Notes under the pieces: generated by a model
What the model saw: only the letters and a program-made list of their open reading frames with translations
The model's database searches: none
Told to the model about the DNA's origin: nothing
Shown: positions 1 through 64,000 of the stretch, one piece after another
Position numbering within the stretch: the stretch's first letter is position 1
Layout: every line of letters begins with the position of its first letter
From: Ancylobacter oerskovii
Lineage (GTDB): Bacteria > Pseudomonadota > Alphaproteobacteria > Rhizobiales > Xanthobacteraceae
Assembly: GCF_018390555.1 (NCBI RefSeq)
Contig: NZ_JAHBGB010000002.1
Span: forward strand, 186,001 to 250,000
Reading direction: 5' to 3'
Length of the DNA stretch: 64,000 nucleotides
Position numbers and translations under genes: made by a program

Positions 1-1
1 G

Positions 2-733
2 CTGCTGAAGTTCCGGCCCGCCAACATGGACGTGCTGCCGCTCTACATCGTGCTGCTCGCCGGCTTCCCGCCGGTGCTGTGGATGCTGAAGCGCTGGCCG
101 GACGCGACGCTCGCCGTCTCCTTCGCCGCCTATGCGCTGGCGCTCAATCTCGGCTTCAACCTGGCCGGCTATCCCGACGACCGGATGTGGTTCTTCAACC
201 CGTTCTGCTGGCAATTCCTGTTCGTGTTCGGCGGCTGGTGCGGGCTCGGGGGCAGCGACCGGCTCGGCGGGCTGATCCAGAACCGCTTCGTCGTGGCGGC
301 GGCGGTGGCCTATCTCGCCGTCTCGCTGGCGGTGGTGGTGAGCTGGTGGTGGCGCCCGCTGGAAGGGCTGGTGCCGGAAGCGATCGGCGCCCTCATCTAC
401 CCGATCAGCAAGACCGACCTCTCGCCGCTGCGCCTGCTGCACTTCCTCGCCCTGGCGGTGGTGGTGGTGAAGCTGGTGCCGGTGGATGCGCGCTGGCTGC
501 GCTGGCCGCTGCTGCGCCCGATGATCCTGTGCGGGCAGAACTCGCTGGAAGTGTTCTGCTTCGGGGTCTTCCTTTCTTTCGCCGCACATTTCGTGTTGAA
601 CGAGATCGATAGCTCGCTGGCCATGCAGTTCATCATGAGCGTGGCGGGCATCTCCCTTATGGTGGCTCTTTCCGTGCTGTTGTCGTGGTATGCTCGCGTG
701 GAGCGCGAGATGGCCGCGCGGAAATATGGGTAG
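2..733 (+). CDS. OpgC-family membrane acyltransferase, C-terminal part (5' end outside window)
   Basis: The open frame runs in from the left edge, so only the C-terminal ~243 residues are visible. They are very hydrophobic, with about six to seven membrane segments, and resemble the OpgC C-terminal domain. OpgC proteins succinylate periplasmic glucans or related polysaccharides at the inner membrane. The stop overlaps the start of the next gene (ATG at 726) by 8 bp, so the two are probably co-translated. The next two genes encode exported SGNH-like proteins, which suggests a split O-acyl transfer system. Family assignment is by overall resemblance; the substrate is unknown. Confidence 0.75.
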   Translation: MLKFRPANMDVLPLYIVLLAGFPPVLWMLKRWPDATLAVSFAAYALALNLGFNLAGYPDDRMWFFNPFCWQFLFVFGGWCGLGGSDRLGGLIQNRFVVAAAVAYLAVSLAVVVSWWWRPLEGLVPEAIGALIYPISKTDLSPLRLLHFLALAVVVVKLVPVDARWLRWPLLRPMILCGQNSLEVFCFGVFLSFAAHFVLNEIDSSLAMQFIMSVAGISLMVALSVLLSWYARVEREMAARKYG

Positions 734-1532
734 ACGGCGCGGATCCGACGTGAAACGCACGACGCTGGGACTGAGACTGGCCTGCATGGCGTTCCTGGCG
801 GGCGGCGCTGCCGCTCCGGCCCGGGCCGAGCCCGTTTGCGCCGCGCCCTCCGAGCTCACCCGCGCCGGCTTCGGGCTGCCCCGCCTCGCCAAGTCGCTCG
901 ACGACAAGACGCCGACCACCATCCTGGTGATCAACTCCTCGGCCACGAGCGACAAGAAGCCGGCCAAGAGCACCGGCGCCGCCAAGGACGCGGTGCCGCG
1001 GCGCTTCCCCAGCTATATCGAGGAAATCCTGCGCGCCCGCTATCCCGACGGCGGCGTGGTGGTGGCGACGCAGAACCAGCCGCGCGCCACCGCGCAGGCG
1101 ATTCTCACCGTGCTGCCCGACCTGCTGCGCGTCAACAAGCCCGCGCTGCTGATCTGGCAGACCGGCACCTATGACGCCATCCTCGGCGTCGATACCGGCG
1201 CCTTCGGCGACGCGGTGGGCGACGGCATCCGCCTCGCCCACGAGGCGAAGACCGACGTGATCGTGGTCGGCCCGCAATACAGCCCGCGCACCTCCTTCGC
1301 CTTCGACGTCGCGCCCTACACCACCGCGCTGCGCTGGACCGCGCGCGGCAACGGTGTGCCGTTCTTCGACCGTTACGACATCATGCTGTACTGGCAGGAC
1401 GAGGGGATATTCGACCTCGATGCCGACCGCCCGTCGCCGACGCTGTTCGACGAGGTGCACAGCTGCATCGGCCGTCTGCTGGTCGGCATGATCGCCGACG
1501 GCGTCGACAAGAGAACCCTCGGCTCCCGCTAA
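726..1532 (+). CDS. Exported SGNH-hydrolase-like protein, degenerate
   Basis: A 268-residue protein with a signal peptide (basic start, hydrophobic core, cleavage near an ARA-E site). The ATG at 726 is chosen because it overlaps the upstream stop and directly precedes the signal peptide. It parallels the next gene: a serine block I (NSSATS), the strand ending in LIWQTGTYD, the GPQYSPRTS stretch and a terminal D-x-x-H motif (DEVH). The block III Gly-x-Asn seen in its neighbour (GVN) is GTY here and the block II glycine region is altered. It may be a weak or non-catalytic SGNH fold. Paralogy to the next protein is inferred from the aligned motifs. Confidence 0.6.
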   Translation: MGRRRGSDVKRTTLGLRLACMAFLAGGAAAPARAEPVCAAPSELTRAGFGLPRLAKSLDDKTPTTILVINSSATSDKKPAKSTGAAKDAVPRRFPSYIEEILRARYPDGGVVVATQNQPRATAQAILTVLPDLLRVNKPALLIWQTGTYDAILGVDTGAFGDAVGDGIRLAHEAKTDVIVVGPQYSPRTSFAFDVAPYTTALRWTARGNGVPFFDRYDIMLYWQDEGIFDLDADRPSPTLFDEVHSCIGRLLVGMIADGVDKRTLGSR

Positions 1533-1556
1533 CCCCGAACCCCGACATCCGCCACG

Positions 1557-2495
1557 ATGCACCTGACCCGCCTCGCGCTTCCGGGCCTCCTCGCCGCCTC
1601 GCTCGCCATACCGCTCCTGCCGCTGCCGGCGGGCGCCACGCCGCTGCTGGCGCCGAGCTGCCCGGCCGGCAATGTGGCGCTGACACGGCTCAGCCAGCCG
1701 CTGCCGCGCTTCGCCAAGGCGCTGCGCGAGGGCACGCCGGTGAAGATCGTCGCCATCGGCTCCTCCTCCACCGCCGGGGCGGGGGCGAGCTCGCGGGCGG
1801 CGAGCTATCCGAGCCGGCTGGAGGCGGCGCTGCGCCAGCGCTTCCCGGGCATCGACCTCACCGTGGTCAATCGCGGCATCAACGGCCAGGACGCGCCGGA
1901 AATGCTGGCGCGCTTCGACAAGGACGTCGCCGAGGAGAAGCCGACCCTGGTGCTGTGGCAGGCCGGGGTGAACGCGCTGTTCCGCGCCAACGGGCTCGAC
2001 ACCGCCGAGGCGCTGCTGCGCGAGGCGATCGCCCGCACCCGGGCGCTCGGCGCCGACATCGTGATCATCGATCCGCAATATTCGCCCAAGGTGATCGGCG
2101 ATGCCGAGGCGCTCGACATGCTGCGGCTGCAGCAGCGCGTCGCCGACGAGGAAGGGATCGGCGTGTTCCACCGCTTCGCGCTGATGCGCGAATGGCACGA
2201 AGCCAAGGGGCTGGCCTTCGACGCCTTCACCTTCAAGGACGGCTTCCACATGAACGATTTCGGCTATGAGTGCTTCGCCAAGGGCCTTGGCGGATCGCTC
2301 GCGGCCAATGTGGACAGCCAGCTGCGCTCGGCCGATGTGAGCGGCCCGGCCTCGCTCGCCAAGCCGGCCAAGGCGGGCGCCGCGATGACCGGCACCGCCA
2401 TTCCCGGCGCGGCGGCGCCGACCGGGAAGACCTCGAACCCGGCCACGACCGGCCCGGCGCCGGAAGGCCTGCCGGACAGCACGGCGACGCCGTAG
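1557..2495 (+). CDS. Exported SGNH/GDSL hydrolase or O-acyl esterase/transferase
   Basis: A 312-residue protein with a clear N-terminal signal peptide, so it acts in the periplasm or outside. SGNH blocks are visible: GSSSTAG with the likely nucleophile Ser70, the block II region NRGING, block III AGVNAL (oxyanion Asn) and block V DGFHMN (catalytic Asp and His). The last ~60 residues are a low-complexity Ala/Pro/Thr-rich tail. It starts 24 bp after the preceding SGNH-like gene and follows an OpgC-type acyltransferase, so polysaccharide O-acylation or deacylation is the natural guess. The substrate is unknown. Confidence 0.8.
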   Translation: MHLTRLALPGLLAASLAIPLLPLPAGATPLLAPSCPAGNVALTRLSQPLPRFAKALREGTPVKIVAIGSSSTAGAGASSRAASYPSRLEAALRQRFPGIDLTVVNRGINGQDAPEMLARFDKDVAEEKPTLVLWQAGVNALFRANGLDTAEALLREAIARTRALGADIVIIDPQYSPKVIGDAEALDMLRLQQRVADEEGIGVFHRFALMREWHEAKGLAFDAFTFKDGFHMNDFGYECFAKGLGGSLAANVDSQLRSADVSGPASLAKPAKAGAAMTGTAIPGAAAPTGKTSNPATTGPAPEGLPDSTATP

Positions 2496-2572
2496 GGGCG
2501 GTTCGGAGCCCCTCGATGGGTTGACGCGGGATACCCCGCGCCTCACTGGGCCGGTGTTCCCCCTCACCCCAT

Positions 2573-2595
2573 CCCTCTCCCCAATGGGGAGAGGG
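2573..2595. repeat. Perfect 10-bp palindrome, REP-like intergenic element
   Basis: The arms 2573-2582 and 2586-2595 (CCCTCTCCCC / GGGGAGAGGG) are perfectly complementary around a 3-nt loop. It lies in the 244-bp gap between two convergent genes. Such CCCTCTCC palindromes are common dispersed elements in high-GC alphaproteobacterial genomes. It has no T-run, so terminator activity is uncertain. A smaller 6-bp hairpin lies at 2525-2540. Nothing else stands out between 2496 and 2739. Confidence 0.6.
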
Positions 2596-2739
2596 AGCCG
2601 AGCGCCTGTCCAGCCATGTGACGCGGGAAGGCGAGGCTTCCATGGGTGGGGCGAGAGGGGAGCGGCGCGGGAAGGCGGACGACTCCGGTAGCGCGGGGCG
2701 AGCGCCGGTCCATACGTGTAACGGGGGCGGCGGGCGGCT

Positions 2740-3405
2740 TCACACCACCAGCGCGAGGGCGAAGCCGTCATAGCCCTTGGAGCCGACCGTCTGGACGGCG
2801 GTGGCGACGAGGCGCGGCTCGGCGGCGACCCTTTCCATGAAGCGGCGGATGCCCAGCACCGATTCGTCCGTGCTCGCGGGGTCGGCGGCGCGGCCGTCGC
2901 GCACCACATTGTCGGCGACGATCACCGTGCCGGGATGCGACAAAGCGAGCGCCGCCTCGAGGTAATGCGGGTTGTTCGGCTTGTCGGCGTCGATGAAGAC
3001 GAGGTCGAACGACGCCTCGCCCGCCGCGATCATCGCCGCCAGCGTCGCCCGGGCGGGACCGACGCGGACCTCGACCCGGTCCGCCAGCCCGGCACGGGCG
3101 ATATTGGCCTGCGCCACCTCGGCGTGATGCGGATCGAATTCCAGCGTGACGAGCCGGCCATCCGCCGGCAAAGCGCGCGCCAGCCAGATGGTGGAATAGC
3201 CGCCGAGGGTGCCGATCTCCAGGATGCGCCGGGCGCCGCGCATCAGCGCCAGCAGCATCAGCAGCTTGCCCTGGTTCGGCGCGACATTGATGGCCCGCAG
3301 CCCGGCGGCGTCGCTGGCTTCGAGCGCCGCCGCCAGCGCCGGATCGGGCGGCAGCAGCGTGTCCTCGATCCAGGTGTCGACCTGCGACCAGACCTCGTGG
3401 GTCAT
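2740..3405 (-). CDS. SAM-dependent O-methyltransferase (catechol O-methyltransferase-like)
   Basis: A 221-residue cytoplasmic methyltransferase of the O-methyltransferase family 3 type. It shows the SAM-binding motif ILEIGTLGGYSTIWLA, the acidic GRLVTLEFDP strand and the FIDADKPNN metal/substrate motif typical of caffeoyl-CoA and related O-methyltransferases. The ATG at 3405 overlaps the stop of the upstream small gene (ATGA), indicating translational coupling. The length fits the family. The acceptor substrate is not predictable. Confidence 0.85.
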   Translation of the reverse strand: MTHEVWSQVDTWIEDTLLPPDPALAAALEASDAAGLRAINVAPNQGKLLMLLALMRGARRILEIGTLGGYSTIWLARALPADGRLVTLEFDPHHAEVAQANIARAGLADRVEVRVGPARATLAAMIAAGEASFDLVFIDADKPNNPHYLEAALALSHPGTVIVADNVVRDGRAADPASTDESVLGIRRFMERVAAEPRLVATAVQTVGSKGYDGFALALVV

Positions 3406-3713
3406 TCGTCGTCGCCGCGATCCGAGAAGGCTCCGCCGAAGCGCTTCATCACCGCCTCGCGGGCGGCCAGCACCTTCTTCTCGTAGTCTATCGCCATCGG
3501 CTCGGTCAGCACGCTCTCGAGGCCGGCGAGCAGCGCCCACAGCGCCGGCACCTCCGCCTCGTCCTCGACGAACTCGGCGAGCGCGTCGCCGTCCCCGTCG
3601 TCGACGGTGCGGGAGAGGAACTCGAACAGCACCACCGCCACCGAGCGGTCGATGTGCAAAACGATCTCTTCGGACGACTTGTCGGTGGGGCCGGTCGACG
3701 GCTTGGCGGCCAT
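3402..3713 (-). CDS. Conserved hypothetical acidic protein
   Basis: A 103-residue acidic cytoplasmic protein without a signal peptide or membrane segment. The start at MAAKPST is chosen over an upstream in-frame Met because the upstream stretch is arginine-rich and unlike the rest. The body is mostly predicted alpha-helical (SVAVVLFEFLSRTVDDGDGD...). It overlaps the downstream O-methyltransferase by 4 bp. I do not recognise the family. It is divergent from prmB, with 128 bp between the starts. Confidence 0.6.
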   Translation of the reverse strand: MAAKPSTGPTDKSSEEIVLHIDRSVAVVLFEFLSRTVDDGDGDALAEFVEDEAEVPALWALLAGLESVLTEPMAIDYEKKVLAAREAVMKRFGGAFSDRGDDE

Positions 3714-3841
3714 GGCATGCTCTCCGCGCGATTCCCCTCCATTCCTCTCATTTTCCGGGGCGCCACGCCACACGCTTTCGCAACAACTTGCTTTCGCGCG
3801 CCGGCCATGCTGCTAGACCGCGACCCCAGAGGAGAATCCCG

Positions 3842-4753
3842 GTGAGCGCGGAAGCAGACCTCCACACGGTGCGCGATTTCCTGCGCTACGCCATCAGCCG
3901 CTTCAATGCCGCCGAGCTCGGCTTCGGCCACGGCACCACCACCGCGCTCGACGAGGCCGCCTTCATCATCCTCGAGGCGCTGCACCTGCCGGTGGACGAG
4001 CTCGACCCCTGGCTCGACTGCCGGCTGACGGGGGGCGAGCGCGCCCGCCTCGCCGGGCTGATCGAGGAGCGCTGCCGCACCCGCCGGCCGGCGGCCTATC
4101 TCATGGGCCGCACCTATATTCGCGGCGTGCCGTTCAAGAGCGACGAGCGGGCGATCGTGCCGCGCTCCTTCATCGGCGAATTGCTGGCCGGCGACCTGTT
4201 CGGCGGCGAGGGCTTCGCGCTGGTGCCGGAGCCGGAGGCGATCGGACGGGTGCTCGATTTGTGCACCGGCTCGGGCTGCCTCGCCATCCTCGCGGCGATG
4301 CTGTTCAAGAATGCCGAGGTGGACGCGGTCGACCTCTCGCCCGAGGCGCTGTCGCTGGCGGCGGAGAACGTGGCGTTGCACGAGATGGAAGGGCGGGTGC
4401 GCCTGCACCAGGGCGACCTGTTCGCGCCGCTGAAGGGCAGGCGCTACGACCTGATCATCACCAACCCGCCCTATGTCGACGCCAAGACCTGCGCGGCGCT
4501 GCCGCCGGAACACCGCCACGAGCCGATGCTGGCCTTCGCCGGCGGGCCGGACGGGCTCGACATCGTCCGGCGCATCCTCGAGGAGGCGCCGAAGCACCTC
4601 GCCCGCGACGGCGGCCTCATCTGCGAGATCGGCACCGACCGGGAGATCCTCGAGGCCGAATACCCGCATCTGCCCTTCCTGTGGCTCGACACCGAGGACA
4701 GCGAGGGCGAGGTGTTCTGGCTGGCGGCCACGGATTTCGCCGCCGCGCGGTGA
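3842..4753 (+). CDS. prmB: Ribosomal protein L3 glutamine N5-methyltransferase
   Basis: A 303-residue HemK/PrmB-type methyltransferase, predicted to methylate a glutamine of ribosomal protein L3. SAM motif I (VLDLCTGSGCLAI) lies at residues 138-150 and the diagnostic NPPY motif at 208-211. The N-terminal helical region (YAISRFN...GHGTTTALDEA) matches PrmB rather than PrmC. The start is a GTG preceded by a good GAGGAG ribosome site; the frame is open further upstream but that stretch lacks family character. Length is close to E. coli PrmB (310). Confidence 0.88.
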   Translation: MSAEADLHTVRDFLRYAISRFNAAELGFGHGTTTALDEAAFIILEALHLPVDELDPWLDCRLTGGERARLAGLIEERCRTRRPAAYLMGRTYIRGVPFKSDERAIVPRSFIGELLAGDLFGGEGFALVPEPEAIGRVLDLCTGSGCLAILAAMLFKNAEVDAVDLSPEALSLAAENVALHEMEGRVRLHQGDLFAPLKGRRYDLIITNPPYVDAKTCAALPPEHRHEPMLAFAGGPDGLDIVRRILEEAPKHLARDGGLICEIGTDREILEAEYPHLPFLWLDTEDSEGEVFWLAATDFAAAR

Positions 4754-4869
4754 ACCGGGCGGCCTCTTCGCGCTCATGGGGACAAGGGCGCGACTATCCG
4801 GCGCCGGCCGGATTTCCGCCACGAGACCGACGTGTCCTGCCGGGCAACGCCATCGCCCGAGAGGAAACC

Positions 4870-5703
4870 ATGCGCCGCCCCCTCCCCCTCGCCCTGTCCG
4901 TCCTCGCCCTGTCCACCCTCGCCTTGCCCGTCCTGCTGCTGGCGGCCCCGGCCCAGGCGGCGACGCTATGCACCGCGCTTGCCGATGTGGCGACCGGCAA
5001 GGTGCTGAAGCAGGACGGCCCCGGCTGCGAGCAGCGGGTGAGCCCGGCCTCCACCTTCAAGATCCCCATCGCGCTGATGGGCTACGACGCCGGCATCCTC
5101 AAGGACGCGCACCAGCCGAGCTGGCCCTACAAGCCGGGTTATCCGGCCTGGCGCAAGGAATGGAAGGCGGATGTCGACCCCACCTACTGGATGAAGGAAT
5201 CGGTGGTCTGGTATTCGCAGGAGATCACCCGCGCGCTCGGCATGGAGCGCTTCCGCCGCTATGTCGAGGGCTTCGGCTACGGCAACGAGGACGTCTCCGG
5301 CAACAAGGGCCGGAAGGACGGGCTGACCGAATCCTGGCTCTCCACCTCGCTGGACATCTCGCCCCGGGAACAGCTCGGCTTCCTCTCCCGCATGCTGCGC
5401 GGGGAACTGCCGGTATCGAGGCAGGCGGTGGCGATGACCGCGGAAATCATCCGCGTCGGCACCACGGCGAATGGCTGGGAGGTGCACGGCAAGACCGGCA
5501 TGGGCTTCGCGCGCGATGCCAAGGGCAAGCTGGTGCGCGGCAAGCCCTATGGCTGGTTCGTCGGCTGGGCGACGAAGGACGGGCGCTCGGTGGCTTTCGC
5601 CCGGCTCGACCGCGACGCCGCGCGGCAGGACACGCCGACCAGCTGGCGGGCGCGGGACGCCCTGCTCGCCGAACTGCCAGCCCTGCTGGACGCGGTGAAG
5701 TGA
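4870..5703 (+). CDS. Class D (OXA-type) serine beta-lactamase homologue
   Basis: A 277-residue protein with a signal peptide (cleavage near APAQA), predicted periplasmic. All class D landmarks are present in order: STFK with Ser61 and Lys64, S-V-V at 111-113, Y-G-N at 137-139 and K-T-G at 208-210, together with WLSTSLDISP before the last motif. The ATG at 4870 follows GAGGAA. The protein could hydrolyse beta-lactams or be a housekeeping homologue; sequence alone does not tell the spectrum. No mobile element or regulator gene is adjacent, so it looks chromosomal. Confidence 0.88.
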   Translation: MRRPLPLALSVLALSTLALPVLLLAAPAQAATLCTALADVATGKVLKQDGPGCEQRVSPASTFKIPIALMGYDAGILKDAHQPSWPYKPGYPAWRKEWKADVDPTYWMKESVVWYSQEITRALGMERFRRYVEGFGYGNEDVSGNKGRKDGLTESWLSTSLDISPREQLGFLSRMLRGELPVSRQAVAMTAEIIRVGTTANGWEVHGKTGMGFARDAKGKLVRGKPYGWFVGWATKDGRSVAFARLDRDAARQDTPTSWRARDALLAELPALLDAVK

Positions 5704-5865
5704 CGCCGGCGGCGCGCGGGGTATGGCGCCGCCAACCAAAGGATGAGGGCGCGATATCGATGTGTCAGGCGTCCCTCTCCCGCGGATGATGTCGGCGCGC
5801 GGCGACCCCGGCTAGGTTTTCTCCCACGGATTGCCGCCGTGGCGGCCGACCGGGGGGAGAACCAC

Positions 5866-6006
5866 ATGAACGCCCGCATGCTCATCGTCGTCGCCTGCGC
5901 CTATGTCGTCGCCGCGAGTCTCGTGGTGGCGCATCCGCCCGAGGATCCGAACGGCCCGGCGGTCCCGGCCGGCCGGCTGGCGCTGGCCCGGATGCCGGCC
6001 GACTAG
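5866..6006 (+). CDS. Small hypothetical protein with one N-terminal hydrophobic segment
   Basis: A 46-residue ORF behind a strong purine-rich ribosome site (GGGGGGAGA). Residues 4-22 (MLIVVACAYVVAASLVVA) form a signal-peptide or membrane segment, followed by a short Pro-rich tail. It stands alone between the beta-lactamase and the convergent transglycosylase gene. I see no family match. The ribosome site and signal-like start are the only support. Confidence 0.35.
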   Translation: MNARMLIVVACAYVVAASLVVAHPPEDPNGPAVPAGRLALARMPAD

Positions 6007-6028
6007 CGGGACGGGTCGGCGCGGTTCC

Positions 6029-7258
6029 TCACCCGCCGCGCATGTGCTTCAGCACGGCGGCATCGGGCCAGCAATCGAGCGGCAGGCCATTGGCCTTCTG
6101 ATAGGCGCCGAGCGCGGCGCGGGTCTTCATGCCGGCCTTGCCGTCGATCTTCTCGCCGTAGAAGCCCTGCCGCGTCAGCACCTGCTGCATGAATTCGAGG
6201 TCGCGGGTCTTCACCAGCGCGATCTCCTGCCAGGGCTGCGCGAAGGGGCGGTCCTCCTCGATGCGGTCGGCGAGATGGCCGACATAGAGCACGTAGAGAT
6301 CGGCGAAGTTGTAGTTCTTCAGCGCGAAATAGTTGGCCGGCGTCAGGAAGGCGGGGCCGAACGGACCGGCCGGCATGATGATCGAGGCCTTGTCCTTCAT
6401 CGCCGCGGGCGGGATGCGGCGGCCATCGGCGACCTTCACCCCGCGCTTCAGCCAGTCGGCGAGGGTGAGCGTCACCGCCGGCTCGGCCTGCGTGCAATCG
6501 AAGCCGGCCGGCACGGTGATCTCGTAGGCCCAGCGCTTGCCGGGCTGCCAGCCCTCCTCGCGCAGCAGGCTGGCGGTGGCGGCCAGCGCCTCGGGCACCG
6601 AGGTCCAGATATTGGCCGTGCCGTCGCCGTCGAGGTCGACGCCGTACTTCAGATAGCCGGTCGGCATGAACTGGGTGAGGCCCATGGCGCCGGCCCAGGA
6701 GCTCTTCATCTCCGCGCGCTTCACATGCCCCTCGTCGAGGATCTTCAGCGCGGCGAGGAATTCGGCGCGGAACTCATCCTTGCGACGGCCGACATAGGCC
6801 TGCGTGGCGACGACCCGCAGCGCGTCATGGTTCAGTTTGGCGCCGCCATAGGACGTCTCGCGCGCCCAGATGGCGAGCAGGATCGAACCCGGCACGCCGA
6901 ACTGCTTCTCGATGGCGGCGAGTTCGCCCCGGTACTGCGCCGCCAGCTTGCGTCCGCGGGATGCATAGGAAGCGATCGCCTTGTCGGAGAGATAGGCGGC
7001 CGGGGTCTGCACGAATTCGGCCTGCGCCCCCGGCTTCTGCGGCTTGCCGGGAATGGCGAGGTCGGGGAGCGAATAGTCCGGCTCCAGCCCCCTCGTCTCG
7101 CGCTCGAAGGTGGCGCGGGAGATGCCCATCGCCTGCGCCGCCGGCCATTGCGCCGCCAGCCAGCGGTCGAAGGCGGCGTCCGCGCGGGCGGGGGCCGATG
7201 CCGCCACGAGGGCAAGCAGGGACAGGGTGCAGGCGGCGAAGCGGGTCAGGATGCGCAT
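6029..7258 (-). CDS. Lytic murein transglycosylase, MltB type with peptidoglycan-binding domain
   Basis: A 409-residue exported protein with a signal peptide ending at ARA-D. The central SLT/MltB domain has the catalytic glutamate in the ARETSYGG motif (Glu134), then MGLTQFMPTGYLKYGVDLDGDG. The C-terminal ~60 residues form a PG_binding_1 domain (FYGEKIDGKAGMKTRAALGAYQKANGL). It cleaves glycan strands of peptidoglycan non-hydrolytically. Unlike E. coli MltB no lipobox is seen, so it is probably soluble in the periplasm. It stands as a single gene. Confidence 0.92.
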   Translation of the reverse strand: MRILTRFAACTLSLLALVAASAPARADAAFDRWLAAQWPAAQAMGISRATFERETRGLEPDYSLPDLAIPGKPQKPGAQAEFVQTPAAYLSDKAIASYASRGRKLAAQYRGELAAIEKQFGVPGSILLAIWARETSYGGAKLNHDALRVVATQAYVGRRKDEFRAEFLAALKILDEGHVKRAEMKSSWAGAMGLTQFMPTGYLKYGVDLDGDGTANIWTSVPEALAATASLLREEGWQPGKRWAYEITVPAGFDCTQAEPAVTLTLADWLKRGVKVADGRRIPPAAMKDKASIIMPAGPFGPAFLTPANYFALKNYNFADLYVLYVGHLADRIEEDRPFAQPWQEIALVKTRDLEFMQQVLTRQGFYGEKIDGKAGMKTRAALGAYQKANGLPLDCWPDAAVLKHMRGG

Positions 7259-7387
7259 GCGCCCTATGTAGCCCAGCGGGGGCGATGTGGAAAATCACCG
7301 CCGGTTCAGGCACGGCTGTCGGATCGGCGCGCCGCCGGACGTCCTTGAAGCGCCGGCGCGACGCCGGCGATCAACGGGAGAGAGACG

Positions 7388-7867
7388 ATGGGACTGAAGC
7401 AGGCGATCACCCCCTATCTGTGGTTCGACGGCACGGCGGAGGAGGCGGCGAACTTCTACGTCTCGGTGTTCCCCCATTCGCGCATCCTCACGGTGGCGCA
7501 TTATTCCGGGATCGACCCCGAGCGGGAGGGCCAGGTGCTGGCGGTGCTGTTCGAGCTCGACGGCGTGAAGTTCGGCGCCATCAATGGCGGGCCGATGTTC
7601 AAGCTCAGCGAGGCGACCTCGTTCCTGATCGACTGCCGGACGCAGGAGGAAATCGACTTCTACTGGGAGAAGCTCGGCGCCGGCGGCCAGTACCAGGCCT
7701 GCGGCTGGCTGAAGGACCGCTTCGGTCTGTCCTGGCAGGTCAACAGCCAGGAACTGGTCGAGAAGGCGCATGCCGACCCCGCCATCTCGCGGCGGGTGAT
7801 GGCGGTGATGATGGAGATGACGAAGATCGACCTCGCCGCGCTGGAGAAGGCGGCCGCGGGGGCGTGA
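7388..7867 (+). CDS. VOC-family protein (PhnB / glyoxalase-like)
   Basis: A 159-residue cytoplasmic protein opening with ITPYLWFDGTAEEAANFYVSVFP, the hallmark of the PhnB-like branch of the vicinal oxygen chelate superfamily. Further family features are FELDGVKFGAINGGP and CGWLKDRFGLSWQ. Preceded by a GGGAGAGA ribosome site. No operon partner is evident. The enzymatic role of this branch is mostly unknown. Confidence 0.88.
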   Translation: MGLKQAITPYLWFDGTAEEAANFYVSVFPHSRILTVAHYSGIDPEREGQVLAVLFELDGVKFGAINGGPMFKLSEATSFLIDCRTQEEIDFYWEKLGAGGQYQACGWLKDRFGLSWQVNSQELVEKAHADPAISRRVMAVMMEMTKIDLAALEKAAAGA

Positions 7868-7900
7868 GCCCCCCGCCTCAGCCCCCTCGCCTCGCCGGCC

Positions 7901-8677
7901 CTAGCGCACCGCGACGATGAACAGCCGCGGGAAGCGCAGCAGTACCTTGCCGTCCACCCGCGCCGGATAGGCCTCGGCGAGGCGCGCCGTGTAGGCGGCG
8001 AGAAAGGCCTGGCGCTCGGCGGCGTCGAGCGGATCGAGATAGGGGCGCAGCGCCGTCGACTTGAACCATTCGGCGATGGCGGCGGCGCCGTCGAGCGCGT
8101 GCTGGTAGTGGGTGTGCCAGATCTCGACCCGCTGCGCCTCGGACTTGAGCCGATCATAATAGGCGCCGACCTCCGGCAGCTCGTCGCGGGTGGCGCCGGC
8201 GATCTTGCTCGCCCAGGGCCCTTCCGCCGCCGTCCGGGCCATCAGCACATGCGAGGGTTCGGCGACATTGTCGGGCATCTGCACGGCGAGCACGCCCCCC
8301 TCGGGCAGCGCCGCCAGAAGACGGTGCAGGACGGCGGGATGATCCGGCACCCACTGGAACACGGCATTGCCGAAGATCAGGTCGGTGCCGGGTTCCGGCT
8401 GCCACGTCGCGACATCCGCCACCTCGAAGCGCGCGGCCGGCAGGCGCTCGCCGGCCTGCTTCACCATGTTCGGTGACGAATCGAGGCCGATCACCTCGGC
8501 GCCCGGCCAGCGCTCCGCCAGAAGCTGGGTGGAATTGCCCGGCCCGCAACCGACATCGACGACCCGGCGCGGCGCCTCGAGCGGCACCTGTGCGAGCAGG
8601 TCCCGCGAGGGCCGCGTGCGCTCGTCGGCGAATTTCAGGTAGAGGGCGGGGTTCCAGTCTTCGGTGGAGCTGCGCAT
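7901..8677 (-). CDS. tam: Trans-aconitate 2-methyltransferase
   Basis: A 258-residue class I methyltransferase, the usual length for Tam. It opens with [22 protein letters not shown], characteristic of the family, and carries the SAM motif [10 protein letters not shown] at residues 39-48 and [12 protein letters not shown]. Tam methylates trans-aconitate, an inhibitor of the TCA cycle, in the cytoplasm. The frame stays open far upstream, but the family N-terminus fixes the start at 8677. It is divergent from the alpha/beta hydrolase gene. Confidence 0.88.
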
Positions 8678-8799
8678 GGGCCTGCCGTATCGATGAGGTG
8701 GCGGGAACATGCCGCATGCGTGGGACGAGGCCAAGAGCCGCCCCGCAAGAACGCGGGATGGCGCCGGCCCCGACGGGCCGTGACCCGATCCTCCGCAAG

Positions 8800-8824
8800 G
8801 GAACCATCGCTTCCGCCTGCCGTT
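8800..8824 (+). promoter_or_regulatory. Candidate EcfG (general stress sigma) promoter
   Basis: GGAAC at 8800-8804, a 16-nt spacer and CGTT at 8821-8824 match the alphaproteobacterial EcfG consensus GGAAC-N16/17-CGTT. It points toward the alpha/beta hydrolase gene whose ATG is 66 bp downstream. Only the motif supports this. Confidence 0.5.
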
Positions 8825-8890
8825 GGCCCGGCATGCGCAGGCTTCGTGCGCGAGCTTCATGCGCAGGCTTCGGCCGCGACGGGAGGCTTC

Positions 8891-9751
8891 ATGCGTCACC
8901 TCGACATCGATCTCGACGGCACCGCGATCTTCTACCGCGAGGACGGCCCGCGCGACGCCCCCGCCCTGCTGCTGCCGCACGGCTATCCCGGCTCCTCCTA
9001 CCAGTTCCGACGACTGATGCCGGCGCTCGCCGACCGCTGGCGCACGCTGGCGCCGGATTTTCCCGGCTTCGGCTACAGCGCGACGCCGGACAGCTTCGGC
9101 TATGATTTCGACGCCTATGCCAGCTTCCTCGCCGCTTTCACCGACCGGCTCGGCCTCTCGCGCTACGCGCTGTGGCTGCACGACTATGGCTCGCAGATCG
9201 GCTTGCGGCACGCCATCGCCCATCCCGGGCGCATCGCGGCGCTGATCATCCAGAACGGTGACATCTACGCGGACGCGCTGGGGCCGAAATATGCGGCGAT
9301 CCAGCGCTACTGGGCGGAGAAGTCGCCGCAGGCGCATCGCGTGCTGGAGGAGGCCGTGAGCGAGGAGGGCTTCCGGCACGAATTCATCGGCGAGGTCGAT
9401 GCGCAGATCGCCGAGCGCGTGCCGCCGGACCTCTGGAAGCTGCACTGGCCGCTGATGGACACGCCGGCGCGGCGGGCGCTCTCGCTCGGGCTGATGGAGA
9501 AGCTGGAGGAGAATCTGGCCTGGTTCCCGCGCTACCAGGCCTATCTGCGCGCATATCAGCCGCCCACCCTGATCGTATGGGGGCCGAAGGACGGCTACAT
9601 GCCGGCGGAAGCGGCGCTGGCCTATCGGCGCGATGTGCCGGAGGCGGAACTGCATCTCATCGACGGCGCCGGGCACTGGCTGCTGGAGACCCATTTCGAC
9701 GCGGCGCTGCCGCTGGTCCGCGACTTCCTCGGCCGCGTGCATGCCGGATAG
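8891..9751 (+). CDS. Alpha/beta hydrolase, haloalkane dehalogenase / epoxide hydrolase type
   Basis: A 286-residue cytoplasmic alpha/beta-fold hydrolase. The oxyanion HGYPGSS lies at 30-36 and the nucleophile elbow reads LHDYGS, placing an aspartate (Asp98) where esterases have serine. That fits dehalogenases and epoxide hydrolases. The catalytic His is in GAGHWLLE near the C-terminus, and [10 protein letters not shown] may hold the acid. The ATG at 8891 is preceded by GGGAGG. The upstream EcfG-like motif suggests stress induction. The substrate is unknown. Confidence 0.85.
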
Positions 9752-9778
9752 CGCGCGCCGGGAAGGAGACCCGCCATG

Positions 9779-9813
9779 AAAAAAGCCGGCACGGGGCGAT
9801 CCGTGCCGGCTTT
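9779..9813 (-). terminator. Intrinsic terminator of ettA
   Basis: A 13-bp perfect stem (9782-9794 with 9801-9813), a 6-nt loop and, read on the minus strand, a run of six T (9779-9784). It lies 33 bp downstream of the ettA stop. On the plus strand only three T follow, so termination of the hydrolase mRNA would be weaker. Confidence 0.9.
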
Positions 9814-9845
9814 CGGTCGTGCCGGAGCGGCGGGCCGCCCCTCTC

Positions 9846-11501
<1,656 letters not shown>

Positions 11502-11810
11502 GAGCCGAACCTTGGATGCCGAGCCTTGGGGTGCCGACCGCGCGACGCGCGGCCTTGCGGAGTGCCGAAGCGGGAAATGTGAGGTCGGCCGCTATGTAAC
11601 CTTCGTGCCGGCCAGCGGCAAGGCCGTCGGCCCTCGCCGGCAGCGCGCGGGATTTTTTCCATCGGTAACGGAACGCCGTCGACGGCCATGCGTTAACGAG
11701 GGCCGCGCCGAAGCCCGGAGCGGCGCCCTGCATTTCATTACCTCCTTGATCGGCCCGGGGGCGGCTATAGACCGACACGACGGTTGATCGAGACGGCATC
11801 AGGATAAGGC
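11502..11810. other. 309-bp divergent intergenic region between ettA and otsB
   Basis: No gene is supported here. It should hold the ettA promoter and the otsB promoter. The EcfG-type motif is listed separately. A loose TTGATC-N14-TATAGA pair near 11744-11768 has too short a spacer to be convincing. Confidence 0.6.
11670..11694 (+). promoter_or_regulatory. Candidate EcfG (general stress sigma) promoter of the trehalose operon
   Basis: GGAAC at 11670-11674, exactly 16 nt, then CGTT at 11691-11694: a perfect match to the EcfG consensus. It faces otsB, 116 bp from its ATG, giving a predicted leader of about 110 nt. Trehalose synthesis is a known general-stress target in rhizobia, which strengthens the call. 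Confidence 0.7.
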
Positions 11811-12566
11811 ATGCACCCCACGCCCCGATCGGATTGGGCCCTCTTTCTCGACATTGACGGCACGCTGATCGAGCATGCCGACCATCCCGAAGGGATCACC
11901 ATCCCCGAGGGCCTGCCGACGCTGCTGATGCGGTTGCAGACGACGTTCGCCGGCGCCGTCGCGCTGGTCTCCGGCCGCACCATCGAATGGATGGACCGGC
12001 GCTTCGCGCCCGCCCGCCTCGCCGCCGCCGGCCAGCATGGCGCGGAGCTGCGGCTGAAGGCCGATGGCAAGGCGGTGCCGCTCGCCATCCCGGCATGGCG
12101 CAAGCGACTGGAGACGGAGCTCGATACGGCGCTGACGGCCTGGCCGGGCGTCTATCTGGAGCACAAGCCGCTGTCGCTGGCGGTGCATTACCGCGCGGTG
12201 CCGCAATTCGAGGAAGAGGTGAAGGCGACGATCGCCGTCATCACCAACCGGCTCGGCTCGGATGTCGAATTGCTGGCCGGCCGCTTCGTGGTGGAGATCC
12301 GCCAGATCGGCCTCACCAAAGGCACGGCGGTGAAGCGCTTTCTCGAGACCGCGCCCTTCGCCGGCCGGCTGCCGGTGTTCCTCGGCGATGACGTGACCGA
12401 TGAGGACGGCTTCGGCGCCGTCAAGGCGGCGGGCGGCCTCGCGGTGGCGGTGGGACCACGCCCGACCGACCAGGCGGATTTCCGCCTCGACGGGCCGGAG
12501 GAGGTGCGTTTCTGGCTCGCCTCGGTCGCCGCCGAGACCCTCGGGACGGCGGAGGCCACGCGATGA
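11811..12566 (+). CDS. otsB: Trehalose-6-phosphate phosphatase
   Basis: A 251-residue HAD-superfamily phosphatase that removes phosphate from trehalose-6-phosphate. HAD motif I DIDGTL carries Asp14 and Asp16; VSGRTIEWMDRRF and GQHGAE follow, and the acidic motif GDDVTDEDGF is near the C-terminus. It is the first gene of otsB-GH15-otsA and its stop overlaps the next start by 4 bp (ATGA at 12563-12566). Confidence 0.93.
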   Translation: MHPTPRSDWALFLDIDGTLIEHADHPEGITIPEGLPTLLMRLQTTFAGAVALVSGRTIEWMDRRFAPARLAAAGQHGAELRLKADGKAVPLAIPAWRKRLETELDTALTAWPGVYLEHKPLSLAVHYRAVPQFEEEVKATIAVITNRLGSDVELLAGRFVVEIRQIGLTKGTAVKRFLETAPFAGRLPVFLGDDVTDEDGFGAVKAAGGLAVAVGPRPTDQADFRLDGPEEVRFWLASVAAETLGTAEATR

Positions 12567-14359
12567 GCTCCAATCTCAACCTCGCCGCCATCGGCAACGG
12601 CACCATCGCGGCGCTGGTCGATCCGAACGGGCGCATCGCCTGGTGCTGCTGGCCGCGCATCGACGGCGACCCGATCTTCTCGGCGCTGCTCGGCGGCGAG
12701 GAGCCGGCCGGCGGCTTCTTCGACGTGGTGCTGGACGGGCAGGTGAAGGCGACCCGCCGCTACCAGGCCAATACCGCCATCATCGAGACGGTGCTGGAGA
12801 GCGCCGACGGCGCGAAGCTGCGCATCACCGACTTCGCCCCGCGCTTCAAGCTCTATGACCGCATCTACCGCCCGGCGACCCTGGTGCGGCGCATCGAGCC
12901 GCTGGCCGGCACCTGCCGCGTCACCATCCGCCTGCGGCCGCATTTCAACTGGGGCGAACAGAAGCCGCAACCGGTGCGCGGCTCCAACCACATGCGCTTT
13001 TCCGGCGAAGACTTCACCGTGCGCGCCACCACCGACCTGCCGATCGTCTACATCGCCGAGGAGCGCCCCTTCGTCCTCGGCAGGGCCGCGACGATCGTGC
13101 TGGGGCCGGACGAGCCGTTCGCCAATTCGCTCACCGACACCGCGCGCTCCTTCGAAGAGAAGACGCGCGACTACTGGCACGACTGGGTCCGCTATCTCTC
13201 CATCCCCTTCGAATGGCAGGACGCGGTGATCCGCGCCGCCATCTCGCTGAAGCTGTGCGCCTATGAGGAGACCGGCGGCATCGTCGCGGCGCTGACCACC
13301 TCGATCCCCGAGGCGCCGCATTCCATCCGCAACTGGGACTACCGGCACTGCTGGCTGCGCGACAGCTATTTCACCGTGCGGGCGCTGAACCTGCTCGGCG
13401 CCACCCGCACCATGGAAGACTATATCCGCTACCTCACCACCGTGATCGCCTCCGAGCCTTCCGGGCGGCTGGCGCCGGTCTATTCCATCGTGCCCGGCAC
13501 GCCGCTGGAGGAACGCTTCGCCCCCGCCCTGCCCGGCTTCCGCGGCATGGGGCCGGTGCGCGTCGGCAATCAGGCGGCCGAGCAGGTGCAGAACGACGGC
13601 TATGGCCATGTGGTGCTGGCGGCGGCGCAGATGTTCTTCGACCATCGCCTGCCCAATCGCGGCGACCGGGCACTGTTCGAATTGCTGGAAGGCGTCGGGG
13701 CGCGGGCGGCGGAATTCGCCTTCGAGCCGGATGCCGGCCTGTGGGAGCTGCGCGGCAAGCGGCGGGTGCATACCTTCTCGTCGGTGATGAGCTGGGCCGC
13801 CTGCGCGCGTCTCGCCCGCATCGCGCGGGTGCTCGACCTGCCGGATCGCGCCACCTACTGGAAGGAGCAGGCGACCTCGATCCGCACCCGCATCCTCTCC
13901 TTCGCCTGGAACGAGAAGATGAACAGCTTCGTCGACGCCGATGTCGACGGGCAGATCGACGCCAGCCTGCTGCTGATCGCCGATCTCGGCTTCGTGCGGC
14001 CGGACGACCCGCGCTTCATCGCCACGGTGGAGCGGGTCGGCAGCGAGCTCAAGCGCAACGGCTATCTGATGCGCTATGCCAGCGAGGACGATTTCGGCCT
14101 GCCGGAGACGTCCTTCACCATCTGCTCCTTCTGGTATGCCGGCGCGCTCGACATGATCGGCCGCCGCGACGAGGCACGCGAGATGTTCCAGAGCCTGCTC
14201 GACCGCCGCAACGAGGCCGGGCTGCTCTCCGAGGACATCGACAACCAGACGCTGGAGCTGTGGGGCAACATTCCGCAGACCTATTCGATGGTGGGGCTTA
14301 TCGACACGGCGATGCGCCTGTCGAAAACATGGGAGGAAGCGTTCTGGCGCGGCTCGTAA
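12563..14359 (+). CDS. Glycoside hydrolase family 15 protein (glucoamylase/trehalase-like)
   Basis: A 598-residue cytoplasmic protein without a signal peptide. The N-terminal beta-sandwich domain (IGNGTIAALVDPNGRIAWCCWPR) and the (alpha/alpha)6 barrel with IRNWDYRHCWLRDS, QVQNDGYGHV and SEDIDNQTLELWGNIPQTYS are typical of bacterial GH15. Members hydrolyse alpha-glucosides, and some act on trehalose. It is translationally coupled to otsB at its start and overlaps the otsA start at its end. That placement suggests trehalose or glucan turnover linked to synthesis; the substrate is inferred. Confidence 0.88.
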   Translation: MSSNLNLAAIGNGTIAALVDPNGRIAWCCWPRIDGDPIFSALLGGEEPAGGFFDVVLDGQVKATRRYQANTAIIETVLESADGAKLRITDFAPRFKLYDRIYRPATLVRRIEPLAGTCRVTIRLRPHFNWGEQKPQPVRGSNHMRFSGEDFTVRATTDLPIVYIAEERPFVLGRAATIVLGPDEPFANSLTDTARSFEEKTRDYWHDWVRYLSIPFEWQDAVIRAAISLKLCAYEETGGIVAALTTSIPEAPHSIRNWDYRHCWLRDSYFTVRALNLLGATRTMEDYIRYLTTVIASEPSGRLAPVYSIVPGTPLEERFAPALPGFRGMGPVRVGNQAAEQVQNDGYGHVVLAAAQMFFDHRLPNRGDRALFELLEGVGARAAEFAFEPDAGLWELRGKRRVHTFSSVMSWAACARLARIARVLDLPDRATYWKEQATSIRTRILSFAWNEKMNSFVDADVDGQIDASLLLIADLGFVRPDDPRFIATVERVGSELKRNGYLMRYASEDDFGLPETSFTICSFWYAGALDMIGRRDEAREMFQSLLDRRNEAGLLSEDIDNQTLELWGNIPQTYSMVGLIDTAMRLSKTWEEAFWRGS

Positions 14360-15783
14360 TCGTATCGAACCGGGTGGCCTCGCCGAAGGAGCGCGGGGCC
14401 AAGGCGGGTGGACTGGCCGTCGCGCTGCGCGAAGCGCTGAACAAGCGCGGCGGGGTGTGGTTCGGCTGGAGCGGGGAGACCCAGGTCGACCCGCCGGCCG
14501 AGCCCAAGATCTTCCGCTCCGGCAAGGTGACCTATGCGCTGCAGACGCTCGATCCCGAGGACCAGCGCGACCACTATGCCGGCTATGCCAACGGCACGCT
14601 GTGGCCGCTGTGCCATTACCGGCTCGGCCTGCTGAACTTCCGCCGCACCGAGTGGGAAGGCTATCGCCGCGTCAACGCCACCTTCGCCCGGGCGCTGATG
14701 CCGCTCCTGAAGCCCGACGACATCGTCTGGGTGCATGACTACCACTTCATCCCGCTGGCCAGCGAATTGCGCGCGCTCGGCTTCGAGGGGCGGATCGGCT
14801 ATTTCCACCACATCCCCTGGCCGACGCCCGAGGTGTTCCTCACCCTGCCCTCGCATGCGGCGCTGGTGCGGGACCTGTCGCGCTACGATCTGGTCGGCCT
14901 GCAGACCGAGCACGACGTGCGGGCGCTGCTCACCTATGTGTCCAGCGAGGCGCGCGGCTGGATCGCGCCGGGCGGCGTGGTGGGGCTGCGCGACCGGCGC
15001 TTCCGCGTCGCCACCTACCCGATCGGCATTGACGCCGACGCCTTCGTGCGCGACGCGCAGGCGGCGGCCGGCAGCGAGGACGAGGAGCGGCTGGAGGCCA
15101 GCCTCGCCGGGCGGGCCCTGGCGGTGGGCGTCGACCGGCTGGACTATTCCAAGGGCCTGCCGAACAAGTTCGCCGCCTTCGGCGAATTGCTGAAGAGCCA
15201 CCCGGAGCGCCGTTCCACCGTCACCATGATGCAGATCGCTCCGTTCAGCCGCGGCGAGGTGGCCGAGTATCGGGCGCTGCGCCGCGAGCTGGAGGAGCTC
15301 GCCGGCTCGATCAACGGCGAATATGCCGAGTTCGACTGGGTACCGCTGCGCTACCTCAATCGGCCGTTCCAGCGCGCGACGCTGGCCGCCATCTACCGCA
15401 CCGCCCGGCTCGGCGTGGTGACGCCGCTGCGCGACGGCATGAACCTCGTCGCCAAGGAATATGTGGCGGCGCAGAACCCCGAGGACCCCGGCGTGCTGGT
15501 GCTCTCGCGCTTCGCGGGCGCGGCCGACGAGCTCTCGGGCTCGGTGATCGTCAATCCCTACGACGTGGAGGGCATGGCCGACGCGCTCGACACGGCGCTG
15601 TCCATGCCGCTCGACGAGCGCCGCGACCGCTGGCGGGCCAATATGGACAAGGTGGCGCGCAACACCATCCACCGGTGGTGCGAAAGCTTCCTGCACGACC
15701 TGTCGGGGGTTGACGACTATGGTGCCGACGTCGAACCTGTGGGCAGTCCTCCCCCTGCGAAGAAACCGCGCAGCCGACGGTAG
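14329..15783 (+). CDS. otsA: Alpha,alpha-trehalose-phosphate synthase (UDP-forming), GT20
   Basis: A 484-residue glucosyltransferase joining UDP-glucose and glucose-6-phosphate. Family motifs are RLVIVSNRV at the N-terminus, [33 protein letters not shown] and [16 protein letters not shown]. The ATG at 14329 lies inside the end of the GH15 gene (31-bp overlap). A GGGAGG directly after it could alternatively serve a non-canonical start a few codons later, just before the conserved Arg-Leu-Val. A Pro/Lys/Arg-rich tail ends the protein. Confidence 0.93.
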
Positions 15784-15828
15784 ACGGCCAGCGGCGCGCC
15801 TTCCCGCCTCTCAACCTCTCGGCGACAT

Positions 15829-16854
15829 ATGTGGCAGGTTCCTCCCGATCCGGTGAATGAAGCCGAACGACTGGCCGTGCTGGAAGCCTGCCGGATGATG
15901 GACTCGCCGGGCGACGAGCGCTTCGACCGGCTGGCCTGGCTCGCCCAGCACGTCTATGAGGCGGACGTCGCCTTCCTCAGCTTCGTCGACGCGCACCGCC
16001 AATGGATGAAATCGCTGAGCGCGCCGCTGGTCGGCACCGCCATCGACCGCAAGCTGTCGGTGTGCCAGCACATCATCTCCACCGGCGCGCCGTTGATGTC
16101 GCCAGACCTGCAAAGCGACCCGCGCTTCGAGGGCCATCCCGTGGTGCCGAAGATCCCGCTGCGCTTCTATGCCGGGGTGCCGCTGATCGCCGCGCCCGAC
16201 CTTGCGATCGGCTCGCTCTGCGTGATGCGTCGCGAGCCGGCGCCGCCGACGGCTCCCTTCGACTTCGCCCCGCTCGAGGCGCTCGCGGCCATCGCCGTCG
16301 ACGCCGTGGCGCTGGCGCAGCGCAATGAGGAGCTGACCGCGGAATCGCGCATCGACGCCCTGACCGGCCTCGCCAATCGCCGCGGCTTCGACGACGCGCT
16401 GCTGCAGGCCGCCGGCATCTGCAACCGCAGCGGCGAGCCGCTGGCGGCGCTGCTCATCGATGTCGACCGCTTCAAGACCATCAACGACCAGCTCGGCCAC
16501 CTCGCCGGCGACATGGTGCTGCGACGGGTCGGCGAGGCGCTTGCCGGCGTGGCCCTGCGCCAGGGCGACACCCTCGCCCGCTATGGCGGCGAGGAATTCG
16601 TGATGCTGCTGCCCGGCAGCGACCTCGCCGGCGCGATGGAAGTGGCGGCGCGCACCCGCGACCGGCTCGTCGCGGCCGGCATTCCCCGGCCGGAGAACGG
16701 CCTCGTCACCGTCAGCATCGGCGTGGCGGCGCAGCCCGGCGACGCGATAGACGGGCTCGGCCTGATCGCCCGCGCCGACGCCGCGCTCTACGCCGCCAAG
16801 CGCGCCGGGCGCGACCGCGTGGTCGGCGACGGCGCCGAGGCGAGCGTCAACTAG
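15829..16854 (+). CDS. GAF-domain diguanylate cyclase
   Basis: A 341-residue cytoplasmic sensor enzyme. The N-terminal ~160 residues form a GAF domain (VNEAERLAVLEACRMMDSPGDERFDRL...GVPLIAAPDLAIGSLCV). The C-terminal GGDEF domain has the active-site GGEEF at 253-257 and a canonical RxxD inhibitory site (RQGD) five residues before it, so product-inhibited c-di-GMP synthesis is expected. It follows otsA in the same direction after 45 bp and may belong to the same stress-induced transcript. The ligand of the GAF domain is unknown. Confidence 0.92.
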   Translation: MWQVPPDPVNEAERLAVLEACRMMDSPGDERFDRLAWLAQHVYEADVAFLSFVDAHRQWMKSLSAPLVGTAIDRKLSVCQHIISTGAPLMSPDLQSDPRFEGHPVVPKIPLRFYAGVPLIAAPDLAIGSLCVMRREPAPPTAPFDFAPLEALAAIAVDAVALAQRNEELTAESRIDALTGLANRRGFDDALLQAAGICNRSGEPLAALLIDVDRFKTINDQLGHLAGDMVLRRVGEALAGVALRQGDTLARYGGEEFVMLLPGSDLAGAMEVAARTRDRLVAAGIPRPENGLVTVSIGVAAQPGDAIDGLGLIARADAALYAAKRAGRDRVVGDGAEASVN

Positions 16855-16878
16855 CCGGGCGCGACGCCGCGGCCGCCG

Positions 16879-17817
16879 TCAGGCTTCGATGCGCCCGACA
16901 TCGGGCAGCCAGCGCACCGACATGGCGAAACCCTGCGTGCCGCCCGGCGGGACATGCACGAGGCCCGGCTTGTCCGTGAACTCGCCGGAGGCCCCTTCCG
17001 GGCTGGCATAGCCGTGCCACGGCTCGATGCACAGGAAGGGGGCGCCGGGCTTCGACCAGATGCCGAGCTGCGGCATGGTGGGAAACGCCACCTCCAGCCC
17101 CGGCAGGCCCGCTACGCCGAAGCGCACATGATGCGAGCGCGGCGCCGTGAAGATCAGCGCGTCGCGCTCGAACAGGGCATCGGTCGGCTCGAGCACATCG
17201 CCATGGATGAGCGGGCTCGGCTCGGTGGCGGCCGAGAGCAGGCCACCGACCGGACGGTGGATCGGCGCCACCTCCGCCTTCTCGAACACCAGCCGGTGCT
17301 CGGCACGGCTGCCGCCATAGGGCAAGGGCCAGAGGAAGGCCGGATGGAAGCCGAAGCTCGCCGGCAACGGCTCGGCGCCGGGATTGGAAACGGTGGCGGT
17401 GATGAGGAGGGTCGCCTCCGCCAGCGCGTAGGTGACGCGCAAGGCGAAATCGAACGGGTACTGCGCCCGGGTCTCGGCATCGGCATCGAGGCCGAAGGTC
17501 GCCGAGGACTCGGTCTTTTCCAGGAGGGTGAAGACCCGGCGGCGGGCGAGACCATGCTGCAGCATCTTGTAGCGCTGTCCGCGGTGCACCAGTTCGTCGC
17601 CCGGAAGCCGGCCGACGATGGGGAACAGCAGCGGCGCCCGCCCGCTCCAGAAGGCGGCATCGCCATGCCAGAGCAGATCGCGCCCCTGCGCGTCGCGCAG
17701 GCGGACCAGCTCGGCACCGAGCGGAGCGACCTGCGCCGACAGATGATCGGAGGCGATGGAAACCGCCGCTTCCACATCCCCCGCGACGGCAGCGTTAGGT
17801 GTCGGTTCGACGCTCAT
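16879..17817 (-). CDS. Aldose 1-epimerase family protein (galactose mutarotase-like)
   Basis: A 312-residue protein of the aldose 1-epimerase superfamily, which interconverts sugar anomers. Typical stretches are LLWHGDAAFWSGRAPLLFPIVGRL, QHGLARRRVF, ASFGFHPAFLWPLP and CIEPWHGYASPEGA. The ATG at 17817 is preferred over upstream in-frame starts because GGAG precedes it by 6 nt. It has no signal peptide. It is divergent from the FkbM gene; the sugar is unknown. Confidence 0.88.
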   Translation of the reverse strand: MSVEPTPNAAVAGDVEAAVSIASDHLSAQVAPLGAELVRLRDAQGRDLLWHGDAAFWSGRAPLLFPIVGRLPGDELVHRGQRYKMLQHGLARRRVFTLLEKTESSATFGLDADAETRAQYPFDFALRVTYALAEATLLITATVSNPGAEPLPASFGFHPAFLWPLPYGGSRAEHRLVFEKAEVAPIHRPVGGLLSAATEPSPLIHGDVLEPTDALFERDALIFTAPRSHHVRFGVAGLPGLEVAFPTMPQLGIWSKPGAPFLCIEPWHGYASPEGASGEFTDKPGLVHVPPGGTQGFAMSVRWLPDVGRIEA

Positions 17818-18076
17818 GGCGATCTCCGCTCGCTTCATCTCGCCCGAGACTACCGCGATTCCCGCGCGGGCGACCATCGGAAGGCACCCGCCCTTCGCAA
17901 GCGCGAAGAAATATATTGCATTGCAAAGTTTTCGAAAAAACTACATTGGAATTCATATAGTCTAAGCAGATCAACGCGAATGAATAGACGGAGGATATCC
18001 ACGAATTACGATTGCCGTCCGCGCCTTTCGGTTGCATGATTTTGCCGTTCCGTGCGCAAGGAAGCGACAGACATCC
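17818..18076. promoter_or_regulatory. AT-rich divergent promoter region with palindromes
   Basis: Within this divergent gap, about 17905-17965 is far more AT-rich than the surroundings. It contains TTGCA-T-TGCAA at 17916-17926 and an AGTTTT / AAAACT hairpin at 17927-17942. Both could be regulator sites for the FkbM gene or the aldose epimerase. No assignment is possible. Confidence 0.4.
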
Positions 18077-18994
18077 ATGCCCGCCGTCCTTGGTCCCGAA
18101 GACATCGCCGACATTCTCCATCGTTACTTCGAGCGAGGCGAACGATCGCCCGACATCGTTCTCGATACGATGCCGCGCTCCGATGTCAGCCCCTCGGTGG
18201 TCGACGAACTGCTCGCGCGTCCCGACGTGCATGATGACGACTATCTGGTCTTCCGGCACCTCACCGCCCCCCGCACCACCATTCTCGATGTCGGCGCGAA
18301 TTTCGGCTATTCGGCCACCTCGATCTGGCGCGCGGGCTCGAAAGCCGCGGTGGTGTCGTTCGAGCCGATCCCGATGTATGCGCGGGTGCTCGAGGCGCTG
18401 GCGGAGCGCATCAACCCGCCGCCCGGCGGCCTGCTGCATCGCTGGCGACACCCGAAACGCTATGAATCGTTCAGCACCGGGATCTCCGACCGGGCCGGCA
18501 CCATCACCTTCCATTTGTCGGTGCTGAACGGCGACCGCATCAACAGCGCGCTCACGACGGCATCGACGCGCGTCGATATCGAGAGCTATGTGCGGAACAC
18601 GCTGTTCTTCGCCGAGGCCAACGGATTCGAGATCACCTCGTTCCGCCTGCACCCGTTCACCGCGCCGGTGACGACGCTCGACCAATGGGCCGCCGATGCG
18701 CCCTCCACGCTGAAGCGCCGGAAGATCGTCGCCATCAAGATCGACACCGAGGGCTATGAAGGCCACACGATGGTCGGCGCCGCCAAGCTGCTGCACCAGC
18801 ACCGGCCGCTGGTCATGGCCGAATGCGGCCATGCCATCCCGCTGGCCGTCGAAACCATGAAGCAGCACGGCTATGCGATGCTCAGGCGAAGCGGCGACCG
18901 GCTGGAGATCGCGGAGGCGCCGTCCGGGGTCAACACGTTCTACGGCCACCCCAGCCAGTTCCGCCATTATCGCGACATCGGGCTGATGAGCTGA
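18077..18994 (+). CDS. FkbM-family methyltransferase
   Basis: A 305-residue SAM-dependent methyltransferase of the FkbM type, which usually methylates sugars of surface glycans or secondary metabolites. SAM motif I TILDVGANFGYSA lies at residues 68-80 and the characteristic KIDTEGYEGH motif is in the second half. An in-frame ATG also exists at 18032; 18077 is chosen because AAGGA lies upstream of it, though the spacing is long. The AT-rich leader suggests acquisition or strong regulation. Confidence 0.8.
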   Translation: MPAVLGPEDIADILHRYFERGERSPDIVLDTMPRSDVSPSVVDELLARPDVHDDDYLVFRHLTAPRTTILDVGANFGYSATSIWRAGSKAAVVSFEPIPMYARVLEALAERINPPPGGLLHRWRHPKRYESFSTGISDRAGTITFHLSVLNGDRINSALTTASTRVDIESYVRNTLFFAEANGFEITSFRLHPFTAPVTTLDQWAADAPSTLKRRKIVAIKIDTEGYEGHTMVGAAKLLHQHRPLVMAECGHAIPLAVETMKQHGYAMLRRSGDRLEIAEAPSGVNTFYGHPSQFRHYRDIGLMS

Positions 18995-19190
18995 GCCTCC
19001 CGGCCTCACGCGGCAAGGTGCCCGGCCGGCCGCCGCTCGCCGGAAGGACGGGCTGGAGCGATCCATCGTCCGATAGGGAAAAAAGGCCAAAAAGCCAATA
19101 GTAGCAAGGCGCGAAATGTGGGATCTGAATCCTGCAGCCGATCTCGACGTTACGCTGCGTCCCTCGCCTCTCGACCTGACCGGATCCGCC

Positions 19191-20540
19191 ATGGCCAAGA
19201 CCCTCGGCCCCGTCGCCGCGCTGCTGCTCGGCGTGTTCTTCCTGGTGACCGGCAGCGGCCTGCAGAACACGCTGCTGCCGCTGCGCGGCGCCTTCGAGGG
19301 CTTCAGCGCCGTCAGCCTCGGCGTGCTCGGATCGAGCTACTATCTCGGCTTCGTCGGCGGCTGCCTGATCGTGCCCCGCCTGGTGCGGCGAACCGGCCAT
19401 ATCCGCGCCTTCGCCGTGCTCACCTCCGGGGCGGTGGCGGCGATGCTGGCGCATCCGCTCTGGATCGAGCCGAGCGTCTGGTTCCTGCTGCGCGCCATCA
19501 CCGGCTTCTGCTTCGCCGGGCTCTACCTCGTCATCGAGAGCTGGCTGAACGACCGCGCCACCAACCAGACCCGCGGCTTCGTCATGAGCGCCTATGTCAT
19601 CGTCGACTATGTGGCGCTGACCGCCGGCCAGATGATGATCACCCTGTCGCCGGTGCGCGGCTTCGAACTGTTCGCCGTCGCCGCCATCCTGTTCTCGCTG
19701 GCGACGCTGCCGGTGGCGATGACCGGCTCCGGCCAGCCGGCACCGATCGAGACCGCGCGCATCCGCCCGCTGCGCTTGATGCGCGCGGCGCCGGTTGGGG
19801 TGGTGGGCTGCTTCGTCGTCGGCCTCACCAACGGTTCGCTATGGTCGCTCGGGCCGATCTTCGGCATCGGACGCGGACTGACCGCCGACGGCGCCGCCAC
19901 CTTCATGAGCGCCGCCGTGGTGGCCGGCGCCATCGCCCAGTGGCCGGTCGGCTTCTTCTCCGACCGCATGGACCGGCGGCGCATCCTGTCCTGGATCGTC
20001 GCCGGCGGCATGGTCGCCGGCGTGGTGCTGGGCGCGCTGCCGCTGGGGCTGTGGGGTCTCTCCGGCCTGGCCTTTCTCTATGGCGCCCTCACCCTGCCCG
20101 CCTATTCGCTGGCCGCCGCCCACGCCTATGACCGCACCCCGCCGGCGGAAGCGGTGGAGACCGCGGCGGGGTTGCTGCTCGCCTATGGCGTCGGCTCCGT
20201 GCTCGGCCCCTCCGTCGCCTCGGTGGGCATGCTGCATTGGGGGCCGGGAGCGCTCTTCTTCTTCACCGCAGCCTGCTACCTGCTGCTGCTGATCTTCGTG
20301 CAGTGGCGGCTGACCTGGCACAAGGAAGCGCCGCTCAACACCAAGACGTCGGAGACGGTTACCTGCTCGCCGACCGGCATGGTGCAGACGCCGGAGGTGG
20401 TTGCCGCGCCGGCGGCCGGCATGGCGGCCGAGCCGGTGATCGCCGACATCACCGGCGAGGAACCTCCTCCCCTTTCGCCGGCGCTGGCGGCGCAGGACCC
20501 GGTGCTGGCGCCGCAGGACGGGCGCTCCGACGGCGCGTGA
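19191..20540 (+). CDS. Major facilitator superfamily transporter (YcaD-like)
   Basis: A 449-residue inner-membrane protein with about twelve membrane segments over the first ~385 residues. The first helix is MAKTLGPVAALLLGVFFLVTG. LVIESWLNDRATNQTRG and FFSDRMDRRR are typical loop motifs of the YcaD-like MFS branch. The last ~65 residues are a Pro/Ala-rich cytoplasmic tail. The start at 19191 is chosen because it begins directly at the first helix; upstream in-frame residues look non-coding. Substrate unknown. Confidence 0.85.
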   Translation: MAKTLGPVAALLLGVFFLVTGSGLQNTLLPLRGAFEGFSAVSLGVLGSSYYLGFVGGCLIVPRLVRRTGHIRAFAVLTSGAVAAMLAHPLWIEPSVWFLLRAITGFCFAGLYLVIESWLNDRATNQTRGFVMSAYVIVDYVALTAGQMMITLSPVRGFELFAVAAILFSLATLPVAMTGSGQPAPIETARIRPLRLMRAAPVGVVGCFVVGLTNGSLWSLGPIFGIGRGLTADGAATFMSAAVVAGAIAQWPVGFFSDRMDRRRILSWIVAGGMVAGVVLGALPLGLWGLSGLAFLYGALTLPAYSLAAAHAYDRTPPAEAVETAAGLLLAYGVGSVLGPSVASVGMLHWGPGALFFFTAACYLLLLIFVQWRLTWHKEAPLNTKTSETVTCSPTGMVQTPEVVAAPAAGMAAEPVIADITGEEPPPLSPALAAQDPVLAPQDGRSDGA

Positions 20541-20543
20541 GGC

Positions 20544-20568
20544 GGAACCCTCGCGCGACGCGCAGGTT
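20544..20568 (+). promoter_or_regulatory. Near-match EcfG promoter upstream of DUF1328 gene
   Basis: GGAAC (20544-20548), 16 nt, then GGTT (20565-20568), one base off the EcfG -10 element. It is 42 bp upstream of the small membrane protein start. Confidence 0.25.
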
Positions 20569-20609
20569 ACCGTTGCGCCCGCATGGCCCTGCCCGATGGA
20601 GATCCGCCG

Positions 20610-20798
20610 ATGCTGAAATACGCCGTCATCTTCCTCGTCGTCTCGCTGATCGCCGGCGGCATCGGCTTCACCGGCGTCTCGGCGCTGGCGCGACGGATCT
20701 CCTTCATCCTGTTCGGCCTGTTCTTCCTCGGCTTCCTGGCTCTGATCGGCCTCGCCATGCTCGTCGACCGTGCCATGACGACGCCGAGCCCGGTCTAA
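20610..20798 (+). CDS. DUF1328 small membrane protein (YtjA family)
   Basis: A 62-residue protein with two membrane helices (YAVIFLVVSLIAGGIGFTGV and ISFILFGLFFLGFLALIGLAML), matching the short DUF1328 family of inner-membrane proteins. GGAGA precedes the ATG. Its end overlaps the convergent superoxide dismutase gene by 4 bp. Function unknown. Confidence 0.85.
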   Translation: MLKYAVIFLVVSLIAGGIGFTGVSALARRISFILFGLFFLGFLALIGLAMLVDRAMTTPSPV

Positions 20799-21469
20799 CC
20801 CGCGAGGCGCTCGCCGACAAAGCCCCAGTTCACCCGCTCGTCCAGCAGCGCCTTCACATGCGCGGTGCGCCGGTTCTCCCAATCGAGATAATAGGCGTGC
20901 TCCCAGACATCGATGCCGAGCAGCGGCGTCTTGCCCTCGGCGATGGGATTGCCGGCGTCCTGCAGGCCCAGCACCTCCAGCTTGCCGTTGTCCGCCACCA
21001 GCCACGCCCAGCCGGTGCCGAACACGCCGTCGGCGGTCTCGACGATCTTCGCCTTCAACGGATCGATGCCGCCGAAATCGCGGGTGGCCGCCTCGACGAA
21101 GGCGGCGGGCGGCGCGGCCGGGCCCTCCTTGAACTGCTGCCAGTAGAAATTGTGGTTCCACGCCTGGCCGGCATTGTTGAATACCGGGGCCGCCTTGTCC
21201 GCCTTCGCGCGGCGGATCACTTCCTCCAGCTCCATATCGGCATAGGGCTTGCCGGTGACGAGGGTGTTCAGCTTGTCGAAATAGGCCTTGTGATGCTTGC
21301 CGTAATGCAGTCCGACGGTTCGCGCGGATATGGTAGGGGCCAGCGCATCTTCGCCATAGGGCAGCGGCGGCTGCTGGAACGGCGCGGCGGCGCGGGCGAG
21401 ATGCGGACGGGCAAGGCCGGCGGCGGCAGCGGCACCGGCCGCGGCAAGCAGGGTGCGACGTGAGATCAT
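20795..21469 (-). CDS. Superoxide dismutase (Fe/Mn type), Tat-exported
   Basis: A 224-residue Fe/Mn superoxide dismutase with metal ligands His55 (LHYGKHHKAY), His106 (WNHNFYWQ), Asp187 and His191 (IDVWEHAYYLDW). Unlike most family members it begins with a twin-arginine signal (SRRTLLAAAGAAAAAG, cleavage near LARA), so a periplasmic enzyme folded before export is predicted. The start at 21469 places the signal at the N-terminus. It removes superoxide; metal preference cannot be read here. Confidence 0.92.
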   Translation of the reverse strand: MISRRTLLAAAGAAAAAGLARPHLARAAAPFQQPPLPYGEDALAPTISARTVGLHYGKHHKAYFDKLNTLVTGKPYADMELEEVIRRAKADKAAPVFNNAGQAWNHNFYWQQFKEGPAAPPAAFVEAATRDFGGIDPLKAKIVETADGVFGTGWAWLVADNGKLEVLGLQDAGNPIAEGKTPLLGIDVWEHAYYLDWENRRTAHVKALLDERVNWGFVGERLAG

Positions 21470-21535
21470 GACGGGCTCCTTCGGGACGGCTCCTGATCCA
21501 GGGGCGCTCAAGGGAAACCGCGCAGGCGGCGACTT

Positions 21536-21560
21536 CGTTCCTGACACATCGTCAGGAACG
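21536..21560. promoter_or_regulatory. 10-bp perfect inverted repeat upstream of superoxide dismutase
   Basis: CGTTCCTGAC (21536-21545) and GTCAGGAACG (21551-21560) form perfect arms around 5 nt. It lies between the stop of the upstream gene and the superoxide dismutase start, both on the minus strand. No T-run follows, so an operator is as likely as a terminator. On the minus strand the left arm contributes GGAAC, followed after 17 nt by GGTT, a near-match to an EcfG promoter. Confidence 0.45.
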
Positions 21561-21583
21561 GGCGCCGCAGCCCGGCGCGTCCC

Positions 21584-22297
21584 CTAGGGCGGCGACGGGA
21601 AGGCGAGGATCTCGCGCGTATAGGTTTCGACGACGACGCTGAAGGCCTGCCCGTCCGGCCGCTTCAGCACCGCGCGATGTTCCAGCAGGAAGGGCGGCAC
21701 ATCGAGGCCTCCGGTGCCGGCGGGGATGGGCGCGCCCATCTCCCAGCCATCCGGCAGGGGCTGCCACAGCAGCTTCGCCGAAAGGGTGGAGCGGCTGAAG
21801 CCGAGCGGGCGCACCACGCGCCCGAAAGCGGCATCGGTGGTCTCCAGCTGCCGGTTCATCTCCGGCGTGAGCAAGGCGGGGCGGTACCAATTATCCGCCT
21901 CGGACAGCACGCGCCCCCCGCAAGCGAGCCGCACCCGGCGATAGGCGACCGGTTCCTGCGGCCCGGCGCCCAGCCACTCGCGGATGGCGGCGTCGGCCGG
22001 CTTGTCGGCATCGCGCACGCGGCCGGCCACGATCTTGCTGTCGGCCGGGGCGAGCCGATGAGACGCGCACCAGCGGTCGAGGGTCAATGTGGCGCTCGGG
22101 TTGGAGAGCAGCTCCGCGTTCAGCGTCTGCACCAGCGCATAGGCCTGAAGCCGCGCCAGCGACGTATCGGGCCATACCGGGCCGCCGGCCTCGAAGGCGA
22201 AGGCCGGGACGTGAAGGCCGACGGCAAGCAGCAGGGCGGATAGCAGCCGCCACACCGGGCGATGCGGCGAACGGCACGAAGGGCGAGGTGACGACAT
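21584..22297 (-). CDS. Exported protein with chorismate-lyase/UTRA-like fold (tentative)
   Basis: A 237-residue protein with a signal peptide (LLSALLLAVGLHVPAFA). The body contains VAYRRVRLACGGRVLSEADNWYRP, FGRVV and FLLEHRAVL, which resemble the core of UbiC-type chorismate lyases and UTRA domains. UbiC acts in the cytoplasm, so an exported relative probably has another job. It stands upstream of the superoxide dismutase in the same direction (114 bp gap). Family assignment is by motif resemblance only. Confidence 0.5.
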   Translation of the reverse strand: MSSPRPSCRSPHRPVWRLLSALLLAVGLHVPAFAFEAGGPVWPDTSLARLQAYALVQTLNAELLSNPSATLTLDRWCASHRLAPADSKIVAGRVRDADKPADAAIREWLGAGPQEPVAYRRVRLACGGRVLSEADNWYRPALLTPEMNRQLETTDAAFGRVVRPLGFSRSTLSAKLLWQPLPDGWEMGAPIPAGTGGLDVPPFLLEHRAVLKRPDGQAFSVVVETYTREILAFPSPP

Positions 22298-22395
22298 GAC
22301 GAAGCCTGCAAATCTCGGGAAGGCCCGAAGCTAGGCCGCCCGTCGCCCGACGCCAAGCGCACCGTGCCTTCAGATGAAAGCGCGAATGAAAATAG

Positions 22396-22440
22396 TTAGG
22401 CATTGACCTAAGTTTCTACATGACCTAACGTCACGTCATG
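22396..22440 (+). promoter_or_regulatory. Operator-promoter of the first ArsR-SRPBCC pair
   Basis: TTAGG-N6-CCTAA (22396-22411) overlaps a -35 TTGACC (22403-22408); after 17 nt a -10-like TAACGT (22426-22431) follows. TGACCTAA recurs at 22404 and 22421. CATGAC-N10-GTCATG (22419-22440) runs into the start codon. The ATG at 22438 sits about where transcription would begin, so the mRNA may be leaderless. Confidence 0.5.
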
Positions 22441-22782
22441 AACCCGGCCGATACCGCGCTCGACGGCACCTTCCGCGCCCTTGCCGATCCGACCCGCCGC
22501 GCCGTGGTGCAGGCGCTGGTGCGCGGCCCCACCTCGGTGAGCGAGCTCGCCCGCCCCTTCGCCATGGCGATGCCGAGCTTTCTCCAGCATCTCAGGGTGC
22601 TGGAGGCCTCCGGCCTCATCGCCACCCGCAAGGTGGGCCGGGTGCGCACCTGTTCGCTGCGCGCCGAGCCGCTCGCCGCCGCCGGCCAATGGCTCGACGG
22701 CCAGCGGACGCTGTGGACGCAGCGCCTCGACCAACTCGACGGCCTGCTGCTCGCCTTGAAGAACCAAGAGGAAACGCCATGA
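22438..22782 (+). CDS. ArsR-family transcriptional regulator
   Basis: A 114-residue winged-helix regulator of the ArsR/SmtB type. It opens with FRALADPTRRAVVQALVRGPTSVSELARPF, followed by the recognition helix region SFLQHLRVLEASGLI. No cysteine pair typical of metal sensors is seen. It is coupled to an SRPBCC gene by an ATGA overlap, a frequent pairing in which the regulator controls its own operon. The signal is unknown. Confidence 0.92.
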   Translation: MNPADTALDGTFRALADPTRRAVVQALVRGPTSVSELARPFAMAMPSFLQHLRVLEASGLIATRKVGRVRTCSLRAEPLAAAGQWLDGQRTLWTQRLDQLDGLLLALKNQEETP

Positions 22783-23264
22783 CGACGACCACGCCCTATG
22801 CCGTCTTCGATCCGACGCTCGACCTGGAACTGCGGCGCGAGGTGGATGTCCCGCCGCGCCTGGTCTGGCGCGCCTGGACCGAGCCGGAACTGCTGAAGCA
22901 GTGGTTCACCCCCGCCCCCTGGAAGACCACGGCATGCGAGCTCGACCTCAGGCCCGGCGGCAAGTTCCGCACCGTGATGGAAGGGCCGAACGGCGAGAGG
23001 CATGACAGCACCGGCTGCGTGCTGTTCGTCATCCCGGAGAAGCTGATGCTGTTCACCGACGCGCTCGGCCCGGGCTACCGGCCAACCGGCAGCGCCTTCA
23101 TGAGCGCCTCGGTGGAGATCTCCCCGACCGCCGCCGGCACGCTCTATGTCGCCCGCGCCTTCCACAAGGACGAGGAGGCGAGGCAGCAGCACGAGGAGAT
23201 GGGCTTCCACCAGGGCTGGGGCACCGCGCTCGATCAGCTGGTGGCGCTGGCGAAGCGACTGTGA
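22779..23264 (+). CDS. SRPBCC (AHSA1-type) domain protein
   Basis: A 161-residue START-like/SRPBCC domain protein with the family pattern LRREVDVPPRLVWRAWTEPELLKQWFTPAPW, LRPGGKF and a C-terminal helix GWGTALDQLVALAKRL. Such proteins bind small hydrophobic ligands or resemble Hsp90 activators. It is co-translated with the preceding ArsR gene and may bind or modify the ligand sensed by that regulator (inference). Confidence 0.88.
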   Translation: MTTTTPYAVFDPTLDLELRREVDVPPRLVWRAWTEPELLKQWFTPAPWKTTACELDLRPGGKFRTVMEGPNGERHDSTGCVLFVIPEKLMLFTDALGPGYRPTGSAFMSASVEISPTAAGTLYVARAFHKDEEARQQHEEMGFHQGWGTALDQLVALAKRL

Positions 23265-23283
23265 CCCCCCGCGCGCGGCCGGC

Positions 23284-23886
23284 TCAAACCTTCTGTCCCA
23301 GCGTCGACAGGAGGTCTGCCGGCGCCGATGGATCGAGTTCGACGATCCCGCCGGTCTTTTGCCCGACCAGCTTCGGCTCCGCGCCGGAATTGTCGTAGAT
23401 GCGGGCCCAATCCGCCTGCTCGAGGAACCAGGGCAACTGCCCGAGCGATCGGCGATGGCGGCCGAGAATCTTGTCTTCGGCCACCGCGTGGCCACCCTTG
23501 GCGACGCGCAGCCTCACCCGCTCGATGTTCAGTTCGACGGAACGCAGCATCACATAGAGCAGGCGCAGCTCGAATCCGCGCGACTTCGCGGCCGTCACGA
23601 GGGACTGGTACTTGTCCGTGGACAGGACCGTCTCGACGCCGATGGTCTGGTAGGTCTCGACCGAGGAGCGCAGCCAGTTCTCGATGCGCTCGACCGCCGC
23701 CAGATTGGCATCGAGCAGATCGAGACCTTCCCTGACCCGGATCCGCGCCGCGAGCAGATCCGGGTTGATGATCCAGACGGATTTGCCGAAGCCCTCGATA
23801 TCGGTGGCGTCGTAAAGGGTGGACTTGCCGGAGCCGTTCGGGCCCGCCACGATCCAGAGCCGCGGAGAGGCGGCGACGACGGCCAT
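23284..23886 (-). CDS. Zeta-toxin-like / COG4185-type kinase
   Basis: A 200-residue P-loop protein with Walker [10 protein letters not shown] at residues 15-23, [17 protein letters not shown] and the basic segment [13 protein letters not shown] typical of the chromosomal zeta-toxin family. Zeta toxins phosphorylate UDP-sugar precursors of the cell wall; this branch is less characterised. Its start overlaps the stop of a 70-residue upstream ORF by one base (TGATG), the layout of an antitoxin-toxin operon. Toxicity is inferred. Confidence 0.75.
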
Positions 23887-24098
23887 CAGCTATCGGCGAG
23901 CAGCTTGTTCGCCTTGCGCGCCTTGCGGACATTCGCGCGGAAGACCCGGGTAAGGTCATCCGCGAAATTGGCGCTCTCCGCGTTCAGCGTGCGAATGCGG
24001 ACCTTCTGCCCGTCGGCGCCGACCACGGTCTTGACCCTGATCGACGTCGAGGCCCCTGCCACCGGCACGCCGAGCTTCTTGACAACGACTTCGACCAT
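23886..24098 (-). CDS. Small protein upstream of the zeta-like kinase (candidate antitoxin)
   Basis: A 70-residue basic protein. The first half is beta-rich ([14 protein letters not shown]...[20 protein letters not shown]); the second half is a helix rich in Ala/Arg/Lys ([22 protein letters not shown]). I do not recognise the family. It is followed directly by the zeta-like kinase with a TGATG junction, so an antitoxin or co-factor role is a reasonable guess. It sits 38 bp from the rpoD stop. Confidence 0.6.
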
Positions 24099-24136
24099 GA
24101 TCGTCTCCCGATGGTGCGATCCTGCGACGAAACCTG

Positions 24137-26134
<1,998 letters not shown>

Positions 26135-26240
26135 GCGCGTGCTCCTTAGACCACCGGCGGCCAACGCCTCCGGTCCAAAGCGGCGGACGAACCGCCGCCT
26201 CTCCTAACATCCCGCCGCTGAGGAAATACGGACAGAACCC

Positions 26241-26272
26241 CGCCTGTTTACCGGCCGAACCGTAAACAGGCG
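26241..26272. promoter_or_regulatory. 11-bp inverted repeat in the rpoD leader
   Basis: CGCCTGTTTAC (26241-26251) and GTAAACAGGCG (26262-26272) are perfectly complementary, separated by 10 nt. The site lies 107 bp upstream of the rpoD start and 110 bp past the dnaG stop. There is no T-run, so a protein-binding site or attenuating hairpin is more likely than an intrinsic terminator. Confidence 0.5.
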
Positions 26273-26381
26273 CTTGCCTGCCCCATCCTTCCCCCGCGCC
26301 GGCCGGGACCCACCGACGCAAACAAGGGCCTCTCGCGCCACGGCGCCTTCACGCTCGCGGGCGGGTGACCCTGAACCTTCC

Positions 26382-28328
26382 TCACATCGACCGCCCCGGT
26401 CGTCCCGAGGCGACGCCGAACCCCTCTACCAAAGCTTCGGTCCCGTCAAGTGCCGCAAGCTGTCTTTGTACATCGAGGAAACGAGCCCAGTTGATCTCGT
26501 CGGGCTCCTCGGCGAGGCGCTTTTCCGCCTCCTTCATGTCCTTAGATAGAGCGTGGGCGCGGCGGTGCAAGACCAGTCGCTGATGCCACCACAGTTCCAC
26601 GTCGCTGGGCGCGGCATTGGCAAAGGCCGGCCAATCGTGGCGCGGCACCGCCTGGCCGGCGAGGCGGCGGGCGAGATCGGCCAGCCCCTCCGCCTCGATG
26701 CGGGCGGCAACGCTCTCGGCGTCCTCGCAACCTTCCAGATGCGCGGCGAGCAATGTCTGGCGCAGCCGGTCGGCCTCCTTGTTGAGGATCGGCAGGGCGG
26801 CGACGTCCTCCGCCGAACGGTCCAGCAGCCAGGGATGGTTCATCAGCGCGAAGAGCAGCAGCGCCTCGTTGCGCGGCACCGCGCTCACGGCGCCCTGGAT
26901 CAGGGCCGAGCGGCGCAGCCCCTCGCCGGGAACGGCATCGAGCGGGGACAAGGCCCGGTCGTTCCAGTTCTTGCCGGAACCGCCCCTGCCCTGCCCGCCC
27001 CTGGGAGCCTTGCGCCCCTCGCCGAACGGGCGACGGGCGCCGCCGGTGGAGATGTGGGCCGGCGCGAACAGGGCGCGGAAGCGCTCCATCAGGTCGGCGC
27101 GGTAATGCTTGCGCACCGTCTCGTCGCCGATGACACGGACGATCTCGCCGATACGCGCCTCCAGCGCCGCGCGACGCTCCGGGGTATCGTAGGTGGCGTT
27201 TTCCAGTTCGCGCGCCCACAGTACCTCGGCAAGCGGCCGGGCCTGCGCCAGCACCGCTTCCATCGCCTCGCGGCCACCGGACCGCACGAGGTCGTCCGGG
27301 TCCTGCCCCTCGGGCAGCGCGCCGATATTGAGGCTCATGCCGGGCTTCAGATGCGGCAGGGCGATATCGAGCGCCCGATAGGCGGCGCGGCGCCCGGCCT
27401 TGTCGCCGTCGAACAGCAGCAGCGGCTCCGGCGCCATTTTCCAGAGCAGCGCCAGCTGCTCCTCGGTGAGCGCGGTGCCGAGCGGGGCGACGGCGGCGGG
27501 AAAGCCGGCCTCCACCATCGCGATGACGTCGACATAGCCCTCGACCGCGATCACCCTTGCTCCCTTGTGGGCGGCGGCGCGGGCCTGGAAACCGTTATAG
27601 AGCAAGGCGCCCTTGTGGAAGAGCGGCGTCTCCGGCGAGTTGAGGTATTTCGCGGGGACGTCCTTTTCCAGCGCCCGGCCGCCGAAGGCGACGACGCGGC
27701 CGCGCAGATCGTGGATCGGGAACATGACGCGATCCCGGAACCGGTCATACGGCACCGGGATATCGTCGGCGGCGATGAGCAGGCCGGCCTCCACCATGTC
27801 CTCGACCGGAATGCCGCGGGCGCCGAGCGCCTCCTTGAGCGCGAAACGCTCGGGCAGCGCATAGCCGAGGCGGAAGCGCGCCTGCGTCGCCGGGCCCAGC
27901 CCGCGATCGGACAGATAGCCGCGCCCCTTGGCGCCGGCGCGCCCCTGCAGCGCCGCCTCGTAATATTTGGCCGCGAGCTCCATTACCTCGTGCAGCGTCT
28001 TGCGGCGGACCTCCTTCGCCTCCTCCTCGCGGGAAGAGACCGGCATCGGCACGCCGGCCATGCTGGCGAGCCGCTCCACCGCCTCGGGGAAGGCGAGGCC
28101 CTCGGTCTCCATCAGGAAATCGAACTGGTCGCCGTGCTTGCCGGAGGAGAAGCAGTGATAGAAGCCCTTCTGGTCGTTGACATAGAAGGACGGCGTCTTC
28201 TCGGCGTTGAAGGGCGACAGGCCGCGCCACTCACGGCCCTGCTTCTTCAGCTGCACGCGCTTGCCCACCACCTCCGACAGCGGGAGGCGTTGACGGATCT
28301 CGTCGAGGAACGAGGGCGGAAAGCGCAT
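26382..28328 (-). CDS. dnaG: DNA primase
   Basis: A 648-residue primase that makes RNA primers at the replication fork. The N-terminal zinc-binding domain is recognisable (EWRGLSPFNAEKTPSFYVND) but most zinc ligands are lost: Cys-x2-His reads SPFN and the second Cys pair reads CFSS. The TOPRIM core has VIAVEGYVDVIAM and LLLFDGDKAGRRA; the C-terminal DnaB-binding helical domain is present. The start at MRFPPSFLDEI is the family start. It lies upstream of rpoD. Confidence 0.97.
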   Translation of the reverse strand: MRFPPSFLDEIRQRLPLSEVVGKRVQLKKQGREWRGLSPFNAEKTPSFYVNDQKGFYHCFSSGKHGDQFDFLMETEGLAFPEAVERLASMAGVPMPVSSREEEAKEVRRKTLHEVMELAAKYYEAALQGRAGAKGRGYLSDRGLGPATQARFRLGYALPERFALKEALGARGIPVEDMVEAGLLIAADDIPVPYDRFRDRVMFPIHDLRGRVVAFGGRALEKDVPAKYLNSPETPLFHKGALLYNGFQARAAAHKGARVIAVEGYVDVIAMVEAGFPAAVAPLGTALTEEQLALLWKMAPEPLLLFDGDKAGRRAAYRALDIALPHLKPGMSLNIGALPEGQDPDDLVRSGGREAMEAVLAQARPLAEVLWARELENATYDTPERRAALEARIGEIVRVIGDETVRKHYRADLMERFRALFAPAHISTGGARRPFGEGRKAPRGGQGRGGSGKNWNDRALSPLDAVPGEGLRRSALIQGAVSAVPRNEALLLFALMNHPWLLDRSAEDVAALPILNKEADRLRQTLLAAHLEGCEDAESVAARIEAEGLADLARRLAGQAVPRHDWPAFANAAPSDVELWWHQRLVLHRRAHALSKDMKEAEKRLAEEPDEINWARFLDVQRQLAALDGTEALVEGFGVASGRPGRSM

Positions 28329-28499
28329 GGACTGGTTTGAACCGGTGTTCGCGGACGCCTGGCAACAGGCAAGAGCCGGGCCGAGTGACCTTAGAGGCAC
28401 CCCGGCAGGAGGGACGGGTCGCCGATGCGGCCTGTCGGGACGCACAAAAACCACGCCCGCTATCCCCAGTATCCACCGTGGAAAAGAGTCGCGCAACAC

Positions 28500-28555
28500 T
28501 CAACCAATCGGTTGACAATCGGATCGCCTTGGCAGATATTCAACCACATGGTTGA
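28500..28555 (+). promoter_or_regulatory. Twin-operator promoter of the second ArsR-SRPBCC pair
   Basis: Two copies of the 16-bp palindrome TCAACC-N4-GGTTGA occur at 28500-28515 and 28540-28555, 40 bp apart. Between and over them lies a promoter: TTGACA (28512-28517), 17 nt, GATATT (28535-28540). The second operator contains the ATG start (28548). Initiation is predicted at or within a base or two of the start codon, so the mRNA is probably leaderless and the regulator autoregulates. Confidence 0.75.
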
Positions 28556-28913
28556 GCAACTTCCGATATCCACGCCGCTGGACCTCGTGTTCCACGCCCT
28601 CGCCGATCCGACGCGCCGGGCGATGCTGCACGCGCTCTCCAACGGGGAACGCACGGTCGGCGAACTCGCCGAGCCGTTCGCCATGACGCTTGCCGGCGCC
28701 TCCAAGCATGTGAAGACGCTGGAGTCCGCCGGCCTGATCCGCCGCGAGGTGAAGGGGCGCCAGCATCTGTGCCGCCTCGACGCCGCCCGGCTCGCCGACG
28801 CCGCCGAGTGGCTCAGCTTCTATGAACGCTTCTGGACCGAACGCCTCAACGTCCTCGACGCCCTGCTGCGCGAGGAGGACGCCCAATCGGACACACAGGG
28901 AGACCAGACATGA
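28548..28913 (+). CDS. ArsR-family transcriptional regulator
   Basis: A 121-residue winged-helix repressor: FHALADPTRRAMLHALSNGERTVGELAEPF and the recognition helix GASKHVKTLESAGLIRREVKGRQH. No metal-binding Cys motif is seen. The start is fixed by the promoter/operator arrangement, with the second operator spanning the ATG. It is joined to an SRPBCC gene by an ATGA overlap and resembles the pair at 22.4 kb. Confidence 0.92.
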   Translation: MVEQLPISTPLDLVFHALADPTRRAMLHALSNGERTVGELAEPFAMTLAGASKHVKTLESAGLIRREVKGRQHLCRLDAARLADAAEWLSFYERFWTERLNVLDALLREEDAQSDTQGDQT

Positions 28914-29488
28914 ACCAGCACGCCACCGCCCGAACCTCCGCCCAAGCCTTCGCCGCCGACGGCTACGGCACCCGCCTCGCCCCCGACACGCTGCGCTTCG
29001 AGCGCCTGCTGCCCGGCCCGGTGGAACGGGTCTGGGCCTATCTCACCGAGCCGGAAAAGCGCCGCCGCTGGATGGCGGACGGCCCGATGGAGCTGACGCC
29101 CGGCGGACAGGTCAATCTCGTCTTCCGCAATGGCGAGCTGAACGGCGGCCAGCCGACGCCGGAGCGCTTCGCCAAATATGAGGGCGAGCACCACAATGAC
29201 GGCATCGTGCTCGCCTGCGAGCCGAACCGGCTGCTGCGCTTCAGCTGGGACGGCTGCTCGGCCGGCGCCTCGGAAGTGACCTTCGAACTGACGCCGCGCG
29301 GCGAGAAGGTGCTGCTGACCGTCACCCACCAGCGCCTCGCCTCGCGCGACGCCATGCTCAGCGTGGCCGGCGGCTGGCATTCCCACCTCGCCCTGCTGGT
29401 CGAGGAGTTGGAAGGGCACGAGCGCCCGGCGATCTGGTCGCTCATGTCGCGCTATGTCGATGAGTACGACGCCCGGCTTCCCAAGTAG
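28910..29488 (+). CDS. SRPBCC (AHSA1-type) domain protein
   Basis: A 192-residue START-like domain protein. Family segments are RFERLLPGPVERVWAYLTEPEKRRRWMADGPMEL, PGGQVNLVF and a C-terminal amphipathic helix GGWHSHLALLVEELEG. It is co-translated with the ArsR regulator and likely under its operators. Function beyond a hydrophobic ligand pocket is unknown. Confidence 0.88.
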   Translation: MNQHATARTSAQAFAADGYGTRLAPDTLRFERLLPGPVERVWAYLTEPEKRRRWMADGPMELTPGGQVNLVFRNGELNGGQPTPERFAKYEGEHHNDGIVLACEPNRLLRFSWDGCSAGASEVTFELTPRGEKVLLTVTHQRLASRDAMLSVAGGWHSHLALLVEELEGHERPAIWSLMSRYVDEYDARLPK

Positions 29489-29497
29489 GGGCTCGCG

Positions 29498-30253
29498 TCA
29501 GGCGGCGGGGGCGACGCTGAGCTTGCCCTCGACGCCGTGCCGGGCGATCAGCCCGGCGACGAAGCCGGACGCCTTGGCGGCCTCGACGAAACGGACGATC
29601 TCGTCGAGCGCCGCCGCCTTGGCCTTCGGCGTGCCGATGGCCTGCTGCACGGCGGCATACTGGCCGGGCAGCAGCCGCCCGCCCGGCACGCGGGCGAGAT
29701 CGGCGAGCAGGCCGGGACGCAGGCCGGCAAGCGCGTCGCGCTTGTTCTCGATGAAGTCGGCGAATGCCTCGGCCATGCTGTCGGAGGGGACCAGCCGCGC
29801 ATGGGCAATATTGCGCTCCAGCCACAGGCCATAGGCGGTGCGGCGCGTCACCGCGATCTCGATGCCGGGCGCGTCGACCTCGGCCACCGCCTGCAGGGGC
29901 GAGCCGGCCGGCACCAGATAGGTCGCCTCGATCTCGCAATAGGCGGGCGTGAAGGCGATCACCTCTGCCCGCTGCGGCTCGGCGCCGATATTGGCGATGT
30001 CCCATTCGTCGCGGGCCGCCGCATCGGCGACGAGGCCCGGCGAGGCATAGGACACCAGCTTGAGCGCCACGCCGAGATGATCGGCGAAGGCGCGCGCCAT
30101 GTCCGGCGAGACGCCCACGGGGTCGCCGGCCTCGGTGCGGCCGGTGACCAGCAGGAAGTTCGACAGGTTGATGCCGGCGCGCAGCACGCCGCCGGGCGCC
30201 AGCAGGTCGCGCACCGCGGGGGACGGCGGCGCAAGGTCGGGACGGGCGCTCAT
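29498..30253 (-). CDS. Family 3 solute-binding-protein-like protein without signal peptide
   Basis: A 251-residue protein with the amino-acid ABC binding fold: VLRAGINLSNFLLV, GVSPDMARAFADHLGVALKLVSY, WDIANIGAEPQRAEVIAFTPAYCEIEATYLVPAGSPL. It starts with MSARPDLAPPSPAVRDLL, with no hydrophobic leader and no plausible alternative start providing one. It is therefore predicted cytoplasmic, which is unusual. No ABC permease or ATPase is nearby. It may be a stand-alone sensor or have lost export. Confidence 0.72.
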   Translation of the reverse strand: MSARPDLAPPSPAVRDLLAPGGVLRAGINLSNFLLVTGRTEAGDPVGVSPDMARAFADHLGVALKLVSYASPGLVADAAARDEWDIANIGAEPQRAEVIAFTPAYCEIEATYLVPAGSPLQAVAEVDAPGIEIAVTRRTAYGLWLERNIAHARLVPSDSMAEAFADFIENKRDALAGLRPGLLADLARVPGGRLLPGQYAAVQQAIGTPKAKAAALDEIVRFVEAAKASGFVAGLIARHGVEGKLSVAPAA

Positions 30254-30338
30254 GGAAGGTGATCCTGTCGAACGATGCCGCCATGCGGCGGGCGCAGGGA
30301 AAATCCGGCCAGCGGGACGCCCCGCCGGCCGGCCTCGA

Positions 30339-30794
30339 TCACGCGGTGAGCAGCGCCTTGACCGCGCCGCTCGCCTTGCCGAAATCCATCACGCCCGTGT
30401 AGCGCTCCTTCAGCGCCGCCATGGTGCGGCCCATGTCCTTGAGGCCATGGGCGTCGATCTCGGCGATCACCGCGGCGATGGCGGCCTGCGATTCGGCCTC
30501 GCTCATCTGGGCGGGCAGGAAGGAATGGATGACCGCGATCTCCTCGCGCTCCTGGGTGGCGAGATCGACGCGGCCGGCCTCCTCATAGACCTTGGCCGAT
30601 TCCTCGCGCTGCTTGACCATCTTGGTGAGCAGGCCGAGCAGATCGTCGTCCGACAGCGGGTCCTTGCCCTGACCGCGCGCCTCGATGTCGCGGTCCTTGA
30701 TCGCGGCGTTGATCAGCCGCAGCGTGCCCAGGCGCAGCTTGTCGCCGGCCTTCATCGATTCCTTCAGCGAAGTATTGATCTTCTCGCGCAGCAC
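30339..30794 (-). CDS. GatB/YqeY domain protein
   Basis: A 151-residue cytoplasmic protein matching the GatB/YqeY family (LREKINTSLKESMKAGDKLRLGTLRLINAAIKDRDIEARG...LGLLTKMVKQREESAKVYEEAGR). The fold is shared with the tRNA-binding tail of GatB, but no transamidase core is present. It starts with GTG behind AGAGAGG. It is divergent from carA, a common neighbourhood in alphaproteobacteria. Confidence 0.93.
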   Translation of the reverse strand: MLREKINTSLKESMKAGDKLRLGTLRLINAAIKDRDIEARGQGKDPLSDDDLLGLLTKMVKQREESAKVYEEAGRVDLATQEREEIAVIHSFLPAQMSEAESQAAIAAVIAEIDAHGLKDMGRTMAALKERYTGVMDFGKASGAVKALLTA

Positions 30795-31056
30795 GTCTGC
30801 CTCTCTTCACATCCTATGTCCGGGCGGCGGCGGCGACCGGTGTCGCGCCGCTCCGTCACGCCCGAAGAACTTCGAAAATACCCCACGACCCGTTCAGGCC
30901 GCCCGATTTCCGCCGCGCCAGCCGTCCATGGCAATTCCCACGGCAAGCCTTGCACGCAGCTCCGCGCTGCACGAAGAGCCGATACGCAGCGTTGCGGGCT
31001 GGCATAAGGCGCGGCAAGCGATTAATTAGGCCACACTTAACCGAGGAACAAGACAC

Positions 31057-32262
<1,206 letters not shown>

Positions 32263-32268
32263 CGAACA

Positions 32269-32302
32269 GGAAAGGCGGCGCGAGTGTTCGCACCGCCTTT
32301 CC
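32269..32302 (+). terminator. Probable carA terminator hairpin
   Basis: GGAAAGGCGG (32269-32278) pairs with CCGCCTTTCC (32293-32302), with extra inner GCGA/TCGC pairing, 7 bp after the carA stop. No long T-run follows, so termination strength is uncertain. Confidence 0.6.
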
Positions 32303-32312
32303 ACAATGGCAG

Positions 32313-32411
32313 ACCGTCATGCCCGGGCCTGGCCCGGGCATTCACGTCTTCAGCCAGTCGCACGGAACCAAGGCATGGATGATGGCCGGGCCAAGCCCAA
32401 CCATAACGGCG
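32313..32411. repeat. Imperfect long inverted repeat, dispersed alphaproteobacterial element
   Basis: The left half (ACCGTCATGCCCGGGC..., from 32313) and the right half (ending GGTTGGG-like CAACCATAACGGC, to about 32411) are imperfect reverse complements of ~40 nt, each with an inner CCGGGCC core. Such GTCATGCCCGGGC elements are widespread between genes in Hyphomicrobiales. It lies between carA and the SDR gene. Confidence 0.6.
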
Positions 32412-32439
32412 CATTGGCGGGGCGGCCGGTGTCTTCGCG

Positions 32440-33195
32440 TCAGTGGGTGCCGTCGTTGAGAATGGCGAAGACCTTGGCGTAATCGCCGCGTGCCTCGGCG
32501 CCGCGCAGGAAGCCGACCCGCTCGACGCAGATCTCCGGCCCCCGTGGATTGGCCTTCAGCAATTCCACCACCTCGGCGATGAAGGCATCGAGCGGCAGGG
32601 CGTTGGGATTCTGCGACTGCCCCGGCATCAGCTCGGTGGCCACCAGCGGCGGCACGATCTCGATGACGCCGACCGAGGTATCGGCGAGCTGCGCGCGCAG
32701 GCTCTGGCTCCAGGAATGGATCGCCGCCTTGGTGGCGTTGTAGGTCGGGGTGACGACCAGCGGCACGAAGGCGAGGCCGGACGAGACCGTCACCACGGTG
32801 GCGGCGGGTCGGCGCTTGAAATGCGGCAGCAGCGCCGTCGACAGCCGGATCGGGCCGAGCAGATTGGTGGTGATGATCGCCTCGCTGGCGGACAGGTCCA
32901 CCGGCTCGGCATTCAGCTGCTCCGGCAGCATGATGCCGGCATTGTTGACGACGACGTTGAGCGCCGGGAAATCCCGGACGATCTGATCGGCGAAAGTCGC
33001 CACCGCCGCTGCGTCGGCGACATCGAGCACCCGCCAGTGCATGCCGGGATTGGCCGCGGCAGTCTCCTTCAGCGCCTCCTCGCGCCGGCCGGTGATGATG
33101 ATCTCGTTGCCCTGCGCCTGCAGCGCCTCGGCGAGCGCCCGCCCGATGCCCGAATTGCCGCCGGTGATGAGAATGCTGTTGCCGGAAATGTCCAT
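32440..33195 (-). CDS. Short-chain dehydrogenase/reductase (DltE-like)
   Basis: A 251-residue NAD(P)-dependent oxidoreductase with the Rossmann motif TGGNSGIG, NNAG at the core strand, a serine in VVTVSSG and the catalytic YNATK. The insertion and C-terminal pattern resemble the DltE subgroup. ATG at 33195 is preferred to the GTG four codons upstream because AGGG is well placed before it. It is divergent from an HxlR regulator that probably controls it. Substrate unknown. Confidence 0.9.
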   Translation of the reverse strand: MDISGNSILITGGNSGIGRALAEALQAQGNEIIITGRREEALKETAAANPGMHWRVLDVADAAAVATFADQIVRDFPALNVVVNNAGIMLPEQLNAEPVDLSASEAIITTNLLGPIRLSTALLPHFKRRPAATVVTVSSGLAFVPLVVTPTYNATKAAIHSWSQSLRAQLADTSVGVIEIVPPLVATELMPGQSQNPNALPLDAFIAEVVELLKANPRGPEICVERVGFLRGAEARGDYAKVFAILNDGTH

Positions 33196-33251
33196 ATCGG
33201 CCCTCACGAAAGCTGGTGTGCGTGGTGAGGGTGTTGTAATCCCTATGCTCT

Positions 33252-33266
33252 CCTATCGAAAGTAGG
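33252..33266. promoter_or_regulatory. Candidate HxlR operator
   Basis: CCTA-N7-TAGG (33252-33266) is a small palindrome in the 109-bp gap between the divergent SDR and HxlR genes. Position fits an operator; the short arms make it weak evidence. Confidence 0.3.
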
Positions 33267-33304
33267 CACCTTTTCGTTCTGTAGTTACCTGATGGAGAGT
33301 GTCG

Positions 33305-33718
33305 ATGCCCGCTCGATCCGAACGCCTCCCGCCGGTGGAGCCCGCCCCTCGCGACGCCGGGCACGCGGCGAAGGTCGAGGCGCTGGTGAACGAGGTGATC
33401 GGCCGCGTCGCCGACAAATGGACGATGATCGTGCTGGAGGTGCTGACCGAGCATGGCGAGCTGCGCTTCACCCGCATCGGCGAATTCGCCGGCGGCATCA
33501 GCCAGAAGATGCTCACCCAGACCTTGCGGCAGATGGAGCGCGACGGGCTGGTGCTGCGCACCGTGCATCCGGTGATTCCGCCACGGGTCGAATATCGCCT
33601 GACCGATCTCGGGCTCAGCCTTGCCGAGGCCTTTTGCGGCGTCTGGCTGTGGGCGGAGGCGAATATCGAGCGCATCGAGAATGCCCGCGCCGCCTTCGAC
33701 GCCGCGAAGGCGGGATGA
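33305..33718 (+). CDS. HxlR-family transcriptional regulator
   Basis: A 137-residue winged-helix regulator with the HxlR core VADKWTMIVLEVLTEHGELRFTRIGEFAGGISQKMLTQTLRQMERDGLVLRTVHPVIPPRVEYRLTDLG in separate segments. There is no conserved Cys near the N-terminus as in HypR/QorR redox sensors. ATG at 33305 is preferred over GTG 33299 because GGAGAG precedes it. It is divergent from the SDR gene, its likely target. A tandem repeat begins at its stop codon. Confidence 0.9.
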   Translation: MPARSERLPPVEPAPRDAGHAAKVEALVNEVIGRVADKWTMIVLEVLTEHGELRFTRIGEFAGGISQKMLTQTLRQMERDGLVLRTVHPVIPPRVEYRLTDLGLSLAEAFCGVWLWAEANIERIENARAAFDAAKAG

Positions 33719-33771
33719 GGACCTGGGGGATGAGGACTGGGAGATGAGGACTGGGAGATGAGGACTTGGGA
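33714..33771. repeat. Tandem repeat, about four 14-15-nt units
   Basis: Units of GATGAGGACTGGGA start at 33714, 33729, 33743 and 33757; units two and three are identical and the outer ones have a one-base insertion. The first unit contains the HxlR stop codon. This looks like slippage-generated expansion from the gene end. Confidence 0.85.
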
Positions 33772-33971
33772 TAAGCCGCGGCGGCTCCCTCGCCATGTCC
33801 GAACGGACGCGCTCCCGGGGAAGCTTTGCCGCGCCCATGTGGACGCGCGGGGCCGATCCGCGCCCCGCGCAGAGCCTTCTCCCACAGCCGCCCTTCCCCC
33901 TCGCGGGAATCTGGTTTAAGGGAAGCCCCCAATTGCGGGAACCCCCGCCAACAAACTGATCCGGGTTCACC

Positions 33972-33998
33972 AGGACGCGTCGCAAACGCGTCCTTTTT
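33972..33998 (+). terminator. Intrinsic terminator/attenuator 38 bp upstream of carB
   Basis: AGGACGCGT (33972-33980), loop CGCAA, ACGCGTCCT (33986-33994), then T to 33998: a 9-bp perfect stem followed by a T-run. It points toward carB, whose ATG is at 34037. The gap after it is too short for a full separate promoter, so it probably acts as a conditional attenuator in the carB leader. The rest of 33772-33971 shows no gene. Confidence 0.75.
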
Positions 33999-34036
33999 CG
34001 TGTGCCCGGTCGAATGCGCGAGCCGCACGGGATCCG

Positions 34037-37363
<3,327 letters not shown>

Positions 37364-37372
<9 letters not shown>

Positions 37373-37397
37373 ATTCGCGTTTCGCGAATCAGGCCCG
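37364..37397 (+). terminator. Hairpin at the end of carB
   Basis: CGGGCCTGA... (37364-37379) pairs with CGCGAATCAGGCCCG (37383-37397) with one bulged base; the left arm contains the carB stop. No T-run follows, so this may be a weak terminator or an mRNA 3' stabiliser. Confidence 0.5.
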
Positions 37398-37505
37398 CCG
37401 ACAACAGACAGACACCAGCCCGACGCGAAGGTCCTTTCGCCGAGACAAGGCGGCAGGATCACTCGCGGGGGCTGCGTTTGCTTTTTGGGAGGTCATAAGA
37501 GACCT

Positions 37506-37979
37506 ATGGAAAAGATTCCGATGACCGCCGGCGGGCATGCCGCCCTCGAGGAGGAGCTGAAGCGCCGCCAGCAGGTGGAGCGCCCGCGCATCATCGACGC
37601 GATCTCCGAAGCCCGTGCCCATGGCGATCTCTCCGAGAATGCCGAATATCACGCGGCCAAGGAGCAGCAGGCTCTGAACGAAGGGCGCATCGCCGAGCTC
37701 GAGGACAAGCTGTCCCGCGCGGAGATCATCGACGTCGCCAAGCTCAATGGCGATATCGTGAAGTTCGGCGCCACGGTGAAGCTCATCGACGAGGACACCG
37801 AGGAAGAGCGCGTGTGGCAGATCGTCGGCGACATGGAAGCCGACGCCAAGGCCGGCCGCATCTCCATCTCCTCGCCGCTCGCCCGCGCGCTGATCGGCAA
37901 GAAGCTCGGCACCTCGGTGGAGGTGGTGACGCCCAAGGGCGCCCGCTCCTACGAGATCGCCGACGTGCGCTTCGCCTGA
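37506..37979 (+). CDS. greA: Transcription elongation factor GreA
   Basis: A 157-residue factor that rescues backtracked RNA polymerase. The N-terminal coiled coil ([41 protein letters not shown]) carries the acidic tip with Asp and Glu (GDLSENAEY); the C-terminal FKBP-like domain follows ([18 protein letters not shown]). The start [10 protein letters not shown] is the family start. It lies 133 bp after carB and 14 bp before a glycosyltransferase gene. Confidence 0.97.
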
Positions 37980-37993
37980 TCTCCTGACAGACC

Positions 37994-39103
37994 ATGGCGC
38001 GCGGCGGCTCCGAATCGAGGCTCGATCCGGGCGCGTTCCCGGAACCGACCACGGTCGAGGCCGTCGCGCCCAATCTCAAGCGCCGGCTTTCCGGCGTCAC
38101 CTCGACGCTGGAACGCGTGGTGCCGGTGCAGGCTCGCAGCCTCCGCATCGCCGCGCTGGGGCCTAAGCTGGCCGCCGGCGTCCCCCGCATCTCCTGGACG
38201 GATCTCCGGCATTTCTGGCGTCCTCCGCCGGGCCGGCCGGCGCGCATCTGGCATGCGCGGCGCAATATCGAGATGCTGACCGGCCTCATACTGCGCGACC
38301 TACTGCGCATGAAGCTGCGCCTCGTCTTCACCTCCGCCTCGCAACGCCACCACACCGGCTGGACGCGCTTCCTGATCTCGCGCATGGACGCGGTGATCTC
38401 CACCTCGGCGAAGACGGCGACCTATCTCAGGCGCCCTTCCACCGTGATCCATCACGGGATCGACGCCGACATGTTCCGGCCACCGGAGAGCCGCGCGTCG
38501 GCGCGGGCGGCGCTCGGCTTGCCGGATCTGACTCTCATCGGCTGTTTCGGCCGCATCCGGGCGCAGAAGGGCACCGATGTTTTCGTCGAGGCGCTGATCC
38601 GCCTGTTGCCGGACCATCCCGGCTGGGGCGGCGTGGTGCTCGGCCGGGCGCTCGCCAAGGATGCCGGCTTTCTCGACGACCTGAAGGCGAAGGTGGCGGC
38701 GGCCGGCCTCCAGGATCGCCTCCTGTTTCCCAGCGAGGTGGAGACCTCGGCGACGCCGGACTGGTACCGCGCCCTCGACCTCTATGTCGCGCCGCAGCGC
38801 TGGGAGGGCTTCGGCGTCACCCCCATCGAGGCGATGGCCTGCGGCGTGCCGGTGATCGCCACCCGCGTCGGCGCCTTCGAGGAACTGGTGAAGGAGGGCG
38901 TCACCGGCGCGCTCGTGCCGCCCGGCGATATCGAGGCGATGACGGCGGCGCTGCGCGCCCATCTCGCACTCGACGACGACGCGCGGGCGGCGATGGCCGC
39001 GCGGGCGCGGGCGCATGCCGTCTCGACGTTCTCGCTGGAACGCGAGGCGGCGAAGATCAACGCCGTCTACGAGGCGGTGTGGGACGTCGCCCGGCGCGGC
39101 TGA
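37994..39103 (+). CDS. Glycosyltransferase family 4, LPS-core type
   Basis: A 369-residue GT-B-fold transferase. The C-terminal half has the GT4 pattern GCFGRIRAQKGTDVFVEAL, the nucleotide-sugar segment QRWEGFGVTPIEAMACGVPVIATRVGAFEELV and EGVTGALVPPGD. It resembles LpcC-like LPS core mannosyl/galactosyltransferases of rhizobia. It follows greA closely, and its last 37 bp overlap a convergent glycosyltransferase gene. Donor and acceptor are unknown. Confidence 0.85.
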   Translation: MARGGSESRLDPGAFPEPTTVEAVAPNLKRRLSGVTSTLERVVPVQARSLRIAALGPKLAAGVPRISWTDLRHFWRPPPGRPARIWHARRNIEMLTGLILRDLLRMKLRLVFTSASQRHHTGWTRFLISRMDAVISTSAKTATYLRRPSTVIHHGIDADMFRPPESRASARAALGLPDLTLIGCFGRIRAQKGTDVFVEALIRLLPDHPGWGGVVLGRALAKDAGFLDDLKAKVAAAGLQDRLLFPSEVETSATPDWYRALDLYVAPQRWEGFGVTPIEAMACGVPVIATRVGAFEELVKEGVTGALVPPGDIEAMTAALRAHLALDDDARAAMAARARAHAVSTFSLEREAAKINAVYEAVWDVARRG

Positions 39104-39912
39104 GCCGTGTCGGCGGCGATGGCCTGGCGCGAGCCGTCGAGGCCCCGCTCCCAATAGGCCAGCACCCAGTCGACCGGGCCAAAGCCGGGACGGTTCCGGG
39201 TGCCCCACTGCTTGGCATCGGCGCGAGCCACGTCGCTCGGCTTGGGCACGCCGTGAAACACGACGAGCGGCACCCGTCGGGGCTTACGAACGGTTTTGAA
39301 CACCGCGTTCAGCGGCCAGTGCGGCACGCAATGGCGGCGGAAGGACACCGCGAAACCTTCCGGGAAATAGTGCCGCTCCCGGGCGCGCACGCCGATATAG
39401 ACCTGATCGTTCTTGGCGAGCGCATAGGCGGCGTCGGGGTCGGCCATCGCGTCGAGATAGAGATGGTCCTGCTCGCCCGGCCGCCAGGCGACCATCGAGC
39501 TCTGGGCGCCGCGATCCGGGCGCATGGAGACCGGCAGCAATTCCCAGATATTCGGGTTCCATTCGCGCAATATGTGCAGCCCCGGCGTCGCGCGGGCATG
39601 GGCGACGATGGGATCGAGCGGCGCCAGGATCACCACGTCGAGGTCGAGATAGAGCGCGAGGTCGACACCCTCGAAGAGACCCGGCGCGAACATGCCGAGC
39701 TTCGGCCAGCAGCCCCGCCAGCGCAGGTCCAGCGCACCTGTGCCGGGCAGGTCGGCGGTCTCGACCTCCGGGCGCAGCCCGTCGGGCCGGTCGGTGAGGC
39801 AGATGAAGCGGAACGGCTCGGAAAGATGGTCGCGCACGCCCTGATAGAGGACGTTCACGTCCTCGGCCGGATAGGCCTCGCCCCATTTGATGCAGATGAC
39901 GGCGAGCGTCAC
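39067..39912 (-). CDS. Putative GT-A-fold glycosyltransferase
   Basis: A 281-residue cytoplasmic protein with LYQGVRDHLSEPFRFICLTDRPDG, WPKLGMFAPGLFEGVDLALYLDLDVVILAPLDPI (containing a DxD motif) and a conserved WNPNIWELLP, typical of nucleotide-sugar-dependent transferases. It starts with GTG overlapping the stop of the ELM1-like gene (GTGA). Its 3' end overlaps the convergent GT4 gene by 37 bp. Probably part of surface polysaccharide synthesis. Confidence 0.75.
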   Translation of the reverse strand: MTLAVICIKWGEAYPAEDVNVLYQGVRDHLSEPFRFICLTDRPDGLRPEVETADLPGTGALDLRWRGCWPKLGMFAPGLFEGVDLALYLDLDVVILAPLDPIVAHARATPGLHILREWNPNIWELLPVSMRPDRGAQSSMVAWRPGEQDHLYLDAMADPDAAYALAKNDQVYIGVRARERHYFPEGFAVSFRRHCVPHWPLNAVFKTVRKPRRVPLVVFHGVPKPSDVARADAKQWGTRNRPGFGPVDWVLAYWERGLDGSRQAIAADTAQPRRATSHTAS

Positions 39913-40940
39913 GACGGTCTCCGGGTTTCGGGAACGGACTGGCCGAGCAATGGGGCGAGCGCGCGGGCGAGGATGTCGCGCGCATCCTCGGCCGGAGGCC
40001 TGAGGCGGATCAGCGTATCGGCGAACGGCCCGGGCGTCACGCTCGCCATGGGCAGGATGGCGAGGCTCTCCCCGGCCATGCCGGCGATGATCTCGTTGGC
40101 ATAGTGCTTGTGCACCACCCGCGACTTCAGCGCGATGACCGGCCGGCGGGCGGCGAGCCCTTCCGCCAGCATGCTGAGCGAATCCTCAGTGACGACCACG
40201 GCATCCGCCCCAAACAGCGCCCGCACCGACCCCGGACCGGCCGTGCGATAATCGACGAACTCGGTGATCGCGCCGGAGGCGGCCAGGGCCTCGAAGCGAT
40301 CGGAGATGTCGTCCGGCGTGCGGCGCGAGGTGGTGACGCGCCATTTCACCCCATAGCGCTGCGCCACGGCCGGCACGAAGGCGAGCAGCGCCTCCCACTC
40401 TTCCGGCGGAAATTCGCGGCGATAGGCCGAGCCGCCGACGAGCAGGGCCAGCGAGGCGCCGTCGAGCGACGCGATGTCGGCCAGCGCGCGCGGCGGCGGA
40501 TAGGCGTCGGGATCGACCGTCGAGGGAATCGGCGCATAGGCGGCGCCAGCATCGCCCGCCTGGCGAGGCGAGGAGACGATGTTGAGCGCGATGGCCTTCG
40601 CGTCATAGCCATCGATGCCGCCGGAAACGACGAAGGGCACCGCGAAATGGCGCGACAGCAGCATGCCCGCGGCGATGGTCGGCCGGCCGGAAGCGACGAT
40701 GATATCGGGCTTCTCGACGCTTGCGAGATCGATGCCGTAGATGAGCCTCAGCCAGAAGTCGGGATCCCTGCCCCAGCGGCGCATGATCAGCTTGCGGAGG
40801 TCGTCGCGCGCCCAGCGGGCGGGACGGATCTCCAGCCGCCGCGCCTCGACGGGTCCCAGCCGCGCCACGGCCAGCGCCATGCCCTCGGCCTGGTTGAAGT
40901 GGCCGGGCTGCCGGTCGCGCAGGATGAGGACGTGGATCAC
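39909..40940 (-). CDS. Mitochondrial fission ELM1 family protein
   Basis: A 343-residue protein beginning VIHVLILRDRQPGHFNQAEGMALAVARL and containing IIVASGRPTIAAGMLL, LLVGGSAYRREF and VVTEDSLSMLAEGLAARRPVIAL, the conserved pattern of the ELM1 family. That family was named for plant mitochondrial fission but in bacteria has a GT-B-like fold. The GTG at 40940 overlaps the upstream GT8 stop (GTGA). Lying between two glycosyltransferase genes, a role in glycan transfer is more likely than in membrane fission. Confidence 0.82.
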   Translation of the reverse strand: MIHVLILRDRQPGHFNQAEGMALAVARLGPVEARRLEIRPARWARDDLRKLIMRRWGRDPDFWLRLIYGIDLASVEKPDIIVASGRPTIAAGMLLSRHFAVPFVVSGGIDGYDAKAIALNIVSSPRQAGDAGAAYAPIPSTVDPDAYPPPRALADIASLDGASLALLVGGSAYRREFPPEEWEALLAFVPAVAQRYGVKWRVTTSRRTPDDISDRFEALAASGAITEFVDYRTAGPGSVRALFGADAVVVTEDSLSMLAEGLAARRPVIALKSRVVHKHYANEIIAGMAGESLAILPMASVTPGPFADTLIRLRPPAEDARDILARALAPLLGQSVPETRRPS

Positions 40941-41845
40941 GCCGGCCGCCCCGCACCGGGAAGACGGCGTCTCAGCCAGGAGCGGAAGCGGCGCCATTTG
41001 CGCAGCCGCTTCTCGATCTTGCGTGACAGCTTGGTCTTCATCCTCGCCTGCGCGAAGGGCGTGCGGGCGCGATGCGAGAGGAAGCGGTCGCGGGCCGGAT
41101 GCGCGCAATCAGCGTAGTTCGGCTTGATCTGGCCGATGAAATGGATGATGGCGGCATCGTCCCACTCGACGGGATCACCTTCATAGCGCCCCTTCACCAG
41201 CCGGCGATGCAGGTTCCAGCGCTCGTCCAGCACCAGCCAGTTGCCGCGCAGCGTGCCGTTCAGCGCGTCCTGGTCCATCATCGGCAGATCGGGATGATCG
41301 GCGGCGAAGGCCATCACCCGCTCGGACAATCCCTCGCGACGCCACTGGTCGAGATCGATGAGCAGCACGCCGCTGTTGAAGTAGCGCATCTCGCCCGGCA
41401 GGCCGATGGTCTGGTTGCGCTGGGCATGGCGGGCCGGATCGAGCCGGGCGATGTCGTCCACGGCCGCCACCGCGAAGCGCTGCATGTCGAGGCTCGCCAG
41501 CGGCGCCAGCGGCGCGTTGATCAGCGTATCGCAATCGACATAGAGCAGCCGTCCCTGCGCCTGCGGCAGCAGGAGCGGCATGAGGATGCGGGCATAGGCG
41601 GTGCGCGAGAGATGATGATTGACCGGCCGGGCGCCGAAATGCCGCTCCATCTCATGGGCGAGATCGACGAAATCGATTCGGCCCGGCGGATAGCTGGCGC
41701 GCATCCGCGCCTGGTCCTCGGCGTCGACATTGTCGCAGAACACCACGACGCGCTCGACCTCACCGCCCGCATGGGCCGCCAGCGAGGCGAGCAGCACCGC
41801 GGTGAGCTCGACATAGGCGGCATCGGTGGCGGTGGCGACGATCAT
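40937..41845 (-). CDS. Glycosyltransferase family 8
   Basis: A 302-residue GT8-like transferase: MIVATATDAAYVELTAVLLASLAAH, RLLYVDCDTLINAPL with the DxD metal motif, FNSGVLLIDLDQWR and DQDALNGTLRGNWLVLDERWN, all diagnostic. The C-terminal ~50 residues are a strongly basic tail (KTKLSRKIEKRLRKWRRF) likely to bind the membrane, as in LPS core GT8 enzymes. The ATG overlaps the Lrp stop by 4 bp. Confidence 0.9.
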   Translation of the reverse strand: MIVATATDAAYVELTAVLLASLAAHAGGEVERVVVFCDNVDAEDQARMRASYPPGRIDFVDLAHEMERHFGARPVNHHLSRTAYARILMPLLLPQAQGRLLYVDCDTLINAPLAPLASLDMQRFAVAAVDDIARLDPARHAQRNQTIGLPGEMRYFNSGVLLIDLDQWRREGLSERVMAFAADHPDLPMMDQDALNGTLRGNWLVLDERWNLHRRLVKGRYEGDPVEWDDAAIIHFIGQIKPNYADCAHPARDRFLSHRARTPFAQARMKTKLSRKIEKRLRKWRRFRSWLRRRLPGAGRPA

Positions 41846-42318
41846 GTCGCCGGGCCGTCCATCGGCACGATCGCCGCGTCCTTGGCCTGCTTGAGGGTCA
41901 GCGCGGTCTTCACCTTGCTGACATTGGGGGCGCTGGTGAGCTCCAGCACGAAGTTCTGGAAGGAACGCAGGTCCGGTGCCACGCAGAGCAGGATGAAATC
42001 GGTCTCGCCGGACAGCATCCAGCAGGAGCGCACCAGCGGCCAGCGTTCCACCCGCTCGGCAAAGGCGGTGAGGTCCGCCTCGGCCTGGCTGACCAGATGC
42101 ACCATGGCGAAGGCCATCAGATCGAAGCCCAGCGCCTTCTCGTCGAGCAGGGCACGATAGCCCTTGATGATGCCCTCTTCCTCCAGTGCCCGCACCCGGC
42201 GCAGGCAGGGCGGGGCGGAGATGCCGACCCTCTGGGAAAGCTCGACATTGGTGATGCGGCCGTCTCCCTGAAGCTCGCGCAGGATGTTCCAGTCGATCGT
42301 GTCGATGCGGCGCGCCAC
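41842..42318 (-). CDS. Lrp/AsnC-family transcriptional regulator
   Basis: A 158-residue regulator. The N-terminal HTH reads DTIDWNILRELQGDGRITNVELSQRVGISAPPCLRRVRALEEEGIIKGYRA in segments, and the C-terminal RAM/ligand domain ends with VSKVKTALTLKQAKD. GTG at 42318 is chosen because GGGAGAG precedes it and the size then fits the family; longer in-frame starts exist. It is translationally linked to GT8, an odd partnership for an amino-acid regulator. Confidence 0.9.
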   Translation of the reverse strand: MARRIDTIDWNILRELQGDGRITNVELSQRVGISAPPCLRRVRALEEEGIIKGYRALLDEKALGFDLMAFAMVHLVSQAEADLTAFAERVERWPLVRSCWMLSGETDFILLCVAPDLRSFQNFVLELTSAPNVSKVKTALTLKQAKDAAIVPMDGPAT

Positions 42319-42633
42319 GCGGCTCTCCCGGTTGGGGCGGCGAAAGGCGCCGCGCCCGGCGCGCACCATAGAGGAGCGGCCAAACAGCGCAATAATCTTT
42401 CGCGAGAAGCGGCGCAATCTTGCCTTGGGACAACTTTGGGATAAGCCATCAGCCGCTTGCAGAGCCGCGCACCAGCCCCTACATTTTCGCATGGCTGAAT
42501 TCAGTCGGCCGGCCCGCCTTTTGCTAGCAGCTTTTGGTTGCTTCCCCTCTTGCAAGCGGTGACGCCACCGGCCAGATGCAGCGGTGCTGAAGGAGCGGCC
42601 GGTGCCGCTTCACGAGATTTGCGAGTGCATTCC
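42319..42633. promoter_or_regulatory. Divergent region between Lrp gene and trxB
   Basis: About 315 bp without a supported gene. GCGCAAT occurs at 42387 and 42412 in the same orientation, 25 bp apart and both followed by ATCTT-like sequence. This could be an Lrp autoregulatory site. Nothing else convincing is seen. Confidence 0.3.
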
Positions 42634-43602
42634 ATGTCGCCGGCCCCCAACCACGTCAAGGTGGCGATCATCGGCTCCGGCCCCGCCGGCTATACCGCCG
42701 CCATCTACGCCGCGCGCGCCATGCTGGAACCGGTGCTGTTCCAGGGCATCCAGCCCGGCGGGCAGCTGACCATCACCACCGATGTCGAGAACTACCCCGG
42801 CTTCAAGGACCCGATCCAGGGTCCCTGGCTGATGGAGCAGATGCAGGCGCAGGCCGAGCACATGGGCACGCGCATCGTCAGCGACATCGTGACCAAGGCG
42901 GATTTCTCCTCCCGTCCCTTCCGGCTGGAAACCGATTCCGGGCAGGTGTGGATCGCGGAGACGGTGATCCTGTCCACCGGCGCGCAGGCCCGCTGGCTCG
43001 ACCTGCCGTCCGAGCAGGCCTATCGCGGCTTCGGCGTCTCCGCCTGCGCCACCTGCGACGGCTTCTTCTATCGCGGCAAGGACGTGTTCGTTATCGGCGG
43101 CGGCAATACCGCGGTCGAGGAAGCGCTGTTCCTCACCAATTTCGCCTCCAAGGTGACGGTGGTGCATCGCCGCGACCATTTCCGCGCCGAGCGCATCCTG
43201 CAGGACCGGCTGTTCGCCCATCCGAAGGTCGAGGTGGTGTGGAATTCCGTGCTTCACGAGGTGAAGGGCGAGAACGAGCCCACCAAGGTCACCGGCGTGA
43301 CGCTGAAGAACGTCGAGACCGGCGCTTTCTCCGAGCACAAGGCCGACGGCGTGTTCATCGCCATCGGCCATGCCCCGGCGACCGAACTGGTGGCCGGCCA
43401 GCTCAAGCTGAAGCCGAGCGGCTATGTGTGGACCGCCCCCGACTCCACCGCCACCTCGGTGGAAGGCGTCTTCGCCGCTGGCGATGTCGCCGATGACGTG
43501 TTCCGGCAGGCGGTGACCGCGGCCGGCATGGGCTGCATGGCCGCGCTCGAGGCCGAGCGCTTCCTCGCCGCCCGACATCCCCTCGCACAGGCGGCTGAAT
43601 GA
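42634..43602 (+). CDS. trxB: Thioredoxin-disulfide reductase
   Basis: A 322-residue flavoprotein that reduces thioredoxin with NADPH. FAD motif VAIIGSGPAGYTAAIYAAR, the redox-active C138-A-T-C141, NADPH motif VIGGGNTAVEEALFL and the C-terminal FAD motif GVFAAGDVADDVFRQAVTAAGMGCMAALEAERFL are all intact. The LysR-type gene begins 2 bp after its stop, a conserved rhizobial arrangement with lsrB. Confidence 0.97.
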   Translation: MSPAPNHVKVAIIGSGPAGYTAAIYAARAMLEPVLFQGIQPGGQLTITTDVENYPGFKDPIQGPWLMEQMQAQAEHMGTRIVSDIVTKADFSSRPFRLETDSGQVWIAETVILSTGAQARWLDLPSEQAYRGFGVSACATCDGFFYRGKDVFVIGGGNTAVEEALFLTNFASKVTVVHRRDHFRAERILQDRLFAHPKVEVVWNSVLHEVKGENEPTKVTGVTLKNVETGAFSEHKADGVFIAIGHAPATELVAGQLKLKPSGYVWTAPDSTATSVEGVFAAGDVADDVFRQAVTAAGMGCMAALEAERFLAARHPLAQAAE

Positions 43603-43603
43603 C

Positions 43604-44530
43604 ATGGAAGGGTCGGGCAAGGCGCGGGCACGCGACATGGACTGGGACAAGCTCAAGGTCTTTCACGTCGCGGCGGAGGCCGGGTCCTTCACCCATGCCG
43701 GCGAGGCGCTCGGGCTGTCGCAATCGGCGGTGAGCCGGCAGGTCTCGGCACTGGAGCAGGAACTGAACATCCCGCTGTTCCATCGCCATGCCCGCGGCCT
43801 GATCCTGACCGAGCAGGGCGACCTGCTCTACCGCACCGCGCACGAAGTGTTCATGAAGTTGGAGGCGGCGCGCGCCAAGCTGACCGACAGCCGCGAGAAG
43901 CCGAACGGCGAATTGCGCGTCACCACCACCATGGGCCTCGGCACCCACTGGCTCACCGCGCGGATCGGCGAGTTCCTCGAGCTCTATCCCGACATCCGCA
44001 TCACGCTGATCCTCACTGACGACGAGCTCGACCTCGCCATGCGCGAGGCCGACGTCGCCATCCGCCTGCGCCAGCCGGTGCAGCCGGACCTGATCCAGCG
44101 CAAGCTGTTCACCGTGCATTTCCATGCCTTCGCCTCGGCGGAATATCTGAAGCGCAACGGCCACCCGCGCACGCTGGACGAGATCGACAAGCACCGGATC
44201 ATCCTGCTCGGCGGCCCGATCCCCTCCTATTTCCAGCCGCTCAACTGGCTGGAGCGGGCGGGACTGGAAGACGGGCAGGAAGGGCGCGTCCCCTCGCTGT
44301 CGGTCAACAACGTGCTCGGTCTGAAGCGCGCGGTGGAGCGCGGCGTCGGCATCGGCATCGTGCCGGACTATCTGCTGGAAGACTCCGCGACGCTGGTGCA
44401 GCTGTTCCCCGAACGGCCCACGCCGACGCTGGAAGCCTATTTCGTCTATCCGCAGGAAATGCGCTCCGTGGCGCGCATCCAGGTCTTCCGCGACTTCCTG
44501 GTGGCCAAGGCGCAGCGCTGGAATTTCTGA
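43604..44530 (+). CDS. LysR-type regulator, LsrB/VtlR-like
   Basis: A 308-residue LysR-type regulator. The HTH region DWDKLKVFHVAAEAGSFTHAGEALGLSQSAVSRQVSALE and the effector domain (GELRVTTTMGLGTHWLTARIGEFLELYPDI) match the LsrB/VtlR/BabR group that controls AbcR sRNA and oxidative-stress genes in rhizobia and Brucella. Supporting context: trxB directly upstream and an AbcR-like sRNA just downstream. An alternative ATG 33 bp later is possible. The symbol is withheld because orthology is inferred. Confidence 0.85.
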   Translation: MEGSGKARARDMDWDKLKVFHVAAEAGSFTHAGEALGLSQSAVSRQVSALEQELNIPLFHRHARGLILTEQGDLLYRTAHEVFMKLEAARAKLTDSREKPNGELRVTTTMGLGTHWLTARIGEFLELYPDIRITLILTDDELDLAMREADVAIRLRQPVQPDLIQRKLFTVHFHAFASAEYLKRNGHPRTLDEIDKHRIILLGGPIPSYFQPLNWLERAGLEDGQEGRVPSLSVNNVLGLKRAVERGVGIGIVPDYLLEDSATLVQLFPERPTPTLEAYFVYPQEMRSVARIQVFRDFLVAKAQRWNF

Positions 44531-44724
44531 CCAAGCACAACCGCCCGTTTCTTGGGCAGTCCGCGCCGAGGCATCGAGGCGAGGACGGGGCTTGGGCCGA
44601 AGGACTTTCGGAAATCGGCACAAACTCGACCCGAATCGTTATAAAATTGTCATAGATCTACTAATGTACGACAGATCGTTGCCGGCCCTCGCAAAACGCA
44701 TGCCTGCCATGCGGGCATAATTCA

Positions 44725-44755
44725 TTGCCAAATGCCTCATCAACAGTCATATCTA
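44725..44755 (+). promoter_or_regulatory. Predicted promoter of the AbcR-like sRNA
   Basis: TTGCCA (44725-44730) and an AT-rich CATATCTA (44748-44755), 17-19 nt apart, place initiation near 44760, right before the first sRNA hairpin. The -10 spacing is approximate. Confidence 0.4.
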
Positions 44756-44760
44756 GTTTC

Positions 44761-44853
44761 GACGCTGTAGCACCGAGTGCTTCAGCTGTTCCCCTCTGGA
44801 AGGTCGCCGCTCTGCGGCGAAACTCGCCGGGCTCTTTCGAGCCCGGCTTTTTT
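44761..44853 (+). ncRNA. AbcR-like trans-acting small RNA
   Basis: Three stem-loops are seen. Stem 1: 44764-44773 with 44777-44786, ten positions with one mismatch. Next comes an unpaired TGTTCCCCTCTGG (44787-44799), an anti-Shine-Dalgarno segment like those of AbcR/alpha-r15 sRNAs. Stem 2: 44804-44810 with 44814-44820 (7 bp). Stem 3: a terminator (44826-44834 with 44839-44847) and six T. No ORF is here. Position next to an LsrB/VtlR-type gene matches its known target relationship. The 5' end is approximate. Confidence 0.78.
44826..44853 (+). terminator. Intrinsic terminator of the sRNA
   Basis: A 9-bp perfect stem GCCGGGCTC / GAGCCCGGC with a TTTC loop, followed by TTTTTT. Confidence 0.93.
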
Positions 44854-44898
44854 CTTTCCGAGTGTGCTGGCACGACCTCGATCGTCGCGTCGTGATCT

Positions 44899-46551
44899 TC
44901 AAACGCCGAGTATGTTCTCGACCATGCGGCCGGCGACCTCGCGCTCGGCATAGACCACGAGGTCCGCGCCACGGCCGCGCAGATGCTCCACCCCGTCCTC
45001 GCTATGGGCCCGGGCGGTGATGAACAGGTCGCGGCGCATGCGGCGGGCCGCCTCGATCAACGCCCCGCCCTGCAGTTCGTCCGGCACCGTGACCATCAGC
45101 AGGCGGGCGCCGGCAATGCCGGCATTCTGCAGCACCTCCGCCGGACTGCCGACCGCGACGATCCCCCGCCCTCCCCTCTGGCGCCAGCGCTCGATCTTCA
45201 GGCGGTCCTGGTCCACCACCACGAGCGGCACCTTCGCATCGGTGAGCTGGGCGGCGATCGCCGAGCCGACACGCCCCAGGCCGATGAGGATGACGGGTCC
45301 GTCGCCATGAGGCTGGTGCGGCCCGTAGACCTCCTCGTCCACCGGCTCCGCCGCCCCCTCCTCCCGGACGAAGCGCGCGGCCCAGCGTTGGGCAAGCTTG
45401 AACACGAAGGGGTTGAGAGCGATCGAGATCATCGCGCCGGCCACGATGAGGTCGCGCGCCTCGGTCGGCACCAATCCCTGCTCGATGCCGAGGCCGATGA
45501 GAATGAAGGAGAACTCGCCGATCTGCGCGAGGCTCGCCGCCACCGTCGCCGCCATGGCATGCGAGCGGCCGAGCAGACGCACCAGCCCCACCGCCGCCGC
45601 CGACTTGACCAGCAGGATGACCGTCAGCACCGCCGCGACGTCGAGCGGGCGCCGAAGCAGGATGCTCGGGTCGAACAGCATCCCCACCGAGACGAAGAAC
45701 AGCACCGCAAAGGCATCGCGCAGCGGCAGGGATCCCTCGGCGGCGCGATGGCTGAGATCGGATTCGCCGAGCACCAGCCCGGCGAAGAAGGCGCCAAGCG
45801 CGAAGGACACGCCGAACAGCAGCGCCGAGCCATAGGCGATGCCGAGCGCGACGCCGAGCACGGACAGCGTGAACAGCTCGCGCGAGCCGGTGCGGGCGAC
45901 CAGCGCCAGCATGGCCGGAATGACCCGCCGCCCCACCACCAGCATCAGCGCCACGAACAGCGCGACGGCACCGAGCGTGGTGCCGATCGACACGGCGAGG
46001 CTCGACATGTCGGCCTGCTGGCCGCGCGCGAGGCCGGCCAGCACCGGCAGCAGCACCAGCACCAGCACCATGGCGAGGTCTTCGACCACCAGCCAGCCGA
46101 TGGCGACGCGGCCCTTCTCGGTCTCCAGCGCGCGCTGCTCCTCCAGCGCGCGCAGCAGCACCACCGTCGAGGCGACCGACAGCGACAGGCCGAAGACGAG
46201 GCCCCCGGCGGCCGACCAGCCCCAGACCAGGGAAAGCCCGAGGCCGACAAGGGTGGCGACCGCGATCTGCGCCACCGCTCCCGGCACGGCGACGCTCCAG
46301 ACGCGCAGGAGGTCGCGCGGCGTGAAGTGCAGGCCGACGCCGAACATCAGCAGGATGACGCCGAGTTCCGCCAGTTGCGGGGCAAGCGAGGTGTCGGCGA
46401 CGAAGCCGGGCGTGTAGGGACCCACCATCAGCCCGGCGAACAGATAGCCGACGATGGGCGAGAGGCGCAGCCGCGTCGCGAGATAACCGAGGATCGCCGC
46501 CAGCACGAAGGCAAGACAGACGGTCGCGATCAACGGCACTTGATGCGGCAT
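44899..46551 (-). CDS. Kef/YbaL-type cation:proton antiporter with RCK domain
   Basis: A 550-residue CPA2-family protein. The first ~390 residues carry about twelve membrane helices (YLFAGLMVGPYTPGF, ELGVILLMFGVGLHFTPRDLL, FALGAFFAGLVLGESDLSHRA). The C-terminal cytoplasmic RCK/TrkA-N domain has the Rossmann motif VILIGLGRVGSAIAAQL. It probably exchanges K+ for H+ under NAD(H) control. ATG at 46551 has GGGAGG upstream. No KefF/KefG partner is nearby. Confidence 0.9.
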   Translation of the reverse strand: MPHQVPLIATVCLAFVLAAILGYLATRLRLSPIVGYLFAGLMVGPYTPGFVADTSLAPQLAELGVILLMFGVGLHFTPRDLLRVWSVAVPGAVAQIAVATLVGLGLSLVWGWSAAGGLVFGLSLSVASTVVLLRALEEQRALETEKGRVAIGWLVVEDLAMVLVLVLLPVLAGLARGQQADMSSLAVSIGTTLGAVALFVALMLVVGRRVIPAMLALVARTGSRELFTLSVLGVALGIAYGSALLFGVSFALGAFFAGLVLGESDLSHRAAEGSLPLRDAFAVLFFVSVGMLFDPSILLRRPLDVAAVLTVILLVKSAAAVGLVRLLGRSHAMAATVAASLAQIGEFSFILIGLGIEQGLVPTEARDLIVAGAMISIALNPFVFKLAQRWAARFVREEGAAEPVDEEVYGPHQPHGDGPVILIGLGRVGSAIAAQLTDAKVPLVVVDQDRLKIERWRQRGGRGIVAVGSPAEVLQNAGIAGARLLMVTVPDELQGGALIEAARRMRRDLFITARAHSEDGVEHLRGRGADLVVYAEREVAGRMVENILGV

Positions 46552-46694
46552 TGCGCGGCGCCTCCCTTGCGCGTGACGGATGGGGTGTCGGGTGAGGCGA
46601 CGCAGATTCCCGTCGCGCCACCGCAAGGTGGCCGTCCCGACCGCCGGAGGCAAGGGCCGTCATCGACCGGGCGACGATTTGCCCGGTCGATCAG

Positions 46695-47681
46695 TCACAT
46701 GAACAGCTTCTCGGTCTTGTCCATGCCGGCATAGAGGCCGGCGACCTGCTCGCCATAGCCGTTATAGAGCAGGGTCGGGCGCCGCTCGCCGGTGCCGATG
46801 TCGCGCTCGCTGGCCTGGCTCCAGCGCGGATGCGGCACCTCCGGGTTCACATTGGCCCAGAAGCCGTATTCGCGGCCCTGTACCTGCTCCCACAGCCCGA
46901 CCGGCCGTTCGGCGACGAAGGAGATCCGCACGATCGACTTCACCGACTTGAAGCCGTATTTCCACGGCAGGGCGAGGCGCAGCGGCGCGCCATACTGGTT
47001 GGGCGCCGGCTTGCCGTAGACGCCGGTGACGAAGAAGGCGAGATCGTTCATCCCCTCGGCCATGGTGATGCCCTCGACATAGGGCCAGGGATAGATGAAG
47101 CGGTTCTGCGCCGGGGCGACCGCCGGGTTCACGAAGGTCTCCATGCGGATGTACTTCGCCCCCGACAGCGGCTTGGCGTAGTCGACGAAGGCCCGCACGG
47201 GGAACCCGGTCCACGGCACCGCCATCGACCAGGCCTCGACGCAGCGATGGCGATAGAGCCGCTCCTCCAGCGACATGGCGCGGATGATGTCGTCGATGCC
47301 GACCTCGCGCGGCGTCTCCACCAGCCCGTCGATCTTCACCGTCCAGGGCCGGCGCGGCATGCGCTCGGCGATGTCGGCGACCTGATAGTTGCGGCGGTCG
47401 GAGCCGAATTCGTAGAAATTGTTGTAGTTGCCGGAAATCTCCGCCGGAGTGACCGGCCGGTCGAGGGTGAAGGCCTCGTTCCGCTTCGCCGGGTAGAGAT
47501 CCTTGGTCGGATCGAGGTCGGGATTGCCCGGCGTGGGCGCCGCGGTCGCGGGAAGCCCAACTCCGGCAGCCGCCAGGAGGCCTGCCCCGGCGCCGAGAAG
47601 ATGGCGACGCGACAGATAGACGGCTTCGGGCGTGGCGGCGCTTTCCGGCAACTCCCATGGGCGGTGGCGGCGGATCAGCAT
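46695..47681 (-). CDS. msrP: Protein-methionine-sulfoxide reductase catalytic subunit MsrP
   Basis: A 328-residue molybdopterin enzyme that repairs oxidised methionines in periplasmic proteins. It has a twin-arginine signal (SRRHLLGAGAGLLAAAGVG) and the Mo-ligand Cys147 in YRHRCVEAWSMAVPW; NQYGAPLRLALPWKYGFKSVKSIVRI is typical of YedY. The usual membrane haem partner MsrQ is not adjacent on either side, so it must be elsewhere or replaced. Confidence 0.95.
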   Translation of the reverse strand: MLIRRHRPWELPESAATPEAVYLSRRHLLGAGAGLLAAAGVGLPATAAPTPGNPDLDPTKDLYPAKRNEAFTLDRPVTPAEISGNYNNFYEFGSDRRNYQVADIAERMPRRPWTVKIDGLVETPREVGIDDIIRAMSLEERLYRHRCVEAWSMAVPWTGFPVRAFVDYAKPLSGAKYIRMETFVNPAVAPAQNRFIYPWPYVEGITMAEGMNDLAFFVTGVYGKPAPNQYGAPLRLALPWKYGFKSVKSIVRISFVAERPVGLWEQVQGREYGFWANVNPEVPHPRWSQASERDIGTGERRPTLLYNGYGEQVAGLYAGMDKTEKLFM

Positions 47682-47799
47682 GATCGTCTCCCATCAACTG
47701 GCACGTAGAGGATACGTCGGAAAAGCACCGGTCGTTACCCGCCCGCCGCGTCAACTCCCCGTGCACGTCAGTCGAACCGCTTCCACGGCGTGCAAACAG

Positions 47800-47832
47800 A
47801 AAACGGCCCGGCATCTTTCGACGCCGGGCCGT
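47800..47832 (-). terminator. Probable terminator of the DUF992 gene
   Basis: Arms 47803-47812 and 47823-47832 (ACGGCCCGGC / GCCGGGCCGT) are perfect; read on the minus strand the stem is followed by TTTT. It lies 25 bp beyond the DUF992 stop. Confidence 0.7.
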
Positions 47833-47856
47833 CCCTCATGCACGAGAAAGGCTCGA

Positions 47857-48351
47857 TCAGTTCGGCCGCAGGGTCAGGTCGCCGACGCCGACGGCGAGAT
47901 TGACGCCGGTCTGGCCTTCGACGCTGAAGGGCTGCAGGGCGATGGTGTTCCTGGAGCCGCCCAGCAGCGCATTGCCGCCGAGGCCGACGCCCAGTGCCAC
48001 GCTGCCCGACACACCGGCATAGCGGCCGGCGAGATCGCTGGAATCGATGCGGGTGGTCGGCGCGAACACGCCCCAGATCAGCGCGTTGCGGCCGGTGATG
48101 CCGATGTCGAGGCCCCAGCGGCGAATGGTGCCTTCATAGGCGTAACGCGCACCGCGGCGCGTGACGAAGCGGCAATCCAGCGTGCGCTTCGAGCCGATGA
48201 TGAAGCTCACCGACTTCGAGCCGGTGCACTCCAGCGTGCCAACCTGCACGCGGTTGATCTGCTGGGCGGAAGCCGGCGTCGCCAGGATGCCGCCAAAGCC
48301 GGCAACCAGCGTCGCCGCGAAGGCACCGAGCGTCACATATTTGCGGAACAT
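47857..48351 (-). CDS. DUF992 exported protein
   Basis: A 164-residue protein with a signal peptide (YVTLGAFAATLVAGFGGILATPASA). The mature part RVQVGTLECTGSKSVSFIIGSKRTLDCRF and GTIRRWGLDIGIT matches DUF992, a family largely restricted to Hyphomicrobiales and of unknown function. AAGGAGA precedes the ATG. Two cysteines could form a disulfide. It has its own terminator. Confidence 0.88.
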   Translation of the reverse strand: MFRKYVTLGAFAATLVAGFGGILATPASAQQINRVQVGTLECTGSKSVSFIIGSKRTLDCRFVTRRGARYAYEGTIRRWGLDIGITGRNALIWGVFAPTTRIDSSDLAGRYAGVSGSVALGVGLGGNALLGGSRNTIALQPFSVEGQTGVNLAVGVGDLTLRPN

Positions 48352-48438
48352 GATCGATCTCCTTGAACCGGGCGCCCTGCGCCGGAAACGGGACCCTTGA
48401 AGACGGCCGGCGATTACCGGCCGCCCCATATGACTACC

Positions 48439-49677
<1,239 letters not shown>

Positions 49678-49790
49678 CTAGTCGAGCCCTTGCACGGCGG
49701 CAAGTCTTTCCCCACCTCACAACGCACCTATCGATGCGGTAAGCTGCCGCGATTGTCCCCGCCGTTGCCGGCCTTCCCTGGATTGCCCCC

Positions 49791-50423
49791 GTGCTCAAGC
49801 TTCATGCGATGCAGAGTTCCGGCAACTGCTACAAGGTGCGGCTGCTGCTGGCGCGGCTCGCCACGCCTTTCGAACTCGTGGATGTCGACCTGCTGCGCGG
49901 CGAGAATCGCACGCCGGAATTCCTGATGAAGAACCCGGAGGGCCGGGTGCCGCTGCTGGAAATGCCGGGCGGGCGCTTCCTGCCCGAATCCAACGCCATC
50001 CTGTTCTTCCTCGCCGAGGGAACGCCGCTGCTGCCAGCCGACCGGCTCGCCCGGGCCGAGGTGCTGCGCTGGATGTTCTTCGAGCAGCATTCGCACGAGC
50101 CGGCCATCGCCGCCGCCCGCTTCTGGCTGAAGCTGGTGCGCGGCGGTCGCGAGTTGCGCACCCATGACGTCGACCGCTGGATGGAGGAAGGCTACCGGGC
50201 GCTCCGGGTCATGGACCGGCATCTGCAGCGTCGCAATTTCTTCGTCGATTCGGTGCTCACCATCGCCGACATCGCCCTCTACGCCCATACCCATGTGGCG
50301 GATGAAGGCGACTTCGATCTCACCCCCTTTCCGGCGGTACGGGAATGGCTGGAGCGGGTGGCCGCGCAGCCCGGCCATGTCGACATGGACTGGCGCCCTC
50401 GGGTCACGGAAGCCGTCGGTTAA
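49791..50423 (+). CDS. Glutathione S-transferase family protein
   Basis: A 210-residue GST. The thioredoxin-fold N-domain begins MLKLHAMQSSGNCYKVRLLLARL and has the cis-Pro and Ser of GRVPLLEMPGGRFLPESNAILFFLA; the helical C-domain contains SVLTIADIALYAHTHVADEG. GTG at 49791 gives the family N-terminus; an ATG six codons later would truncate the first strand. Substrate unknown. Confidence 0.92.
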   Translation: MLKLHAMQSSGNCYKVRLLLARLATPFELVDVDLLRGENRTPEFLMKNPEGRVPLLEMPGGRFLPESNAILFFLAEGTPLLPADRLARAEVLRWMFFEQHSHEPAIAAARFWLKLVRGGRELRTHDVDRWMEEGYRALRVMDRHLQRRNFFVDSVLTIADIALYAHTHVADEGDFDLTPFPAVREWLERVAAQPGHVDMDWRPRVTEAVG

Positions 50424-50565
50424 CGGGCCTTAACCTCCTGCCGCGAAATCGCCCCGAAATCGCGCGGCATCGCCCGAATACCGTCGAAGGCGAGCCGCGT
50501 TCGGCATCGAAGCTCCTCTCCATCGCAACGGAATGCTCCGTCGCCGGACGGATGAGGGTTTCGCC

Positions 50566-50877
50566 ATGTCGCACCACGATGTCGTCGCCGTCGCCGAGGT
50601 GAAGCACACCTCGGTCCGCCGCTTTCGCCGCGCGCTGATGGAAGCCGGCGTGGTGCTGACCCTCACCCTCGCCATCGTGGCGGTGCTGTGCCTGTTCGGG
50701 CTTCACACGGCTTCCGCCATGGAAATGGGCGTGCTCGACAATGTCGATCCCAGCGGGCGGCTGACCATCGGCGCCGTGCTGCTTGCCGCCTTCGTCGCCC
50801 TGTGCGGCCTGTCGAGCTACATGCTGCGCAACACCCTGCAGCCGGCCGAGCCGCGCTATCGGCGCCGGCAGGGCTGA
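50566..50877 (+). CDS. Small hypothetical membrane protein
   Basis: A 103-residue protein with a basic soluble N-terminus (~30 residues) and two membrane helices (VVLTLTLAIVAVLCLFGLH and IGAVLLAAFVALCGLSSYML). GATGAGGG lies shortly before the ATG. No family recognised. It stands alone between the GST and the sugar dehydrogenase. Confidence 0.6.
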   Translation: MSHHDVVAVAEVKHTSVRRFRRALMEAGVVLTLTLAIVAVLCLFGLHTASAMEMGVLDNVDPSGRLTIGAVLLAAFVALCGLSSYMLRNTLQPAEPRYRRRQG

Positions 50878-51016
50878 GCCCGGCTTCCGCCGGGGCCGGT
50901 GACGCGGGTTTGACCGCGCCGCCGGCCGAACCGCCCGCCGAGCCATTGCCTGCCCCGCCCCGCCTGCTCTAACGATGCGTCACCTCGACCGGCCGGCAGG
51001 CCAATCGGAGAGCATC

Positions 51017-52186
51017 GTGATCCGCCGCTTTCGTCTCGCCGCCTTCCTCTCCCTCGCGCTCATCGGCGTCTCGGCGCCGGCCTCGGCATCGGCACAGGAC
51101 GCCGCGCCCGTCAGCCTGCAGACCTCCGCCGGCAAGATGAGCCTGGAGACCGTTGCCGGACCATTCGAGACACCCTGGGGCCTCGCCTTCCTGCCGGACG
51201 GGCGCATGCTGGTGACCGAGCGGCCCGGTCGACTGCGCATCGTCAGCCGCTCGGGAACCATCTCGGCGCCGGTGGCCGGCGTGCCGCCGGTCTATGCCAG
51301 CGGCCAAGGCGGCCTGCTCGACATCGCGGTGGCACCGGATTTCGACACCAGCCGGCTGGTGTATTTCTCCTATGCCGAACCGCGCGAGGGCATATCGGGC
51401 ACCAGCGTCGCCCGCGCCAAGCTCACCGAGAATGGCGGCGGTCCCCGGCTGGAGAATGTCGAGGTGATCTTCCGCCAGCAGCCAGCGGCGGGCGGATCGA
51501 GCCATTACGGCTCGCGCCTCGCCTTCGGCCGCGACGGCACGCTGTTCGTCACCCTCGGCGACCGCTATTCGCTGCGCCCCGAGGTGCAGAAGCTCTCGAC
51601 CCATATCGGCAAGATCGTGCGCATCAACCCCGATGGCTCGGCCCCGGCCGACAATCCCTTCGCCAAGACGGCCAATGCACGGCCGGAGATCTGGAGCTTC
51701 GGCCACCGCAACGTGCAGGGCGCGGCGATCGATCCGCAGACCGGGCGGCTTTGGACGGTGGAGCACGGCGCGCGCGGCGGCGACGAGTTGAACCACCCCG
51801 AAGCCGGCAAGAATTACGGCTGGCCGGTGATCACCTATGGGCGCGACTATTCCGGCGCGACGATCGGCGAGGGCACGGAAAAGCCGGGCATGGAGCAGCC
51901 GGTAAAATATTGGGATCCGTCCATCTCGCCGGCTGGGCTCGCCTTCTATACCGGCAGCCTGATCCCGCGCTGGAAGGGCGACCTGTTCACCGGCGGCCTC
52001 TCGGGCACGCGGCTGGTGCGGCTGAAACTCGATCCCTCGCGCGAGCGCGTGGTGGAGGAGGAGCCGCTGCTCGCGGATCTCGGCGCGCGCATCCGCGACG
52101 TGCGGCAGGGACCGGACGGCGCGCTCTGGCTGCTCACCGACGACCCGGGCGACGGCCGGCTGCTGCGGCTGGCGCCGGCGGAGTGA
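51017..52186 (+). CDS. PQQ-dependent aldose sugar dehydrogenase (YliI type)
   Basis: A 389-residue exported beta-propeller enzyme with a signal peptide (FRLAAFLSLALIGVSAPASASAQ). GPFETPWGLAFLPDGRMLVTERPGRL, SGQGGLLDIAVAPDF and VEHGARGGDELNHPEAGKNYGWPV are diagnostic of the soluble glucose/sorbosone dehydrogenase family, which oxidises sugars in the periplasm with PQQ. GTG at 51017 is chosen because CGGAG sits 6 nt upstream and it starts the signal peptide. Confidence 0.92.
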   Translation: MIRRFRLAAFLSLALIGVSAPASASAQDAAPVSLQTSAGKMSLETVAGPFETPWGLAFLPDGRMLVTERPGRLRIVSRSGTISAPVAGVPPVYASGQGGLLDIAVAPDFDTSRLVYFSYAEPREGISGTSVARAKLTENGGGPRLENVEVIFRQQPAAGGSSHYGSRLAFGRDGTLFVTLGDRYSLRPEVQKLSTHIGKIVRINPDGSAPADNPFAKTANARPEIWSFGHRNVQGAAIDPQTGRLWTVEHGARGGDELNHPEAGKNYGWPVITYGRDYSGATIGEGTEKPGMEQPVKYWDPSISPAGLAFYTGSLIPRWKGDLFTGGLSGTRLVRLKLDPSRERVVEEEPLLADLGARIRDVRQGPDGALWLLTDDPGDGRLLRLAPAE

Positions 52187-52195
52187 GGCCCTCGC

Positions 52196-52558
52196 CTACC
52201 ATTTCTGGAAGATGAACCACGCGCCGAGTGCGATGAAGGCGAAGCCGATGGCATGGTTCCAGCCCAGCGGCTCCTTCAGCCAGAACACCGAGAAGCCGGC
52301 GAACACCACCAGAGTGATGACCTCCTGCATCGTCTTGAGCTCGGCGGTGGCATAGACGGCCGAGCCGTAGCGATTGGCGGGCACCGCGAGGCAGTACTCG
52401 AAGAAGGCGATGCCCCAGCTCGCCAGCACCGCGATGACGAGCGGCGCCGATTTGTGCTTGAGATGCCCGTACCAGGCGAAGGTCATGAAGACGTTGGAGG
52501 CGGTCAGCAGCAGGATCGGCAACACCGACGGCGGAATGAACGACGTGAGCGCGGGCAT
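52196..52558 (-). CDS. DUF486 / DMT-like small membrane protein
   Basis: A 120-residue protein with four membrane helices (LPILLLTASNVFMTFAWYGHL, LVIAVLASWGIAFFEYCLAVP, a TLVVFAGFSVFWLKEP helix and a C-terminal one). This matches DUF486, a short relative of drug/metabolite transporters. It is convergent with the sugar dehydrogenase (10 bp apart). Substrate unknown. Confidence 0.88.
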   Translation of the reverse strand: MPALTSFIPPSVLPILLLTASNVFMTFAWYGHLKHKSAPLVIAVLASWGIAFFEYCLAVPANRYGSAVYATAELKTMQEVITLVVFAGFSVFWLKEPLGWNHAIGFAFIALGAWFIFQKW

Positions 52559-52648
52559 GGATATCTCTCGCGGGAGGAACCGGCGACAGATAGCGTCCGC
52601 CACCACGGCGTCAATGCGGCAGCCGGCGCCGGCGCGTGACCGGCAGCC

Positions 52649-53332
52649 TCACATTTCCACCCATTGCCGCAGCAGGTTGTGATAGACGTTGGTCAGCGAC
52701 AGCACCGCGGGGGAATCGATCGGCGCCACTTCGCGGGTCTGCACGATGGCGACGTCGAGATCGTAGAGCAGCGCCCGGCGGCCGTCGTCCTTGATCATCG
52801 ACTGCGTCCAGAAGAAGCTGCCCCAGCGGCTGCCGCGGGTGATCGGCCGCACCGCGTGCAGGCTGCTCGACGGATAGACCACCATGTGGCCGGCCGGCAG
52901 CTTCACCTCATGGCCGCCGAACGTGTCCTCGATGACCAGCTCGCCGCCGTCATACTCCTCCGGGTCGGTGAGCGAGAGCGTGCTCGACACGTCGGCCCGC
53001 ATGCGCATGCCGGTGCCCGGAATGGCACGGATGGCGCTGTCCACATGGGCGCCGAACTCCATGCCGACATCGTAGCGGTTGAACATCGGCGGCAGCACGC
53101 GCAGCGGCATGGCCGCGGAATTGAACACCGGGTTGCGGCCGAGCGCCCGCAGGACGATGTCGCCGAGCTCGCGGGCCTCCTTCGAATCCTCCGGGATCTG
53201 CAGGTTGTTCTTCGCCTTCGCCGCCTGCGCCCCGGCCGTGGTGCGGCCATCCACCCATTGCGAGGCTTCCAGCACGCGGCGGCAATAGGCGACCTCGTCG
53301 CGGGTCAGCACGTCGGGAATGGTCACGAGCAT
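52649..53332 (-). CDS. Fe2+/2-oxoglutarate dioxygenase, PKHD type (PiuC/YbiX-like)
   Basis: A 227-residue non-haem iron oxygenase, the usual length of the family. Iron ligands His96 and Asp98 (AHVDSA) and His159 (SSLHAV) and the 2-oxoglutarate Arg169 (TRGSR) are visible. In E. coli and Pseudomonas the homologue is adjacent to the catechol siderophore receptor Fiu/PiuA, as here. It may hydroxylate a siderophore-related compound; the substrate is not settled. Confidence 0.93.
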
Positions 53333-53414
53333 GGGCTTATCCGAATGAAAGAAGGGGAAAGCAGGCGTGGCCTGCCCTCCCCCGAAGTGAGACGGTCTTT
53401 GGAACGGCGGACGC

Positions 53415-55736
53415 TCAGAACGTCGCGCCCACCGTGAGGGTGAAGGTGCGGCCCGACGCCGGCACCGCACGATTGCCGAAGCCGGTGCTGTAGTTCAGCT
53501 CGTCCGTCAGGTTGTAGCCGTTGAGGGCCACCCGGTAATTGCCCTGCTTGTAGGACAGGAGGGCATCGAACGAGAACGTGTCGGGGATGATCGAGGTGTT
53601 GGCGCTGTTGGTGTAATATTCGTCGGCATAGGTGATACCGCCGCCGACCAGCAGTTCACCCGGAATCTGCGTCCACAACGTGCTGAGATTATAGGTGGTC
53701 CACAGGGTGAAGTTGTTCGGCGAGACGAAAGCGACCGCATTGCCGACATAGGTGTCGGTCGTCGAGGTCAGCACTTCGCTGTCGTAATAGGCATAGCCCG
53801 CCTGGACGGTCCACGCCGGGGTGATGTTGCCGGTCAGGCCGAGCTCCACGCCGCGCACGCGCTGCGTCTCGCCCGTGGGAATGGAGTCGCCCGTATCGGG
53901 GTTGGTATAGAAGGCGTTGCTCTTGTCGGTCTGGAAGATCGCGCCGGTAACGCCCAGCTTGCCCTCAAGGAACGACACCTTGAAGCCGGCCTCATAGGTT
54001 TCGTTGTCTTCCGGCTCCAGGTTGTCCTGCTCCGGGTTGATGACGGTGACATCGTTGCTCGGGAAGGCACCCTGCGGCGTGAACGACTTCGCCCACGATA
54101 CGTAATAGGTCTGGAACGCCGTCGGCTCCCAGATAAGGCTCAGCTTCGGACTCCAGAAATCCGTCTTGCTGTCCTCATTCCGCCATTCGCGAGTATTCGT
54201 TGCCGTGTCCACGAACCAGTAGCGATAATCCGCGGTGTAGTTGTCATAGCGCGCACCGGCGAGCAGCGAGACCTGCTCGGTGAACCAGACGCGGTCGCTG
54301 ATGAACAGACCAACGTCGTTGGCGCTGGAATAGCGTTGCCCGTTATTGGCCCACGGATTGGAGAAGAGATTGTAGCCCGTCGTGTTCTCGAAGATCGGAT
54401 CGTAGATCGTCGAGGTTCCCTTGTTGCCATTGACCGAGATCAGGGTGCGGTCACTGTTCGTGGTGTTCACGTCGAGGCCGGCGACCAACTCATGGCGCAG
54501 CCCGCCGGTGTTGAACTTGGCGGTCAGCGTCGAGACGTTCTGCGCGCTCCACGTCTCCTGATAATAGCCGGGATTACCGCCCCCGAAGGCGATGGCCGGG
54601 TTCAGTCCGTTGAAGAACTGCCCCGTGCAGGTCGTCTCATACTGCTGTTCCGTCGGATTGGTCACACCCGAGGGGGTGTTCGCACAGCCCGGCACGGTGG
54701 TCGCGAAGTCGCGGGTGTAATAGCCGACCCGGGTATCGTTGTTGAAGGTCAACCAGTTGTTGACTTCCTTGTTGAAGCTCACCGTCAGCATATTGGTATC
54801 GGTGACGTCCTGATCGGTTACCTTGCCGTAGAAGGTCGACCGCGGAACGCCCCATTCGGTCACCGGCTGGCCCAGCGCGCCGACCTTGGCAACGTCCGAG
54901 AAGCGCGGCGTCACGATCGGCACGCCATAGTCCGGCGTGCGGTTGCCGTGCTGGTACAGGTAGTTGATGTGCAGCGTCTGATCGGTGCCGAGGCCGAAGC
55001 CGAGATCCGCGAGGAAGCCGTAACGGTTCGACTCCACATGGTCGCGGTCGGCGATGTCCTGCTCGTTGACCATGCCGACGATACGAAACGCCGTCGACTC
55101 GTTGAGCTGCTTGTTGATGTCGAACACGCCGCGATAAAGCGGGCCGGTGCCGAACTGGCCCTCGACATCGTATTTGTCGCCGAGATGCGCCTGCTTCAGC
55201 GTGGCGTTGATGGCGCCGCCGGTGGTGCCGAGGCCGAAGCTTTCCGAAGACGAGCCCTTGAACACCTCGACGCTCTCATAGGCGAAGCTGTCGCGGGTAT
55301 AGACGCCGAAATCGCGCAGGCCGTTGACGAAGATGTCGCCCTTGGCCTGGAAGCCGCGGATGCGGAACTGGTCGCCGTTCATGCCGCCGCCACCTTCGCC
55401 GATGCTGGTGGTGACGCCGGGAACGTTGCGCAGCGCCTGCTCGAGCGTCGTCACGCCCTGTTGCTGCATCGTTTCCTGCGAGATGACGGTGATGGTCTGC
55501 GGGGTGTCCTGGATCGTGCCCGGCAGCCGGGCGATGCCGGTCGTCGCCTCCAGCGAGTTAGCCGGGGCGTTCTCCCCCTCGACGGTGACGGTGGGCAGCT
55601 CTTCCGTGGTGCCGGGAGCGGGCGCGGCCTGCTGGGCCTGCGCATCCAGCAACGGTATCGCCGACATGGTCATCGCCAGGCCGGTGGTCAACGCAGCCCC
55701 CGGCATCGATGGCCTGAGCGTCTTCATCTTCGTCAT
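53415..55736 (-). CDS. TonB-dependent siderophore receptor (Fiu/PiuA-like)
   Basis: A 773-residue outer-membrane receptor. After a signal region come a TonB-box-like segment (LPTVTVEG), the plug domain ([51 protein letters not shown]) and a 22-strand barrel ending in an aromatic residue ([11 protein letters not shown]). The catecholate type is inferred from the neighbouring PKHD oxygenase. The start could be 55736 or 55727. The AT-rich upstream region suggests iron-regulated expression. Confidence 0.9.
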
Positions 55737-55806
55737 TCGTCCAACCCCTGCTAGCACGTCGCATGATGTCGGATAAATGAAGAGTCCAACCCAGTTCAAA
55801 TCCTAT

Positions 55807-55878
55807 GTTTTTTAGAGATTCAAAAACTGATCTTCCCTGTAATGCCAGACTTATCCAGTTTTTAATTCTTTAAAAGAA
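55807..55878. promoter_or_regulatory. AT-rich leader with candidate iron-regulator sites
   Basis: The region is markedly AT-rich. GTTTTT-N9-AAAAAC occupies 55807-55827 and contains TTTAGA-GA-TTCAAA, loosely like an Irr box. TTCTT-TAA-AAGAA at 55866-55878 is a perfect small palindrome. They lie between the divergent receptor and Sel1 genes. Confidence 0.35.
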
Positions 55879-56003
55879 AATGAAATTCCAAACTCCTTGC
55901 CACTAAACGATTTCATGCCCTATTTCCGTCGCAATCAAACCACCTAAGCGCCACTGTTACCCTAACGACACAATCTCCCTCATTCGCAAGATCGTGATCC
56001 TGC

Positions 56004-56984
56004 ATGGCCGACGACTGGATTTCCCTTGCGACGCTCAAGCGCCTGGGCGTCGATGAGATAAGGAACCGCATCGCCGAAAGCCCGCAATCGGCCGCCCGCT
56101 GGGTTCAGGCCGGTGCGCTCAACGGCCTCGTCAATGCGCAGCTTGCCTGGGGACAGATGCTGCTGGACGGTACCGGCACGGCGCGCGATGCCGCAACGGC
56201 GCTGCGCTGGTTCGGCATCGCCGCGCAGGCCGGCAGCGCGGAAGGCCTCAACATGGTGGGGCGATGCCATGAGCATGGCTGGGGCACCCCGGTCGACCCG
56301 GCCCGAGCCGCCGACTTCTATCGCCAGGCCGCGCAGAAGGACGACGCCTGGGGGCAGTTCAATCTCGCCGGGCTGCTGCTCGCCGGCAACGGCGTGCCGC
56401 CCGATCGCCGACAGGCGCTGGCGCTGTATGTGCGTGCCGCCCGCAGGGGTCACGCCAAGGCCGCCACCATGGTCGGGCGCTACCTCGAGAATGGCTGGGA
56501 AAGGCCGGCACGCCCCGCCGCCGCCCGTCGCTGGTATCGGCGCGGCGCCGAAGGCGGCGACTATCGCGGCCAGTTCGACCATGGGCGCCTCCTGCTGGCC
56601 GCCGGCCGGCGGGAGGAAGGTCTCGGCTGGATGCGCCGAAGCCTCGAAAACGCCGTACCGGCCTTCTGCCGCCTTGCCGGCGACGGCCTGCGCACCAGCG
56701 CGGATCCGGCGCTCGGCACCCTCGCCCTGCTGGCGCTGAAGCGCGCCTGCGAGAGCGGCACCGCGCAGGACCAGCGGGCTTATGCCACCGCCCTCGCCGA
56801 GGGGCTGGGCGGCCTGGCGCAGCCGGAAGCGGCACGGGCCGCCTTCGCACAGGCGCGACGGATCGAGGAACATGACAGGCTGGCCCGTAGCACCGACGAG
56901 GCAGGCGCCGCCCGTCGCCCGTCGGTGAAGGCTGCACCCCGGCTGGCACGGGCCATCCGCGCCCTGTTGGGCCGGGTCGGCTAG
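56004..56984 (+). CDS. Sel1-repeat (TPR-like) protein
   Basis: A 326-residue cytoplasmic protein built of Sel1-like repeats: ALNGLVNAQLAWGQMLLDGTG, AAQAGSAEGLNMVGRCHEHGWG, AAQKDDAWGQFNLAGLLLAGNG, AARRGHAKAATMVGRYLENGW. Sel1 genes accompany piuA/piuC in Pseudomonas, and this one is divergent from the receptor gene, so it likely belongs to the iron module as a scaffold. A basic tail ends the protein. Confidence 0.85.
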   Translation: MADDWISLATLKRLGVDEIRNRIAESPQSAARWVQAGALNGLVNAQLAWGQMLLDGTGTARDAATALRWFGIAAQAGSAEGLNMVGRCHEHGWGTPVDPARAADFYRQAAQKDDAWGQFNLAGLLLAGNGVPPDRRQALALYVRAARRGHAKAATMVGRYLENGWERPARPAAARRWYRRGAEGGDYRGQFDHGRLLLAAGRREEGLGWMRRSLENAVPAFCRLAGDGLRTSADPALGTLALLALKRACESGTAQDQRAYATALAEGLGGLAQPEAARAAFAQARRIEEHDRLARSTDEAGAARRPSVKAAPRLARAIRALLGRVG

Positions 56985-56993
56985 GACGTGCCC

Positions 56994-57386
56994 TCAGCCA
57001 CGCCTCTCCGCCCAGGCGCGGAATTCACGCAGGAGATTGGCGAAATCCCAGAAGGCCGCCGCCAGCAGCACCGCGGCAATGAGAGCGAGGAACGCCGCCA
57101 TGCCCTGCGACAGATCGACCGGCCCGCGCGCGAAATCGAAGGCGGTGAAGGCGCCGAACAGCGTCACGACCGCCGCGATGACAAGATAGGCGTTGCGGTC
57201 GAGCCGGCTGGCGGCCAGCGCCAGAAGCAGCGCGACCGCGATCCCGATCGCCGCCGCCCACAGGAAGCCCAGCGAGAACAGCGTCGCCATCCAGCGCCCC
57301 ACCACGAAGGAGAGATAGGCGAGCGCGGCGAGCACCAGGAAACCCGCCCGCAGGCGCAGCATGGATTGTCCGCCGATCTGAGCCAT
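56994..57386 (-). CDS. Small hypothetical membrane protein
   Basis: A 130-residue protein with four membrane helices (LRAGFLVLAALAYLSFVVG, LGFLWAAAIGIAVALLLALA, YLVIAAVVTLFGAFTAF, MAAFLALIAAVLLAAAFWDF) and a short basic tail. The frame remains open upstream, but hydrophobic character starts at MAQIGG, so 57386 is chosen. No family recognised. Confidence 0.65.
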   Translation of the reverse strand: MAQIGGQSMLRLRAGFLVLAALAYLSFVVGRWMATLFSLGFLWAAAIGIAVALLLALAASRLDRNAYLVIAAVVTLFGAFTAFDFARGPVDLSQGMAAFLALIAAVLLAAAFWDFANLLREFRAWAERRG

Positions 57387-57504
57387 TGCCGGCCGTTCCC
57401 CGCCCTGCCATCGTCGCACCCTAATCGGTGTTTCTCCTTCGCGTCGAGCCTGCAATGCCACCTCCTCGCCCACCTCGCTCCCTCCGGCTCCACGGGCCGC
57501 GTTC

Positions 57505-57530
57505 GGAACCGGCGTGCCCCCGCCGTCGTT
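57505..57530 (+). promoter_or_regulatory. Candidate EcfG promoter before the lipid kinase gene
   Basis: GGAAC (57505-57509), 17 nt, CGTT (57527-57530). It points to the lipid kinase, whose ATG is 61 bp downstream. Only the motif supports it, in a GC-rich context. Confidence 0.4.
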
Positions 57531-57591
57531 GCCGACCTGCCCGTCGTTGAACCCTCCTCCTCCCTCCCCTCCGCCATTCCCGGATTCGCCA

Positions 57592-58506
57592 ATGCGCCAT
57601 GTCCTCGTCCTGCTGAACGCGAAGGCGGGCACCCTCCAGCATCGCGACGGCGAAGCGGTGTGCCGGGAGGTCGTAGAGCGGCTTTCCCGTGACGGGCGCG
57701 AGGTCGAGGTCCGGCTGCTCGCCGGCGAGCCGCTGCTCCGCGCCATCCGCGCCAGCGGACGCGGCCCGCACGACACGGTGATCGTCGGCGGCGGCGACGG
57801 CAGCGTCAGCCTGGCGGCACGCTGCCATGAGAATTCCGGCAAGGCGCTCGGCATTCTGCCGCTCGGCACCATGAACCTGCTGGCTCGCGACATCGGTATG
57901 CCGACCGATCTCGGCGCCGCGCTCGACGCGCTCGACACCGCCCGCCCGCATCGTATCGACATGGGAACGCTGAACGGGCGCCGGTTCCACACCATCTCTG
58001 GCTTCGGCTTCTTCAGCCAGATGGCGCGAGCGCGGGAAACCGCGCGTCGCTGGGGGCTCGGCCGTTTCTTCGCGGTGCCGATCGCCGCCTTTCTCGCCCT
58101 GCGGCGCACCGGCCGCATCCATATCGATGTCGAGGTCGACGGACGACAGCGGCATTTCGCGGCCTTCTCGGCACTGATCACCGTCAACCGCTTCACCGGA
58201 CCGGGCTGGCATCGCGGACACCTCGACGACGGGCTGCTCGAAGTGCACATCGCCGAGGACCGCGGCGCTCTCGCCAGGCTGAAGGCCGGCGCCGACATGG
58301 TGACGGACAGTTGGCGCGACAATCCCGGCATCATCAGCCTGACCGGCCGCGACATCGTCATCCGTCGCGGCGGGCGGCGGCGCACCTGGGTGTCGACCGA
58401 TGGCGAACTGGCGCGCGAGCGCCTGCCGCTTCACTATCGTGTGATGCCGCAGGCGCTGGAACTGCTGATCCCGGAGACGACGCCTCAGCGGGCCTCGATC
58501 TCATAG
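57592..58506 (+). CDS. Diacylglycerol kinase-family lipid kinase (YegS-like)
   Basis: A 304-residue protein of the DAGK catalytic family. HVLVLLNAKAGTLQ at the N-terminus, the nucleotide motif VIVGGGDGSVSLAAR and LPLGTMNLLARDIG are diagnostic; VSTDGELARERLPLHYRVMPQALELLIP is the typical end. It phosphorylates a membrane lipid or sphingoid base. Its 3' end overlaps the convergent SIMPL gene by 22 bp. Confidence 0.9.
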   Translation: MRHVLVLLNAKAGTLQHRDGEAVCREVVERLSRDGREVEVRLLAGEPLLRAIRASGRGPHDTVIVGGGDGSVSLAARCHENSGKALGILPLGTMNLLARDIGMPTDLGAALDALDTARPHRIDMGTLNGRRFHTISGFGFFSQMARARETARRWGLGRFFAVPIAAFLALRRTGRIHIDVEVDGRQRHFAAFSALITVNRFTGPGWHRGHLDDGLLEVHIAEDRGALARLKAGADMVTDSWRDNPGIISLTGRDIVIRRGGRRRTWVSTDGELARERLPLHYRVMPQALELLIPETTPQRASIS

Positions 58507-59219
58507 GAGACGGTGACGCTGGCCTGGATCTCCGCCTCGCCCGCCTCGACCGGCACCGAATCGGCCTTCATCATCATCGGCGCCGCCATGGCCCGCGCCA
58601 TCGGCCGCACGCCGCCATTGCCGGTGACGGTGAGCACCCGCACCAGCCGCACGCCGCTCGCCTGGGCGATCAGCTCGGCCTGATGCCGGGCGTCCTCCAC
58701 CGCCGCCACCCGCGCCTTGTCCTCCAGCTTGGACGGATCGGCGATCTCGAAGGCGATGCCGCCGATCTGGTTGGCGCCGGAGGTCACCATCTTGTCGAGC
58801 AGGTCGCCGAGACGCGCGAGATCGCGCAGCCTCACCGAAACAGTGTTCTGCACCTGGTAGCCGGTCACACGCGGAGGCTCGGTGGAATCCTTCTTGGGCG
58901 GCGCATATTGCGGCTGCACCGAAAAGCCGGAAGTGGCGATGTCGCGCGGCTCGAGCCCGGCTTCCTTGAGCGCCGCGATCATCTCGGCCACCGCCTTGCT
59001 GTTGGCATCGAGCGCCTCGCGCGCGGTCTTGCCCTCGCTGACGACGCCGGTGGAGAAGCGCGCCATGTCGGGGACGGCGGTCGCGCGGCCTTCGCCGGTG
59101 ATGGTCAGCGTCGGCCGCCGGGACGGGTTGGACATGTCCTGCGCGGCAAGGGACGACATGCCACCGATCAGACTGGCGGAGACGAGGGTGGCGGCAAAGG
59201 CGGCCTTGGCGAGTTTCAT
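58485..59219 (-). CDS. SIMPL-domain (DUF541) periplasmic protein
   Basis: A 244-residue exported protein with a signal peptide (AAFAATLVASASL-like, cleavage near SLAAQ). The SIMPL domain is clear: TLTITGEGRATAVPDMARFSTGVVSEGKTAREALDANSKAV, GLEPRDIATSGFSVQPQY and ARHQAELIAQASGVRLVRVLTV. The frame is open far upstream through the tRNA antisense, but the signal peptide fixes the start. The family is linked to outer-surface and oxidative-stress proteins; function unknown. Confidence 0.92.
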   Translation of the reverse strand: MKLAKAAFAATLVSASLIGGMSSLAAQDMSNPSRRPTLTITGEGRATAVPDMARFSTGVVSEGKTAREALDANSKAVAEMIAALKEAGLEPRDIATSGFSVQPQYAPPKKDSTEPPRVTGYQVQNTVSVRLRDLARLGDLLDKMVTSGANQIGGIAFEIADPSKLEDKARVAAVEDARHQAELIAQASGVRLVRVLTVTGNGGVRPMARAMAAPMMMKADSVPVEAGEAEIQASVTVSYEIEAR

Positions 59220-59404
59220 ATGCACATTCCCCGAAACAAGGATGGTATCGCGCCGACGCAGCGGCAGCAGACGAAAGCATCTCCCAATGGCGGCGGGAAT
59301 ACGGCGGTGGACGAAGGCGAGGGACAGGTCGACCGAGTGTTGGCGCCGCGATGGGTATTTGCTAGCGTTCGCCGCCTTTCTCGGAGCCGCTCGCGCTCCG
59401 CGGC

Positions 59405-59480
59405 GGGCCTGTAGCTCAATGGTTAGAGCCGGCCGCTCATAACGGTCTGGTTGCAGGTTCGAGTCCTGCCGGGCCCACCA
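59405..59480 (+). tRNA. tRNA with CAU anticodon, probably tRNA-Ile2
   Basis: A 76-nt cloverleaf: acceptor GGGCCTG / CGGGCCC, D-arm GCTC-AATGGTTA-GAGC, anticodon loop CTCATAA with CAT at 59438-59440, T-arm GCAGG-TTCGAGT-CCTGC, encoded CCA. The 8-nt D loop resembles E. coli tRNA-Ile2, whose C34 is changed to lysidine to read AUA. Initiator Met is excluded because the first acceptor pair is G-C. Elongator Met cannot be fully excluded. Confidence 0.9.
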
Positions 59481-59831
59481 CTTTGCCGTCAAGGGAGCGT
59501 TGGCGCGAGACGTGCACTGCGATCGTCGGGCGCATTTCGACCGATACAGCAGAAGACGCTTGTTGCCGGCCGCCGAAATTGCATTGGCAATCAGCTCGCC
59601 GACTAGATGATAAATCCTCGCCATGTCGTCGGCATCGATGCGGAAGCAGGTGGGTTGTTGAGTCAGTGTCGGCCCTGTTATTGCGATGAGGCCAGCAAGA
59701 GCCGCACAAGATTCAACTTGCCGAAGAACTTCATGAATCCTTTCCGCTACGGGTGCCGGTGACCGCCAGATAACGATGGGACCCTCCCGTTGTGGCTCCA
59801 ACAGGAGACGCATGAAGATTGCGTCCGACAT
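59481..59831 (-). pseudogene. Possible gene remnant abutting the tRNA 3' end
   Basis: A minus-strand frame begins MSDAIFMRLLLEPQREGPIVIW and contains protein-like segments (PVAERIHEVLRQVESCAALAGLIAITGP, DDMARIYHLVGELIANAIS). It has no stop of its own and reads into the tRNA antisense strand, so its natural 3' end is missing. That could reflect insertion at the tRNA or simple chance. No family recognised. Confidence 0.25.
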
Positions 59832-59996
59832 CCCGGAAACAGTCGATCTGTACGCACATCCGACCGGTCCGGTGCGGCGGTCTTGCTGTCGGGCCGGGAA
59901 TGTCCGACGAATCACCTTGCGTCGGCGGCCCGGTTTTCGCGGTGTGCAGGAGGTCGAAGCCGTTGCCATCCCCGGCCGCAAACTTGCATACTAGTT

Positions 59997-60011
59997 TTCT
60001 ACATATTAGAA
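59997..60011 (+). promoter_or_regulatory. Candidate GntR operator
   Basis: TTCTA-CATAT-TAGAA is a perfect 15-bp palindrome 26 bp upstream of the GntR-family start, in an AT-rich stretch. Position and symmetry fit an autoregulatory site. Confidence 0.5.
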
Positions 60012-60036
60012 TCGCGTTTTCTTATCGGGTGATGCA

Positions 60037-60783
60037 ATGGGCAGCGACTCTCGCCTGGGCAAGTTCGACGGCATTCGGCGCGGCGAGGATGGACAACTCG
60101 TCGGCGCGCCACCGTCGACCGCCAGCATTCGCGATGCGATCCGCCGCGACATCATCGCCCTGAAGCTGAAACCGGGCACGCGCGTCTCGGAGAACGAGTT
60201 GGCCGCCCGCTTCGGCACCAGCCGCACCCCTGTGCGGGAGGCGCTGCTCGGTCTCGTCGATCAGGGGCTGATCGCGGTGCTGCCCCAGCGCGGCACCTAC
60301 ATCACCTATATCTCGCTGAAAGGCGTGCAGCGGGCGCGGTTCCTGCGCCTGGCGCTGGAAGTCGCCATCTTCCGAAGCGCCGCCGAGCAGGGCCTGTCGC
60401 GCGCGCTGATGGGCGCGGCGGAGGATGTCATCGACGAGCAGGTGGCGGCCGAGGCCGACCCGGAGCGCTTCACCCGCGCCGACGACGCCTTTCACCGGCT
60501 GTTCGCCGACGGCATCGGCATGGGCGACCTGTGGACGGTGCTGGAACAGGAGAAGGCGCAGTTCGACCGGATCCGCTTCCTCAGCCTGCCCAATGTGACG
60601 CCGATCGACACGCTGATCGGCCAGCACCGCGCCATGCTGGAGGCGGTGCGCACCCGCGATCCGGTGGCGGCGGAAGAGGCGGTAAAGATCCACCTGTCGG
60701 AAGTGCTCAAGGTGACGTTCGAACTCGCCGAACGTCACCCGGATCTGATCATCGACGATCTCGACGCGCCTCAGAGCCCGTGA
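60037..60783 (+). CDS. GntR-family (FadR-type) transcriptional regulator
   Basis: A 248-residue regulator. The winged helix reads IRRDIIALKLKPGTRVSENELAARFGTSRTPVREALLGLVDQGLIAVLPQRGTYI in segments; the C-terminal all-helical FCD domain contains DDAFHRLF and GQHRAMLEAVRTRDPVAAEEAVKIHLSEVL with the metal/ligand His residues. It is convergent with the uronate genes (13-bp overlap) and is the likely regulator of that cluster, probably sensing a uronate intermediate. Confidence 0.9.
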   Translation: MGSDSRLGKFDGIRRGEDGQLVGAPPSTASIRDAIRRDIIALKLKPGTRVSENELAARFGTSRTPVREALLGLVDQGLIAVLPQRGTYITYISLKGVQRARFLRLALEVAIFRSAAEQGLSRALMGAAEDVIDEQVAAEADPERFTRADDAFHRLFADGIGMGDLWTVLEQEKAQFDRIRFLSLPNVTPIDTLIGQHRAMLEAVRTRDPVAAEEAVKIHLSEVLKVTFELAERHPDLIIDDLDAPQSP

Positions 60784-61628
60784 CGATCGAGGATGCGGCG
60801 CCCGCTCTGCGCCACCTCGTCGCCGTCGCGGAACAGCGGCCGCCAGGCGGCGACGCCGCGCGCCACGTCCGGTCCACTCACTGCCGAGGAGAATGCCTCG
60901 ACGCCGATCAGCTTATCGTAGCCCGCTGCCTTCAGCCGGGCGAGGAACGGCGCGAAGTCGATCTGTCCGCGATCGAGCAGCCCGCGATCGTTCTGGTCGA
61001 GCTCGAAATAGGCGAGATGCGGTAGAGCGGCTTCCAGCGCCGCCATCGGATCGGCTTCCTCGATGTTCATGTGAAAGGTGTCGAGATGCAGCCAGAGATT
61101 GGCCGGGCGGCCGACCAGATCGAGAAAGGCCAGCCCCTCCTCCACCGTGGTCAGCATGTTGGTCTCGTAGCGGTTCAGCATTTCCATCGCGAAGCGCAGG
61201 CCGAAGCCTTTCGCCTCCTCGGAAATCTCGGCCAGCGCCTCGGCGCTGCGCTGGCGCATGTCGGGCGTGGCGACGGCGTCGGCCTTGCCGAACAGCCCGT
61301 AGGTGATGCCGCCGACATGGATGGCACCCATGTCTCGCGCGAGGCGCAGCGCGGCGCGGTGCCGCTCGATCCCCGCCTTGCGGATCGCCGGATCGGCGCT
61401 GGTGATGTCGGCGGTGGGCAGCTGGTTGGCCGAGCCGACCGCGGTGATGCCATGCGCACCGAATGTGCGCGCGATGGCCGGGGCGTCGATCACCGCATGG
61501 TCGCGCAACGGCACCACTACATGGTCGAAGCCGGCGGCGGCGGCACGGGGCGCGACATAGTCGGCCGCCTCGGCGGACCAGCCGGGTATCCACGAGAAGG
61601 AGTGGATCGAGCGGTTCGGCATGGTCAC
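60771..61628 (-). CDS. Sugar phosphate isomerase/epimerase family TIM-barrel protein
   Basis: A 285-residue AP-endonuclease-2-like TIM barrel as in D-tagatose/D-psicose 3-epimerases: FAMEMLNRYETNMLTTVEEGLAFLDLV, LWLHLDTFHMNIEE, LAYFELDQNDRGLLDRGQIDF and GVEAFSSAVSGPD, with Glu, Asp/His and Glu metal ligands. The GTG at 61628 overlaps the uxuA stop (GTGA). Co-translation with uxuA points to a uronate or ketose substrate. Confidence 0.88.
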   Translation of the reverse strand: MTMPNRSIHSFSWIPGWSAEAADYVAPRAAAAGFDHVVVPLRDHAVIDAPAIARTFGAHGITAVGSANQLPTADITSADPAIRKAGIERHRAALRLARDMGAIHVGGITYGLFGKADAVATPDMRQRSAEALAEISEEAKGFGLRFAMEMLNRYETNMLTTVEEGLAFLDLVGRPANLWLHLDTFHMNIEEADPMAALEAALPHLAYFELDQNDRGLLDRGQIDFAPFLARLKAAGYDKLIGVEAFSSAVSGPDVARGVAAWRPLFRDGDEVAQSGRRILDRHGL

Positions 61629-62812
61629 GCGCCTTCCAGCTGATCGATGGCGGCCATCACGCCGCGCAATTCGGCGAGCCCGCGCAGCCGGCCGATGATC
61701 GGGTAGCCAGGGTGGGTCTTTCGGCCGGCATCGTCGATCAGCTCGTGGCCATGGTCCGGGCGCATGGGAATTTCCCAGTCGGCGCGGCCTTCCGCCTTGC
61801 GACGGCGTTCCTCGGCCATCAGCGTGCGCACCAGCTTCACCATGTCGGTGTCGCCGCCGAGATGGTCGGCCTCCATGAACGAGCCGTCGGCGTCCTTGCG
61901 GACGTTGCGCAAATGGGCGAAGTGGATCTTGTCGGCGAAGCGGGCGGCGATGGCCGGCACGTCATTGGCCGGATTGGCGCCGAGCGAGCCGGAGCACAGC
62001 GTCAAGCCGTTTGACGGCGAGGGCACGCAGCCGAGGATGAAGGCGATGTCCTCGGCATTCGACACGATCCGGTCGAGCCCGAACAGGCTGCGCGGCGGAT
62101 CGTCGGGATGCACGCACAGGCGGAGGCCGCATTCCTCGGCGGTCGGGATGATCTCCTCGAGGAAGTGCTTGTAGTTGGCCTTCAGGTCCTCGCGCGAGAC
62201 CTCGTCATAGCGCTCCAGCATGGCACGGAGCTGCGGCACGTCATAGCGGTCATAGGCGCCGGGCAGGCCGGCCATGATGTTGGTGAGCAGCCCGTCGCGA
62301 TCCGTCTCGCTGGAGCGCGCGAACCACTCGGCTGCCCGCGCCAGCACCTCCGGCGAGTGACCCTTCTCGGCGCCGGGACGCTTCAGGATGTGAAGGTCGA
62401 AGGCAACGTATTCGTGGATATTGAAGCGCAGCGCCGTGCCGCCGCCCGGCAGCGGCGCATGGAGTTGGGTGCGCGTCCAGTCGAGGATCGGCATGAAGTT
62501 GTAGCAGACGACCGAGATGCCCTCGGCGGCGAGATTGCGCAGCGATGCACGGTAATTGTCGAGCAGCGGCGCGAGGTCGCCGTCGCCGAGCTTGATGCGC
62601 TCGTGGATCGGCAGGCTTTCGACGACGCTCCACCGCAGGCCCAGGGCGGGGTTTTCCACCAGCGCCTTGCGCCTGCGGATCTCTTCGGGCGTCCACACCT
62701 CGCCATAGGGGATCTGATGCAGCGCCGTGACCACGCCGGTCGCGCCGGCCTGCACGATGTGCCTCAGTTCGACGGCATCGTCGGGGCCGAACCAGCGCCA
62801 GGTCTGTTCCAT
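61625..62812 (-). CDS. uxuA: Mannonate dehydratase
   Basis: A 395-residue enzyme that dehydrates D-mannonate to 2-keto-3-deoxygluconate in glucuronate catabolism. The N-terminus MEQTWRWFGPDDAVELRHIVQAGATGVVTALHQIPYGEVW is diagnostic, as are NLAAEGISVVCYNFMPILDWTRT, LCVHPDDPP, GLTLCSGSLGANP and HFAHLRNV, which supply the metal ligands. It is followed by the epimerase with a GTGA overlap and preceded by the uxuB-like gene after 13 bp. Confidence 0.95.
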   Translation of the reverse strand: MEQTWRWFGPDDAVELRHIVQAGATGVVTALHQIPYGEVWTPEEIRRRKALVENPALGLRWSVVESLPIHERIKLGDGDLAPLLDNYRASLRNLAAEGISVVCYNFMPILDWTRTQLHAPLPGGGTALRFNIHEYVAFDLHILKRPGAEKGHSPEVLARAAEWFARSSETDRDGLLTNIMAGLPGAYDRYDVPQLRAMLERYDEVSREDLKANYKHFLEEIIPTAEECGLRLCVHPDDPPRSLFGLDRIVSNAEDIAFILGCVPSPSNGLTLCSGSLGANPANDVPAIAARFADKIHFAHLRNVRKDADGSFMEADHLGGDTDMVKLVRTLMAEERRRKAEGRADWEIPMRPDHGHELIDDAGRKTHPGYPIIGRLRGLAELRGVMAAIDQLEGA

Positions 62813-62825
62813 GAAAGTCTCCGGT

Positions 62826-64000
62826 TTATCGGGTGGGGGTCGCGTGGGCGAGGCCCCGAAGCGTGGCGCGGGTGCCGTGCGTCGACAGCCGGACATAGGC
62901 GTCGGTGACGGCGGCGGTGAAGGTCGGGTTCGCGCCCAGCGTGCCGAAGATCGGCTCGATGGCGACGGCGCGGCGCACGTAACCGGCAGCGTCGGTGGCG
63001 GGCGCCGCGGCCGACGCCAGAAGCGGAGCCAGCGGATCTGACACCCGCAGCGGCGCGCCCGCATCGCTCGTGCCGCGCGCATGGCGCAGGAACGCGGCGA
63101 CGACGAGGGCGAGCCTTTCAATGCCCTGCCCCGCCGCCATGCGGTCGCGGATCGGCGCGAGGATGCGCTGCGGCAGCTTCTGCGAGCCGTCCATGGCGAT
63201 CTGCGCCGTGAGATGGCGCACCCCGGGATTTTCGTAGCGCGCGCGCAGCTGCGCGGCATAGGCGGCAAGGTCGGCACCGGGCGGCGGCGGCACGGTGGGG
63301 ATGATCTCCTCGCGCCACAGCGCCTCGACGAAGGCGCCGATATCCGGGTCGGCGATGGCGGCGCTGACCGTCTCCACGCCGGCGAGGGTGCCGAGATAGG
63401 CCATCGCCGAATGGGTGCCGTTGAGCATGCGCAGCTTCATGAGCTCGAACGGCTCGACGTCGGTCGTCATCTGCGCACCGGCGAGATCCCAGCGCGGGCG
63501 GCCGGACGGAAAATTGTCCTCGATCACCCATTGGCGGAACGGCTCGTGCAGCACCGGCGCCTCGTCGCGCAGGCCGATCAGCTCCGCCGTCGCGGCGATG
63601 CCTTCCGGCGTGACGGCCGGCACGATGCGGTCGACCATGGTGGAGGGAAAGGCCACCTCGCGCTCGATCCATACCGCCAGCGCCTCGCCCTTCAGCGCCG
63701 CGTACTCAGTGACGACGCGACGGGTGACATGGCCGTTGCCCGGCAGGTTGTCGCAGCACAGCACAGTGAACGGCGCGAGACCGGCCGCGCGGCGCGCCGC
63801 CAGTGCCGCGACGATCAGGCCGGGGGCGGTGGCGGGCCGGCTTCCGGCCGCGAGGTCGGCGCGGATCTCCGGGTGATCGGCGCGCAAATGTCCGGTCGCC
63901 GGGTCGTGGCAATAGCCCTTCTCGGTGATGGTCAGGCTGACGATCCGCGTCGCGGGATCGGCCAAGAGGGCGGCGAGCCGCTCACCCTCGCTCGGTGCGT
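62826..64000 (-). CDS. Mannitol dehydrogenase-family reductase, probable fructuronate reductase (N-terminus outside window)
   Basis: The frame is open to the right edge; 390 residues with the C-terminus are visible. The frame before MADPATR continues ([12 protein letters not shown]), so the N-terminal Rossmann start lies beyond. Visible features are [31 protein letters not shown], the catalytic Lys in [19 protein letters not shown] and a polyol-dehydrogenase C-domain. Next to uxuA, reduction of fructuronate to mannonate (UxuB) is the likely role. Confidence 0.88.

Follow-up and report, generated by a model that had tools for sequence, protein, structure and literature searches.

A divergent AbcR-type small RNA with one anti-Shine-Dalgarno seed, predicted behind trxB-lsrB in Ancylobacter oerskovii

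Behind a LysR-type regulator gene in the 5.48-Mb genome of Ancylobacter oerskovii lies a gap whose sequence raises two questions: whether it holds a small RNA (sRNA) gene of the AbcR (alpha-r15) family, and whether the regulatory circuit around such a gene has been simplified in this lineage. The window analysed here is a stretch of 64,000 nucleotides, and the coordinates of the locus refer to it. An initial annotation had placed an AbcR-like sRNA at 44725-44853, directly downstream of an LsrB/VtlR-type LysR gene and in an otherwise empty gap. The gap is indeed free of plausible genes: between the end of lysR (44530) and that of a YbaL-like gene (44899) the + strand has no open reading frame of 80 aa or more, and the - strand has one mechanical frame of 103 aa. 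The features of the locus are as follows.

42628-43602, + strand: trxB, thioredoxin reductase (TIGR01292, 404.6 bits, above cut-off; start codon approximate)
43604-44530, + strand: LsrB/VtlR-type LysR regulator gene, 308 aa, cysteine-free (9hh1 as best solved relative; cysteine scan)
44698-44717, no strand assigned: predicted LsrB operator, made up of the consensus GCAT-N3-TG-N3-T without mismatch (44698-44710) and, in overlap with it, the dyad TGCCTGC-N-ATGCGGGCA (44701-44717)
44725-44730, + strand: predicted -35 element, TTGCCA (sequence reading)
44748-44753, + strand: predicted -10 element, CATATC, 17 nt past the -35 (sequence reading)
44759-44853, + strand: predicted AbcR-type sRNA (ar15 match at 44763-44851 and our own model R1)
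44761-44790, + strand: stem-loop 1 (SL1), short form without the seed aSD1 (fold; pair counts in 30 relatives)
44786-44804, + strand: conserved core CTGTTCCCCTCTGGAAGGT, exact in 30 of 30 same-genus genomes
44789-44796, + strand: seed aSD2, UUCCCCUC, between SL1 and SL2, as defined in S. meliloti
44804-44820, + strand: stem-loop 2 (SL2) (fold; pair counts)
44826-44853, + strand: intrinsic terminator with T tract (terminator-like site 44826-44847, then TTTTTT)
ending at 44899, - strand: YbaL-like antiporter gene

Near trxB-lsrB the window also contains, at 46695-47681 (-), a gene that by its translation reads as an MsrP/YedY-like molybdopterin sulfoxide reductase.

An RNA gene with its own operator

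The three stem-loops and the terminator lie where the initial annotation had put them, and the fold is stronger than that of every one of 200 shuffled sequences, both for 44725-44853 (-50.8 kcal/mol, z -4.50) and for 44757-44860 (-50.9 kcal/mol, z -5.87). The first interval includes the promoter, as 44725 falls in the -35 region and the RNA itself would span about 44759-44853. The terminator-like site is the only one in 44500-44960, where 0.6 would be expected by chance. Across 22 aligned sequences (the window and 21 loci of the Ancylobacter group) the core and the upstream box are invariant, and this conservation takes the element beyond chance. The alignment A1 and the covariance model R1 were built from 30 short-form sequences, in which the five pairs counted in SL2 are formed in 100% of cells and two have changed on both sides. 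Helix 1 pairs in 66% of the alignment, probably through misaligned rows, and RNAalifold did not recover SL1 from a MAFFT alignment. When the structure is taken from the window's own fold, 25 cells have changed on both sides against 7.7 in shuffles, whereas further pair types show no excess (16 against 18.3). The anti-Shine-Dalgarno segment TTCCCCTCT, which had been described as unpaired, is found at its place and is mostly unpaired when the sequence is folded alone, but in the consensus fold of 30 relatives it sits in a small invariant UUCC/GGAA hairpin. An A/U-rich Hfq site was sought between SL2 and the terminator, where the spacer amounts to about AACTC; the genome does have an hfq gene.

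The adjoining regulator is of the LsrB/VtlR type, as first proposed, by its full-length homology to 9hh1, the closest solved structure (E 1.6e-115), and by its place behind trxB. The entry code 9hh1 appears twice in the paper on A. tumefaciens LsrB (PMC11975290). Over the residues matched, the window protein and its A. sonchi counterpart are 100% identical. Among the best 80 of 420 related loci, 79 have trxB upstream of lysR; in the other one the contig begins just before lysR. The same order, trxB-vtlR-abcR1/abcR2, is given for A. tumefaciens in PMC7486931, and abcR1/2 stand beside lsrB in S. meliloti according to PMC3712013. Like other LsrB/VtlR genes, that of the window is followed by a cognate box before the sRNA.

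This box fixes the predicted start. For S. meliloti AbcR1, PMC8844928 places the LsrB consensus GCAT-N3-TG-N3-T at -61 to -49, and the exact match at 44698-44710 occupies the same positions if +1 is 44759; the box at this spacing therefore predicts a start at 44759 and a promoter TTGCCA-N17-CATATC, the start being set by the spacing between box and start in S. meliloti together with the position of the -10 element. The pattern has six forward matches and no reverse match in the 64 kb, and only the one at 44698-44710 stands 80-125 nt before a + strand aSD2. All 21 loci of the Ancylobacter group (from the best 80 of 420) carry an exact box 86-91 nt before aSD2, and the TTG of the -35 and the CATA of the -10 are invariant in all 22 sequences. 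In short-form genera outside Ancylobacter the box mostly begins with ACAT, not GCAT. A scan for E. coli-type consensus promoters found none, and the predicted promoter is not E. coli-like.

The result of that scan, the absence of a detected terminator from lsrB to the element and the position of lsrB on the same strand would also fit an element that belongs to a trxB-lsrB transcript as its 3' end and terminator, perhaps processed, and is not a separate sRNA gene. Such an origin is very improbable, given that the box and the -10 keep a nearly fixed spacing while the distance from lsrB to the box varies between about 170 and about 1000 nt among Ancylobacter-group loci, that the gap can contain a gene on the opposite strand, and that S. 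meliloti AbcRs are independent transcription units (PMC3712013). On the strength of these sequence features, the sRNA gene is real, with a predicted transcript of about 44759-44853 (+) and a single copy behind trxB-lsrB.

The content of the gap between lsrB and the sRNA varies among relatives: one Ancylobacter locus has a DUF3280 gene there on the other strand (L004:3913-4422, -), and one Pseudolabrys locus a gene that reads as a permease with a His-rich tail (L024:3954-5009, +).

AbcR or mmgR

The family to which this RNA belongs is not settled by Rfam. Scanned at gathering level, the window gives a tRNA and no other match. The alpha-r15/AbcR covariance model, to which the initial annotation had looked for a check, does give a match at the locus (RF02345 ar15, 44763-44851, E 0.0025), and elsewhere in the genome it has none up to an E of 1, but the score of 27.8 bits falls short of the cut-off of 40. 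The suhB/mmgR model RF00519 reaches 34.9 bits at the same place, below its cut-off of 41, and is the listed sub-cut-off match in nine of nine relatives scanned (of 21; 25.7-37.8 bits), in a scan that hides overlapping lower-scoring matches of the same clan. With both models below cut-off, Rfam cannot decide the family. The ar15 model is narrow, since its gathering cut-off was reached in none of the 119 family genomes sampled; in the order it was reached in 17 of 297. Nor was any sRNA reported at gathering level for the 20 loci scanned out of the 59 from outside Ancylobacter. Our model R1 gives the locus 95.3 bits, with the window among the sequences from which R1 was built.

It might be argued from the higher RF00519 score, here and in the relatives scanned, that the element is a fourth copy of mmgR/suhB (alpha-r8), an sRNA associated with PHB storage and nitrogen, and not an AbcR at all; the occurrence of AGAGGGGA before a gene read as phaB-like (L231) and before a DUF3141 gene (L225) would point the same way. 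This is nonetheless a most unlikely identity. Every score at the locus and in its relatives lies below the RF00519 cut-off, and alpha-r15 RNAs have partial homology to RF00519 in any case, as stated in PMC7143759. The genome has three true mmgR genes on another contig (L082-L084, G000:C36:380820-383605, within 2.8 kb; 61-69 bits), all of which carry the mmgR core CTTGGGCGTTTCCTCCCTAGACTTGGG / GGGCGTTTCCTCCCTAGACTT and also TCCTCCC. The core CTTGGGCGTTTCCTCCCTAGACTTGGG is absent here, and a search of 44759-44853 for GGGCGTTTCCTCCCTAGACTT found none. The LsrB box, the lsrB synteny and the stretch GCTGTTCCCCTCTGGA, by contrast, match the canonical tandem ar15 copies. What the window RNA shares with mmgR/suhB is thus this partial homology together with the traits of a short trans-acting sRNA with an anti-Shine-Dalgarno motif and a terminator; the core and the locus are different.

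The canonical tandem copies come from four genomes of a family (f24) that we take to be Rhizobiaceae (L094-L097, two copies each). They have GCTGTTCCCCTCTGGAGGTT where the window has GCTGTTCCCCTCTGGAAGGT, they share a 16-nt stretch with the window sRNA, and GCTGTTCCCCTCTGGA is common to the window and all eight. Two seeds are described for S. meliloti in PMC8844928, aSD1 (CUCCUCCC) in the 5' loop and aSD2 between SL1 and SL2, the latter being part of an ultraconserved stretch. Measured against AbcR1 of S. meliloti and A. tumefaciens (RF02345), the window RNA is alike in its lsrB neighbour behind trxB, the spacing of the LsrB box, its three stem-loops, the place of aSD2, the terminator and its likely solute-binding-protein mRNA targets. 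It differs in that SL1 is shorter and lacks aSD1 in its loop, in its Rfam score below cut-off, in having no tandem AbcR2 and in an LsrB partner without cysteine; moreover, the distance from box to aSD2 is 86-91 nt in the Ancylobacter group against 109 nt in the canonical first copies of L094-L097.

An AbcR-like identity, as proposed at the outset, is supported by the synteny, the LsrB box at S. meliloti spacing, the exact aSD2 and the shared 16-nt stretch, and is further backed by target matches that were found blind to gene type. As the ar15 cut-off is unmet and aSD1 absent, the RNA would be a divergent orthologue and not a typical ar15 member; judged by its sequence it is a divergent AbcR orthologue rather than an mmgR RNA. 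By locus, operator, core and likely targets it is most likely AbcR1-like in its working and of the same gene ancestry. In open-licence papers we found no AbcR for Ancylobacter or Xanthobacteraceae, nor any AbcR without aSD1.

One seed, one copy and a regulator without cysteines

Loci were gathered by LysR similarity (the best 80 of 420), 21 from the Ancylobacter group and 59 from outside it. In 21 of the 21 Ancylobacter-group loci aSD2 is present and aSD1 is absent nearby, as it is in the window sRNA, where it is missing together with part of SL1. Outside the group, 46 of the 59 loci have an exact TTCCCCTC within 1400 nt past lysR, and in 41 of these an exact TCCTCCC lies about 30 nt upstream, the other five having TCCCCCC or ACCTCCC; the remaining 13 of the 59 have no exact core downstream, one of them offering 223 nt only. 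In 31 of the 46 there is an exact box before the core, 108-124 nt away in 30 cases. A core search in 296 family genomes gave a match in 108, and 40 places outside the genus were examined, one to four per genus. Twelve had the short form without aSD1 (genera g2, g7, g14 and g41), 25 had kept aSD1 (ten genera), and three were odd: g33 has no aSD1, g4 CTCCC only, and g42 TCCCCCT. The short form occurs in g19 as well.

In a quick tree of the LysR protein (65 chosen rows, from which core-less rows other than the unlabelled L090 were left out; SH-aLRT support only), 26 short-form rows group together as a single clade (SH-aLRT 98), and three changes suffice to explain how aSD1 is distributed, where shuffles require 21. 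As aSD1 is present in the f24 outgroup and in the remaining outgroup rows, loss is the simpler reading; most sisters keep the seed. Outside the short-form clade, aSD1 appears to have been lost in L272 (g33) and weakened in L273 (g4) independently.

Taken as a matter of copy number, the suggestion that a single visible copy betrays a simplified circuit does not hold. The gene is single: both ar15 and R1 give one real copy in the genome, and R1 finds one in each of 30 same-genus genomes, an extra match in one of them (G566, 24.6 bits) being an mRNA leader site. In the order, 45 of 297 genomes have an ar15 match at E <= 0.001, 34 of them a single one and 11 several; these counts are lower bounds, as the stricter filters of this survey lose weak matches, that of the window included. 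Ten of the 11 multiple-copy genomes belong to f24, and a single copy, the common state outside that family, was rejected as evidence of a simpler circuit. Simplification has come instead through the loss of aSD1. As for a second AbcR copy, none of the 19 additional matches to the core in the genus is an sRNA gene, and 18 of them are antisense leader sites. An expansion of mmgR as compensation for aSD1 was also considered and rejected: RF00519 matches, counting the weak one at the AbcR place, number 0 to 6 per genome in 119 family genomes, with no clear pattern.

The regulator presents a second peculiarity. In A. tumefaciens the LsrB cysteines are C144, C236, C244 and C273, and a C273S mutant is peroxide-sensitive, according to PMC11975290. 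In S. meliloti, LsrB regulation is described as requiring the oxidation of two cysteines, and the link from LsrB oxidation to AbcR1 transcription has been left open. The redox cysteines C144 and C273 are common to A. tumefaciens, S. meliloti and B. abortus. The window LsrB differs from that of A. tumefaciens in lacking all four, the corresponding residues being V151, V244, I252 and V281 in the alignment with 9hh1, and a cysteine scan of this protein and the 21 group members (from the best 80 of 420) found none in 22 of 22; in the other short-form genera none of nine LsrB proteins has a cysteine. A protein without cysteine cannot be a thiol switch, and the LsrB-sRNA module thus seems, from these sequences, to exist without one. 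The position of C236 is occupied by a cysteine in 54 of the 59 other loci (from the best 80 of 420), and some of these contain one or two further cysteines; the remaining five are cysteine-free. In four additional f24 loci the equivalent of C144 is the only one of the four to be present, and the three other families in which a LysR was found (f11, f14, f44) have no cysteine at any of these positions. Cysteine loss as a clade-specific trait was rejected, as LsrB proteins of other families examined also lack the redox cysteines. The C273 equivalent occurs only in L094-L097 among the loci examined and is therefore not required for LsrB kinship.

Candidate targets and the consequences for the clade

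The core was searched in the genus with up to two mismatches, which gave 30 self sites and 19 others, against one for the reversed pattern. Eighteen of the 19 are antisense to the sRNA and lie in leaders before solute-binding-protein genes of three gene families, one member of each having been scanned with Pfam and the rest assigned by likeness (as were L155 and L170, whose translations were examined in another reading frame). Twelve occupy the ribosome-binding site (RBS) of one family-3 amino-acid solute-binding protein gene, directly before its ATG, and one stands before an apparently broken copy of that gene (L281, G084:C2) with two successive complementary RBSs. Four, one of them in the A. 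oerskovii genome, belong to an NMT1-like solute-binding protein gene, in whose leader they precede the possible starts by at least 68 nt, and one stands before a DctP-type solute-binding protein gene; the 19th (L167, G481) has no convincing gene behind it. The A. oerskovii orthologue of the family-3 gene (G000:C44, 258 aa) has the leader CUUCCAAAGGGGAACAG-C-AUG, complementary at 16 of 17 positions, and its duplex with the sRNA reaches -40.1 kcal/mol against a shuffled mean of -19.1, with none of 200 shuffles as good; that of the NMT1-like leader reaches -36.9 kcal/mol, again with 0 of 200.

Ribosome-binding sites are purine-rich anyway. The aSD motifs, moreover, resemble the anti-Shine-Dalgarno sequence of 16S rRNA, so that any strong Shine-Dalgarno (SD) sequence will pair with them somewhat, and only one of 200 shuffles paired as well as the leader of L216, which comes from a solute-binding-protein paralogue and lacks AGAGGGG. 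One could thus accept an AbcR-type sRNA and yet regard the GAGGGG-type leaders as ordinary RBSs and not as targets, an objection that we consider unlikely to be right. The pairing extends past the SD (CUUCCAGAGGGGAACAG), the reversed core has its one site in the genus, and the canonical SD pattern gives one solute-binding protein in 28 distinct places. In the A. oerskovii genome AGAGGGGA-N4-12-ATG occurs at 12 places (reversed, 0), four of which precede solute-binding proteins, three by Pfam and L224 by weak similarity to polyamine-binding proteins. The canonical SD pattern occurs at 29 places, of which 28 are distinct (reversed control, 8), with one before a solute-binding protein; this set was read from translations, and only that place was scanned with Pfam. 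The difference, 4 of 12 against 1 of 28, is weak (Fisher p 0.022), and each set includes places that are not real starts. Several of the leaders pair little better than shuffles, 54 of 200 being as good for L226 and 17 of 200 for L224.

A AGAGGGGA RBS also stands before L231, a short-chain reductase read as phaB-like, and before L225 (DUF3141), and on sequence a link between the sRNA and storage-polymer metabolism is possible.

The reading that we prefer, and hold to be very probably correct, is that of a single one-seed AbcR (alpha-r15) orthologue, activated by LsrB, which represses solute-binding-protein mRNAs via aSD2. By analogy with S. meliloti and A. tumefaciens, LsrB would bind the box at 44698 and activate the sigma-70-type promoter, and an RNA of about 95 nt would be transcribed up to the terminator. 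Its core, that is aSD2 and its flanks, would pair with the leaders of periplasmic solute-binding-protein mRNAs, mostly at the RBS, and this pairing, probably with Hfq, would block translation, whereby uptake systems would be ranked or shut down. We infer both the dependence on Hfq and a signal sensed by LsrB.

For the clade as a whole, Ancylobacter and at least five other genera of the family, we give slightly better than even chances to the view that the AbcR network was rebuilt through a deletion in SL1 that removed aSD1, leaving one seed, one copy and a cysteine-free LsrB. The regulon would then be that of aSD2 alone, uncoupled from cysteine-based redox sensing, and the mRNAs that aSD1 controls elsewhere would have been released or passed to RNAs of the mmgR type with UCCUCCC. 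Mutation has been used to separate the two seeds in S. meliloti (PMC8844928). Here a natural loss of aSD1 coincides with a cysteine-free LsrB, and comparison across these genomes can test both the role of aSD1 and LsrB sensing without thiols; the clade is a useful natural experiment, not a new kind of system. That none of the 119 family genomes exceeds the ar15 cut-off suggests, further, that AbcRs go unnoticed by the ar15 model across a whole family of the order.
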